In this document: positions 1 through 64,000 of the stretch, in pieces
Layout: each line of letters begins with the position of its first letter
How positions within the stretch are numbered: the first letter of the stretch is position 1
From: Actinomucor elegans
Lineage: Eukaryota; Mucoromycota; Mucoromycetes; Mucorales; Mucoraceae
Assembly: GCA_026027325.1 (NCBI GenBank)
Contig: JAMSLZ010000002.1
Coordinates: forward strand, 1,860,001-1,924,000
Reading direction: 5' to 3'
DNA length: 64,000 nucleotides
Made by a program: the position numbers and the translations under genes
Notes under the pieces: model-generated
Told to the model about the DNA's origin: nothing
Database searches by the model: none
What the model saw: the letters and a program-made list of their open reading frames with translations, nothing else

Positions 1-432
1 AAAATGACAGGCTCAAATGGCGAACAGCGATTTCATCACAGTGCGGTATGATGACTGTACCACCCGCATTTCAAGAAATCTAGAAGCGCATTCTAATGTA
101 TTGCAGTCTAGTGCGTTTCTAGTATATTACAGTCTAGTACTGAATAATCAAAATGAATGTTTTTTTTGGAGTATTATTATTATATTGACAGGTGATTAGA
201 CCTCCAAACAATAAAAAGATCTGATAATAGTGCACAGTTATCTTTATATAGAAACCATGTAAAATCTGGGGTAAAACTCGGATAAAACCGGGCGTCTTTT
301 AGAGCGAGTTTGTCCGCATTTTTGAGCTCAAAGAAGTAAACATTATTTTGATTTAATACAAATGTGATTTTATTTTTTTTATAATGAATGAGGAATATGC
401 TAAGATTATGTTTTTTTATATGACAATATGAT

Positions 433-1083
433 TTAAATGATGGCTGCAAAGGATGATAATGAATGAGATGGTATCAGGATAGGTCTACAGAAATCATGTA
501 GACTATGTTGTTGGCAATGTTCTGTTAAAGTAGTATAAGCAGCAGCAGCGGCCACAACCGCAATAACAATTTGTTCTGGAGTAGGTAATGGTGACTCATT
601 AATCTGAATCTTGGGCAACTCTTTCACTGGTGGTGTAACCTTCTGTACTTCAACTACTGGCTCTGCTGCTTCGATCTGCTTAACTGGCTCTGTTTCTACT
701 ACTTCGATCTGTTTGACTGGCTCAGGTTCAATGACTTCGACCTTCTTGACTGGCTCAGGTTCTACCACTTCAACCTTCTTGGCTTCAACAGGAGCAGGGC
801 CAAGGGCCATCTTCTTGGCAGGAGGAGCATAGTCTTCATTATGATCTTCAGAAGCCAATACTCTGCGATTGAAACGGGGAGTACGCTTGTTCAAGAGATC
901 TTCTGCTTTGTTCATGGTGTTGGATAACAAGAGTCTTTCACGAACAGCGTATTGAGGTCTGCGTCTTTTGTCATCTCTATCCAACTTTTTGATAGCAAGT
1001 GTATAGGCTTTGTTAGCGACTTGTCTTGGCGATAAATTTGAATTGTTGGTCATGTTGGTTTTCTTGAAAATAGGGAAAGCCAT
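433..1083 (-). CDS. Hypothetical protein with Lys/Glu/Pro repeats
   Basis: Intact single-exon frame of 216 residues; the first ATG (1081-1083) is taken as start. I do not recognise the family. The N-terminal 75 residues are basic and look folded (RQVANKAYTLAIKKLDRDD, then RRRPQYAVRERLL). Residues of roughly 100-150 are a low-complexity stretch of 11-residue units of the type VKKVEVIEPEP, repeated about four times; in the DNA this is a run of ACTGGCTC-containing units spaced about 33 bp. The C-terminus has an alanine-rich, mildly hydrophobic patch (VVAAAAAYTTL). No signal peptide or clear membrane span. The repeat makes the plus-strand frame at 611-832 also open, but that frame is a shadow. 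A short coding exon could be missing at either end. The gene is likely real because the frame is long and protein-like; the function is unknown. Confidence 0.6.
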   Translation of the reverse strand: MAFPIFKKTNMTNNSNLSPRQVANKAYTLAIKKLDRDDKRRRPQYAVRERLLLSNTMNKAEDLLNKRTPRFNRRVLASEDHNEDYAPPAKKMALGPAPVEAKKVEVVEPEPVKKVEVIEPEPVKQIEVVETEPVKQIEAAEPVVEVQKVTPPVKELPKIQINESPLPTPEQIVIAVVAAAAAYTTLTEHCQQHSLHDFCRPILIPSHSLSSFAAII

Positions 1084-4000
1084 TTTTTATAATAATATTT
1101 AATTATGAAGTAAAATAGGAGGATGGAATAATGAACAAACAGTTAAGAATAGTGTTGAATAGGTTATAATACTACTTTTCATTGAATAACTGAAGAGAAG
1201 TATTATTTTTTTTTTTTTTGCTAGTATATAGTAGTGTGATGGATCAAAGAAAAGGGAAGAGGGGAAAAAAAGAGGTTATTTTATACTTGCAGAAAAAAAA
1301 AAAAAAAAAAAACTGAGCCTAGAATAATATGGCCAATATCGGAACTGTAGGCATATGAAACTGCGGGTTCCAGGGACTTCTAAATAAAAAGCGAGGCTTT
1401 TTTTTTCCTAGTGACCCGTCCCCCCCTAAGCCCACCAGCATGAGTTAAATATCCTTTCAGGCTCAAGATGATGGCTCGTGTTTACTCTTGGTTCCGGTTT
1501 GCCCCATGGTCCAGCAAGTGCACTTCTTTAGCTTAACGGAGTTAATCAAGTGTTTCACGTATTCATATCAACTAGCAAACTTTTTTACAGAATCCGATAG
1601 CGCTAAAAGAAGGGACTTGTAATTAAATCATTTTGCACCGTCATCAGTCTCATCACCTAAGATCAATTCTTTAGTCTAGAAAATATACCTTTCCAGTGAG
1701 AACTAGAAGCACATGACTGTCTAGAAACTTACTGTCTCTTTATGTTCGCATGGATGGCACAGTTAAATGTTTCTGTAAAAGAAATCTTTACTAGATTTGG
1801 ATTGTTCATTGTGATGAAACCGTGTGTATCTTCTCTTCACCCGATAATAGCCTTCATTGTTCTAGATATGCAATCTTTTAGTCTTATCTTTGCTAATAAT
1901 TGTAATCTACTAGCTTTAGTTATGATACCATTTGGTCTTGTATACAATAACATGGATGAAAAAATCAGGTTACTGGATAGATATCATGGAGCCGCTGATT
2001 ATTTTATATCGAAACACCTGCTCAAAAAGCAGTTAATTAGATCGATTAGTTAGTTGTGTATTTGCGCAATTGTAATTGCATACCAGCATATAAATAGCCG
2101 AGTTATTTACTTAGTAACGAGTTCGTATCTTATGTTCGAGAGCAAGATTTGATTGCTTCTTGCCTTTTCTTATGTATAATAAGAACCCATTGGTTTTTCC
2201 TGGATATTTCACCTGGTATATGAGCTTGTTATATAATCAATTAACAAAGAATTGAACACATAGATCTTGGCGGGGAACTCCGTTGCTCAATGCACGTTCA
2301 TAACAGTGTTGGTGATCATTTGTGATACCATTGAAAGTATCCTGTTTCTTAGTATATAACATAATCTATTTGGAGAAATAAATATGCTTTTTTCATTAGT
2401 AAGGTTGTTAATATGTCTACTGATCTCTCTCACTTAGATGGCAAAGCTGTATCGTATATACGAATGCGGGATTATCTTTCATCTTCAGTCTAGCCATTAG
2501 GAGGTTCTAGATCGGGAAATAGAATTATCTAGAGTAGAACAAAAGCACTTTCTCGTTACGTCAAGATGCAGGCGACTGCGGTACGTACTAGTTTACCAGA
2601 TATTTTTTTTAAAGATATGCTCGATGTAAGTATACAAAATAGTTGATTTCACTGATTAGCGGAGATTAAACGTCAGGGTTCTTCATGAACAGACCACTCG
2701 TCAAAATTTTTTGGAATTATACAATCCTTCTTACAGAACTTGTGTTATTCAAAGTAAAAAATAAAAAAATTACAAGTTTCATTAAAATGTTCAAACCTTC
2801 AATCTGTAATGGCAGCTTTTTACAATGATAATATCGATTTTTAGGACAAAATCAACTAATTAAAGTATATTTTCATTGGTCAATGAGGTATAAAGAATGA
2901 TCCACCAAATTCTTACCCTGGCTTTATTATTCATGACAAAGCATTGTATATGAGCAACGGATACCTCCATAAACATTATTCAGAATAAAGAGAAGTGCCG
3001 AATAGCATAAATATCAGTCTGTGATTTGCTTAATTTATCCAGTTGCTATTGATAAAAAGTGGATTCTTTTTTTTTAGAGAGTATAGCCACAACTCGAGTA
3101 TCCTTGTACTATAAACTTTATTTTTTATTTTTTACTCACTCTCAAGTATCCCAAACCTATGTTCTTTCATAGAGTACGCCTCAAAATACCGTGGTCGCGT
3201 TCCATAATAAGTAATCAAGGTACGAAATTTTAGGCCCAAGCGTACGCTCTGGGGAATTTTCAGCTCTGATCATATTATTCCCAACTTCTCTACGTTTTCT
3301 CGACTGATTCTAGTTTAAAATTCCATCCGATAATTTTTACATGATCAGAAGTAAGCAGTACACCTACGATATCTATAGTTTAATGGAAATACAATGAGTA
3401 TACCATGTACTGCAAGTTACTGCATTTCTATTTTTTTTCTTAAAAAAAACTTAGAATTCATGATCCATATAATGACTTGACCAATCCTCAGAAAACGTCA
3501 CATCTAATGTATAGATCATAGCCAAAGTATATCCATACTACTGTACTAAAACCTTTGTTTCACTGAAATATGGCAAACTCCAATTACCTGCAATCCATTG
3601 CATGCATATTATGTAATTTACCTGCCACGCTTAATCTGTTCAATCCCCGGATTCCAATTAAACTCGTTGAGAAAATCTTGGAAGTCACTTATAATTCATA
3701 GATAGCTTTAAGTATTGAGATGAAAAACTATACATTTGTTGATACGAAATTAAATTCCCCGCAAATTTGGTTAGTGGCTACATTAACTATTTACTAGTTG
3801 CTTTAATCTCTAATGACAGTAGTTTGATCTCCGTTAGAAAACTCAATTAAATAGCCGCTAAATCCTTTTTTTTTTCCTGAGGATCTTCCAGTGCCAGGGT
3901 GAATGGTAAACATAAGATCATTTGGTGGGCCGTGCTGCCAGTAAATGTTTCATGATAACAAACACATGCTGTTTATGAATTGTTTGTGGTAGTAAACTAT

Positions 4001-4265
4001 ACTAGATTCTTCGCTGGGATTACATAGTATCATCATAAATGCTATATAGCCAAAAGAAGTGAAATGAACAAAAAGTACATTTTCTTGTCACACGCACTTC
4101 TTTATAATACAAAGTGTCAAGGCCTTTTTTATATGAGGGCCTTTTCTGCACGTGAAAAGCTGTAAGCAAAGTATCCAATAACATTGAAGCAAAAAAAATG
4201 AGTACCTTACTTTTCATTTCTTTTCTTTTTTTCTCTTTCTTATTCTTTTCCCCTAATATAATCAA
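1084..4265. other. Intergenic region, no supported gene
   Basis: About 3.2 kb between the gene starting at 1083 (-) and the bHLH gene. It contains poly(A)/poly(T) runs near 1200 and 1295, AT-rich DNA and frequent stops in all frames. An open frame at 1742-2053 lacks any recognisable motif or splice support. I see no RNA gene. Confidence 0.5.
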
Positions 4266-5008
4266 ATGTCACAACAGCAGCAACAACAGCAACAGCAGCA
4301 ACAACAACAACAGGCACAGCAAGACAACACGAGTAGTAATAGTAGTAATTCCTATAGAAATGCACTCATGATACCCGGTAATAATGCTTATTCGACATTT
4401 CGACCGAGAGTATTAACCATGTATATACCGTTTAGATGAAGAAAGTTCAAGACAACCCAATGTCACCAACAGAAAAAGAAGTTATGGCCAAGAACAATTG
4501 GATGAAGAAGTCGATACCGAAGAGAACAAGAAAGAAAGAAAAGGACGTAAAGCACCTCATGAGTTATTAACAGACGCTGAAAAGAAAGCCAATCATATCG
4601 CGTCTGAAAAGAAGCGTAGACAGAATATTCGACTTGGGTTCGATCAATTAATAGAAATTGTGCCTTCTTTAACGCAAGGCAATCGATCCGAAGCATTCAT
4701 ATTACAGAAATGTAAGCAAAAATCTACAATTCCCAAAAAAAAGCGTGAGAAACTAATATTTGGTATTAGCGGTGGATCATATTCGACATTTAATCAATGT
4801 CAAAAACGATTTAAAGAGTCAAATAAGAGATCTTCAAGGCGTATTAGGTGAACCGTAAGTAATCAAAACATATAATAGAAATAAAAACTAACAATTCTGT
4901 CTATAGAAACTATGATGAGGATGTAAGTGAAGCAGTGGATGACTATGATTATGTACTAACCCTTTATTATAGTCTTCGGAAGATGATTTGACTTACTCTT
5001 CATATTAG
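4266..5008 (+). CDS. bHLH transcription factor, INO4-like
   Basis: Five exons: 4266-4377, 4436-4711, 4770-4854, 4907-4922 and 4973-5008; phases agree and give 174 residues. Residues 2-20 are a polyglutamine run. A charged linker leads into a bHLH domain at about 88-150: the basic region (NHIASEKKRRQNIR) carries the E-x-x-R-R DNA contacts of E-box binders. Helix 1 and a short loop (SLTQGNRSEA) follow, and helix 2 (ILQKSVDHIRHLI) only appears after removing the intron 4712-4769. A short acidic C-terminus ends the protein. The basic region and loop resemble yeast Ino4 and related fungal E-box factors, which act as heterodimers on lipid genes; that target set is an inference. A second bHLH gene of SREBP type lies at 25428-27368. 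Confidence 0.8.
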
Positions 5009-6865
5009 CATCTTATAATAAAATACATTTTTTGATCATTGAGTTTTAATTTAAAGGCTTCGATCAATGGTTTGTAAACTTGAAATCATCTATGCTAATT
5101 TGATCTGATCTGATCTGATCTGACAACCATTACAATCAGATCAAAGAATAAATCACGGAAAATCATATCTAGGATATCAATCTGCCGAGAGTATACCTTG
5201 ATTTCCGGGAAGCATGTAAATCGACATGATTTCTATCATATAAATGAATTTTGGTATTAATATAACAATTTGGACAGATGCGACAGTCTGATATACATAT
5301 ATATATATATGTACTGATAGTCATAGGCCGTGCGGTATTTTAAATCAACGTTTGAAATAACACCGAGTCCACATCCCCCTAAAATTGTGTATACATTGGT
5401 ATCTATCAAGGATACATCTTTTTTTTTTCCAGTAAAAAAGCGCAACAGATCTTTTCTTTTTTAATAAAACGGTTTTATGATCAAAAGTTGAAATTGACAA
5501 GTGTTTCAAGTTGATATAGACTTTGGCTGTTAAGGAAATCGGAGTGTATGAGTTGAGGGTAGACCTGCCCAACCCCATTGGAATCGTTAGAACGCGTTTT
5601 ATTCCTATGATAAGCCGATATAAACCAATGAGTTCCGGGCAAAATAGAAAAGCAAACATGTACTTTCTAATAAACAAACTCCTATGACTATAAGCCAATA
5701 GACGGTAGATAGTTGTGAATATGTAATGTTTGATGCTTCTGCGGACTATTATCTTTTCTTCTATAGTATGATCTTACATTATGAATGGATTCTAACTAGA
5801 AAGGTTGTCGCAAAAAAAAAGGCTTCTATTCAAGCTTAGTTTTCTCTCTGATTATGTATACGAGCACTTTCTATAGATAGTAGGAAGAAAAATGATTGCC
5901 TTTCCATTCATGACCTACATGCGCCTATCCTTCTCTCAAAATACTAGTTATCTTTCATTGATATCCTTACTAGAGAAATAGACCTATTCCAATAAAGCTG
6001 TACACCAGTTGATGTAACACCAGACCGTTTTTTAGAAGATGTGATACATTAAGCATTAGCGCCGATAAAAAGAAAGCTTCTGATAGTATGTACCAACACT
6101 CTTCGGCTCATCGGTGCCTGATCGAGCTAATAGTAGCGAAGAAGTAAAAGACTTGTATTCAAAAGCATATACGCAGTCTAATGTCCATTATCGTATATAA
6201 ATGGCTTGGCTGGTATAAAACAGTCAGGTAACACTGCTACAAAAAAAAAAGGTACGCTACAATTACAATATAAATATATATGTCCATAAACCCTCAAAGT
6301 AAGAGAGAGTAGATATGCTATTGATCTAATAGTGTATCAACATAGGCGGCCCTTAGGAACATAATCGCTCTAGGGATTCTCAGTAGATATACATTATCTG
6401 TGCCTTGAGTTTCGGTGTAATAAGACTACGACAAATCATGATTTGTCTGTTTCTACTTCACTTGATATCATCAAGTTTATTACTTATATGCTTATTGGAA
6501 ATTATAAAGAAAAAGAAAAAGAGAAAGAGAGACAGAGATCAATTTGACCAAAGATTAATTCAAAGCCTGACCACCCAGAGAGTTATATAAGCAAAAAGAT
6601 GTATCAATGGATCTAATAGGTACATTGATCGAGCTATAATACATACGTATTTTCAGTAACTATATGTCCTGGAAATCAAAATATGAAACATATAACAAGA
6701 TGTCTACGCGTATTGGCCTTTGCTTAATGGCTATGGCTTAATGGATGATTCCATGACTGTTTAGAATATAAATAAAAAAGTATAAAAGTAATTATTTTCC
6801 CTCTCTTTCCTCTTTAGACCTTTTTTTTTTTGTTACTTGTCGAAATTTACATCAACTGTGTCTAG
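5009..6865. other. Intergenic region with a pentanucleotide microsatellite
   Basis: A (TGATC)n array of four and a half units lies at 5101-5123, and a short (AT)n run near 5297-5310. Open frames at 5345-5698 and 6405-6590 have no motif or homology I recognise. The last 100 bp contain a pyrimidine-rich tract that fits the promoter/5' leader of the PHD gene at 6866. Confidence 0.45.
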
Positions 6866-7451
6866 ATGAAACATCCTATAGATAGTAAAGTGAAAGGGTT
6901 GTCCGTGGTCGAGGTTAGCCATGATCTTGAAGCAATTTGGCATTACACAGAACCTAATGTCAGAGGAAGGAAAAGGTACAATGAATCAGAAAGCGGCAGT
7001 GGCTTCATTTTCAACGTTTTTTGATAGGAAAAGATTCAATCAGAAAAAGAAGCAGAAAAAGAAGCACAACAAGGTACATAGTATACAATGGTGAGCTTCA
7101 ATCACTCACTATCCTTTTAGAACAATGATGACTGTTCTGCCTGTGGTGAAATAGTAGGCCAAATGATTTGCTGTGATGCTTGTCCCAATGTCTTTCACTT
7201 TACTTGTGTAGAACCACCTATCCTTGATATTAATCAAGTAGGTGACACTTGGTACTGTAGTAAATGTGCATATGCAAAGGTAATAGCCAATATACATTAT
7301 ATGGTACATACTAATGGACAGGGAAAAAAAGATCACAGATGCTACTGCAAAAGAAGAAAGTTTCTTCAAAGAACTACTTGATAGTCTAGATGGCAGAAAT
7401 CCTACAACATTTAGATTGTCAGAATATATTGTCCATCACTTTGAAGGCAGT

Positions 7452-7489
<38 letters not shown>

Positions 7490-8189
7490 TACAAAGCTAT
7501 TTGACACGTAACACGCGTTCTATCTACTAGTTGAATATGATAAATACGGACAGTACACAGACACTAGTATCATCAAATTTCCAAAGTACAAGTACATATT
7601 GGTCCATAACATCTTTATTTATTTATCTTTACATGTATTGACCTATTGTTGTGTAGAAATGGCCAGACTATACTACCTGATTATCATCCGTTCAAAGACA
7701 AGCATGGTCATTCCATTGTTTGCTATTCATGTCGAAAGTCAGCTCTTAAACAAGCCATTATTGCTTGTGATTATTGTCCTTTATATTGGCATCTCGACTG
7801 TCTGGACCCTCCTCGAACTATACCACCTAATCCAGCTAAAAAATGGATGTGTCCATTACATATAGAGCACACTATCGCAAGTATACATTCCAATCTGTGT
7901 AGATCATTATGACAGCTAATTCGGTTTTTAATAGAGGCCACCAAGAAGATTGAAGAATCCTACAAATACCACAAGTGTTGTACTTTCTCCACCAGCGTGC
8001 GCTTACCGGAATTATCTTAGCCATATCGTTGACGACCAGCAGGAAGACAAAGAAAATCATCCAGACAAAAAGAAAAAGACCTATAATAATACTGCTAAAA
8101 GCAAAAATGGCACACTATACCAGCTCCCAAATGTACCATTCCAACTTGCCTTTGGAAATCATGCCAGAAAGCAGAAACATTATGTATAA
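6866..8189 (+). CDS. Two-PHD-finger chromatin protein, Rco1/PHF12-like
   Basis: Proposed exons 6866-6975, 7028-7073, 7121-7279, 7332-7449, 7531-7591, 7657-7876 and 7935-8189 give 322 residues. PHD finger 1 is coded in exon 3 (CSACG, CCDACP, FHFTCV, WYCSKC) and has the full C4HC3 ligand set. PHD finger 2 is in exon 6 (CYSCR, ACDYCP, WHLDCLDPP, WMCPLH). Two PHD fingers with the CDYCPLYWHLDC signature are typical of Rco1 (Rpd3S histone deacetylase complex) and PHF12. Intron 4 contains a run of 42 A (7456-7497). Two junctions are unusual: the start of exon 4 needs an AAAAAAAG acceptor 10 bp past a CAG, and exon 6/7 reads best with a GC donor (GCAAGT) at 7877. The stop at 8187-8189 faces the bZIP gene. 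Confidence 0.75.
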
Positions 8190-8908
8190 AATAAAGAAAT
8201 ATTGTTACTATACTGAACACGTATTATTATTATATGATAAGTCGCATCTTGATTCACTGGAAAGCATGGACTGAAACGTATGTCTACCACCACCACCATG
8301 GTATTTTGATTGATAGATGTTGTTGGGACTGATAGAATAATACCCTAACACAACTAAAGACCTAAATCAAGCTCATAAAATAGGGAGTTGTATATCATGC
8401 AAATCAATCTTTTTAATGGATGCACTTTAATAATCCCATCATACGGCAGACACATGTTAAAGGTATTTAAAAAAATATGACAATACAGCTTATCTAGAGC
8501 AATATTTTCATATTTACTTGTGCATGATACTTATGCTATTCTAAATACCGTTCAATTGTACAAAACTCTTATTATTACTATAAAGTGCATATTTGTGTTT
8601 AGTGATCTTTCATTTGCTTTTTTTTATTTTTATTTTTAGACTTGAAATTCTGTTACTCTTGCTTCCAGGTTATCCATTAGCAAAACTATTATTTTTATTG
8701 GCCGACGAGATTGGGTATGATGGATCGCCCATGAATTAATTTGATAAAAGAATTCTTCGGTAAGCCAACTGATCACCAACGAATAGAGTTATCGCTTATA
8801 AGACGAGATTGGTATTTAACATAAAATGAATAATTTTTCAAGATAAATCGAGATTAATTAGAGAAGAAACTATATAACCCCCAAATTTATGATGTTTTCG
8901 CTCTCTAG

Positions 8909-8942
<34 letters not shown>

Positions 8943-9387
8943 CTTTTTCAAATCTTAAGCTATTGGAAAACGAATCCCATAAGCGCTCATAATCTTTAAT
9001 ACTACTAGTGATTTTTAATTTCAGATTTAAAAACTTCAATTTCTAAGCGTAGAAAATTAAACTTTGTAGGGTTGATCAATATAAAAAAAACTCTCAACTG
9101 ATCTCAGTCAAATGCTGCATCAGTCAAATTCATGTTCAAAATGAGCTGCTACATCCAGCAGAACCTTAATTAGATTCGAATATATTTAAAATCTAGTTTA
9201 CTTTTATCAATCTATTAATTGAATGATGCAATTCTAAACGCGTTTTTTCATTTCTTTTCAATTTTTTTTTAAAAAAAAAAAAAAGTTTAAATGGGCATAT
9301 GTATATAAAACATGAAAGGTGGATATAATGATGAGATGAATGCATTTTATTTTTGGATAATTGATTCTGAATGAACTAGTTTCATTA
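8190..9387. other. Convergent intergenic region with a poly(A) tract and a dispersed repeat copy
   Basis: About 1.2 kb between two convergent genes. It holds a 29-nt A run (8912-8940) and, at about 9093-9166, one copy of a short dispersed repeat that is also present near 35520, 35706, 57100 and 57268. No coding signal is seen. Confidence 0.5.
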
Positions 9388-10632
9388 TTAGAAAATGACT
9401 CCATCGTTTGTGTATATGAGAGTGTTACCTGTATTTTCATTGGTTAAAGTAGTTACAGCTGGATTATCCTGCTTTTCAAGAGATATAGCCTTTGTGCCAT
9501 CCTCATTATCATTATTATCCTGCACAACTACGGTAGGAACTGTACTGTTATTAGAGATCATTGATTGCTGTTGTGTTATTGGTGTAGTAGTTGGCTGATG
9601 CGTGGCTGCCATCACAGCAGCATTCAGAGCACTACTGTTTGTAGGTAACGGCCCACCCATACCCAATTTAGCATTTAGTTCCTTGACTTCCTTCATTAAT
9701 CGATAGCTTTCAGAACCTTCCATGGATCCCAAAGCCAATTTAGACTTGAGCTCTTCCACTTCTTTCACTAAATTCTCGTTCTCTTTCTCTAACTGTACAA
9801 TCTTTTCTTCCATCTCTTGGATATGTAACTTCTTCTTTTTGCGACACTCTTTAGCTGCAACACGGTTGCGTAACAAACGACGCTGACGGCGTTCATCATT
9901 TGATAAACTACGCGCGCTGGATCGTTTATTGTTATTATTACCGTCATCAGAAAGCGGGCTGCTATTGGGAGGTGTAGGGTGTAAGCCTGATCCGGAAGAT
10001 GGATGAGAAAGTTGAGGTGGTCCTGGTAAGGCTGTGATTACGTTACCACCTTGTTGGAGTTGCTGTAACAAGTTGGATGCTAAACTAGGGACAGCGATAG
10101 GTGAAACCATGGCTTGCGCTAAAGAAGAAGCGGTCAGGCTTGCGAGATCTTGTCCCTGAGCTTGTACGTAGTTTTGTAGCAATTGTTGTTGCTGAGGATC
10201 AGTAAGTAACTGAAGCCCAGGTGGTGGGGGAGGTGCATTCTGTGCCATTGTTAACAAAGCAGTGTTGTGATGATGAGGATGAGATGATTGTGCTTGAACC
10301 GCGCTTTCATTTGGATTAGTATCCGTATTCATCAAAGGCGTCGCAGTATCATTAGATGTAGATGTGATAGTGACTTCAGGTGTAGCTTCTGATTGCACGG
10401 CAGGTGTACCTTTATCTACCTCTGTTAACATATCCTCTGCCAAGGCAGTTTCCGAGGATTCTGCTTCAGTTTCATTATTTGGTTTCTCTTGTTCAGCTAC
10501 TTCCAATTTTATCGCTTTAGCTTCTCTGTTTTGTTCAACATTTTCATCAGCGGGACGTTTCAAGTTTGTAAAGTCAGCAATCTCGTCTGAAGTAGTTGTG
10601 TTTGCTGCAGTATGTTCGATAGAGCCAGACAT
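9388..10632 (-). CDS. bZIP transcription factor, CREB/ATF family
   Basis: Single exon. I choose the ATG at 10630-10632 (MSGSIEH), giving 414 residues; the frame stays open upstream but those residues are not regulator-like. The bZIP lies at about 243-305. The basic region reads RNRVAAKECRKKKK (N256), the N-x-x-A-A-x-x-C-R pattern of the CREB/ATF class, and runs directly into a heptad leucine zipper (IVQLEKENENLVKEVEEL). The N-terminal half is acidic and rich in Ser/Thr and Gln, with a PPPPPG patch, as in activation domains. The C-terminus is Thr/Gln-rich. A CRE-like TGACGTCG sits just upstream of the chosen start. Relatives such as Sko1 and Atf1 control stress responses; the role here is inferred from the class only. 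Confidence 0.85.
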   Translation of the reverse strand: MSGSIEHTAANTTTSDEIADFTNLKRPADENVEQNREAKAIKLEVAEQEKPNNETEAESSETALAEDMLTEVDKGTPAVQSEATPEVTITSTSNDTATPLMNTDTNPNESAVQAQSSHPHHHNTALLTMAQNAPPPPPGLQLLTDPQQQQLLQNYVQAQGQDLASLTASSLAQAMVSPIAVPSLASNLLQQLQQGGNVITALPGPPQLSHPSSGSGLHPTPPNSSPLSDDGNNNNKRSSARSLSNDERRQRRLLRNRVAAKECRKKKKLHIQEMEEKIVQLEKENENLVKEVEELKSKLALGSMEGSESYRLMKEVKELNAKLGMGGPLPTNSSALNAAVMAATHQPTTTPITQQQSMISNNSTVPTVVVQDNNDNEDGTKAISLEKQDNPAVTTLTNENTGNTLIYTNDGVIF

Positions 10633-10665
10633 TTTATTCTCAAGGAAAATATATATGAATTTGGG

Positions 10666-10673
10666 TGACGTCG
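10666..10673. promoter_or_regulatory. CRE-like site upstream of the bZIP gene
   Basis: TGACGTCG differs from the palindromic CRE (TGACGTCA) at one base and lies 34-41 bp upstream of the chosen bZIP start codon. CREB/ATF proteins bind CRE, so autoregulation is possible. A single match is weak evidence. Confidence 0.35.
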
Positions 10674-11053
10674 ATAGTTTTCTATAGTAGATATTTAGGA
10701 ACACAGCTTCTTTCATATATCTTCTCTTTCTTTCGCTTTAGTTGCACCTTTTCCCTACGGCCTTTTTTTTTTACCTCCTATTTTTACTTTTTCCTTTTCC
10801 CCGTTTGTTCAACTTACCAGTAGAGTTTGATATGGAGTAGACGAATGTTTGAGTGTTCTTTTCACTTTTTGTGTAGAGTTATATGCGTTTTATTTTATTG
10901 GATGAAATCCTTTGTAGGTCGGGAATAGTTTATTTTGATGACGAAAAAGAAGTTATGTCGACGTAATAAAAAAAGCAAAGAAAGAGGGAAACGATGACGA
11001 AGGCAAGAAAAAAATTTTCTTGATAAAAGAGATGGGTCACTTGATTCTGGTAA

Positions 11054-11127
11054 ACCAATCAAAACAGATCAGCTCTTTTTCTGTCACAATAAACCAATCA
11101 AATAATTCAGCGCGCAATAACCAATCA
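11054..11127. promoter_or_regulatory. Cluster of three CCAAT boxes
   Basis: ACCAATCA occurs exactly three times in 74 bp, at 11054-11061, 11093-11100 and 11120-11127, all in the same orientation. They lie about 420-495 bp upstream of the bZIP start. Repeated identical CCAAT cores are typical targets of the heterotrimeric HAP/CBF factor. Which transcript they serve is an inference; the bZIP gene is the only nearby gene that starts on this side. Confidence 0.5.
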
Positions 11128-12815
11128 AAGGGATTTAACACTTAAAAAAAAAGCATTCAATTTTAAAGATCAAGCTACTAAAAAATGTCGTATCTTTAGA
11201 GACGTGTAATTCATTTGTACATTCTTTACAGCTATGCAAACTAGTTCATTGAAAAGAGCTCACTTTTTTTTATATTTTACCCAAAAATTGTTCGTTTATC
11301 TTAGTCCATTGTTGAATTACAGCGCGTTGAACCTGAACACGTTTTAATGATGTGAAGTACATTGTTGATTGATATATTAATCGCCGAGTGACTTTTTTAG
11401 ATATGTCTTTAATACTTGTTTATGTGGATGTATAATCATCCAAAAATCCTTAAAACTTGTTGGACTATGAAACATTGTTCCAACTGGTATATTGATTTTT
11501 AAGCGAATCATTGGCCATTATTTTACATTCTGCGCTTGCTTGTAGATCTGTACTTTGACACTTTCCTATAATTATATGGTTATGATATTTATCTTTTTGA
11601 AAAATTGTTTTCTCTCTATATTTCGCCCAAAATTTATTTATTTGCTCCGATTTGTTTTTGATACGTAGCGTGATGAATAATCTCCACTCTAAACTAAAAA
11701 CCCCTAGAGACACTCCACATACTATATTGAGCCCTTAAGGTCCGACCTTAATATTGTACTTGCACTACAAAATGCAACTTAATTATACGCTCTACTCATT
11801 GATTGTTTAAATAACATTATAACTTAACTTATAAATAAGCAAGCTTTTCTTTTGATTATAAATTGGAGCCGACGCTTCAACGGGTTTGGGGTTGATGCTG
11901 GAAAGGTTTTGAAAAGATAGTCGTGAATCATTAGCTTAATCAAACAAAATACACATTTATACATCAATATTCGATACAATATTCATATTAATATCGAGTA
12001 AATTGTATCAGAAGAACGGCTAAGCAACTATAATCAATAATTCATTCTTTAATATCGTAAAAGTATCACTATGGAGCTATGTGCGTGTTGAACCAAGAAG
12101 TGTCCATAAAGATTACCAAACATATTATTGGTTAACATTTCACTTGCCGCATAGCCGTTTAGATCTTCGTTTTACGCATGCCTCTACTAGGATAAGATCG
12201 TTCAAATTATCCCTTAAATAAAGAACATTTCATTATATATATTTCCCGGAATTCAAATCATTAGCTATTCTACCTGTTGACCAAGATATAACTGTATGAT
12301 ATATAGGAGTATCAATTTCGCTTGCTATCCGCCAATGGAATTAGGTATTAGCTAATCCGATGTAGTGGGGCTGTCTATCCCCTCACTGCTAGCACATTCC
12401 GTCTTCTGAGACATGATAACTTTATTAAAGACTTGATTGTCATATAATATCATTTATAAGGGTTGTTTAAACATAAAAGTGTTTCTTTTCAGCTCAAAGG
12501 CCAATGCTACTGCTTATTTTGAGTTTCCTAACCTTGATCTATTCGAGTTAACTGTAAAGAAGCGGCACTCTTCTATCACTACTGGTGGGGTATGTGCATG
12601 AAATTAAACCCCTAAGCAGGGCACGTACAGAGAATAGATATTTACCTTTTTTATTGTTGACTAAAACCAAATCAATCAATCAAAATGAAATTTAATGTAT
12701 GTACACTGCATTTCCTTCACGTCTATTGAGTTTAAGGGTTTTATCAACGATAGATATTTCATTATTACTTTCGTTTCTTTTTCTATTCTCTCTTTTTTTT
12801 CTTTTGGAATAAATT
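11128..12815. other. Intergenic region with the 5' leader and a uORF of the next gene
   Basis: AT-rich, with no supported gene. Near its right end, an ATG at 12685 opens a 14-codon upstream frame ending at 12729, about 90 bp ahead of the start at 12816. GTATGT at 12697 looks like a donor, so this could also be a leader intron. A long pyrimidine tract precedes the main ATG. Confidence 0.4.
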
Positions 12816-14087
12816 ATGCCAGGTAAAAATAAATCACAATCAAACTATGGAAAGAATGGGAAAAATAGAAACCATCGCTCTATGAAGCCATCAAAGGCCA
12901 CTACAAAGAAGGAAAGAAGAAAAAAGCAACTTCAAAAGTCAGCAGCCAAGTCGCTTGCCACCAAGGTATCTCCTTCAAAAAAATCAGCTCCAACGCTCCC
13001 TGTCATTGTACATGAAGTGAAACCATATCTACCAGCCACAGTCCCAGTAGTTCAAGATAATATTGTAGATGATAATAATATGATCTCGCAGCAGGAGCAT
13101 TCTGTTTCAGCTGCAGCAGCAGTACATAATATGAATCCTTCTGCATCTTCAGTAAGTGTCAATAACAATAGCCAAGAGACAGTCAGCCAAGCCGCGCAAA
13201 TTACAGCACCTGTCGTTAGTGTGTTTGGTGGTATTGCATTGATTGCTGCTGCTATGTTTTACGTAGTCAGAAAAAGAAAAAGAAACAGTATGATGGTAGC
13301 AGCAGCCCAACATGATGAGGACGATGAAAATAAATTACAAGATATTTCATTGTCTTCGGACAGTGAAGATGATGAAGCTATTGCTATGAAAAAGAACCAA
13401 CCACCTAGATTAACACCTACTAATACTCGTAATAAAGACACTACTACAACGATGAATCAACAGCCAGAACTGCATTACTATCAGAAGCAGTATATTCATC
13501 ATCACAATTACTACCAGCAGCAACGAAACACTGAAGAAATGTTGCAAAATCATGCTGCTATTTCCATTGATAACAAGGAAACAGAACAAGATCAAAGCAT
13601 CACCAGTTCTACAGACTACCAAAGCAGCGAAACGTTGGTAGGATCGCAAACAGCAACGCGTACAAACTCTTCAGTTTCTACTGCCACTACCAAAAGATCC
13701 ACACCACTTGCTGCGCTCTCTCCCAAACTTAGTCTTCATATTCAACGCCCTCAATCCACAGCATCTTCATGGCGATCATCCGGTTCCAGCATCTACACGG
13801 ACGCACTTGTCAGTCCTACATCCACCATGGTCAGTCCTCGGGTGTCTACCTTTATCATGGTAGCAGAACGACAGCAATTGCAGCATGAGCGACCTAACGT
13901 TCTCGATCATTACGGTGAGATCAAGTCCAGCCGATCTACTCCTATAGAAACATACAAGGCACAACTATCACCCATTATTAATCCCAACGAAGAAGACGGT
14001 GATAACGGAGAAGATTATTATTCTTCAGGGGACATTCCGCTTCCATTCTTTGATGTGATTGATATACCACAAGAAATGTTTATTTAA
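12816..14087 (+). CDS. Single-pass membrane protein of unknown function
   Basis: Single-exon frame of 423 residues; a TAA stop lies two codons upstream in frame, so this ATG is the first available. The N-terminus is strongly basic (repeated K/R/S). One clear membrane segment lies at about 133-152 (VVSVFGGIALIAAAMFYVV), followed immediately by a stop-transfer KRKRN cluster. After it come an acidic serine stretch (DISLSSDSEDDEA), a Gln/His/Tyr-rich tract, and a long Ser/Thr-rich tail. No signal peptide, so topology is uncertain; by the positive-inside rule both flanks are basic. I do not recognise the family. Its stop codon is only 5 bp from the stop of the convergent cyclin L gene, so the two transcripts must overlap in their 3' UTRs. 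Confidence 0.7.
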   Translation: MPGKNKSQSNYGKNGKNRNHRSMKPSKATTKKERRKKQLQKSAAKSLATKVSPSKKSAPTLPVIVHEVKPYLPATVPVVQDNIVDDNNMISQQEHSVSAAAAVHNMNPSASSVSVNNNSQETVSQAAQITAPVVSVFGGIALIAAAMFYVVRKRKRNSMMVAAAQHDEDDENKLQDISLSSDSEDDEAIAMKKNQPPRLTPTNTRNKDTTTTMNQQPELHYYQKQYIHHHNYYQQQRNTEEMLQNHAAISIDNKETEQDQSITSSTDYQSSETLVGSQTATRTNSSVSTATTKRSTPLAALSPKLSLHIQRPQSTASSWRSSGSSIYTDALVSPTSTMVSPRVSTFIMVAERQQLQHERPNVLDHYGEIKSSRSTPIETYKAQLSPIINPNEEDGDNGEDYYSSGDIPLPFFDVIDIPQEMFI

Positions 14088-14092
14088 AATAA

Positions 14093-15143
14093 TTAAAGGA
14101 CTTTATACAATGGCAAACTGGCTTTGTCTAGATTTTTCTTATAATAGAGTCTTTTGATATGAGCGGCTGCATTTTTGAAATTAACCGCATCTACGTCAAA
14201 AAGAAGCCACCATTCGTGGCCAATGGCACAGGGTAATTTAACGCCTTCTTCTCGACAAGCCAGAAAGATGGCAGCGCAAGCAATGGTGGGTGATTCATGT
14301 GTGACATAGACATTGGTTCGCAGTCTATGGTGAACTAAGTGAGTTTTTTTTTTCTTTACAGAACTACTTCGTTTCAGCATTGGTTCTTTTTTTTTTTACC
14401 CGTCGTTCAAGTAGTTCCAAGCTTTACGAGCTATTGCTTCGTGATCTTCCAAGCCCAGAATTCTGAGGTAGTTGATCATCAAGTTGTATGGCAGTTGCAC
14501 TTGAACAATGAAGCCTAACTTTCGTAATATTTGCATCTCTGCTGCAATAGCCATGTTTTTCAAGTTATAAGCACGCTATAGGGAGAGTGTTTAATAAGGT
14601 CAGCTTCAGAAAAAAAAAAGATGTGGATAGGCACACCCTCTTTTACCTGTGAAAAAGCATCTAAAGGTACTTGAATAGATTGCCCCTTCATTTTTCGTAT
14701 CACTAAATCATAAACTGTAATTAAATGAGTCATGCGAACAAAGCACTCTTCCAACTTGGATGCAAGAAACAAAGCGCCCATGCCAATTTCCTAACTCAAA
14801 AATGTCAATAGATCGAGTTCGAACTATTTTTTTTTTAGTTCTAGATCTTGTTACCACGATGCCAAATTCTTTCAAACTAGCCATAAAAAGAATCTTTGAA
14901 ACAATACTTGCGCTGTAGCCATGGCTACCTGCGGTCTAAAGTTAGATCAGATTTAGTCAGCAAGTTGATCGATTATGCTAGTAATTCATCTTACAGTTTC
15001 AATAAAATGCCTGTGCTTTGAATGAGCTCTGCACCCACATTACGTAAATCTTCTTCTAATTCTTCGCTAATGCCGTCGCGTCGTGAGACTGTAGTTTCTA
15101 GTTGTTCGAGTGAAGCTAATGGATTATTTAATGCAACTGACAT
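14093..15143 (-). CDS. Cyclin L-like protein with an apparent 1-nt frameshift
   Basis: Exons (minus strand) 15143-14995, 14935-14855, 14790-14647, 14575-14400 and 14324-14093. The product resembles cyclin L (CDK11 partner, splicing/transcription): AELIQSTGILLKLPQVAMAT and VLFQRFF at the start of the cyclin box, LFLASKLEE in helix 3, WNYLND and a second cyclin fold with ACAAIFLACRE. About 260 residues, so both cyclin folds but no C-terminal RS domain of animal cyclin L. Exon 2 changes frame: after VLFQRFF the frame meets TGA, while the next frame continues the family pattern (ASLKEFGIV) into exon 3. Exactly one base is missing at the run of five T (plus strand A run 14885-14889). Either an assembly error or a broken gene. 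Convergent with 12816-14087, 5 bp apart. Confidence 0.75.
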
Positions 15144-15595
15144 GATTGGTTTTAATTGATTTAAGACGACCTACATCCTCTAATGATTTCTAGAAAGGAA
15201 AAAAAAAACTGGCGGTATTTTAATATGTTTTCTATTTCTCGGTTTTATTGGCCAGCAGTAGCTAAACATAAGACCAACAGCCAAAGCCAAATATCATTAC
15301 CAAAATAAATTGGTATCACCTTTTAATCCACAGTTTAATTCCAAATGACTTTATAGTCGCTCCAATCTCGATTGGTTACTTACTTGAAAAAAGAAGATGG
15401 CTGTTTATTATGAGTTTTTATTTACTATACCTTGTGCTTTGATAACTTATGAAAGGTTTTACTACAACCCATCCTTTATATTTACCATCAAATGAAAATT
15501 TAAAATTTGTTAAAGAAATAGAATTCTTTTATTATATATATTGAAATACTAGATTATGAGCCAGCATAAAGAAGTATGTCGATATCAAGCGTTGC

Positions 15596-16352
15596 TTATT
15601 GAGCTGAATCGATAGCAGCTTGGGCACCAGCATAGGATTCCATGACACGAGCATAGCTGGGCATACGCTTAGCGAACAAAGCAGCCAAACCTTCCATGTC
15701 AATACGCCAGTCACGAGCCAATTCACAAGCAATAGCAAACCAGTTTGTCAATTGAATACCTGAAGCTTGCATTCTCAACCAAGAAGCATCACGTACATCT
15801 TTGGAGAAAGTACCAGAGGCATCGGTCACGACAAAGACATCATAGCCAGCATTCTTGGCAGACATGGCCACAAAGGTAACGCATACATCAGTAACAATAC
15901 CAGAAATGACGAGTTGTTTCTTGCCAGTATCTTTGACAGCTTGGACAAAATCAGGGTTGTCCCAAGCATTGATTTCACCAGGACGCTTGATGAAGGGAGC
16001 ATCAGGGAACCTAGTTATTTTTATATCAAGTTAGAACATAAGAATATATAGATCATGTATTGTAAACTTACAAGTTACTGACGTCAGGAATTAATGGGCC
16101 ATTGGGACCATCTTCACGAGAGGAAGTGAGAATAGTAGGAGCATTAAAGAATTTGGCAGTTTCAGCAAGGCCCATGATGTTAGTATAGAATGTATCAGGG
16201 TTATAGTCGTGGACAAGATTGAAAAGCCCGGTTTGATGATCGACAAACAAGAAGGCAGTATCATTCAAGTTGAGACGAGGAAAGGCATATGCTGCGACAG
16301 AAGAAGTAAAAGTGCCAACAACGACAAGAACAGCAGAGATAGAGAAGCGCAT
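15596..16352 (-). CDS. Secreted YcaC-type isochorismatase-like hydrolase
   Basis: Two exons, 16352-16072 and 16010-15596, give 231 residues. Residues 1-23 are a textbook signal peptide (basic start, VLVVVGTF core, AYA end). The rest matches the YcaC branch of the isochorismatase superfamily almost end to end: FLFVDHQTGL with the catalytic Asp (D38), GPNGPL, FPDAPF followed by KRPGEINAWDN (K102/R103), and GIVTDVCV with the nucleophile Cys (C137), then VFVVTDASGTF. The expected Asp/basic/Cys triad is therefore present. Family members hydrolyse or hold amide/ester-like substrates; the YcaC substrate is unknown, so none is assigned. Secretion is unusual, since most relatives are cytosolic. The stop is at 15596-15598. 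Confidence 0.85.
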
Positions 16353-17593
16353 TGTTAATAATATGTAAAGCTGTTTATAGATGTAATGCTTTGAATAACG
16401 AAAAAATAAAGAATAGCCAAACCCAATCTGTATTTATACACGTTTCTTGAGTCAGTGCGTTAACGTTCGCTTTTCATCTTATATCCCTGTTTGTTATATC
16501 GTTAAATAGTAATATACATTGTACCATTACAACAGCAAGGCGTTTAAAATACAGGACCAAAGCGAAGCTCGGAGCGTTCCAGTACTTGGTAATTCCTGCG
16601 GATATTTAAATCAAGCGATTAAACAAACAGAAATTCAACTCATTTTACTTTTTTTGTTTTAAGCGAAAAGAAAGAAGCTATAGTATAGTATGGTAAATGA
16701 AGAGAAGGGAGAGGTTGAACGCAATCAGAAGTTGATTATTGGTAGATCAAGTATTGAGGTCTTGAACTCTAATGATCGAGTGTATCTTCTATGAGGAGAC
16801 CACATATTTTTGAAAAGTGTAAATTCCACTAGATTATTTCAACGCGTAGCAATAGAAATACCGAACAAACATTGTTGGCCGTGATTACCTTATCCAGGAA
16901 GTAGCCGTGGGGTATAGTGTATCAACAAATAGTCTAATTCAGTGAGAAAGTATATAGTGTATTTAAACGAGTGTTTCATTTAATACACAATGGGTAGCAA
17001 GACCTGAAGCATTAATTACTATATTACTAATTGCCACACTAGCAATACTATATTCGCACATTAATGCGCATGATATTCCTTACATTAACTTTAGGCCGTC
17101 TTGGTAACTTAATTACGCTGGTATATATTGACTCATTCTAGTTTGCATGCGATTTATGTTGAGCTAAGTACACTTCATATGCGAGGAGAATTAATTTTTG
17201 GCTGGCCCATTATGGAAAAAATAGAGTGAACAGGGCGAAACCAAGAAAAATTCAAGTGGACTCCGAGCGAATGGGTGCTCTCGAATCGAAATTGAAATAA
17301 CGTTCAGAATAAACTACTAAATCCAATAGAACCTTTATTTTGTTCATCAATGCGTAATGAACACATGTAACAGTTTTGCCAGTAACTAGAAGATTATACA
17401 TATTTCATAAAAGTTATGTCTGATCATCATATCTCTCAGCCAATTTCGGCCAAATGGTGTATTGGATTTATGATTCATATTCATAAAATATTACATCTCG
17501 ATTTTTTGGATATTTCTTTTACAATAGAATCAGAAGCTTCAATTACAATAAAATGTTTAATGTATATATATACAGATGTGGGTGAGGAATATA
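16353..17593. other. Intergenic region, no gene seen
   Basis: About 1.2 kb between the hydrolase start and the dehydratase stop, both on the minus strand. A TATA-like stretch (TATTTATA) lies about 80 bp upstream of the hydrolase ATG. The rest is AT-rich with no protein-like frame. Confidence 0.45.
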
Positions 17594-19112
17594 TTATAGC
17601 TGTGTTATCGGTGTTTTTATATTGACAGATGTTGGACTAACTGCAGAAAAATTATCTTCATCTTCTTCTTTTGTACTCTGCAGTTCTTCCATTGGCGTAT
17701 CGATAGTGGCTGTTTTCTGTGATGAATTTTCCTTTGGTTTTTGCGGCTTTTGGTGCAATTTTGACAACTGATCATTAGAGAGGCCTAAAGGATCGCTCAC
17801 ATCCAGATTTTGCATTACATGTGTTAATTTATCATCCATTTTCAAGAACACTTCGCTTCCACTCTTGACAATCACTGGTGGCCTAAAGTACTTCTTTTTG
17901 TATTCATCCAATTGAGCCAAACTAATGTCTGATCCGCCTGTTACCAAGACTACGACGTCGCTGTCCTGCTCCAGAGAAGGTAAAATATCGCGGACAAGTA
18001 GAGTATAGCACAGGGATAAGGCAGCCCCTGATGCAGCCTCGACAATCATCTTGTTATCCTCTGTGAATATAATGTTAGTACATAAGGTCATTATGCTTGG
18101 TATGTTTCTTTACCTGCAAAAAGTCTGACTGCATCAGCAGCCATTGCATCGCTAACAGCAAAAGGCACAACTGGGTGCACTAGACTCAATTCTAAAGATT
18201 TGGAACTAACCGAAGTTGACGCTAATCCAGAGGCAATAGTGGATATTTTCGGTAAGCTCACTAGTTTTCCTGCTACCACTGAAGCTTGAAATGCGTTACT
18301 TCCGTGTGTTTCTACCGCAATTACTGGTACAGATTTCCATCCTACATCTTGTAGGCCCATAATAACGCCATTTAGTAATCCTCCTCCGCCTACAGGGCAT
18401 ATAATAGCTGCTGGTGCATTATTTCCAAGCTGTGATTTGAGCTCATATATAATACTCGAATGACCTTCCCAAATATGCTCATGATCTGATGAAGGGACAT
18501 AGACGCTATGTTCAAACAAGTCAATATATCAACTTAATGCACTGACTTTCAACTCACCCATTACGCTTCACTAGTTTTCTTGCATGCGATTCAGCAGCAG
18601 CCCAGTCCTCTCCAAACAAGATGAGTTGAGCGCCTTCCAAACGTACAGCATCACAAATAGCGCTAGGAGTTTCTTTGGGCATCACAGTAATGGCATTGAC
18701 ATTCAATTGTCGGGCACAATAGGCTACTGCCAGCACAGTATTTACGCCAGATCCACTGATCAAATGAATGTCATTTCCTCTCGACTCTACAGCCTTACAG
18801 CAAAAGTGGCCTATACCTCTGTTCACGCGTTCAATACTCAATAGTGTTTGTTTTCCACTCTTTTTTTTTATTTTTTGTTTTTGTTTTTTATTACCTTATC
18901 TTTATTGATCCAGAAGGCTGGATATTCTCGACTTTATAATATATATTACTAATGGTGAAGTATTAGAGGCTTGATTGATAATATAATCTATACTCTTTTT
19001 GTTACCAATCCAATCTGATACTCAATTTAGGTGAATGTATCAGAGGTGTTTGAACATGAAGTGTTTGTGGGATTGAAAATTCCAAGTTTTCGTCATCAGA
19101 AGAGTCATCCAT
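17594..19112 (-). CDS. PLP-dependent L-serine/threonine dehydratase
   Basis: Five exons (minus): 19112-19006, 18948-18895, 18818-18558, 18505-18114 and 18060-17594; 426 residues. Fold type II PLP enzyme of the SDS/CHA1 group, converting serine (or threonine) to a 2-oxoacid and ammonia. Exon 1 gives the LHVQTPLIHSPKLS start, exon 2 the PLP lysine in PSGSIKIRG (K52), and exon 4 the phosphate loop PVGGGGLLNG (G180-G183) and AVETHGSNAF. The loop that is SSGGNAG in typical members is here GSGVNTV (76-82): the Asn is kept but two glycines are lost. The C-terminal 90 residues are a low-complexity tail not usual in the family. The first two exons are easily missed; without them the Lys appears absent. 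Divergent from FANCD2, with 147 bp between the ATGs. Confidence 0.85.
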
Positions 19113-19259
19113 AGTATCTTTTAGTCAAAGAAAAACGCGTCTAACTCAAATAAAAGAAGTCGTGTTTCGTCGTGTGGAATTTAAACCACCGCATCGCGTA
19201 TACCAGCGCGTAATTCCAGGAATCCAGCTTTGGATAAAGCTTCTTTCGCAGCATACACC
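19113..19259. promoter_or_regulatory. Divergent promoter between dehydratase and FANCD2, with an MluI cell-cycle box
   Basis: Only 147 bp separate the two proposed start codons, so the promoter elements must be shared or interleaved. ACGCGT, the core of the MBF-bound MCB element, lies at 19135-19140, about 120 bp upstream of the FANCD2 ATG. In yeasts MCB drives G1/S genes for replication and repair. The same hexamer is found upstream of the ribonucleotide reductase homologue at 34361. If the true FANCD2 start lies further upstream, the spacing shrinks. Confidence 0.5.
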
Positions 19260-22200
19260 ATGTCATTTGTGCAATTACTAACGGAATCAGGGTGTCGGTT
19301 GGATTCTTCGACAGTAGTGTTTGGTATATATACAAATATATTGAGAAACGTGAATATACACCGAGATTCACTCCCTTTCCAGCCGTAGAGCCAGTATTGT
19401 TTCGAAGACAACTTGGAATAAAGCTGCGTAGCCAAAGCGACCTTTTTGAACAGTTTATTCAAAATTTGCAAGAATACACAGAAGATACTACAGTGTTTCG
19501 AAAATGCTTACTTCCGTCTACTCTGGATGACAAAGTACCCAAGACAAGCAGGCAAGAAAACTATAGCTGTTGTGTTTATAGTAGAAACTAAATGTCTCGT
19601 AGAACCTCGAGCTCTGAAAGTTTATTCAAAACACTCCTAGCTATCGACTCTCTTCAATCCGATCTAATAACCTATTTACTTGAAAGACTACCAGAATTCT
19701 ACGATGAACTAGAGAATGAGTATGTATAAAACTATTGTAACTTACATCACTAACTGCTATCTCAACAGTAATTCTAGTTCTTGTACAGCTCGTTTAATTC
19801 TTCATCAATTACGCTGGTTAGACTATATAGCTCAGCCAGAAGTGTTAACCGGGAAATTGATTGAGGCAAGTATTTTATACAATATAGACAAGGTACACCA
19901 TGCCAACTTTTTATCAATAGATTATTCAGATTACTCCAGCTATTATTCAACATGAACTTATCACCTCGTTACCAGATATCATTAATGACTCTGAGCACAA
20001 GGTAAACATCATCTTGATTCATTAGTACCAGTTTTAATCCTATCATTTCTATAGCCGATTGTCGTATTTCTGAAAGAATTGATGAACGAAAATTCTGAGC
20101 TAACAGTTCCTATCTTGGACGCCTTGTCGAACTTGACATTACATTCAGAAAGTTTGGAAGATGTTAGGGAATCAGTACTAGACCGATTGGAATCTGCAGA
20201 ACTGGATGATTTAGCTATTATTGTCAAGTTTATGCTTCAAACAGTGACACCCAATTCAATTGATCTAGTAATATATGGCATTCGACAAAAGCTAGATTTT
20301 AGATCATTAGGCAAACTTCAGCAGCAACAACAACAGCAGCAATCACGAAAGAATACACCTGTCGCATTGATCCTTGAATCAATTAAGCTGGGATTACAGT
20401 TTCATAAGTTTGTATGTGATTCTTGGTTAAGATCCATTGTGGCTCTAGAGTCTCAAGTAAGTTACAAAGCGATTTTTGGTTATGTCCTTATTCAACTTCA
20501 GTAGAGAGAGCACAAGGTGATTGACGTTCTGGTGTTGATCATTTTGTATTCCATGACATCCATGAAAAAGAAAGCTGAAAGCATCCTTAGAAAAAAGATA
20601 GTCAATGGTCAGATTACTGCTGCTCTTGTTCAAGAAACTATTATGTGTCATTCAGATGGACTATCAGGGTAAGTGTATCAACAACTAAGAGCTCTTTTGG
20701 TTTATACTCATTTTTAAGTATAATAGATATTGGAATACTATTTTGTCACTATCTGAAAGTTTGTTGCGACTATGCCAACAATACAATGTCATTTCACCTT
20801 GCGCTAGTACATTATATATCAGTACGTTCAAGTCTACAGATGCTTATTATAAACAAGAGGTCATCGGTGCACTTGTTACACACATTGGTAGTGGTGTAGA
20901 GGCAGAAATGAACGTAGCGCTCAATGTGCTATTAAAGCTGGTCAAATCCAATGTCAATAGTGTCATAGCATACAGCGTGTTTATCAAAGGCATTTTAGAT
21001 TATTTGGATAATCTAAATGTATCTCAAATTCGGATCTTGTTTGATATCTTCAGTTTGCTGGCATTAACAGTAAGTTGATCTCTGCGATTTTTGGTATTAA
21101 ATACTGATACCTATAAAATAGACTGGTAATACAGCTGATGGCTCTGCTAATCTCTGGTCTGAAATACAAACCATTATTCGTAAACAATTATCCAATCCTC
21201 GTGAAAAGTACAAAAACATCGGTATCATTGCTAGCTTGTCATCTGTGAAGGTCTTAGGTTCCAAACATCTTTGTGATGCATCTGAAAACCAAGCAGCAGG
21301 TGGCTCTAGCACACAATCTCATCGCACGCAGCTTAATGATGCTGTACGACACCCTCTTTTGAGACAGGCCACAGGTTTACTGGAACTAGCACTTCGTAAC
21401 TCTAGAGAGTATCCCAACTGTGTTGCCTTGATCTATGATGAATTGGCTCATATGTTTACCGAAGAAAAGATTGATGAACGTTTACAATTATGGGTTAAAG
21501 AAAACATGGCCTCTGATTTTACCGAGTTTTACGTGGAAGCTATATCAGAAGCCTTAGAGCGTATTGAAGAAGCCAAAAAACAGCAGTATGCGAAGCTTTT
21601 GCCCGGAAGACACATGAGTTTGGATGGTGAGGTATGTAATTTCATTAATTGATACAAAAAAAAATCTAAAGTTCTTGTTGTCTCGAAGAATGATCAAATT
21701 GCACTCAAGATATACGACTTGATCTACACTCCAGATACGAAAAAGAAAAAGTATTTGATGACACCCATGTGCTCTATCTTCAACTTGATTCAAAGCTGTG
21801 AGAAGCAACTCAACGAAGGTAGTCTTGAGGAAATAGATGCTTTATTTGGTTGCAGTGTGATTATGTTTGAAGCTGAGCATATGGAAGATTTGGAAACAGA
21901 AGAACTCGAATACGCATGCGATATGCTCTTTTATACTATCAATTGGTAAGACATCTAAAGGATATGTTTGTATAGAATTGCTGAGCCTAGTTGTATTGCA
22001 GGTTCAAAGAGCTATTGAATGCGTTCATGTTTTCCAAAGAAGAAAATTATCAAACACGTCTAGTTACTCGCTTAAGACATGTTCTTCAGCTAGAAACTGT
22101 TCTTGATGAAATGATGGTTCAAAATCGAGGATACACGCCTTTAGAGTTCCATAACACTGTACCAGTTTCTTTTGATACAGATAATAGAAACACTCAGATC

Positions 22201-24925
22201 ATTTCAAACACTGCAGCAAACACTGAATCTCAAGACGATAATAGTACTCAAGCTACTGCAGCCATTAGTAATAAAACATCAGCAAAGAAGGAAAACAAAA
22301 CAACCGTGGTCAAATTTGCGTCAGTCAATGATATTAGGCCGTTTACAAGAGCATTTCATGTGAGTATTTAGACAATAGCTCCACTGAATGAAGTTAACTT
22401 TATAACAATAAGGTCCATGTCTTGGAATTATTAAAATACAACGAAGAGATACAAGAGGGTGATGACAAGATGACTGTAAGTTGCTCTTTGTTCTCCATGA
22501 TGGCTACTTACTATAGTATAGTACCAAGAGATCAACTATGTCTTAGCGGACCTTGACCAAAAACTGGACATCAAAATAGCTCCTTCACAACCTACTTCTG
22601 TTGGAAAGAAGAGGCTCGCAGTAGAGGAAAAACATCCGTCCTGTAACTCTTCTATGCTAGCCAGAATAGATCCACCTAGTTTTATGAAAAAAGTAATCCA
22701 ATATATCCATCTAAAGTACTTAATAATCGCTGATTCTTTCCAACCATAGGTTATTGTTTATTTGCCGCATATTCTTCAGACATTAGAGAATATCTATGCT
22801 GAAATGCAATCCAAGGTAATAGATAGTATAATAATTGTAATGGTAAATGGCTGATGCGCTTTTTGTGTTTCTAGGATATTGAACCTGGCCGAATTGAGGT
22901 AACTTGCAGTTTAAAGCTATTTCTAATAGATCGTGAACTTATATACCATTCTGTCAGGGAAATGAAGATATTGCAAAGTCTATTTTTTATATATTCAATA
23001 TATTGCACAAGATGCTGTTATGGCCAGATATCCAAAACTCGGATAATAAGGCAATATTAGAGGTAAACTTTTTGTTTGATAGATTATACCGATTATCGTA
23101 CTAAACAATATGTATCTATAGGACATAATACACGCCATTGCTGAACGAATCTCGGGCGAATCTAAGCAAAAGAGAAGAAGTCCACCAGAAGTTGAACTTG
23201 AACAAGCGTTCCAATATCTGTCCAATTTTGGCGATAGTATCCCTCAGTCTACCACTGCGGTTGTTCTGTTCAAAACGCTGCAACGTCTCATGTTGATATC
23301 CGACCAAAACTCTGCTCAGCTGAAGAGTAATGCATTACGGGTAGTTCAACAGATCAACTCCACTAATTGGTTTGATTGGCGCGATATTAAGGTAAGAATA
23401 TTTTAGATTTATGCGTATACAATACTAACATCCATACAGAAAGAAGTCGCGTTCTTGTTTGAACAGTCGATCGAGTTAAGCGAGAATCCATTAGAGGTAC
23501 TTCATGACCTTGTTAATAATGTGCTACCTCGATTTGATGAAGAAGGTAATTTAGAAGAATACCCGTTGTTAAAGAATGATACTGTGGTCCAGCATTATCA
23601 GGTATGACTGTGTTATTTTATATCGCAATCAATTTAATATTGTTCATATAGGCCATCATCAATCAAACTGTCAAAGCCTTGGATTTACTCAAAGATACAG
23701 ATCAAGAGACCGAGGTTGTGTTAGTTCAAAATGCTCGTATTGTTAAGATTTTTGAGCGCATCACAAGCTATATCAAGACAAAGCAGACCAAAGTACTCAT
23801 GGGCGTATTACTCAGAACTGGTAGAGCATTCATTGAACAATTTACCAAGCATTCTATACCCTACTTTACCCGCGTATTTAAAACACATAGCAATAGTGTC
23901 ATTGCTATATTCAAAGACTTTCAAGCAAGTACTCGTATGCTGCAGGTAACACATCATAGATAGTAATTCAACAACATGCTAATTGAGTTTTTCTTTATAT
24001 AGATTATATGCTCTCATGTCAAAGTATTAAAGGAAGTTGCTCTTGCCACCTATGTGCCACCACTGAAGAAGTCGTTGGAAATTGTCATTTATCAAGTCAA
24101 GATGTTACTGACAGAAAATCGTATACCACCCTCTGCATTCTTCATGGGTAATATATCCTTTTCTCAAAATATGTTATGATATGCTAATTTTAACGCATAT
24201 TTTATATTTAGGTGCATTAAAGCATCGAGATATTCGTGGTGCCGAAATTTCATCTCAAGTAAGCAGTACATCAGTTATAGTAAGCTATTTATATAACCAT
24301 ATGACAATTGTAGATCCCACGTGAGATGTCTAGTGAAGACGAGGACGAAGAAACAGCAGAGGATCAAGATGCTGATCCAGAAGAGACAGCTGCTGATCCA
24401 GAAGAGACAGCTGCTGATCCAGAAGAGACAGCTGCTGATCCAGAAGAGGAAGAAGAAACAAACTCTACATCTGAAAGTGCAGTTAGCAAAAAGAACAAGT
24501 CTACCACTGACACTTCAAAGCGAAAAAATGCTTTACAGAGGTCTAAAGAGGAGACATCAGCTATAAGAAGAGAAGTGAGTGTGATAGTGTCATCATCTGA
24601 AGAAGCTGAAGACGCAGATGACGCAGATGACGCAGATGAAGAAATGGATGATGATGCGTTGCCTGTTCTCTTGCCAACTAAAAAGCGTGAATTTGAAAAA
24701 GTAGATAGCGATCAAGATGAGGAAGAAGAAGATGAAGTGCTTGAGATCGATTTGGATAAAGAAGAGGACGAAGACGAAGAAGAGGACGAAGAAGATATTC
24801 CTTCAATACCTGTACCTTCAAAAAGCCCCGCTAAAAAAAGACGTCTAGGCCTTGGTAGACCAACGACATCTTCGGATAAAAAAGTATTCAATCTAACTAA
24901 TCGCTCTGACGAAGAAAGTGAATAA
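19260..24925 (+). CDS. FANCD2: Fanconi anaemia group D2 protein (FANCD2)
   Basis: Twenty-two exons: 19260-19323, 19383-19551, 19603-19719, 19769-19865, 19921-20001, 20055-20456, 20505-20668, 20727-21069, 21122-21631, 21689-21945, 22002-22359, 22413-22475, 22522-22692, 22750-22815, 22875-22898, 22958-23062, 23122-23391, 23440-23601, 23652-23945, 24003-24147, 24212-24258 and 24314-24925. All phases close, giving 1506 residues (human 1451). Homology runs throughout: LLAIDSLQ, HELITSLPDII, ELTVPILDALSNL, YKQEVIGALVTHI, then FIKGILDYLDNL containing the conserved ubiquitin-acceptor Lys (K452 here; codon 20986-20988). FANCD2 works with FANCI in repair of DNA interstrand crosslinks and in stalled-fork protection. 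The C-terminus is very acidic, with three and a half ADPEETA repeats. Introns 19552-19602 and 19866-19920 use GC donors. The extreme N-terminus before SFVQLLTESG may be incomplete. Confidence 0.9.
24371..24450 (+). repeat. 21-bp coding tandem repeat in FANCD2 tail
   Basis: Three exact copies of a 21-bp unit (translated ADPEETA) plus a partial fourth, inside the last exon of FANCD2. The copies are nearly identical at the DNA level, so the expansion is recent and probably variable between strains. Confidence 0.75.
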
Positions 24926-25427
24926 CTCATTGATCTTGGTTAGTTTCATTACTGAATTCTTATTAGTATTGCTAGTGATCTATGGTAGTATAACATTATA
25001 GTTTATATTCGCCAAGGTATATAATAGGTTATTAATGTTATTTGCTTGGCTGCAAATGCATCAATAAAAAAAAAAGAATAATATTAACACCTGTTGTTTG
25101 AAATTATGTTTTAACTAAGGTTTCAGACCTTTAACTGTAAGATATCCGATATGATTTTGTTCTAGTATAGCAAAGTGTTGAAGAACGTACGATAGCTCAT
25201 AAACATCTATTAGCAGCTCAAACTTTGAATACAACTATGCTATATTAAAGTTGTAAGAATGGGATGCTCTTTAAAGGCTTTGGGTATAAAAAAGAACGAG
25301 CTTTTATTAGTAGTTGCGTTGTATGCTTAGCGCGCAATTAAATAGAAAATGCGTATATGTTAATGAATGTATTATTATGATACATGTATGATATGTGCAT
25401 TAGAGTAATTAAAGAAGAGACAGACTC
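24926..25427. other. Convergent intergenic region
   Basis: About 500 bp between the stops of FANCD2 and the SREBP gene. It holds candidate AATAAA-like poly(A) signals on both strands and no coding signal. Confidence 0.4.
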
Positions 25428-27368
25428 TTAAGCTTTCTTACTAACAGGAGTTTTTCCATTGAGATAGCGTAATAAAAAGTACACAGATAGAGCAATGATA
25501 AGAATGATTCGACTCCAATACCTATAAACAAATCAGTTAGTTCAAATGAACCGAAATAGATATAAAAAGAGCTTACCAATAGTCAACGAATACGATTGAA
25601 GGTAAGGGCTGAGCCATAATTTGATAAGAATGGGAGATAACACGTGCAGAAGAATGAGAGCCAGTTTCGTTTCTTCCAAAAGATGAAGGAGAAGCTACTG
25701 CAAGGCATAAAAACAATGCCATAAAAGTCTTGCTGTTACCGTTGTTAGCACTACTGCTATCTTCACTCTGTTCTGAAGAACTGGAATTGTTTTGTGGTGA
25801 AGTTGCCATTGTTACATCAGTATTAGGCTTATCTTGCCCTTCAGTCTGCAGCTTTTTTGATCTTCGGCGGTAAGGTCTTCGCTCTTGCTTGGGCAGTAAC
25901 TCGGCCAATGCCGCACGTTGAGCAGCACGCTCGCGGAGTATGCGCTGACGTTCATTTCTCTCGCGTTCCATAGCTTCTTTTCGTTCGGCTGCCAAGCGCT
26001 GCTGTTCAGCTTGCTGGTAGTCGCACTTTTGAACTTGGAAACGTGCTAATACTTTGGCACCACCAGGCATCTGAGCCAGAATTTGCTGAAGCACTTGGTT
26101 TTCTCGTTCAGCTAATTCGTTCGTGTGCTTAAGATGATGAATATACTCTGTCGCTTTATGAAGAATGGTAGCCTTGTTGAGCTTCTTGGCTACAGGGACA
26201 CCATCCACGATTTCACTATCACCATTATTATCTTCATGTTCGTCTTCAGAGGTATCGTCTTCCTCGTTGCCGCTGCCGCTTTTGTTTTTCTTTTCTCTGA
26301 CCTTGGCTTTGTAAAGAGCAGGAACAACATTTTTAAGATCACTGATACGATCATTGATGTTGTTACGGTAGCGACGTTCAATGGCATTATGGGCTACTTT
26401 CTTTAATTGACGGCCTGCTTCTATGGGTGAGCGAGCGGCAGTTCGAGCAGCTACAGCCGCCATTGCATTTGCTACGAGATTTGTAGTATGACTGGTGGTG
26501 GAATCGCTACGGTTGGTCTTTCTCCAATGTCGAGTTTCATGATAATCTTCGTTAGAATAGTCGGGAATAACTAATGAAAAAAAAAATGAGCGGAGATTTC
26601 ATTACGATGTCTGTAATTAGTCAAATTACCTTCGTCTTCATTACCCTTTCGCCATTGTTCAATAGCTACGAAAGGGTTGATAAGAGGAGCAGAACGTTCG
26701 GACATAGGTGATGCGTCAATTTGTTCGGGACTGGCAGCATTGGAAGTATTTGATCCAACAGAGTTATGTGATTGCGGTGTCTCGGGAAACATAACATCCG
26801 ACATTGGAGTGGGTAAGCCGGTTCTGTTAGTATTATTGGAACCAACTCCAACGCCATTACTTTCACTTGATAGCTGATAGTTCATATTTTGGGTATTATT
26901 TACCGTGTTTCTATTCTGATATCGATATTGCATTCCTTCTTCTTTGTTCACCATCGATGGACGGTGGTTTGAGCCAAACTGAGGGGTAATAGATACGTTA
27001 CAGATAGAGTTTGCTCGTGTAGCCCTTGATTGGAAGCAATCAGGTTGAGAAGAGGTGTTCTGCTGATTTGATAATTGAGAATTCATACTACTTGATTGTT
27101 CCTTGAAGCACCAGTTTAACATTTCGTATGGAGGTTGTTGTGATTGAGGATGAGGCTGGTGAGAAGGAACAAAATACTGTTGTGGTGGATTATGAGGAAC
27201 ATTTAGTTGCTGCGTAGGATGGATAGAATGTAAGGTGGGATCCTGATTTTGATTATAAATCATCTGCTGCTGCTGCTGCTGCTGCTGTTGTTGTTGTTGT
27301 TGAACAGAGTTTGATGTAACATCAAAGTAAGTGTCAAAATCCAGATCAGCGATCTCTTGTTGCATCAT
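25428..27368 (-). CDS. SREBP-type bHLH-zipper factor with a C-terminal membrane hairpin
   Basis: Three exons, 27368-26630, 26570-25577 and 25521-25428; 608 residues. Residues 1-280 are an acidic, Gln/Asn/Ser-rich activation region with a polyQ run. The bHLH starts at about 303: HNAIERRYRNNINDRI carries the tyrosine (Y314) diagnostic of SREBPs in place of the usual arginine. A long acidic loop is followed by helix 2 (NKATILHKATEYIHHL) and a zipper. Two hydrophobic segments, about 528-545 (FMALFLCLAVA) and 582-598 (IILIIALSVYFLL), flank a loop of about 35 residues with an NET glycosylation site, which is the SREBP hairpin layout. Only 10 residues follow the second span, so the SCAP-binding regulatory domain is missing, as in S. 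pombe Sre2. Sterol/oxygen control is inferred from the family. Confidence 0.88.
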
Positions 27369-30300
27369 AAATGATAATATATGTGGTTATTAATATGTAA
27401 GCACAAAAGAAAGAACATGGATATAAGTCAGAGGGAGGATTCTTAATAAAGAAAATAACCTGGATTTTAAAGAAACAGGCCACTTTTTGATTTAGAAACA
27501 ACCACGCAAAGTTACTTTTATCTGGACTCTGGTTGGTCAATCGTAATCTCAGGTCGAAATCACCATTATCTTTAAACCATCTGTCCGTAACTTTTACAGA
27601 AACAGTGTTCTACCAAAGAAATTTTATAGGCTTCACTCGTAAGGGGTTGGATATATCATTGTTTCAATTGGCTTACAACGCGCTGTTCTGAAATTATAAA
27701 ACTCAAACCTTAGATCTTTGTAAGAAGCTCAGTCTGATATTCTTCGCTTTGCTTCTCTAAAATCTATATTCAATCTTGAACCATTTCTATGATTTTATAT
27801 GATCAGAAGTAGCAACTCACTATTTGCTTCATTATTAATAGTTCTGTAATAAGATTTCGAAACCAGAACTATTTCAAGCGGAATCAAAGTTCGAAACATT
27901 CTGAATAAGAACATATATCCGCCCCTGGTATTGCGAGAAATCCCGTGATATTGTAAATCTTATAGTTCGAACTTGCCCGGGTGTAAATAAGGAATAATCG
28001 ATAAGTTGCCTCTTGAGTCATAATCCATTCGAACCCTAGTTATATTTAATATTCAAAATTGTAATATAACAGAAAGAGTAAATATATATATATATATATA
28101 TTGATTTTCATATCCCCAATGAAGAAAGCTACTCTTAATCAATATATGCCTAGACTATGTTAAAGGCTCAAGTACCAAATTCTATATAATAGGATTCTTT
28201 CTATCGGCCTTGAACCTAATCCAAAGCCCTTCTAAATGGAAAAAAATTCAAAAGTAGAACTCCAACAACCACTAATTTTAATATATGAAGAGAAGTAACA
28301 AGGTTACAGTAGCGTATTAATTGCTAGTGCCCAACTTTTATCTATTAACCTTTTTTTTTCTTAAAAAGAACCGCATAAAAGGATTCAAGATAAAGTACAT
28401 CACATATAGCTTTCTTGCGGCACGAAGCACACTTTAAGGTGCACTATTGACCAACTCGCTTTACTTTGTTACTCCCATCTAGTAAAAGTTGTCCTTGTTT
28501 AAACGACCGGTATCAAAAAAAAAAAATTTTTTCAGTATGATTGTTACAAGGCTCATAATATGATAATATTACCTGAATGCACTGTAATTTATTCATGAAA
28601 TAATTTAGTTCATCTAGAATAGAAGTACGTCTTTTTGTACCACCAACTTGTCAAAACCGAGCAAACATTATAATAATTCCCATTGGCTTGGGTTGCACAA
28701 CATGGAATATTTCCGCTCAGTATTTTGGCCTCTTGTGCTTCGCCGAGAGTCCGGAGGAGCTCTATTAAACATAATATTTCTTGCCAGCTATAATGAAAAA
28801 GCTGGTATTGGCTATTTATAAGACACTCATCAAGGCTTAATTCGAACGTGTCTTCAAAACTAGTATAATAGTTCAAACATATAGAAATAAGCAAACGTGT
28901 TTGAGCCATCTTCAATATTAGCGATATATTAACTTGAGTAAAAGGAGATCCCAATCTCTAAAATATAACGTTTTAGACGCCTATGCGTATACATATACTA
29001 CATTCATGAAGCAGTAATACTTGATTTACCCTTGAACTATCAAAATTGTGGCATATGTGCCGCTTGTAAATTAATCTGCTGCTTGGTTCTACTATAGAAA
29101 ACGCCATTCAAGTTGTACTTAAAGCATATCGACCTACTATTGGAATGTATTCTATTTTTTATCTACTTCTAGTATTGTTAGGCTATAATTGTCTCCTTAG
29201 ATGGTGTAAGGGCTAGATACTTGGTAAGCTTTATGGCTGTATTCGCAAGATCGTACTATCTGCCGACACTGAAGAATATGAACGCAACACTATCTCAACT
29301 ATCTTACGGGACAAACTATCATCTGCTATACTCAGTCTTCACTATATTCATAACGTTATTGCATTGCAGCCCTCAAGTTCTTCTTAATACTGCTTCTATT
29401 GGCTAGTATTACTTACGCTTCATTGATATAGTGAATGTAACACCAAGCCCACTATTGTTTTTTCTCCTAACGATACCCTCAAAATTAGGCGGCATAATTT
29501 AATCCTTCACGCATTCATCAATAGTATCTCCGAAACATCTAAAGAAATTATGTTCTATTTATTTCATTATCACAAGTTCTTTTCTACTTTTTTTTTTAAA
29601 AAAAAAAGTTAAAAAATGGTATTATAAATCAAATGAAAATATCTTATCAATAAACAAAAATCTATAATGCAAGTTTACAGGGGCGTGATGGCTGCTATGG
29701 AAAAATCTGAGTTTCAGGTTAATCTGCAATTCACTATACACTTGCGTTGCTTCCGAATAAAATTTATTAAGATCGTAATTTTGGCTTTTTTAGTCATCTT
29801 CCTAGTTATTGATCATGCATAGATGATGCAAAATGTATGCATAGTTATGATGTATATATTATTCTTTACCTGAGAAATGAATTGCCAACATACATTAAAT
29901 TTATCAATAAGTTCCTTTCGCATCTTAGTATGTTAACCGTCTAGCGTTCTGGAAGTTTTATAGCCTTGAAACCTTTCAGTCTTAATTGAAATCCTACAGT
30001 TTTTCAGATTAGCAGCCTTATTTAAAGCCGTGTTCTCCACAACAGTATTCGTCCTTATAGTTTTACAGCTTTTTTTGCCTAAGTACTAATTTGAAGTCTC
30101 ATTGATTGTATATTACATTAAATATAGAAGAGTACCTTTTGATTGGTGGTATTTTTTTTTTTTTTTTTTTTTTGTTGTTGTTGGCATTTTTAGAGCCAAG
30201 TTGTATAGATAGTACGCAATGAAAGTGAAGAGCAAAAAGAAAGAACAAAGAAGTGATCAGGTAGAGTTATATTTTTACCAAAAAGAGTTTGAGCTTGTTA

Positions 30301-31196
30301 GATTTAGCTTATCATTACAGAATCCACTCTAACACAGAGAATCAACTTTAGGAGAGCTATTCCTCTTGCTGCAACAGCACATTGCAACAACACTAGACCT
30401 AAAACGTATACCTATGTTAAATTCTCCCTAAGAAATAGCATACCCTTTAATCATCTGTAATTATTTACACTGACAAATAACATATATATTGAATAATTTG
30501 AAAGTATATTGTTTAATGTTTACATTTTTCGAGAATAGAAGGTTTATCTCGGTTCATTGTTGAGTTTCATATGCTTTAGTAATGATAACGTGTTACCAGG
30601 AATATTGATACTTGATTTCTGGTACACTCTCTAATCACAATGTATCAATTTCTAATGCCTTCTATGTTGATGCACTTATAAAAACTGATCTGTTAGAACA
30701 AGCATAGCTGTATATACATTATTCTCGGAAACAATTAATATTTCTCAATTCAGTATCGATCAAATGCAAGCCTTATGTTAGTTGGTGTAAGTTTAAAATG
30801 ACTTTACTAATTTAAATGTAGAACTATGTTATACTATACAAACTATACTAATATATACGGTGTATGCGAGCTTATATTGGGCAAAGTGGAAAATATATTA
30901 GACAGTCTGGAAAAAACGGCCAATTTACTTGGAGTTTAACACGAAATTCATGAATCTCCATCATAACTCTTTCTTTTTTTGGTATCGTTCAATAACAACT
31001 CATCCTTTTTTCAGATTATGCAATTATCTGAAACATGTAATCGAGACTAACGTCCGAGGCTATTGAAAGTGCAATATTCATGCCACAACACATCACATGA
31101 ATGGTCTCCCATGTCAACAAAGTGCAGTATAAAAAGCGAAGATATTTTATTAGGTTCTTTTCTTTATATAATCTTACATTTTGCAATTGTTATAAA
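27369..31196. other. Long intergenic region, no supported gene
   Basis: About 3.8 kb. It contains an (AT)n run at about 28083-28101, a T run near 30151-30172 and AT-rich sequence. A 114-codon frame at 28610-28954 (-) and a 55-codon frame at 29223-29387 (+) look somewhat protein-like, but no family is recognised; see the rejected list. Confidence 0.45.
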
Positions 31197-31447
31197 ATGA
31201 ATTCTCAAGGCGCTAAACTTGAAGAACTAGTAGAACACATCCGTCAGGTATGTATACAAAAGTCAAAGAACAAAAAGACGTTTGATTAACATATCAATAG
31301 GCTTCCTCTGAACAAGAACGCCAAACATATGTTGAGGAGGCCAACAAGCTGCATGAACAAGCTACTGGACATTCAATGAAATTCGACTCGCATGGTAATG
31401 TTGATACCAAGAGTAAAGAAGCTAAGCAGTGCCCCAAATTACACTAG
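31197..31447 (+). CDS. Small hydrophilic helical protein (65 aa)
   Basis: Two exons, 31197-31247 and 31301-31447, joined in phase 0 with a GTATGT donor and an AATAG acceptor. The product is 65 residues, highly charged, with no membrane segment: MNSQGAKLEELVEHIRQ in exon 1, then an ERQTYVEEANKLHEQA helix and a polar C-terminus (HSMKFDSHGNVDTK). I do not recognise it. Support comes from the clean splice junction, the uninterrupted amphipathic helix pattern, and a purine/TATA-rich leader before the ATG. The stop at 31445-31447 is 254 bp from the convergent ribonucleotide reductase stop. Confidence 0.55.
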
Positions 31448-31701
31448 ACAGTTTTCTAGTCATGAATAAAACCCGAGAAAGGCTATGATATATCAATGAT
31501 CATGGTTTTTTCGTCTGTATATACATCTCTTTATTGATTCTTTTACACGTTTGTTGTATAGTAAAACAAATCATCTTTTATTTAAATAATAATTGAAGAT
31601 AGTTTAAAAGAATGCAAGCGTTATGTTGAGAGGGGGGCATGAGTGAGATGATATTAATATATGGTACAGTTCGAATGATCGTAATAAGTTGGGCTTCGGT
31701 C

Positions 31702-34202
31702 TTAACCACTGCAACTAACACAGGCATCTGGATTTTCAAGCGAACAAGCTATGGCTGCGAGATCTTCAGTAGTTTTTTCAATTTCTTCTTCAATATCCTC
31801 CTTGGTTTCTTCCCCTATCGTCAAACGCATAGCTTCAAGAGGACTGGTCTTGAGAAATTGCATACCCGTCTTCAAACCCTTCTTCCATGAATAGAAATGC
31901 ATTGAAGAAAGTCGGCTATAGTTTGGTTCAGCAGAGAATAAGTTGAGAGATTGAGATTGATCAATAAAAGCTGCACGATCAACAGCTAAATCAATAAGAA
32001 CACGTTGCGATAACTCCCAAACAGTCTTGTAAAGCTTTTTGAGATCATCTGACAACAAAGAAAGCGTTTGGACACTACCATTGGCTTGGGCCAAGAGCTC
32101 CTTTACTTTGGGACTCCACATACCACGGTCAATCAAGTCCTTAAGTAAATGGGGATTGACAGCATGACATTCACCAGTGTTGGTGCGATGAGTAAAGATC
32201 ATACTATGATAAGGCTCTACACCATCATTATTACCAAGGAATTGACTGGTGGTAGTTGTAGGCATGGGCGCAATGAGAACAGAGTTACGAACACCATGGG
32301 TCTTGATGTTGGCGCGTAGAGTAGCCCAGTCAAGTCGGTCAGAAACTTGAACATTCCACATATCATGTTGCAGAATGCCTTGACTAATAGGAGAACCTTC
32401 GTAAGAGGGATAAGGACCAGATTTTTGAGCTAATTCATTCGAGGCCTCAAGAGAGGCAAAGTAAATGGTTTCAAAAATGTCCTTGTTGAGTTGACGGGCT
32501 TCGGGAGAATCAAATGCATGATGCATCATCAAAAAAACATCAGCCAAACCTTGAACACCCAAACCAAGAGCTCTGTGCTTCATAGCACTCATCTTGGCTT
32601 CCTCCATAACATAGTTATTGGCATCAATCATCTTGTCTAAGTTCTTGATAACAACCTTAGTGATATCTTGAAGTTTACTAAAGTCAAAAGTACGCGTTTT
32701 AATATCTACGCACTTGGGGAGAGCAATTGAAGCGATATTGGCAGAAGCGATCTCGTTTGCATCGGAATATTGCATAATATCAGCGTGAAGGTTGGAACCG
32801 GAGATAACGCCCAAATTCTTTTGGTTATTCTTTTCATTGATAGCGTCTTTGAAACACATAAAAGGCATACCACTTTCAATTTGAGCATCCAGAATAGAGA
32901 ACCAAAGATTTTGAGCAGAGACGGTCTTTCTGGCTTTACCCATCTTTTCGTAATTAAGATACTTCTCTTCAAACTCTTTGCCATAACAAATATCGAGACC
33001 TGGACATTCATTAGGACACATCAAGGACCATTCACCGTTTTCTTCGACGCGCTTCATGAAGATATCGGGAATCCAAAGACCTAAAAGCAAATGACGTGCA
33101 CGAAGATTTTCTTCGCCATTGTTTTTTGACAAGTCAATAAACTCAAAGATATCAGCATGCCAGGGTTCAAGATAAACAGCGTAAGTGCCCTTGACCTTTC
33201 TAGCACCGGGAGTGATGAAACGCGCAGCGTCGTTGAAGACCTTCAACATAGGAATGATACCGTTTGAAGTACCATTCGTGCCAGCAATATAAGAACCAGA
33301 AGCACGAATCTTTTGGAAACTCATACCAACAGAGCCTGAAGCTTTAGAGATACGAGCACAAGTAGCAACAGTGTCGTAGATACCTTCGATACTATCTTCT
33401 TTCATTTGAACCTCAAAGAAGCTTGAAAGTTGGCCATTATTAGTACCAGCATTCAAAAGAGTAGTACCGGCATGAGTAAAGAGTTGACGAGAAGTATAAT
33501 CATAGACAGCAAAAGCAGAATCCAAATCTTCACCGTGAATTCCAAGAGCAACACGCATCATCATATGCTGAGGACGTTCAACTACCTTATCACCGATCTT
33601 TAACAGGTAACTTTGTTCCAAAGTCTTGAAACCAAAGTAATTAAAGTCAAAGTCGCGTTGGTAGTCGATGGTAGCATTGATTTTGTCAGCGTGCTTTAAG
33701 ACCAATTCCAAAAAGTCTTTGCTAACAAGAGGATTAGGAGCGCCAGTTTTGGGATGAACATTATTATAGAGTTCTTGAATGACATCCGAGAAATTGTCAT
33801 GAGTTTCCTTCTGGAGATTAGAGACTGAAATACGAGCAGCCAAAACTGCATAGTCAGGATGAATACCGGTCATATCAACAGCAATCTCAGCAGCTAAGTT
33901 ATCCAACTGGACTGTAGTGATGCCAGGATACATGCCAGATACGACCTGAGGAGGTAGTTGGTTAGTAAATGAGAAACTTGATTTATTATGTGTTATTAGT
34001 GTACCTTTTGAGAAATCTTGGGTGGATCGACAAAGTCTTTATTAAGACCTTCACATAAGATACTGATACGAGAACTAATCTTGTCAAAGAAGACCTTTTC
34101 TTGAGTACCGTCTAAAGAAAAGCCATTAGAATTAACAAAGTGTGTTACGCTACACGCATTTTAGACAAATATATCTACTTTACCTCTCTTTACAACGTAC
34201 AT
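31702..34202 (-). CDS. Ribonucleotide reductase large-subunit homologue lacking the catalytic residues
   Basis: Three exons (minus): 34202-34184, 34111-34005 and 33945-31702; 789 residues (human RRM1 792). The short first exon gives MYVVKRDG, the start of the ATP cone. Alignment to class I large subunits is continuous (HPDYAVLAARISVSNL, FNYFGFKTLE, RPQHMMMRVALGIH, GSYIAGTNGTSNG, YLEPWHADIFEFIDL, MCPNECPGLD, GVQGLADVF). The chemistry is gone: human numbering Cys218 is Phe (QLSSFFEV), Cys429 is His and Glu431 is Asp (SNLHADI), Cys444 is Ala (IASANIAS), and the radical-transfer Tyr737-Tyr738 pair is Gln-Phe (GMQFLKT). Only Asn427 stays. Loop 2 (GGNKRPG in man) reads GARKVKG. The C-terminal redox pair is kept (CVSC). 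There is no stop or frameshift, so it looks selected as a pseudoenzyme, perhaps an allosteric partner of an active subunit encoded elsewhere. Confidence 0.9.
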
Positions 34203-34280
34203 GTTTTATTCTTTATGGTAATATTAAAAGAACAAAAACAGTAAAAAAAGGAAAACTGGAAAAAACTATATAAATACCTG

Positions 34281-34366
34281 AAAACCGCGTCTTGAAACAC
34301 GTCTTTTCTTGCTGCGCTGAAAAACGCGACAAGAAAGTTGTGCGCCCGCGTTGAACAAATACGCGT
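34281..34366. promoter_or_regulatory. MCB-like cluster upstream of the RNR homologue
   Basis: A full ACGCGT lies at 34361-34366, about 160 bp upstream of the start codon at 34202. Partial matches CCGCGT (near 34283) and ACGCGA (34324-34329), plus a CCGCGTT near 34347, lie between. In ascomycete yeasts MBF binds ACGCGT to induce RNR1 at G1/S, so this promoter layout fits an S-phase gene. Based on motif match only. Confidence 0.5.
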
Positions 34367-34402
34367 TTCTCTGAGTTTGTATCTCCAACCAAAAAGTGGC
34401 AC

Positions 34403-36364
34403 GATATCTTGTAAAGGTTCAGAAAGTTATACAATATAGGTACTGCGAAAAAAAAAAAGCAAAGAGAAAAAAGAAACCCTTTAAGATAAACTGGGCGTGG
34501 GATATAGTTTAGATCAAATAAATAGACAATGCTTTTTTATCCTAAATATCATTGATCTTTTTTTTGGTTCATGAGCCTTCTTGAACAACTATCATTCATG
34601 CGTGCATAATCTACATGAAAAGACTCTTGGTTGCTCGTTTAGTGCTCTATTTATCTTTAGATCAAGTTACAGTAGAAGGTAAATAATTATATTTTGGGCC
34701 TCTACCGCTAGCTCACAACTGTTTAATTATGAAGGTTATTTCATTCGAAAAAGCGTATTTTTCTGTATATTTCACTTGGGGATGAAAGGTTTATCTCGGG
34801 TCTTTGTTGATATATCTATCTGTGATTGAGTGATGTTCATGAAGTTTCACAGAGAGTATTATTTCATTCGTCACCACTAGTTTGTTGGTCATAGGTCTGT
34901 TAATTATCGACAGCTACGGTGTATAAACTGTATTATCATGTCAGTTTAATAAATGATTTAGCAGATTCATTTTCTCGCACTGAGTATGTAATTCTTGTTA
35001 GGGATGATATTTGACCAAGGTTGACCAAAAGAATATATAGGCCATTGATTTAGACTACAAGTATAAGCAATTTAAAACACAGCGATAGAATGTAATACAT
35101 ATATTATAATATAGCTGAATAATAATTGTATTAAGTACTGGGAGCCTTTTAAGCATGTAATAACAATCACATGCGAATTTAAACTGAATTCAATCGAGAA
35201 ATGTACTTGAAGGCTTAGGACAGCAATAGACGATGGAGACTGTATGCACTGCCTATAAAAAGATGATTTTAAATCAGCCAGTAAACAAGCAATGTTTTTT
35301 CAAGTCTTACCTTGATTTTTTTCTGCAATCGGGCCATTTTACCTCATCTCAAGAGTTCTGCATATCTCGATTTAATCCGGCATAATGAGTTTTCGATGAC
35401 TAGTATATGTTTAAGGTAAAGAGCTCTCTGTTAGAACTATTATTTGATCGAAATGTAATGAGCGTATTATATTTTATGAGAATCTGTAGAATATACGCAT
35501 TTCAGATAATGAATTTCAATCAACAGATCTTTCAGTTGATCTTACTTAAATGCCGCATCCGATTAATTTATCCTCAGAATGAGCTAATATATAATATATT
35601 TACTGTTTAACTGCAACACAATTAATACAGTGCACTCCTCAATATTTAACTGCAAATGACCTACATTTTAAATTGCCTAGAGAGCTAATGATCAATATGT
35701 TTCTTAACTGATCCCGGTTAAATGTCACATTTGATAAATATTCTGTACCCGTAATAAATTCCTCCATCTGTTAGCGTCTTTATTAAATTGTAGTATAATC
35801 AATTTGCTATATTCGGACACAATTAGTTGCATATGCAAACTATCTCCAATCGAACACACAGGTTTTGAATCACTATTGGCCGTCAAGGGGTTTCTGCAGA
35901 GATGCGCGTCACAGTGATTTGATTTATCTGATTCACTACCAATAGTGTACACATGATTTGTTTTAATGAAAACATGAGGTTGAAATAACGTTATTTAATA
36001 AAAGCTTGACATAAATTCATTTGCAGCATAAGATTTGTTTGAAATGATAGCGAACATATATATTCATTGTAAAAGAGTCTCTGATCGCACTCTCTCTTTG
36101 AGTCTTTATGCTTTTATATGACGCACTGCTTGACCCAGCAATATTTTTCAATTACAATGTTTCTAATCATGACATAAAAGCATCAAAGCATGAACCTCAA
36201 GGGTTTCTTAATGTATTTTACTTGGTGATTGGATAAAATTTATGTCGTTTATTTTCCGTTGCCCGAGACTTTCAGATCTAGCACTACTTTTTTTTTCATA
36301 TAAAGGATCGCCCAAGACTTCATGTTTGTTTGTTCTTTTTTTTTTATTTTAACACTGATCAAAG
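34403..36364. other. Intergenic region with copies of a dispersed repeat
   Basis: About 2 kb between divergent genes. Two stretches, about 35520-35597 and 35706-35755, share the motif set (GATC...TTAAATG, GCATC, CAGAATGAGCT) of the dispersed repeat at 9093 and 57268. No supported coding region. Confidence 0.4.
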
Positions 36365-37429
36365 ATGTGCTTTCCTACGCTAACGTCATTGGGCTCGCTA
36401 TTTTTGCTATTTGCCTTCATTTTGGAGCTATTTATTATGATATCCAATTTATCTGTTAAGCCGCTCTTAACCCAAATCCCTTTTGTGGAGGCGTGGAACG
36501 ACGATCAAAACCTACTTTATACGTTTGGGTTATGGTAAGTGCTTTTAAAAAGCATGAAGCAATAATATATAACAAACAAACATAGGAATTATTGTACTGG
36601 ATCTTCAACTGGAGGTATTCAGAACTGTGGTAGACATACTCCCGCCTATAATTGGGCTCAAACTCCCACTATCAGCAATTTCGCTTCGGGTCAATCCAAT
36701 AGTTGGATGGTTAAAGGCCTTTTTTTGGGTATGTTCATTCTGTTCTTCATAGCGGTAGGTTTTAGCTTTATTCTCTGGTGCATGAGTCTTCCTATCTGCT
36801 GCTTAAAACGTCGAGGATGGGGCATCTCCATGTCAACATTGTCCTTTATCAACTTTTTGATTATGCTTGCAGGTTTAGTTCTTTTACTGGTTGTGACTTT
36901 GTCTGGTATCAAGGTTCTTACAAATGCTGATAACACATGGAATGCCCATGCAGGCAATGGTCTTTGGATCACCATTGGTGCTACCGTTTCCTTGTTTCTC
37001 GCTTTCCTCTGTTATTCTGGAGGCACCTCTTTCGCTCCTAAGAGGCGTGCTAAAGTCGCAGATAGTTCTGCCGAAACTGGTACCGCTGGATGTTGTGGAC
37101 GAAGAAGAAAGAACAGGGCAAAAGTAGATCCTAACTACAAGAGTGATTATAATGCCAACAATGATAATAATGTCATTCCTGGTACTACACAGCCTTTGTA
37201 CGCTGATTCTCCTGCCTTCCAATCTACGCAACAACAACAACAACAGCCTCAGACAAGCATGTTGCAACAGCCTTATATGATGTCTCCTGCGCCGGGTAAT
37301 CAACATGCTCCAGGTATGACAGGTGCAGCTCATAACACTTATGATCCTAACGTCAATACGGGAACTGGAGATGTTGGTGGTCGTGGTTATCAAACTCCAG
37401 TACTTCAACCTGCCAACCCCACTCACTAA
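36365..37429 (+). CDS. Sur7/PalI-family four-span membrane protein
   Basis: Two exons, 36365-36534 and 36586-37429 (TG|G junction, Trp); 337 residues. TM1 is at about 5-29 (LFLLFAFILELFIMI). An extracellular loop follows with the claudin-like W-N-Y-C motif (NYCTGSSTGG, then QNC), which appears only after splicing. TM2 (LFLGMFILFFIAVGFSFIL), TM3 (FINFLIMLAGLVLLLVVTL) and TM4 (WITIGATVSLFLAFLCYSG) come next. The cytosolic tail has a CCGRRRKNR cluster and a Gln-rich, disordered end. Sur7/PalI proteins sit in plasma-membrane domains (eisosomes) or act in pH/cell-wall signalling; which role applies here cannot be told. The downstream ATG at 36707 lies inside TM2 and is not the start. Confidence 0.82.
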
Positions 37430-38810
37430 AATAACTTTATAATACTAATATTACATTTTAAATATAATACATAATAAAAAGATTTAATTAATAAGTAATT
37501 GAAAGTAATAACAAAGGAGTGGAGATAATAGACTATAAGAAAAAGGAATGAGAGAAGAAAATTATAAAATAAAGAAGCGTCAAATCCAAGAAAGGAACGT
37601 GATAAAAAGCAGCTTGGTTTTCGTTAAGAAAATAGTTTCTTGGTGGGACAGTCGATAGTACCAAACGAAAGGAGCCTAGGAAGAGAAATAAAACCCAAAT
37701 ATTTGATGCAATGCTTTTGGTAGATATAAGCGGATGTATATAATTTCTTTGAAAAACGAGAAGACTTGTTGGGATGGACTTGGGAGTAGACAATGTGATG
37801 TAGCCTATTTTCATAAAGACTTGCACTTTATTATACCCCCAAATGGTTTACAAATAAGTCAACCTCAACTCCAGTACATATGAAATAACTTACGTATCAT
37901 TGCATCGCTCTTCGACTGGATAAGCTCAGGTGGAGCATATATTTGTCGATCTTCTCAAGTTTTATCTTTATCCTTCTTGGATTTGCACTAATTGGATTAA
38001 TGCTATGTATTAAATCACTGGAAACTGCAATCAGAAAATGAGATAACGTGCAGATAACTTATCATTTTCTCTTTTTCTCTGCTACGACTTTATTCAAAAT
38101 AGCGTTCCAAATCCTTTAGTCGAATATGGATTTTAAACTATTGTTTGTTCATATCCATTAAAATAGTTATTTATGCATAGATTTTAATTTGCTGTAGCTT
38201 ATAAGGGTGACTTTTCTGGTGAAGAGTGAATATAACCTTTCATGTCTGGTCTGTTGGTAAACATAAATTTGGTATATTTGAGTACACACACGAGTAATGT
38301 TCTGAACTTTATAAGATATGAAAGATGCAGCTGTATTTTTAAAAGATAATAGTTATTGACGATAACTTCTTCATCGAGAAGAATTGCTAAACAATATTTG
38401 CTCAATACACTACATAAACCTTAGCGCAACCATTTTGCATCAATAACTCTTGTCGTTAATAACGATACCGAAATCCACACTGACAAAGAATTAAGAATAA
38501 AAAAATCAATTAAATAGTCTAGAAGTAGAGCAATCAATGCATTATTATGTGGCGCATTAACCAACATGAGTGATATCACACGATTTTGGTTAGTTTACGC
38601 AAGGGATTAGAGGTTCATCGCATGAATGAAATACTACATCCTGTAAAGCCTTATTTTCCCAATTTTCAGTCGTTAATATTCAAAAGAATAGAGTATTATA
38701 TATTACAGTTTATTGCGGTTTTTTATCGATATTAAACATAGAACAATGCGTTAATTGGTATATTTACAGAAAATGTATGTAGTGTTGAGAAGATAAACTC
38801 GCTGGCACGC
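37430..38810. other. Convergent intergenic region
   Basis: About 1.4 kb between the stops of the Sur7-like gene and the transporter. Frames at 37533-37826 and 38199-38405 have no recognisable features. AT-rich; several AATAAA-like signals just after 37429. Confidence 0.4.
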
Positions 38811-40633
38811 TTAAGTGGGACAATAAGGAGCCAAATGTTCACCTGCGGCTTGAGGATGAATGAAGGAATCGATAGAAACATAAAGAGTGTAAATCATGAT
38901 TCCAACACCGAAAATGATCAACAAGACATTTAACACTTTATCAAAGGTTTTCTTGCAAATCTTGTAATGGAACATACCGGGGAAAATGAAGCACAAAGGC
39001 ACACAGGCAACTGAGCCAACCAAAGCTACAAATTTGTCAAGATTTTCACCACCAATACCGTAAGCAATAGCAGCACAAAGAACACACAAGATGGTTCTAT
39101 AAACATTCTTGGACCACTTGATACAAATACTATCTCTACCAGATCTGAACTTGCGGAAGAGGCCATTTTCAATAATCTTCAGGGCAGGGAAAAGCATCAA
39201 TGGAGCAGTTAAACAAATGGCCAAAGAGTATAGTAACTGAACAGTGATTGTGAGTCTGTTCGCAGGAGGAAAGTTGTATATTACAGCAGATTGAACAGTG
39301 TCACCATATGCCAAGTAAGAAATGGTGCCAATCAGAATGTAAATGATACAGACAATAATCATGCCCAAGGTAAGAACAAAAGGAAATTTGTCAGGACGTT
39401 CCATGGATTCAACGATAGGAATAACTTTAAGATAGATAGAGTTAATATATGTGCGTTAGATGAAATAATCAATGTACTTACTCAACCCAATACCTTCAAA
39501 AGAGAAGGTAGCAGTACCAATCATAAGAGCAAAGTTGGCAGGATTCACAGCTGCAATATTAGGACCAACGCCATTCGTGTTTAGTGAATCAGCAGTAAAG
39601 TAGATGATACAGACCAAACCAAATAGAATAAAGACGTCAGCAATGATAGCAGTGAAAGACAATTTAGCAATATGTCTAACTAGAGCAAGAGGAATCAAGA
39701 TGGCGAGAGGCATCCATATATAATACTTTTGTTCAATGCCTGCAGTACAGTTGGATAGAACATCTACCACGCTCACCAAGTTACCAGAAATGAAAATGAA
39801 ATAGGAACATACGAAGCCAATCTGCGAAATGACAATAAAAAATAATACAGTGAAGCGAAGAGGTTGGCCGAATAATATACCACCTATATCACCATAAGAA
39901 CCACCAACCACAAGTTGAGTATCAACCAATCTTTTGAAAGCAAACAGACAAATAGCACCAATAACAATCATCAAGACAATGGATAGCGCTAAACCGCCAT
40001 TTTGGAACCTATCAAATTAATGGTATTAGTTTCAATGGCACCAATAAGCTTTAAGAAAAAAAAAACATACGCTTTAGGCAAAAATAGAACACCAGAGCCA
40101 ATGAAAGCCTTCAAGAACATAAACATGGCTTTTCCAACTGAAGATTTGGGGATATTATCCTCAGCTTCTTCAATCATTTCATCGCCTATTGTAGATTCTT
40201 CATGTTTTCGGAGAGAAGACTGATAGCTTTTTCTCTTTTCCTCACTAGCCACGGGCCCAAGATTAGACTTGGAGTGATGATAAGGTCCGTCATCCAGTCT
40301 TTCGCCCGCGAAATTACTGTACACAGAAAAAGATGAAATGGTTCTAGCAATGGATCTTCTCTTAGCAGCTGAAGGTGCAAATGAAGATACACGACTCCCC
40401 AGTTTGGGTCGAGGAGTAGGACGAATGTTACCAGTAGAATTGACTCTGTCATTGTAGTTGGGACGAGAGATATGATTTGGCATTGTATCTGGGGCAAAAT
40501 GGGCACGACTCACCGGTCGACTAGCAGTACCACGATCAGTGTCTGGCCTTTTCCTTGGAACATCATAGGATTTACTACGAATCTTAGAGAGATCAGCGGT
40601 GCCTCTGACACCGTTATTATCATTAGTTGACAT
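38811..40633 (-). CDS. Vacuolar-type amino acid transporter (AAAP/AVT family)
   Basis: Three exons, 40633-40071, 40008-39482 and 39424-38811; 567 residues, start ATG at 40631-40633. A hydrophilic Ser/Arg-rich N-terminus of about 170 residues precedes the first span, as in Avt3/Avt4. The family signature at the first membrane segment is split by intron 1: KAFIGSGVLFLPKA, then FQNGGLALS. Further hallmarks are TATFSFEGIGL with IPIVESMERP across intron 2, and SYLAYGDTVQSAVIYNFP. About 11 membrane segments are visible. AVT proteins move neutral amino acids across the vacuolar membrane by proton exchange; direction and substrate are not shown by the sequence. A TATA-like run (TATATATATATA) lies about 80 bp upstream of the ATG. 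Confidence 0.87.
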
Positions 40634-43600
40634 GTTCAATGTTATATTAAGAAAAATGAAAGAAGCTTTTGATAAAAATAAAAATAAAATAAAAACGATC
40701 GGTAAATCACTGGTATATATATATACAAATACGAACTGCTCTTTAATAATTTTTTCCGAGTTTAATGCTTAAGCTTTAATGCGGAGAAGAGTTCCAAACA
40801 ATGAAACTCGTAATAGAACCTATAAAGAGGAATAAGCTACGTCATGTTACACGTTACACGAAGGAGTGTCAGAAAGTCAGTTTGAATCGCCTCTTGGTAA
40901 ATGTATGTGCGTTTTGATTTGAACAAGGGAATCGAACCAGTTTCAGAATCTTGGAGCACCACTAAGCGAGCTATTAAAAAAGAAACGGCGTTCCTTCTAA
41001 AGTAAGTCGAAGGGCCTTCAGGGACAAGTGGTTTCTTTATAAGCATCACGTTAATTATTTGACAGCCAGAAAACTTTGATGCTTAAAAGGAAACTATTGG
41101 CAGTGGTTTCTGTTCACGCGCTCTATAAGCTATAGTTGGCTTCATTTAATTCTACTACCATTGACTTGTCAGAAAAAATGTAAGCTACAGCACTGCGATA
41201 CTTTTTCATTTCCAACCGCTCTTCTTTCTATCACGTTAATAAATCTGTTTGTCATCGTAATGCTATTGTACGAGTAAGAAAAGAGAACGCCAGCGGGGTA
41301 GTAACAGGCGGTATGATATCATACAAAAGCTTTTCTGCAGATGTCGAATTAGATTCTGGATTTCAATAAGTAAAAGGAAATACTACTAATTGACGTCGCT
41401 TGGTGACACGACGATGAAAAGTGATACAAAGAACTCAACAGTCAAATATTGGAAATCAAATCAAATCGGTTGTAGTACTGATAGTTTCCAAGAAACGGTT
41501 TAGAAGAGGAATCGTTCATGGATACTGTTGCTTTCAATAAAATATCTGAAGAAAGAAACTTTTTTCTACCATATTTCTAAATCAAGAGGAATCAAGCCAA
41601 TTAATAAGACGAAAGAGATCTACCATTAGATTAATGAAAGTTTTAAATTACAATTCAAAGCAAGTTGAATGATGCAATGAGATAGATCTTGAATCCTTAT
41701 AGAAGTAGTAGTTTATTTTTGAGCATGGGTTTCTAATCTAATGTGACATCTGACCGAAATCGGACAAGATCCGACCGAGAGTTCCAAGGAATTAGCGAGC
41801 ACAACTAAAAAAAAAAAAAAAAAAAAAAAAAAATATCGGACACTTAATTGCAAAGATGTCTGGTTCTCAGAATTAGAAATTTATGCAATTGCCTTATAAA
41901 AGGCTAGAACCCAAGGTAGCCTTTCTGCGTATAAAATAATGTTTCACAACTAGGAATTTACTCTAGAATAAAATTGGTATATAATCAAGTACGTATAGCT
42001 TCCTTTGGAAACAAAGATAAATAGATAAAAATTAGTTTATACTATAAAGTGATACTGTTTCTATATCTTTCACAAAAGTTAGAGCAATAGAATTGGCCAG
42101 TGCTATGCGTACATTTAATAATTTAGAAGATTTTTGTCCAGGAATATTGTGAACTCGCTTCAAACATCTGCTCAATAAAACTAGCCGTTCCATTATCAAT
42201 TCGTTTTGCCTTAAATCAAAACCGTATATATTCCTTTGGTAGTTTTGTTCATCAATTTACTGCCAAGGATTATCTTACAGCTCGTCTCTAACTGGTGCAT
42301 ATTCTAACTTGTCCGACATTTGAAAAATAGCGTGGCTCTATTCTTGGTTCTTATCACTTTCTTACATTTTAAAGAATGCAATATACTAATTTATAATTAG
42401 GTAGAATATCAAATCGAAAATTATTCTATGGATTCATCAAGAGAACTGTCTAATTTTCTATCTACATCCTTTGTTCAAATCGTATGAATGATAAGAAATT
42501 CATCCTCTGTATATTGTTCCAGTAAGTACATTATGTGGCTATCAGTCACATTCGAATTCTTGCTGCCCTTGATTGAAATTATAGACTTAACCTAAGCCCT
42601 CAAAAATCATCGCTTTTACAGTGTAGATTATATAGCCAGAGCCTCAACATCTCTGCGCATATTATCATTGCTATTACTATATCTCGAATACGGACGGCCC
42701 ACTTTTTCATTGTATTTGTTGAAACACCTTTCCATTCTTCTCATATCATAGTCTTTATCAAAAAAGACATCATGTAATGGTGAAAGAAAACTTTTGTCCA
42801 TCACTGCCAATAACTTCTGTCTAGTCTTATGATTGTTAATCCATTATTATGCTCATCTCCTATATATATTTTTTAAAAAAAAACTGAAACTGTCTATAGA
42901 ACAGGCTCGACTGCCTCTGAAGTTTTCAAAATGGAACTCTGTACGGCGCTCAATATAACATTTTTTAAAAAAAAATTGTTTGCATCAGGCTCTTAATAGG
43001 GTATTGTTTGAAAAAGGAGTCAAAACAGTTGTAAATTATTCTTAATTATTGCATGGTTTTTATTTCCGTGGATAGTAATAGGCTTATTTTTTCACTTAAA
43101 AGACTATGTGTCCGTGTTTGGATTCTCAGAATGATGGGTAATCCTTTATCTGAATCTATATTATACTATTTTTGTTCAGGCTTCGCATTAGATAGGTCAA
43201 TAAAAAACGTGTACTCACAAGGAAGAGCTGAATATATATATATATATGCATTCATGATAATATCATCTCCATTGTATTCAAAGAATGATAGAAAAACTGA
43301 ATTACAGAGGTGAAGGTTCTTTATAAAATAGTCATAGATTTGGCACTTTGCTAATCAGATATATGATTCATCGTCAAATCAATGTTTATCATTACAAACC
43401 ATGAACTGGGGATTGAGCTGAAGGCTGAAATATAATATAACTTAGGTTATGTATCGTATAAATTGGCCGATAGTCTGCTTCCATTAATGCAATACGTTAG
43501 ATAACTTGCTTGGTGCCATATTTAAGCAAAAGCGAAAAAAAAAGATAAAAACATGATTACATTAAAGACCATATTTGTTTTATTCGTTAATATATATATT

Positions 43601-43697
43601 GGCTGTTTTCTTATAAACTTGTATTCTTGAGTCGCGCTACTCAAAGTCTATTCATCAAGGCCCTTTTTTCTCGGTAATATTACAAAATTTACACAGC
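40634..43697. other. Long intergenic region between divergent genes
   Basis: About 3 kb. It contains a poly(A) run at about 41808-41833, a stretch with Pol III box A/B-like motifs on the minus strand (40928-40973, see findings), and a small minus-strand frame at 42628-42810. Otherwise no coding or RNA signal was found. Confidence 0.4.
42628..42810 (-). CDS. Possible small protein (60 aa), uncertain
   Basis: Sixty-residue ATG-initiated frame, highly charged (FFDKDYDMRRMERCFNKYNE, then NMRRDVEALAI), with an amino acid mix that looks more protein-like than the surrounding AT-rich noise. No motif, no splice partner and no neighbour evidence. It could equally be one exon or a remnant of a larger gene. 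Confidence 0.2.
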   Translation of the reverse strand: MAVMDKSFLSPLHDVFFDKDYDMRRMERCFNKYNEKVGRPYSRYSNSNDNMRRDVEALAI

Positions 43698-45668
43698 ATG
43701 TATCTCAAATCATACATGTTCTGTATACGATTGAAACACACATTTCTCTTTTTTGGCATATTTATGGTGGCTGTTATGATGGCCAAGGCCGTTGGAGCTG
43801 CCAGTACGGGCAAGTTAAAGGAAAATGAGATAGAATATCAAGTATTCAAAAGCACTATTACTCCAAGCTACAGTGTCCGATACGTAAACCCAGAACTATG
43901 CGATCCAAATGTGACACAGGTAGAAATAGTATTTTTGGCGAATCTCAAAAACTCAAATGTCTACTGTAGCACTCGGGTTATTTGGATATGGGATCAGATA
44001 ACCAATACTTTTTCTGGTTTTTTGAAAGCAAACACGAGTCAGAAGCAAAGCCTTTGACAGTCTGGCTGAATGGAGGCCCAGGATGCTCCAGTATGATGCA
44101 TGTATACACGGTAGCATCATTCATGAGATATATACATTAATTATTTCTCCTATAGTGGGTTATGGCAAGAAAACGGTCCATGTAAAACCAGTGAAAATAG
44201 TACCCAGGTAGAGTTCAACCCTTATACATGGACGCAGCACTCGAATATGCTTTTCATTGATCAGGTTAGTCCATATTTATAGTAAGCTGTAATGACAACA
44301 TATTGATATATGGTAATAGCCAAGTGGTGTTGGATATTCTCTTGGTGATTCAGTTGCTAGTTACGTTAAAGATAGCGCAATTACTTTTTACAATGCTATT
44401 CAATTGTTTTACGAAGCCTTTCCAGAGTATAGCAACGCTCCATTTCATCTCTTTGGTGAATCATTTGCTGGGCGGTATATACCATTATACGCCGAGTATA
44501 TCGTCCAGAGAAATGCGAATCTCTCGGCCAGTATTCAAGACAGTTCTATAATATACAACGATAGTCAGAAAGTCATACCCATTGATTCTGTTGGTATTGG
44601 AAATGGGTGGATCAACCCATTAGTGCAACTGTTTGTGTTTTCTTTTCGTTATCAAAAATAATTGAACTGAATGTTATTCTTTTAACCATAGTAACTATTC
44701 TGCTCAAATGGCTTGTGAATCAAATTGTAAGTAAAGGAACAAAAGTCTTTAAAAATCTTCATCATTAACATATATGGACATAGATGGGCAATTAGTTCAT
44801 TCAGATATCTGCAATCAAATGAGAGCAAACTACGTTGAATGTTCAGTATTAGGTATCCTCTAAGCAGTATGTATCTCGAAATCTATTAACATTCTTGTAT
44901 AGTCCAAGATTGCTACGACACTAATCTTCAGTCAACATGTATCAAAGCAGATCATTACTGCAATCAAAACATTGATGCACTTTTTGCTCAATCAGGTCGA
45001 AACTATTACGATGTACGTCAAGGAATTGAAGTGGTTACACCTCCTGACGACTATCTACACATCTTGAATGACCCAGACATTCAAAGAGCTATAGGCGTGA
45101 TACCGCAAAAGTTTGTAGACTGCGCAGATAAACCAGTTGAGTATAAAGTTGATTAAAGAAAGAGCCAAAGCTGTGCTAATTATTGCTTAACAGTATGATG
45201 CTATGAATTCAGCAGGAGAAGGGTAACATTGGACTGATAAAGTAGTTTATTATAGATGAAACGTATATCTAATATGCTAATAGGATCCGGGATTCATCGC
45301 CATCTCTAGTATATCTGTTAAATAACGGTATTCGCGTTTTAAACTATGCTGGTGACGCGGACTATATATGCAATTGGGTAAGTAACAGTAATAGATGATC
45401 ACACTAATGTGTTGAATTTCATTCTTACTATTTATAGTATGGTAACTACGCGTTAACTGCTGGTTTAACATTCAATGGGAGCAATCAATTTAATACCCAA
45501 ACATTGGAACCATGGATATATCATGACAAAGAAGTGGGTCAAATTCAAAGCAGTGATTTATTGACCTTTATTCGCATATATGAAGCGGGTCATGAAGTAC
45601 CCTATTATCAGCCCGAAAATGCATTAGCCATGTTTTACGAATGGACTACAGGCAAAAAATCCTTATAA
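43698..45668 (+). CDS. Serine carboxypeptidase (S10 family)
   Basis: Ten exons: 43698-43919, 43970-44097, 44156-44264, 44320-44630, 44692-44726, 44784-44852, 44903-45135, 45194-45222, 45284-45377 and 45438-45668; 486 residues. The N-terminus is a signal peptide (FLFFGIFMVAVMMAKAVGA). Family motifs: HSGYLDMG, WLNGGPGCSSM, GLWQENGPC, FIDQPSGVGYS, GESFAGRYIPLYAEYI with the catalytic Ser (S201), YAGDADYICNW with the Asp (D403) and EAGHEVPYYQP with the His (H462). The triad is complete, so it should be an active secreted or vacuolar carboxypeptidase removing C-terminal residues. The junction giving SSM-I-GLWQ needs a GC donor (AT|GCATGT) at 44098; the GT 3 bp later breaks the frame. Convergent with the SET gene, with 93 bp between stops. 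Confidence 0.88.
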
Positions 45669-45761
45669 TAATTAAACAAATAGACAAGCCTTTCTTATTA
45701 GTGTTCATATTTATACAAGTTTTAATTCTAAGTCTATCAAGTATGTTTGAGGGTAATCTAT

Positions 45762-47809
45762 CTACAATTTCTGTTTCTTGTTCTTCTTGGAGGAAGGTGT
45801 CTTCTTTTTGTTGCTATTGGTAATGGGAGCAGAGTACTCCTCAACTAAACCTCCATAGTATTCGACAGCCTTTTCAATGATCTTCTTTTCGCTAATACGG
45901 CATGTCAAGGCGTAATACTTTCTCAAATTATCTGCAACCTAAAATAGACATATCAGCAATTCATGCATAGTAGGTATAATCTAGTAATTACCTTTTCGCG
46001 CTCTTTAATCTCTTGTTCAATAGGTTTCCATTCGCCATCTTCAAGATATTCCAAACGTCTGAATTCAGCAAGCGCACGGCAAACTTGATATATGTTACGC
46101 TTTACATCTACGACAGCCTTGGTTCTGTTTTCACCTTGACTATTGGCAAGATCCTCAAAGTAAGCCAAAGCATTATCGATATCTTCAGTGAACTTGGCAA
46201 ACTTCGCCTCGCTCACAAACATAACATGAAGTAAACACATGAGCTTGTCTTCAAAAAGACCTTCAGAATTGATAAAATAAGGGCGGCCCTTGCTTTGTTC
46301 TTCCTCATCATCTCCACCGCAACAGCCGCCTTCTTCATCATGTTCGTGTTCATGCTCATGCTCGTCTTCATGCTCCTCTTCATCATGTCCATGTTCGTGA
46401 TCATGTCCTTCACCATCAGATGCACAACAGTCGTCTTGACAACCATTTTCAAAATCATCATTTACATTTTCTTCTCCATCTTCAGAAGGGCATAAAGTTT
46501 GTTCGTTCTTCAAAAAGAATTCCCATCTAGGTCTAGTACGTTCAACAGCCAATTTTTCTATTTCTTCGGCAGAAGCTTTGGGGAATTCGCCCTTGATGAG
46601 TTCAGCAGAGATAGCAAGACAGCAATCCACCACAGAATCTTCACCAATAGATACGTAATCGTTCTTGTTATTATCATAACAGAAACCATATTTACTCAAA
46701 AGAGCAATATTAGGATGGTCACCATAGGTATTGAACACTTCTTCACCCTTTTTGACATCACGATCAAGGACCATATCACAGGTATCTTTTTTGTTATCAT
46801 CCTCTTCTTCATCAGACTCATAGACATTGACACCGGCCTTTTCTAATTCATCAAGATCAGGTAATTCGGTATCCATACCCATTTCTTCAAGTTCTGCTTC
46901 ATCTGCACTGTCAGATTCTTCACCTTCTTCATCTTCCCATTCACCTTCCTCTCCATCTTCTTCTTCATCACTTCCATCAAGATAGTTAAGATATTGATGT
47001 TCACAATATTCCAGAACACCGCAAGCATCACAGACTTCAAATTCAGTTTCAAAATGAACATGTTCGTTCTCTCCTCTGTGATTAAAGATGTCAGCAAAAG
47101 GAACCAATGCATTCTCATGGTAAGCATCCACTTCAAAAGCGCGAGATGAAATCAATGTAGAGATCTTGATGAACTTGTCAAAAGAGTATGGATCATCGTC
47201 CAAGTTGGTACCACGATCAAAAATATAAGGATGCTCTTCCAAAAGGGGTTCAATCAATTCCTCGTAATCATCTTCGAGATCACCCTACGTTGAATAGTTA
47301 GTAAAAGAGAAAAAAAAAAGGCTATAAATTACAAAATTCTATATACGTTACCAGGTCGTTACGGACAGCAGATTCCATCTCGGTACCGTTAAATAATTCC
47401 TTCTCTTCTTCCTCCCAAAAGATAGGAAGATCCTCACCTTGATCAGGAAGTGCCTGAAGGTAACCATACCAAGGCGATTGTTCCTTTTGTGCGATTTCAT
47501 ACAATACAGCTAAAGCAAGTGGACAGCCGCCTTCCAAATTGGCTTCATCCAGGATATTGGCAATACCAGTTGTCTTTATAGAAAGAATGCATTCTTTGGG
47601 GATCTTTACGACTAGATAAATAATTAGTCTCTTGTATTATATAATAAAAAAAGAGACTCTTTACCAGTCTTGTCTTTTTTCATATTCTTCTTGGCATAAA
47701 CACCAAAAGATCCATTGGTTTCTTTGATCTCTAAAGCTTCTTTGTCCCATTCAATTTTATTGTCATCGAACCATTTCAATAACAGATCTAGTCTCTTTTC
47801 AGTAGCCAT
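45762..47809 (-). CDS. SET-domain protein lysine methyltransferase (RKM/SETD6-like)
   Basis: Four exons, 47809-47665, 47611-47352, 47284-45992 and 45938-45762; 624 residues. The split SET domain starts near residue 30 (GSFGVYAKKNMKKDKTVVKI), continues with ILDEANLEGGCPLALAVLY and SRAFEVDAYHENALVPFADI, then the FNH motif and the YGDHPNIALLSKYGF motif that close the SAM and substrate sites. This arrangement is typical of RKM/SETD6/Rubisco-LSMT-like enzymes that methylate ribosomal proteins and similar targets. An acidic insert of about 100 residues splits the SET core and carries VCDACG and LEYCEH cysteines. A second insert near 420-455 is a His/Asp/Glu-rich run (HDHEHGHDEEEH) followed by GGCCGG, a probable metal-binding tract. 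The C-terminus is basic. Confidence 0.8.
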
Positions 47810-48832
47810 TTTGGTTGGAATATAAAGGTGTTTAAGACAAAGAAACGAGCTTGGATGTGTGTATGTCAAAAAAAAAAAACTTTTTTTGTGCACTACCAAA
47901 TAAAAAAAAAAGTGACCATCTTTTTTGATGAAATTCATAATTTTGGAAGGGATCATCTAGAGTTCAAAAGTTCGATTCGCCTTTTAGCTGCAGAAAATTC
48001 ATTTTCAAGACATAGTTTATAATTATATTATGTTTCCAATTTTTAAAAGTTCATATATATGTTATTTTGTCTTTTTAACAACAGAACTGAACATTAACAC
48101 AACATACATAAATCACTAATAACTCGAAATACGAACGGAGAATACATTGTGGCATTTACATGATCTGACACAAAAATCGATTTTTTATAAGCTTTTTTAA
48201 TGAAGTTGGAATCGATTGGAATATTTTCACTATTTAAAAGCTGTAATAAAGTAACAAGCAGTTCGTTTTGATAACTAGTAATTTTGAAACGACACTTTGA
48301 CGTCGCCACCGCCGCCGCTTTTCTATTTCTATCACCGCATCCAATCAAAGACTATGCATAAATTCCGACGACCAATCAGAGTTATGCACTCTTTGGGAGC
48401 ATCTAAAAATTGTTTCGTAACACAAGCAATTGATGTATATTTCTTTGATCGTGATTACTACTCTTCACTATAAATTCGGTAATAATTATAATTATAATCA
48501 CTCTTCTCTTCGTAAAAATATTTATTACATTTTATATATTTCTTATTCTACAATATAACTAAATATTCTTAAAAACTAACAAGTGATTGATTAGTAACTA
48601 TTTCAATTATTCTAACTTTATGGTACCTACATTTCAGTAATTTTTTTTTTTTTTTTTTCAAATCAATAATAAGCTTAATTTTAGCAGTCTAAATAACAAA
48701 ATGAACAAGAATAAATTTAAAGATATAAATATCAATCGATATAGTCTTGATCTACATTATAGTCCTGATAATACTATATCTATAATGTAATTTATTTAAT
48801 ATTGAACGAGAGCCATTGCCAAGATATACTAA
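47810..48832. other. Intergenic region, no gene seen
   Basis: About 1 kb. It includes the SET gene promoter with opposed A and T runs near 47868-47910 and a T run near 48640-48658. Frames present are short and compositionally biased. Confidence 0.4.
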
Positions 48833-49738
48833 TCAAACTACAACGCGTAAACGGCCAGATTCACCACAAAGTTCGAAACCAATACTGGTATACAAGTTCC
48901 TTTCTGGATTTTGAGACTTGAGCGCAAATAATGTAACGTACTGGAAAGATTTGAGTAGCTCTTCTGTTAACAAGGCAACACAAGCTGCTGCAAATCCAAG
49001 TCCTCGCTTCTCGTTGGGAGTAAATACGTAAGCAATCGACACACCTTTCTTTAGAGGTCGACGTTTCCAAGCCATGCTCACTGGCTCATCATCAAAGTAC
49101 AATATATAAATGAACTTGTCTTTCAAAGGTCCTCGACAAACATCTGCTGGGGAAAGGTAAGCAGTAACATCAACATTATCAGGGATATCGTCCCAGAAGC
49201 CCTGAATCCATTGCGCTAAAAGTGGAACGTCTTGTTCCGTTGCTAACTCGAGTCTACAGCGATTGCTTTCTGTAATTTTTAAGGCGTTTAGAGGCCAGTT
49301 GACCTTGGTCAGACTATAAGCCCACACTTGCTCATTCAAAGTAATCTTCAATCTGCCTCTGACTTCGAGTTGATTATGAATATGACTGAGTACAGGTTGG
49401 AAAGAGTGGACTATTGTTACTTGCTTGTGTAAATCCAACGAAACGAGATCTTGGATAAGCAGATCAACAGGCTCAAAGCGATTGCCCAAGAGTTTTGATC
49501 CGTACAGCAACGTTTTAGTCAAAAGACATAAAGTAAATACTAGTTCTTGTTTTGCATTCCATACAGCTCCAAAATAAAAAGGACAAATCCTAGATTGCGT
49601 TGTAAATTCTTCTTGTCGCTGTCCCTCGGTCATGGTTAGAACGAAGGCATTTGGTAATTCTTCTTTTTCCAAGAACGATCTTGTTGCCTCGAGGAATGAC
49701 TCGGCAGTATCATATCGTTTGATGGAGTAAACGCTCAT
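48833..49738 (-). CDS. GNAT-family N-acetyltransferase
   Basis: Single exon. The frame is open further upstream, but the ATG at 49736-49738 (MSVYSIKRYD) starts the soluble, protein-like part; 301 residues. Residues 1-165 form an N-terminal domain with no motif I can name (FYFGAVWNAKQELVF, then a GNRFEPVDLLIQDL). The C-terminal part is a GNAT fold: RLELATEQDVPLLAQWIQGF opening, DEPVSMAWKRRP strand, then motif A (AYVFTPNEKRGLGFAAACVA) with the acetyl-CoA pyrophosphate loop RGLGFA, and LYTSIGFELCGES at the end. The two-domain layout resembles fungal GNATs of unknown substrate. An A run of about 28 nt lies just upstream of the longer frame (about 49955-49982). Confidence 0.8.
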   Translation of the reverse strand: MSVYSIKRYDTAESFLEATRSFLEKEELPNAFVLTMTEGQRQEEFTTQSRICPFYFGAVWNAKQELVFTLCLLTKTLLYGSKLLGNRFEPVDLLIQDLVSLDLHKQVTIVHSFQPVLSHIHNQLEVRGRLKITLNEQVWAYSLTKVNWPLNALKITESNRCRLELATEQDVPLLAQWIQGFWDDIPDNVDVTAYLSPADVCRGPLKDKFIYILYFDDEPVSMAWKRRPLKKGVSIAYVFTPNEKRGLGFAAACVALLTEELLKSFQYVTLFALKSQNPERNLYTSIGFELCGESGRLRVVV

Positions 49739-51004
49739 CAAATATGTAAAAAAGTATAAACTAAAGTAATCTAAAACAAACATGCACTTATACACTAAGC
49801 TAAATGACTTGGCTGAGTTATGATAGTTAAGAATCCAGAGATTTCTGAAATACAGGATTTGAATTACAGCAAATCTATGAATAAACATGAACATTGACAC
49901 AAAGGCTTCTTGAGTCATATGCCTCATTTAGATTAATTGCACTCGTTCTCAACCAAAAAAAAAAAAAAAAAAAAAAAAAAAACTGATCTACATTAAAGCA
50001 TACATCATTTTGTCAGCTGAAAGAGGAATATCTCTATACTTTAAAAGACTTTCCTTTGTATCCTGATAAGACCTTAAGCGCATTCATTATGGAAATAAAC
50101 ACCACATTTGGACTTGATAATGTCGTGCACTTCCAGTTACACTGTTTTTTGTTTAAGTCTTTTTATTGATTTTAGTAATAATCACACATTTTGGTGAGTG
50201 GTGTGCTACGAGATCACTGGAATTTATATATATGTATTATCAAGAATTATAACTTTAGCATATAGGTTAAGAGTAATATTTACAAAAAAAAAAGTATATG
50301 TAGATAGAGTAAAATTGAAGTATTAGAGACAAGAACGAGAGGATGGTCGAGAAATGGAAAGGGTGATGGTAGAGTTTCCCATGTAACTTTGAAAGAAATT
50401 AATAGCTGACACTACAGTTAGAGACAGTACACTGTTTTTTATTTGTGGAAGTGAATTTAAAGTAACACGTTTAGGTGCCTGATTTATTACTAACATCATA
50501 ACGTATTTATTGCATACCCCACTAATCGAAAGTCTAATAGATAGAGTGAATCATTCTGAACACGAAATAGGACACGATTTTTTTGCCAGAATTAATCGAG
50601 AGATCTATCAGCCATTTGATCAAATTACAGAAAATACCTGTAATTTATAGCATATATCTAAAATGATATATATACCCAACTTACTTCAGTAAAATAATGA
50701 TTATAAGCCGTGAAAGATTCTCTAAGAATTGCTTGAGACCGCTGGAACAAAATAGAAAGGGTATTGTGCTAGAACCTTCTCTCTTTATTACTTTTGAACA
50801 TATTTAAAATATAAAAGAGAAAGGAAAAGAGGTTGTACTGTTCTTTAATCTTCTTTCGCTTGATCATTACCGCCCCAACATTTACAGCTTCACTACTATG
50901 GTCAAGTTAGTCTGTAATCTTGTCAGCTTTGAAAGAACAAGTATAAATATTACAACAACTCGCTGCCATACAACACCACTTCAATTAATATAAACGGCCC
51001 CACA
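49739..51004. other. Intergenic region
   Basis: About 1.3 kb with A runs near 49955 and 50285; no supported gene. The right part (from about 50860) may already belong to the decayed retroelement, since it leads without a break into its ORF. Confidence 0.35.
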
Positions 51005-51782
51005 ATGCAGTCAGCAGAATACACTGCGTCACTCCACTCAATTGGTACTCATCCTCACTATAACTGGATCCCTTCACAATTTCTATCAAATTAATTAAGT
51101 CTGGATACTCCATTACACTCTTCAAGATTATTATCAGATGCTGAAAGAAAAGTAATCACTGAGACTTATCCTTCCTTTGAAAACCTTGCCTATAGAGCCT
51201 CAGCTACAGTTTCTACGGCAGAACATCTAATGATTAAGGTCAAAAACTAGGAGATTAGTCTCTGAAGCATCTACAATATTTGATCGAGGCCGTTTTTCGC
51301 CCACTGGATATCCTTGACTATAGGTTGGTGTCTACCGAATCGAACAGTCCTAAACTTGAACGCTATAATACGATATTGAAGAACATTGGCCGCTTAATAC
51401 TTCACATTTGTTCAACAGAGTCTTAACCTCGCGCTAAAATTGTTCTTCGTGCTGTTAACTCGTCCTTTTTTATGAAGTCAAGCAAAGATGTCCAATATAC
51501 ACTTCCTTTAGAGGAATTTTAATAGGCTCTGGTACCATAAACAATAGTAAAAAAAAAAAAAAAAAAAAAAGCTACCCCAGAAACCATTGGTAATTACCTT
51601 CAACATAATTGACACAATTTTAGCGGGAGTAACCCTAGATCCTTTTATACCGGTCATCATTTATTTATTTTTTTCGATCGGGCCTATCCTCTCAGCAGAG
51701 TGGTTTTAGCAACTCCAACTTCAACAACCATGTAAATACCAACAATGGCAACTCCAACAAGACTAACAATCCTTTTTATCAG
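51005..51782 (+). pseudogene. Decayed retroelement gag-like ORF
   Basis: Broken coding remnant. Starting from ATG 51005 the frame reads protein-like sequence but meets stops at 51092-51094 and 51248-51250, shifts frame near 51262 and continues (VFRPLDIL, then ESNSPKLERYN, YTLPLEEF) with further stops and an inserted A run near 51550. A last Asn/Ser-rich piece (SQQSGFSNSNFNN) is readable at about 51690-51780. The order and wording of these motifs match, from memory, a gag/nucleocapsid-like protein that precedes reverse transcriptase in multi-copy Rhizopus/Mucor retroelements, possibly DIRS-like. No reverse transcriptase or recombinase frame is visible downstream, and no terminal repeats were found. 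It is not functional. Confidence 0.5.
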
Positions 51783-51817
51783 TAAGTACAACATGTCAGA
51801 ATACAATAAATGAAACC

Positions 51818-51848
<31 letters not shown>

Positions 51849-52129
51849 AAAGGGGAAATGGTAGTTATATCTTTGTTGAAAACGTGTTTATATCACAAAC
51901 AGATATTACAATTACTATTACTGAGGAAAAGGAAAACCATAAAATATATTCAAGATAAACGGGACTACAATTTGAGCATATATACTATTATTTTTATTAT
52001 TCCATAGAGAATCCTACGTTTTATTCTTGTTCGATCTCGATAAAACTCTCTTTGACATTTTACACACTTTTTACATACACAGAGATATTTGACTACAGCA
52101 AACATTTAATCAACACTACCAATAAGTGC

Positions 52130-53172
52130 CAAGTACTGGTCTATCCAGAATGCTCTTCCTCTAACATACATCAGGATGCTTGGAACGCCAATGTATGCTT
52201 AGGATAAGACCACCTAAAACTAGTACGTAAAAGCTGCACCAAATCCGGCTGGCAATGTGGTGGTAACAGCAAGTAGGTAGTTAGGTTTACAGAGGCTGTA
52301 CTTGGATCTTTAGCACTATGGTATGCTGGATATGTTAGTTTATGAATTAGCATTTAAAAATCGAGAAGATTAGTAAAAAAAAAAAGAGTAACATAGACTT
52401 CAAAGCATTACAATCTTACCCAAATGCAAATAATCATAATTACACAAGCAACTTGACACTGGTTCACTCAGAATGCCCTTCCTTTAACATACATTAGGAT
52501 GGTTTAATATACCAACATATGCTTAGAGCAGAACCACCTAAAACTAATACGTAAAAACTGTACCAAATCCGGTTGGCAATGTGGCGGTAACAGCAAGTAG
52601 GTAATTAGATTTACAAAAGCTGTGTCATTCGCTTCAGCATAGTCAACCAAGTACTGGTCTATCCAGAATGCCCTTCCTCTAACATACATCAGGATGCTTG
52701 GAACGCCAATGTATGCTTAGGATAAGACCGCCTAAAACTAGTACGTAAAAGCTGCACCAAATCCGGTTGGCAATGTGGTGGTAACAGCAAGTAGGTAGTT
52801 AGGTTTACAGAGGCTGTACTTGGATCTTTAGCACTATGGTATGCTGGATATGTTAGTTTATGAATTAGCATTTAAAAATCGAGAAGATTAGTAAAAAAAA
52901 AAAAAAAAAAAAAAGAGCAACATAGACTTCAAAGCATTACAATCTTACTCAAACGTAAATAATCATAATTACACAGGCGACTTGACACTGGTTCGCTTAG
53001 AATGCCCTTCCTTTAACATACATTAGGATGGTTTAATGCGCCAACATATGCTTAGAGCAGAACCACCTAAAACTAACACATAAAAGCTGCACCAAATCCG
53101 GTTGGCAATGTGGCGGTAACAGCAAGTAGGTAATTAGATTTACAAAAGTTGTGTCATTCGCTTTAGCATAGA
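52130..53172. repeat. Tandem duplication of a 518-bp unit containing two related submonomers
   Basis: Two head-to-tail copies starting at 52130 and 52648 (period 518 bp). Each copy holds two diverged versions of a core of about 170 bp: A at about 52149 and 52667, B at about 52471 and 52997. Shared blocks include TAACATACAT, CCTAAAACTA, ACCAAATCCGG, GGCAATGTGG and AACAGCAAGTAGGTA. A-A and B-B copies are nearly identical, while A and B differ more, so the A/B pair was duplicated recently. A poly(A) run follows each A core and differs in length (12 versus about 21). Minus-strand frames of about 60 codons recur but end at different places, so coding function is doubtful. Confidence 0.85.
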
Positions 53173-54827
53173 TTGGTATTTATGTATATGAAGGTGAAAA
53201 GGATATTTACCAAGTAAATCTATTGCTCAACTAATATTAGGTAGTCACAGTGCGTAGCATATGATTTAAGGGATATAAACAAAACCAATTTTATTAAGGT
53301 TAACAAGAGAAATAGATAAAATCAGTCAATTATAAGCTTACCAAGTTAATTGTTGGTTTTTGATTTAGACAGTGGCAGATGTTCAAAGTACATATGAAGG
53401 GTGAAAGAGGAAATTCAATCAGGATTGACCTAATTGGGTTTTATCGGGTCGGATTTACAGAGATTAGGTCAGTGTTGACCTTCAGCTCTTTGATCAGAAC
53501 TAAATATATGAACTATATTTATTAATTGGATTGAACAGTCTATAGTACATTTGGTAAATTATTCACTTAATGGGCGGATACAATCTTCTACAATACATCC
53601 TTGATTCAGTTGAAAAACGTTTTTTGTCGTGATTGCTTCTTATAGTTTGTTCCTTGCCCAGTACATGTTATCGGTGGCAATGACATAGTCTCTCATACTA
53701 CCGGTTTAACTTTTTGAAAGGTAAACTTGAAGTACAGCGTATATTCTTCATTTATTTCCTAAATCATTATCATCTTGTTTAATGGTTTTCAAGTACATCA
53801 TGTTCCTAAACAAGTACTCACATTAATCTGAGTGTTCCAAGATATCTTTCTATTGACTGATTTGAATGAAAGAATGACTTACTGAAGATAATTTTGAGTT
53901 GTTTGGTAGCTGTTTTAAAACCTTAAACTCATTTTCTTCAATATATAGCGATGAATGAGCAACCAGTGGCGCTTGAGTTTAGCCTACAAAGCTTTATGGC
54001 CTTGACCTTCTGGTTTACTTACCAATTTCAAGTGATTTCTTCATTAGCTTGCTTTTCTTTTATACTGCTATATAAATCCGAAAGTTTTCTTTTGCAAATG
54101 CTTCAATTATTATCATTATTTTGGATCATTTCTTTGTAAATCAGTTCGTCTTCTTTGATATGATGCCTTGATGGAAAGGTAATGCTTTAATTGTATGGTT
54201 CTTTACCTCCTCTATGATGTTAATAATTCTCTATTTCAGAAGCTTATTATACGCCATCTCTTTCAATAGAGTTTTTCTTTAGTTGTCTCGTTTTCAATAC
54301 GACGATGCTGGAAAATACTTTTGATGTCCTTGATACGGCCTTTGACTAGGCCTTCTAATAACTGCTCATGAATCCATCTATTGACTTATGAGTTGTTTAT
54401 TAGTTACTTGTTAAATATAAGGGTCTTATGTGATAAAGCGAATCTCTCAAGTGTATTTCATCTAACCTGTACAAGTTTAAGTAAAATGCGTAGTTGTTTG
54501 GGCACTTATGTAATAATAATAGTGATCAAGTGCTTTGGGAGATTGGTGAAACATTAATTACTGAAAAAAGGATTCGTTGTTTACTGTTTGGAGTATTCTT
54601 GAATGTTTCAATGTCATCAAATAGTAATTTATTTACTAGTTGGGTATTTCGTGAAGTATTTATTTAATAATCAGTGTGCTGCAGCCGACATAAACAGATC
54701 ACTCCAACGAGATCATGTGAACACTATACTATGAGTATATTTACGTATATATTCATATACTACGTAGTGTGAATAAATAATAATAAAAAAAAGGGTTCTT
54801 TTTTCTTTATTTTATTTCAAAAATCTA
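53173..54827. other. Intergenic region
   Basis: About 1.6 kb with no supported gene. A minus-strand stretch at about 54270-54388 reads as plausible protein but is isolated. A TATA-rich segment and a T-rich leader directly precede the ATG at 54828. Confidence 0.4.
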
Positions 54828-56722
54828 ATGGCAACGTCAAGAATCAAAAAGCCTAGTTTATTAAAATTGAAAGGGAATCTTAAACTTGATTCTGCAAAAC
54901 GCTTTCAACATAATGTGGTTGATGGTTTGCTTGTAGACGAATACAAGCACTGGAGTAACTATAAGGGACTTGTGGATTCTTACTTTGAAAATGTTGATGC
55001 TTGTGAGGAATCGGCTTACGATTTCGTCACAAACTTATTAAATACGCTTGATCGCTTAGCTGACCGAAGCCATAAGCATACTGGATCTGATTTACTTTTT
55101 TCAAACTACTGCATAAATCTACACACTTATTATAATGACAAGAAAAATCAAAGCCAAATAATCAAGTATTATTGTCGACGCGAGCTATTACATAGAATGA
55201 AAAATAACGAGAAAGATACAACTCGACAAGCAAGATCCACAGCTTTAAGATTATCACTAGAGCAGGGCAATATCTTGGAGGGGGAAGCAACAAGATGCAT
55301 GGTATAGTCAATATTAACCAACATAATTATTATTTTGCTCATTAAACTAATAGATATTAAAAAGAAAAATCATGGAAGAAACTGATAAAGGTCGCTCTCC
55401 CCAAAAAGTAAGATACTTCATTAATGACGATGGAGAAGAGCTAAGTGAGCAAGAAGCACAGCAGCAAGAAGAATGGCAAGGCAGTACAGATAATAGTTTT
55501 GATAGCGTCGAAAGACATCCATCCAGCAGACATTACTACAATTATTTTGTTGGTGATAAGCATCATAAATGGGTTCTTGGTGATGGTGATGGTGTACATT
55601 GGATGACGAAAGACAGCACTAATATCAGTAAAGTCATGTATAAATATCGACGACAGTCGTATAAAGCTGCAAAAATGATGTGTTCGATATCAAGTGAGAG
55701 GATTTTATCATTGTCTTTCATCTTCATAATAAACCCGAACAACATTGAAGGGTTTGTTGCGGACTGTAAGAGCAAAGGAGACGATATCAGGCGTTGTTTT
55801 GAAGACACATATAGACGGTCAATTCCTGATGATGCATTGATAATTACCAATAGAATTGATAATTTTGGGAATAGTAAGAATCGTGTAGATGAATATATTG
55901 CTAAATTGCATGGAACATATTGGAATTCAAGCTTGGAAATGACAGTCTACTATAATGTCATCAATCTATACTGTCAGCACATTAGCCCGCTCACCAGATG
56001 CCATACCGAGCAAGACCATGACTCTTATGAGTTTTTTACCAAAGAGATTTTTCATTCTAGCGCTTACTTGAGACACAAAATGTCAAAGCACCTATCAACT
56101 GCTAAAGACTATATCCCGGATTATAAACTTGCTTATCAACACAAATTTGAAAAGACAGTAGACTTATTTATAATTGAAGTCAAAAAAGACAAGAAGCCAT
56201 ACACGCCCGATGACGATGACAAGATTAAGCTTAACCTGGATATGCAACTCATGTTAAATGAGCTTATATTGTTAAATGTCAATGAGCCAGTTGTATATGG
56301 ACTACTTATTCAAGGTAATCTGTATGAAAAAAAAAAAATTATTCTGTTATATTTATTCTTATAGATCATGACTGTTTGCTGTATGAAATGTCCATCAAAT
56401 ATGAAGCACAGTATGTTTCTAGAATTATTGAAGAATTCTATTTACCAAGAGATATCGCAGATATCTGTCTTGTTCCTCGAGTGATTTCCATCTTTTTAAC
56501 AATTAAGGTACATACTAGATGACTATTACAACTAGAATGTTAATGTATTTTTTTTTTCAGGATTTGATTGATACGTTGATCAAAAAAATCGACAACCGAA
56601 AGAAAGAAAAGTCTGCTTTGATACCATTTATGAGGGAAGGCATGAAAATGCCATGTTTGATAAAAGACCCTCTTAGCTATTGTTTGAATATTAATTCTGC
56701 TGACTATATCCCTCCAGAATAA
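54828..56722 (+). CDS. Mucorales-type expanded family protein, possible PD-(D/E)XK fold
   Basis: Four exons, 54828-55301, 55354-56314, 56365-56507 and 56561-56722; 579 residues. No signal peptide or membrane span. The N-terminal 320 residues are not recognised. The C-terminal part contains VDLFIIEVKKDKK: Asp428, Glu433 and Lys435 fit the D...ExK core of PD-(D/E)XK nuclease-like folds, and a helix with Gln follows (LDMQLMLNELI). Then come PVVYGLLIQ, YEMSIKYE and EEFYLPRDIADICLVPRVIS. This tail (EVK, GLL, FYLPRD, P-V) is, from memory, the signature of a large multi-copy protein family of unknown function in Rhizopus and Mucor. Nuclease activity is a hypothesis only. It lies next to the repeat/retroelement zone, which fits a mobile or rapidly duplicating family. 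Confidence 0.7.
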
Positions 56723-57409
56723 AGATTACCTACAATGAATACCGTCTCTATACTTTTGGAACTAATTTTCCCTTTTTTTTATAGCAGCCTGCATAATTCA
56801 GTTATATTGCAAAACAGTATTCGCAAACTGGGCCAAAAGGGTAGGCTTTATATATGAAATTCGCATTTTTTATCTTGTCTACATTGTTTTAACAATAATT
56901 CACAATTTAATGTTTCATATGATGGTTAGATATTCAAAATGAAGTGCCGTTTCTACTAAAGTTACTAAATGAAGCGCTATATGTTTGTAATATCTTTTTT
57001 TTTGTAAGACTGCGTTTATTTTATTATATTTCAGAAATGAGCTGTAAAATACATGAATTTCATATGAATCAGATGTATAGATCCATAGATTTTTTTTGAT
57101 TAATCTCGGTTTAATGTTGCATCTGACTGATCGGTCATCAGAATTATCTGTTACATATATTGTTGTTGAATTATAACTTGCCAAATGCTTCAAATTTATT
57201 AATGTAACGAACAGTAGAGTATTACTTGCGTTTCATGTGCACACAGTCTGATAATTGATAGATCTCTCGGGCGATCTCGGTTCAATGTCGGATTAGATTA
57301 GGACTCCATGTTCAGAATGAGCTGTTGTATCTGATAGAACCTCTAAAACATGTGTTACATTCAATTACACTTACTATATTATTTATTAAAAGATACAACA
57401 GACAATTAA
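56723..57409. repeat. Intergenic region with two copies of a short dispersed repeat
   Basis: Two related stretches at about 57100-57165 and 57265-57345 share AATCTCGGTTTAATG / GATCTCGGTTCAATG, a GCATCTGA-like block and CAGAATGAGCTGTT. The second copy aligns with 9093-9166 over about 70 bp including AGAACCT at its end. No gene is seen here. Confidence 0.5.
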
Positions 57410-57627
57410 TTATTTAGATTTTTTGGCAGCAGCAGCAGCAGCAGCTTCAGCTCTTTCAGCGTTATCAGCTCTCTTATTCAAGACATAGTGAGTGATTTGT
57501 AAGCCAACAATACCCGTGATAGCCAAAGTAATGATAAAGTGAGCAGCAGCAATATTCTTCAAGTTTTTAGCCAGTTCAGATTTGACATCTGTTTCAGAGA
57601 TACTTTTGATAGCTGTATCACACGGGG

Positions 57628-57660
<33 letters not shown>

Positions 57661-58229
57661 AGAAGTGTCGGAATTGTACTACATTAATATATATATTTAC
57701 CAGGCTTGACGGAAGTGGCATAAGTAGAAAGCGCGAAAAGCATTAAAACTATAGAAACATGATTCATTATTTCTTCTTGATAGCAACTCTCTTTTTATTT
57801 CCGTTTTGTTTACCTAAAGAAGCTCCATCAAACAAAATATTACCGTCAGTCATGTTGGCTAAGCCAGCAGCGAAACCAACAGCAGCGATCATCAAATTGG
57901 CAAAAGGAATGTACTTGATAATGTCGGGTGCATCTAACTGATGCGTATAGTATTGCTAGAAAAATGAAAATGAGCTTCTTGGAGAAAACAAAAGCCTTAA
58001 CTTGGTTATAGTGAAACTTACAGTAGCTCTGGCAATAGCATTAGGATGCTCGTCCAAGTTAGCCCAGAGAAAGTAGTAATCAAATGACCAATCAGACCAG
58101 TAAGTCTATTGAAACGTAACAAATGTGAGTTATTGGTGGGCAAAATATTAGGTTACATACACCATAGGCAAAAAAGCAAGAACAGAGGATTAGAACCACC
58201 TTAGCGGATTGCATATGTTCTTTAGGCAT
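57410..58229 (-). CDS. Shr3/Psh3-like ER packaging chaperone for amino acid permeases
   Basis: Five exons, 58229-58161, 58105-58022, 57955-57814, 57748-57701 and 57612-57410; 181 residues. Four membrane segments: VVLILCSCFFAYG in exon 1; FANLMIAAVGFAAGLA; LVLMLFALSTYAT, readable only across the exon 3/4 junction; and AHFIITLAITGIVGLQI. Between spans 1 and 2 is a polar stretch (FDYYFLWANLDEHP, then QYYTHQLDAP) and the tail is Ala/Lys-rich, as in Shr3. The family sits in the ER membrane and prevents aggregation of amino acid permeases before export. Intron 4 holds a run of about 30 A on the plus strand (near 57628-57657). The exons are too small to be seen as long frames. Divergent from the FUSC gene, 240 bp between ATGs. 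Confidence 0.8.
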
Positions 58230-58469
58230 TTTGTATATGTATTAATGAACAAAAGCGTTTCGGTGTTTTGGTGGAAATTTCCCAGTTTGATCGCCTACCT
58301 CTCTATAAGCCACCCAATCAGAAGGGGAAAAAACCCTAATATCGCGTTCAGCCCTTATCGCGCGTGTATTGGCGTTATTCCTCCTCCTTGATACCATATA
58401 AATATTAGTTGTTGCTTTATTATTTTGCCTTCTTTTTCTTTTCCCTTGTCTCTTTGATAAACTACAATT
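58230..58469. promoter_or_regulatory. Short divergent promoter between Shr3-like and FUSC genes
   Basis: 240 bp between the two start codons. It contains a CCAAT core (58313-58317), a TATAAATA box near 58397-58404 oriented toward the plus gene about 70 bp before its ATG, and a CT-rich leader. Both products are membrane-transport related; shared regulation is only inferred. Confidence 0.4.
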
Positions 58470-61400
58470 ATGTCTGAACCTTCAGACTCGAAGCGACTGC
58501 CACGTAATGCGGCGCCTATACCTTGCCCAAATTCAGCTTACAATGAAAGTCTATCACCAACGTTGGATGCATTTGTTGGATCTTTAACTACCGGTTCACC
58601 ATCTGTTTATAGCGAGTTTGATGTAGTATTGGATGATGGTACACTTCAAAAGAGGACTGTTTCGCTCTCTACTATGCCCTATGTCAATAGCGAAGATGAT
58701 GACGATGAGGATCATGCTGCCCTGGAAGAGGATGAGCTTTATCTAGATGAAGAAACTGAAAAGAATAAGGTTACCGAGCATCAGCTCCGAAAAGAAAGGT
58801 TAGCCGTAAAATTAGCAATGAAAGCGTGACCTACATATTGGGAGCTAATAAAGTTTTTTTTTAGTCAAGAGACACTCGATTCTACATCGTCTACACCCTT
58901 ATTACAGAAAAATAAGAAATCTTATGCAAGTATCGGTTCTCAGATGCAATATGACGCGGATTCTTCTACTACATCAAATGAAGAAACCGATTCTGATCTT
59001 TCAACAAATCCATTCAAGAAACCCTTTAAGCGATATCAAACTCTCCCTGAAACTTCCTCTTCAAAGATACAAAATAGTTCGGCGTTTGATCAGATTAGAC
59101 TGTTTCTGAAATTGACACCTCAGCAGCGTTTGGTGTTGAAATGTAGCTTTGCATACATTTTAGGTTGTTTATTCACTTTTGTGCCTGAACTCAATGGTTT
59201 GATCGGTTACAACCATGTTTCAAGTCATCTGGTGGCTACAGCGACTGTATTTTTCAATCCAGCAAAGTCATTAGGTGGTATGGTGGAAGCAGCACTTTAT
59301 GGTTGGGGATATACACTATTTGCATTGGTTATCTGTATGGGATCTATGGTTTCGACAGACTATTTTGTAGATCGTAATATGTCGGGAATTGCTCATTTGA
59401 TATCGTTGGGGCTCTGGCTTACGGGATCTACTTTTGTTATTGCGTTTTTGAAGGCTCACTGGAATAAACCACCTGTTGCAACTGGTAAATATTTGTCGAG
59501 CGTTATTTATTCAGTATTTATTTACCTCTTACTTGATTCAATGATCAGCTTCAAGTTTGTGTTTCATTATTATATTTATCATTGTAGTGCGAGAAGGTTC
59601 AGCAAATCGAGGTGATTTTGATACAAAACGGATAGAACAAATCACTACTGCTATTGGCACCGGCACCTTGATAACTATTTCTTGCTGTATTCTATTTTGG
59701 CCCGTATCTGCTAGTAAAAAATTAAAGTATGTTGAATCATCTGATATTAAAATGAAATGTTAATATTCTCTAAAGACAAGATCTTGAAGCAACACTGTTG
59801 TCGTACAAGGTCCTTTTGAAACTGTTGACGAAAACATTCTTGTTAGATGACGATTTACCAGAGTTCAAAGCAAACAATTCGCTCAAAACCGCCATTGATT
59901 CGCATCGAGCCAGTTTCACTTCCTTGCAGAAATCGCTGCAAGAAGCAAAATTAGAAGTGATATGGAATAAAGACATCCGAGGTTGTACAAAGGAATATGA
60001 CGCAGTGGTAAAAAGTATGCAGCATTTGGCTCAATCAATGGGAGGCCTTCGTAGTAGCTGTGGTCTTCAATTCGAATTACTGCAGCAAGACAATCAAAGC
60101 AGTACTTTAAAGAAAATGACTAAGAAAACTAAAAGAAACAAAGAAACATGGAACATCAAGGCAGATCATAACAGACGCAAATTAGAAGGCGAGATCAAAC
60201 GCCAAAAGAACAGTAAAGAAGACGATTTCATCAACCTTCCTAATCACCATAGTAATTCTGACGAAGACGGCACTCTGATTGAATTCATTCACACCATTCG
60301 GCAACCCTTGAAATCCCTCGCTTATACTTGTAAACAAACTATACTGCATTTACAAAACGAGTTCTCTGGTCGGCCACGCACTGGTCCTGGTTATGAAACA
60401 CTTAAAAACAACTTACATAAGGCAATTGCTCTGTTTGAAGTGTCACAAAGACAAGCCGTCAAACGGCTAAATCGCCATCGAATGAAACACCATAAAGAGA
60501 ACGCAAGCTTTGTTCCTCAAGAAGACGTGTTCTTGGTATATTTCTTTGTATTTAATATGATTGAATTCGCAAGAGAACTCATACCATTGGTGGAATCAGT
60601 TCAAGCATTAGCGTTGGCTAAAGCAAAGAAACGCACACTATTTTCACTTGTAGCCCAGCTCTTTAAAAAGAAACCATTCAACAAAGCAACGCACACCAAC
60701 TCGTTTGTACCTAATGAAAGACACAAAATGGATACATTGCATACGCCAGTACCCAAGACAAAGTGGAGACAAATGGTTTTACGGGTATGGCAGACTTTTT
60801 CCTTGTTTAAACTTCAAAAAGTACGATATGCTACCAAGGCTACCGTCGCTGTCATTCTTCTTGCGACACCAGCTTTTCTAGATTCTACAGGAGATTGGTT
60901 CCGTGAATGGCGCATGGAGTGGGCTCTGATTACTGTACGTTTTTATTTTATATTTCATATTTTATTTTCATACCGCTAATGCAACTCTAATAGCTCATGG
61001 TAGTCATGACACCTACAGTTGGGGGTACAAATCTAGTAGCAATCTATCGTATTTACTCTACTATGCTGGGCTGCTTTGTAGCTATGTGCTTCTATCTATT
61101 GTTTCCAGATAACATGTATCTGTTAATACTCAGTACATGGCTCTTTTCTATTCCCAACTTTTGGATCATCTTGCACCATAAACATGGCAAATTTGGTCAA
61201 TTTACGCTACTTGCTTACAACTTGGTTATGCTCAACAAATACAATGATAGAGAAACACATCGTATTGAAGTAACTCATTTAGCTTTACAGCGGTGTCTTT
61301 CTATCTTGGTGGGCGTCATTTTTGGTTTATTTGCTACCAATTACGTGTGGCCTTATGAAGCTCGAGTTGAATTACGTAAAGGCCTATCTGATTTCTTATT

Positions 61401-62203
61401 ACGATTAGCTTGGCTGTATCAGAAGCTTGTTTCTGTTTATTCTGCGCCGCAAGGCAGCACCATGGTTGTATCTACTCAACAAGATATTCATATGCAAAGA
61501 CAGCAAACATCGCTCTTGTTTATGGATCTCGAACTAGGATTACAGCGCACACTGTTGGAGTTACAAGAGCTTTTGAAACAGACACCCAACGAGCCCAGAT
61601 TAAAAGGTGCGTTCCCTGTACAAACCTACAGCGATATTCTAGCTTCTTGTCAAAACATTACAGACAAGTTTGCTTCTATGAGAACTGTCATCTTGAAAGA
61701 CCAATGGTTTGAGCAAGTTCAACATGATTTGATTGTGCCTGTTAGTCGAGAAAGACGAGAAATGGTAGGCAATGTATTGCTATATTTTTACATTTTGGCT
61801 TCAGCTATGCGATTGAAAACGCCATTACCGCCTTATTTACCTCCCGCAAGAAAGGCTTGGGAATCACTTATTGTAAGATTGCGTCAGTTACCTGTGGTAC
61901 AATCAAAAGAACTGATTGAAAAAGATCATGTTTATCTGTTCTATTACGCCTATGTCACGGTTTTAGAAGACATCATTCGAGAATTGGATAAGGTAAGGTA
62001 GAAACCATAGAAATAAGCTTGCTCTAACTGTATTTTTTTTATTATTTTCTTTATTTTCTTCTATTTTATAGCTTGGTGCTAATCTAACCTTATTGTTTGG
62101 TGCTATTGTACCTCAAGATAAATGGGAAAATTTGTTTGTTGAAGGATGGGACGTAGAACAAAATATGCTGACCATAGGGTCAGAAACAAATGCAGTAGCC
62201 TAA
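58470..62203 (+). CDS. FUSC/ArAE-type multi-span membrane protein (BRE4-like)
   Basis: Six exons, 58470-58798, 58865-59484, 59549-59726, 59776-60934, 60994-61992 and 62072-62203; 1138 residues. The layout is that of the fungal BRE4/ArAE-2 group: a disordered acidic N-terminus, a first block of about six spans (from CSFAYILGCLFTFVPEL, through NPAKSLGGMVEAALYGWGY, to TASSLCFIIIFIIVVREGS), a long cytosolic helical region rich in Lys/Gln, then a second span block (YATKATVAVILLATPAF, WALIT with MTPTVGG, ILVGVIFGLFATN) and a helical C-terminal domain. The matching pair of membrane blocks is typical of FUSC exporters. Yeast BRE4 affects brefeldin A sensitivity; transport of aromatic acids or similar compounds is inferred from the family. 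Located in ER or plasma membrane; not determinable here. Confidence 0.82.
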
Positions 62204-62421
62204 CCACTTTATCTAATAAATTAATTATGATTTACTCAAAGAAGTTTCGTCCATGACGTTCATATAGTACCTTTGTGACCTAAACTAGGGCAAAATGGTA
62301 CTACCGAAGATCTATTCTCGGGTTTCAGTTGCAAAAAAAAAACTTTTTTTTTCTGTGTTCTACGAATCCATCTTTCTTACTAGCCTCTCTCTGTAAAGAA
62401 CCTTGAACAAAATAATTTATT

Positions 62422-63341
62422 ATGTCACTTGATGTAGCTAGGAAGAAAGAACATCGAATCAGCAGGCGTTTAACTGTAAATACAGAAGAACCTTACGTTA
62501 ATATTAGACCCATCATCAAAAGTAAGTTAGCATACAAAGCTATTTCAATATCCATTAATCAATATCACTATAGAGGCTGACAAAGAAGCAGCATATACTT
62601 TGAGCGAGTCTTATACAGACAATAAACTTCTCAATTGGATAACAGGCGATATCAAAAATCAGAATCATAAATATGATATATTCCAAGAAATCTTCAAGGT
62701 GCTTATTCGAACTGCAGCAAGTGAAAGTCGAGAGTGTGCTGTTCAAATTAATGGTTGTAAAGGCATTTTGTTATGGTCACAGAGTCGCAGTGAAATCCTT
62801 TCTATTGGTAACGTGATGAGCAAAAGCAGACTTTGGGGGACATTAGGTGCTTTAGGGACAATGGTAAAGAGAACTGTTCATGAGAGCCTAATGCAATTGT
62901 TAATTATCCTTTATTCTTAATTTTAAGCGTGCAACCTTGATTCATCATCGTCATCTCTCTAAAATGAAGAAACGTATTATGAATGGACGTAGCCATGTTT
63001 CCATTAACTATATTGGTGTTTTACCTGCTGAAAGAAGACGTCATCTTGGTACAAGCTTACTAAAACATGTATTAAAAAGGGCGGATGAAGCTCAGTTACC
63101 CATATTCGCTGAAGTTTGGGGCCAGGAATGTTTAGGTTGGTTTCAAAAGTTTGACTTTGCTGTGCATGCGGAAAAGAACTATAGTGATAAAAGTGATGCA
63201 CAGGTTTACTACGTGGTACGTGAACCGAAAACAGACCCTGAAACACCTAATATGATGAGCTCTACTGATGCAATAGCTGCTTTACACCTGGAGCCACCAC
63301 GGGAAGACGCACTACTGGCTATTCAGCAAAATGCTGATTAA
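62422..63341 (+). CDS. GNAT-family N-acetyltransferase
   Basis: Three exons, 62422-62521, 62574-62863 and 62928-63341; 267 residues. The phases close (A|AG and ATG|CGT). GNAT signatures: an early helix (DKEAAYTLSESY), a strand region (CAVQINGCKGILLWSQ), and motif A as INYIGVLPAERRRHLGTS followed by LLKHVLKRADE, where RRRHLG is the acetyl-CoA pyrophosphate loop; then PIFAEVWGQECLGWFQKFDF, the family's closing strand and helix. The C-terminal 45 residues are polar and disordered. The organisation resembles small-molecule or protein N-acetyltransferases found across fungi; the substrate is unknown. It follows the FUSC gene on the same strand with 218 bp between the coding regions, with a T-rich promoter stretch in between. 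Confidence 0.78.
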
Positions 63342-63685
63342 GAACGGTTTATTCCCTTACTTGATTTTTGATTTTTACTATACTACTACATATTACTACC
63401 ATTATTATTTCTTAACTTGTTATTCCTCTATACTTAAACTATTAACTTTCAATGATAAAAAGCGGTTTTTACCCTCCTCTCGCATAATATATACCGTTAA
63501 ACTCTTATCATGTCCCTCTTCTATAATACTTGATATTAAAAGACCTGAATTAAAAAGACAAGATGCGAGTGATTTCGATTTACAGTAGCAGTACTTGACC
63601 AATGCTTATATAACTCGACTTGGTTGATTGAGTTCGCCCATCGTATTTCTTTTTTTTTTTTTGCATTAAATGAGCATTTATCTAA

Positions 63686-63811
63686 TTAAATCAAATCATT
63701 ATTATTTACTCTATCATTATCTACATATTCTTCTATAGACAGGGCAGCTATTAGTTGAAGGATAGCAGTCTCAGCAGTGTCATTCATTCCAGAAATAAGT
63801 AGTCTGGCCAT
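63686..63811 (-). CDS. Possible terminal exon of a gene cut by the window edge
   Basis: A minus-strand frame ending with TAA at 63686-63688 reads MARLLISGMNDTAETAILQL and an acidic/Asn tail. The ISG-x-x-D-T-A-E-T-A pattern resembles the last strand and helix of a KH RNA-binding domain. A GGCCAG acceptor-like site lies at its upstream end. A separate open stretch near 63930-64000 ends at a GTGAGT donor, but its phase does not match, so I cannot assemble the gene. Low confidence. Confidence 0.25.
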   Translation of the reverse strand: MARLLISGMNDTAETAILQLIAALSIEEYVDNDRVNNNDLI

Positions 63812-64000
63812 GATACACATTTAGTGGTAGGACTAGATTCCTTGAAACATAGCGCCAATTAGTTGCAAGTATCAATCATCAAATTTTCTAGGCATCACTC
63901 CAGATTCTGGACCATAGTATGAGGAATTGTGGAAGAGTAATACTCACCAAATTTCATTCTGTGGGGACAGATCTTTGACAAAGAGAGTCTATCCATTATG

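Follow-up and report, generated by a model that had tools for sequence, protein, structure and literature searches.

Yeast Rnr4 is an inactive small subunit of ribonucleotide reductase (RNR), and the tail cysteines of the yeast large subunit Rnr1 reportedly serve the active site of the neighboring subunit in trans, as Zhang et al. are said to have found in 2007. The dead large subunits described so far are, to our knowledge, all viral; the other dead subunits described are small ones. A search of an open-access library yielded no example of a dead large subunit from a cell; most subscription journals lay outside its scope, and one may be in print. For betaherpesviruses, passages of two published accounts describe inactive homologs of the large subunit (R1), namely HCMV UL45, MCMV M45, and that of HHV-6B (PMC5469499, PMC11772975). 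Yeast Rnr3 is a second large subunit that, according to an excerpt of one study, is weakly active and can work in mixed complexes with Rnr1 (PMC5673236). In Neurospora, the RNR large subunit UN-24 is described in part of another as having a second role, in nonself recognition, that needs its C-terminus (PMC3618301). In human RNR, the effector is located at the dimer interface, where it contacts loop 1 of the neighboring subunit, and Asp57 is the residue that discriminates between ATP and dATP (sections of PMC5819950).

Here, we describe a large-subunit gene, referred to as D, in a window of 64,000 nucleotides from the fungus Actinomucor elegans, together with its orthologs, which we refer to as the "dead clade" (14 aligned rows including D). 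Like human RRM1 and yeast Rnr1, D is full-length and has the same domains, predicted fold, loop 1, ATP-cone residues, and tail CxxC; by contrast, Cys218, Glu431, and Tyr737 are missing throughout the dead clade, loop 2 is recast, and the pocket is drifting. Compared by description only, D resembles the betaherpesvirus proteins in being, as far as its residues indicate, a large-subunit homolog without reductase activity, but it is cellular and fungal and stands beside three active paralogs. As with yeast Rnr4, a pseudo-subunit is retained beside an active paralog; however, Rnr4 is a small subunit and D a large one, and all three small subunits here retain their ligand motifs. Like Rnr3, D is a second large subunit, and the mixed complexes known for Rnr3 with Rnr1 are proposed here for D, although Rnr3 is weakly active whereas the catalytic residues of D are gone. 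Like UN-24, for which a second role is known, D is a fungal RNR large subunit; the two differ in that UN-24 is the RNR large subunit proper and needs its C-terminus for the second role, while the tail of D is of ordinary length.

Gene D and the RNR genes of its genome

The initial annotation described an intact RNR large subunit with replaced catalytic residues, which our analysis confirms. The coordinates were right; D is encoded by the minus strand (34202-31702) of a 3.7 Mb contig. The product does have 789 aa, as annotated, but it is not read from one stop-free frame: two introns of 72 and 59 nt, both GT..AG, leave three exons. Exon 1 (34184..34202) encodes the start of the ATP cone, MYVVKR; exon 2 (34005..34111) continues the cone, with Asp16 and Arg21 kept; and exon 3 (31702..33945) encodes residues 43-789, i.e., the remaining cone, the all-alpha domain, the barrel, and the tail. 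The first intron is at the same position as the first intron of paralogs A, B, and C. Residues 1-788 align to human RRM1 (3hnc) in a HMMER alignment, and the predicted fold agrees with that of human RRM1 with a TM score of 0.90. Pfam domains PF03477, PF00317, and PF02867 all score above cut-off in the ortholog P0004, as do PF00317 and PF02867 in P0001, which is the exon-3 protein of the window gene. The length and Pfam domains of D are thus those of an ordinary large subunit, with no added domain, and by descent and predicted fold the protein qualifies as a class I RNR large subunit.

Replacements were read from HMMER (3hnc) and MAFFT alignments and are numbered according to human RRM1. All of those annotated initially are present: Phe218 for the redox Cys218 (33418..33420), His429 for the thiyl-radical Cys429 (32785..32787), Asp431 for the catalytic Glu431 (32779..32781), Ala444 for the redox Cys444 (32740..32742), and Gln738-Phe739 for the radical-path Tyr737-Tyr738 (31855..31860), all on the minus strand. 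Others had been missed. In loop 2 (residues 286-295; 33187..33216, minus strand), the substrate-reading residues are gone, with Gln288 replaced by Pro and Arg293 by Val; elsewhere, Ser202 is Gly, and Ala605 and Ser606 are both Thr. The statement that every catalytic residue is replaced holds for the residues that were named but is too strong, because Asn427, Ser217, Thr604, Thr607, and both tail cysteines remain. Among the features expected of an active enzyme, D lacks Cys218, Cys429, Cys444, Glu431, the Tyr737-Tyr738 pair, and Gln288 with Arg293, and has only the tail CxxC. These catalytic, redox, and radical-path losses support the earlier proposal that the protein would be incapable of thiyl-radical nucleotide reduction.

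The initial annotation suggested looking for a canonical RNR1 in the same genome, and three were found. The assembly searched (36.5 Mb, 27 contigs) has four large-subunit genes, with A and B on contig 1, C on contig 12, and D in the window. A, B, and C all keep Cys218, Cys429, Cys444, Glu431, Gln288, Arg293, and both tyrosines. There are also three small-subunit genes, each with a C-terminal peptide of the usual type and with the ligand motifs. With three canonical large and three small subunits, ordinary RNR activity need not depend on D. A dead small-subunit partner, similar to yeast Rnr4, was sought and not found, since 3/3 small subunits retain the ligand motifs. D is not a retrocopy of C, from which it differs at 0.59 of four-fold sites, because it has retained introns, one of them at a position found in A and missing from C. 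As a separate observation, A and B group together as a second ancient lineage among the large subunits of Mucorales, and B (L007) is canonical yet fast-evolving, with an end branch of 0.32 in a quick tree and 0.30 in a careful tree.

The promoter of D has a cluster of ACGCG/CGCGT sites (34286..34366, no strand assigned), 88-164 nt upstream of the ATG. In yeast, such MCB-like sites direct S-phase expression. The cluster has four distinct sites, one of which is the palindrome ACGCGT, or five matches if both halves are counted. Within 400 nt upstream, D, A, and B have five matches each when the palindrome is counted as two, corresponding to four, three, and four distinct sites, respectively, while C has two; only 7 of the 1272 overlapping bins of the window reach five matches, and these include the bins over D's own promoter. 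Two of the three small-subunit genes have no such site in the 400 nt upstream, and the third, judged by eye, has two nearby. As a hint about the expression of D, these sites are suggestive only. Among the neighboring frames searched for domains, none is a nucleotide-metabolism gene; matches were to a helix-loop-helix domain (25576-26598, minus strand), the SUR7/PalI family (36566-37426, plus strand), and an amino-acid transporter (38814-39455, minus strand).

Loss and retention across the dead clade

Protein collections were searched twice, with D and with its Choanephora ortholog as queries, each search returning the best 120 of 8000 scored candidates. The search with D identified at least 15 proteins besides the window's own (P0002-P0016) that share D's losses. 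Among the matches listed, the orthologs come from at least 10 named species in 7 Mucorales genera (Mucor lusitanicus, M. mucedo, Mycotypha africana, Benjaminiella poitrasii, Cokeromyces recurvatus, Rhizopus microsporus, R. arrhizus, R. stolonifer, Choanephora cucurbitarum, and Gilbertella persicaria) and are 70-95% identical to the window protein, the closest named one being that of Mucor lusitanicus (88%). The Choanephora search added 44 new proteins among the 120 listed, none of which (0/44) is without the catalytic set. Across the 164 database proteins listed, the four A. elegans genes, and the human protein, this set, checked as eight positions, is missing only in D and P0001-P0016; P0060 is merely gapped at 429. 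After one near copy and one gapped model were dropped, 14 distinct dead rows including D remained. The same losses across these 14 rows rule out chance and assembly or sequencing error, and they contradict both of the refutations that the initial annotation had envisaged, a sequencing error and a recent pseudogene.

Seven of the records (P0001, P0002, P0003, P0006, P0008, P0009, and P0010) are 743 aa long, start with MYPGITT, inside exon 3, and are without the first 46 ATP-cone residues; probably, their first exons were missed. Where these seven are named, they are called reductase alpha subunits, and D's orthologs carry reductase names in public annotation.

The dead rows form one group, with support of 100 in the quick tree, built from 63 rows including 14 dead ones, and of 100/100 in the careful tree, built from 35 rows including 11 dead ones. 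The stem of this group is long (0.52 and 0.63 changes per site in the quick and careful trees, respectively), and it branches inside the eukaryotic large subunits, among those of Mucorales and Umbelopsis. These placements show, for the sequences sampled, that the dead clade arose within Mucorales or near kin. In the quick tree, its sister is the canonical C type (support 90). The careful tree leaves the sister unsettled; a topology holding the dead clade and the C type together is not rejected (AU p = 0.294).

Cys218, Gln288, Arg293, Glu431, and Tyr737 are missing in 14/14 dead rows, Cys429 in 13/14, and Cys444 in 11/14, and Tyr738 is Phe in 9/14. Position 288 is Pro and position 293 is Val or Ile in all 14 rows. 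The replacements themselves vary: position 429 is occupied by five different residues, 431 by three, 444 by four, and 606 by seven. Conversely, Asp57 (33901..33903), the effector contact Asp226 (33394..33396), and the C-terminal CVSC of the electron-relay tail (31711..31722; Cys784 and Cys787 in D) are kept in 14/14 rows, and loop 1 (residues 255-271; 33259..33309), which contacts the effector phosphates, is identical in all of them; each of these features lies on the minus strand. Lys243, Arg256, Asp16, and Arg21 are likewise unchanged in every dead row that covers them. For the first 46 residues of the cone, coverage drops to 6 of the 14 dead rows (6 to 8 for positions up to 46), and Lys5 is Asn in one of the rows that cover the cone start.

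A canonical set of 104 rows has 307 usable positions that are at least 98% conserved, of which 116 are changed in at least one dead row. With residue roles taken from a cryo-EM study of the human enzyme (parts of PMC5819950), and that of Arg21 from part of a review (PMC3267527), the conserved positions involved in substrate binding, catalysis, loop 2, or the radical path are changed in 15/18 cases, and those of the effector site, loop 1, ATP cone, oligomer contacts, or tail cysteines in 0/19. The associated Fisher p value of 9e-8 is only a guide, because the rows are related, the classes were fixed after a first look at the columns, and the first 46 residues rest on 6-8 rows. As read from these alignments, loss in the dead clade is selective.

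The rate of change is also uneven. In six species that have both genes (15 pairs), divergence of the dead gene exceeds that of the C type by a mean ratio of 2.28 (range 1.39-2.86). The ratio is 11.9 in residues 416-450, 14.9 in 736-751, 8.3 in 613-640, which include the hairpin next to the cone, and unbounded in 600-612, where the C type is unchanged; in loop 1 it is 0, since the 14 dead rows are identical there and the C type varies. For the shared part of the cone the ratio is 3.4, compared with the gene mean of 2.3, which the last 20 residues taken together roughly match (2.25). At 24 positions, the dead rows are invariant and 15 C-type rows are invariant for another residue; one of these, T19S, is based on 6 dead rows. 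At positions 47 and 49, which lie at or close to the hexamer interface, the dead clade has fixed residues that differ from those of the C type. Dead-clade loop 2 reads ITPG(A/S)(R/K)K(V/I)K, followed by Gly in 13/14 rows. Two further cysteines are invariant in the dead clade: Cys406 (32854..32856, minus strand), which is present in 2/148 canonical rows, and Cys454 (32710..32712, minus strand), present in 0/148. The newly fixed positions, the two cysteines, and the recast loop 2 indicate more than decay, and the orthologs show, at the level of their genes, that the dead clade has been retained as a full-length protein. The identity among orthologs and the 24 clade-specific positions bear out the earlier view that the gene is under selection. 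As a whole, then, the initial interpretation is partly supported: the inability to reduce nucleotides, the selection, and the canonical RNR1 stand, and the replacement of every catalytic residue does not.

Possible roles of a non-catalytic large subunit

Since the chemistry is lost and the nucleotide-sensing parts are kept, D probably steers a working enzyme rather than making product. Two of the parts kept, loop 1 and the tail, are ones that serve a neighbor in known enzymes, and the parts gone are those needed for a chain's own chemistry, so D looks like a chain working for a partner. The reading that we consider best, with a probability of roughly 55%, is that D, as a non-catalytic alpha chain (alpha'), associates with an active alpha and in trans either assists or tunes it. 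In such a complex, alpha' would combine with one of the three catalytic alpha chains, in dimers (alpha.alpha') or in hexamers of mixed composition. There, loop 1 of alpha' would build an effector site that is read by loop 2 of the active partner, its cone would add ATP/dATP sensing, and its tail would re-reduce the partner's active site, while its own loop 2 would no longer read any substrate. Overall, dNTP synthesis would be tuned or held back. The role of allosteric partner suggested in the initial annotation would agree with what the alignments show to be lost and kept. Cross-talk between unlike large subunits in yeast, described in part of PMC5673236, is a precedent for mixed complexes, and the promoter cluster of D resembles those of A and B. 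Also in favor are the fold predicted for D and the presence of canonical large and small subunits in the genome. Against mixed subunits are the fast evolution of the cone (3.4) and the hairpin (8.3), the different residues fixed at positions 47 and 49, the divergence of loop 2, the thin coverage of the cone start with Lys5 replaced in one row, the average rate of the last 20 residues, and the uneven promoter support, with two sites for C and none for two small-subunit genes.

One would also expect intact effector sites if alpha' formed homodimers that had a different function. It is possible, albeit at clearly lower odds, that alpha' is a separate nucleotide sensor or scaffold that self-dimerizes, binds dNTP/ATP, and works on non-RNR partners. 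The divergent cone and hairpin, the 24 clade-specific fixed positions, the recast loop 2, and the two invariant new cysteines would all suit such a protein, and both inactive betaherpesvirus R1 and Neurospora UN-24 provide precedents, as far as the cited passages go (PMC5469499, PMC11772975, PMC3618301). However, D has no extra domain, its length and Pfam domains being those of an ordinary large subunit, and it keeps electron-relay cysteines that have no evident use outside RNR.

A more specific form of the partner reading is doubtful: an asymmetric alpha.alpha' core in which the dead chain would give the effector loop, cone, and relay tail in trans, with Cys406 and Cys454 as an added redox switch. 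If true, one chain would sense and the other would catalyze.

A decoy function is unlikely. Here, alpha' would bind the small subunit, withhold it from active alpha, and so restrain dNTP synthesis. The predicted fold is kept, the genome has three small subunits that end in the usual type of peptide, and the radical path is cut in 14/14 rows, all of which a decoy would accommodate; nevertheless, the identical loop 1 and the kept tail cysteines are left unexplained. More improbable still is an enzyme whose old pocket houses a new chemistry: Cys454 and Cys406 are invariant in the dead clade and absent or almost absent from canonical rows, but the pocket drifts, with multiple residues at 429, 431, 444, and 606, meaning that no alternative catalytic set is conserved there. 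Lastly, a decaying pseudogene or sequencing error would match the 2.28-fold faster evolution of D relative to the C type in the same species, but it can be set aside given the same losses in at least 10 named species, the 24 newly fixed positions, and the 70-95% identity of orthologs even though four-fold sites are saturated even between paralogs.

Because the orthologs are named as reductases, any tally of active RNR1 genes from Mucor and Rhizopus that relies on names includes a non-enzyme. D itself would represent a cellular case of a dead large subunit. With its chemistry lost and its sensing kept, it would amount to a natural separation-of-function experiment on RNR, one that makes it testable which parts of alpha act on the neighboring subunit.
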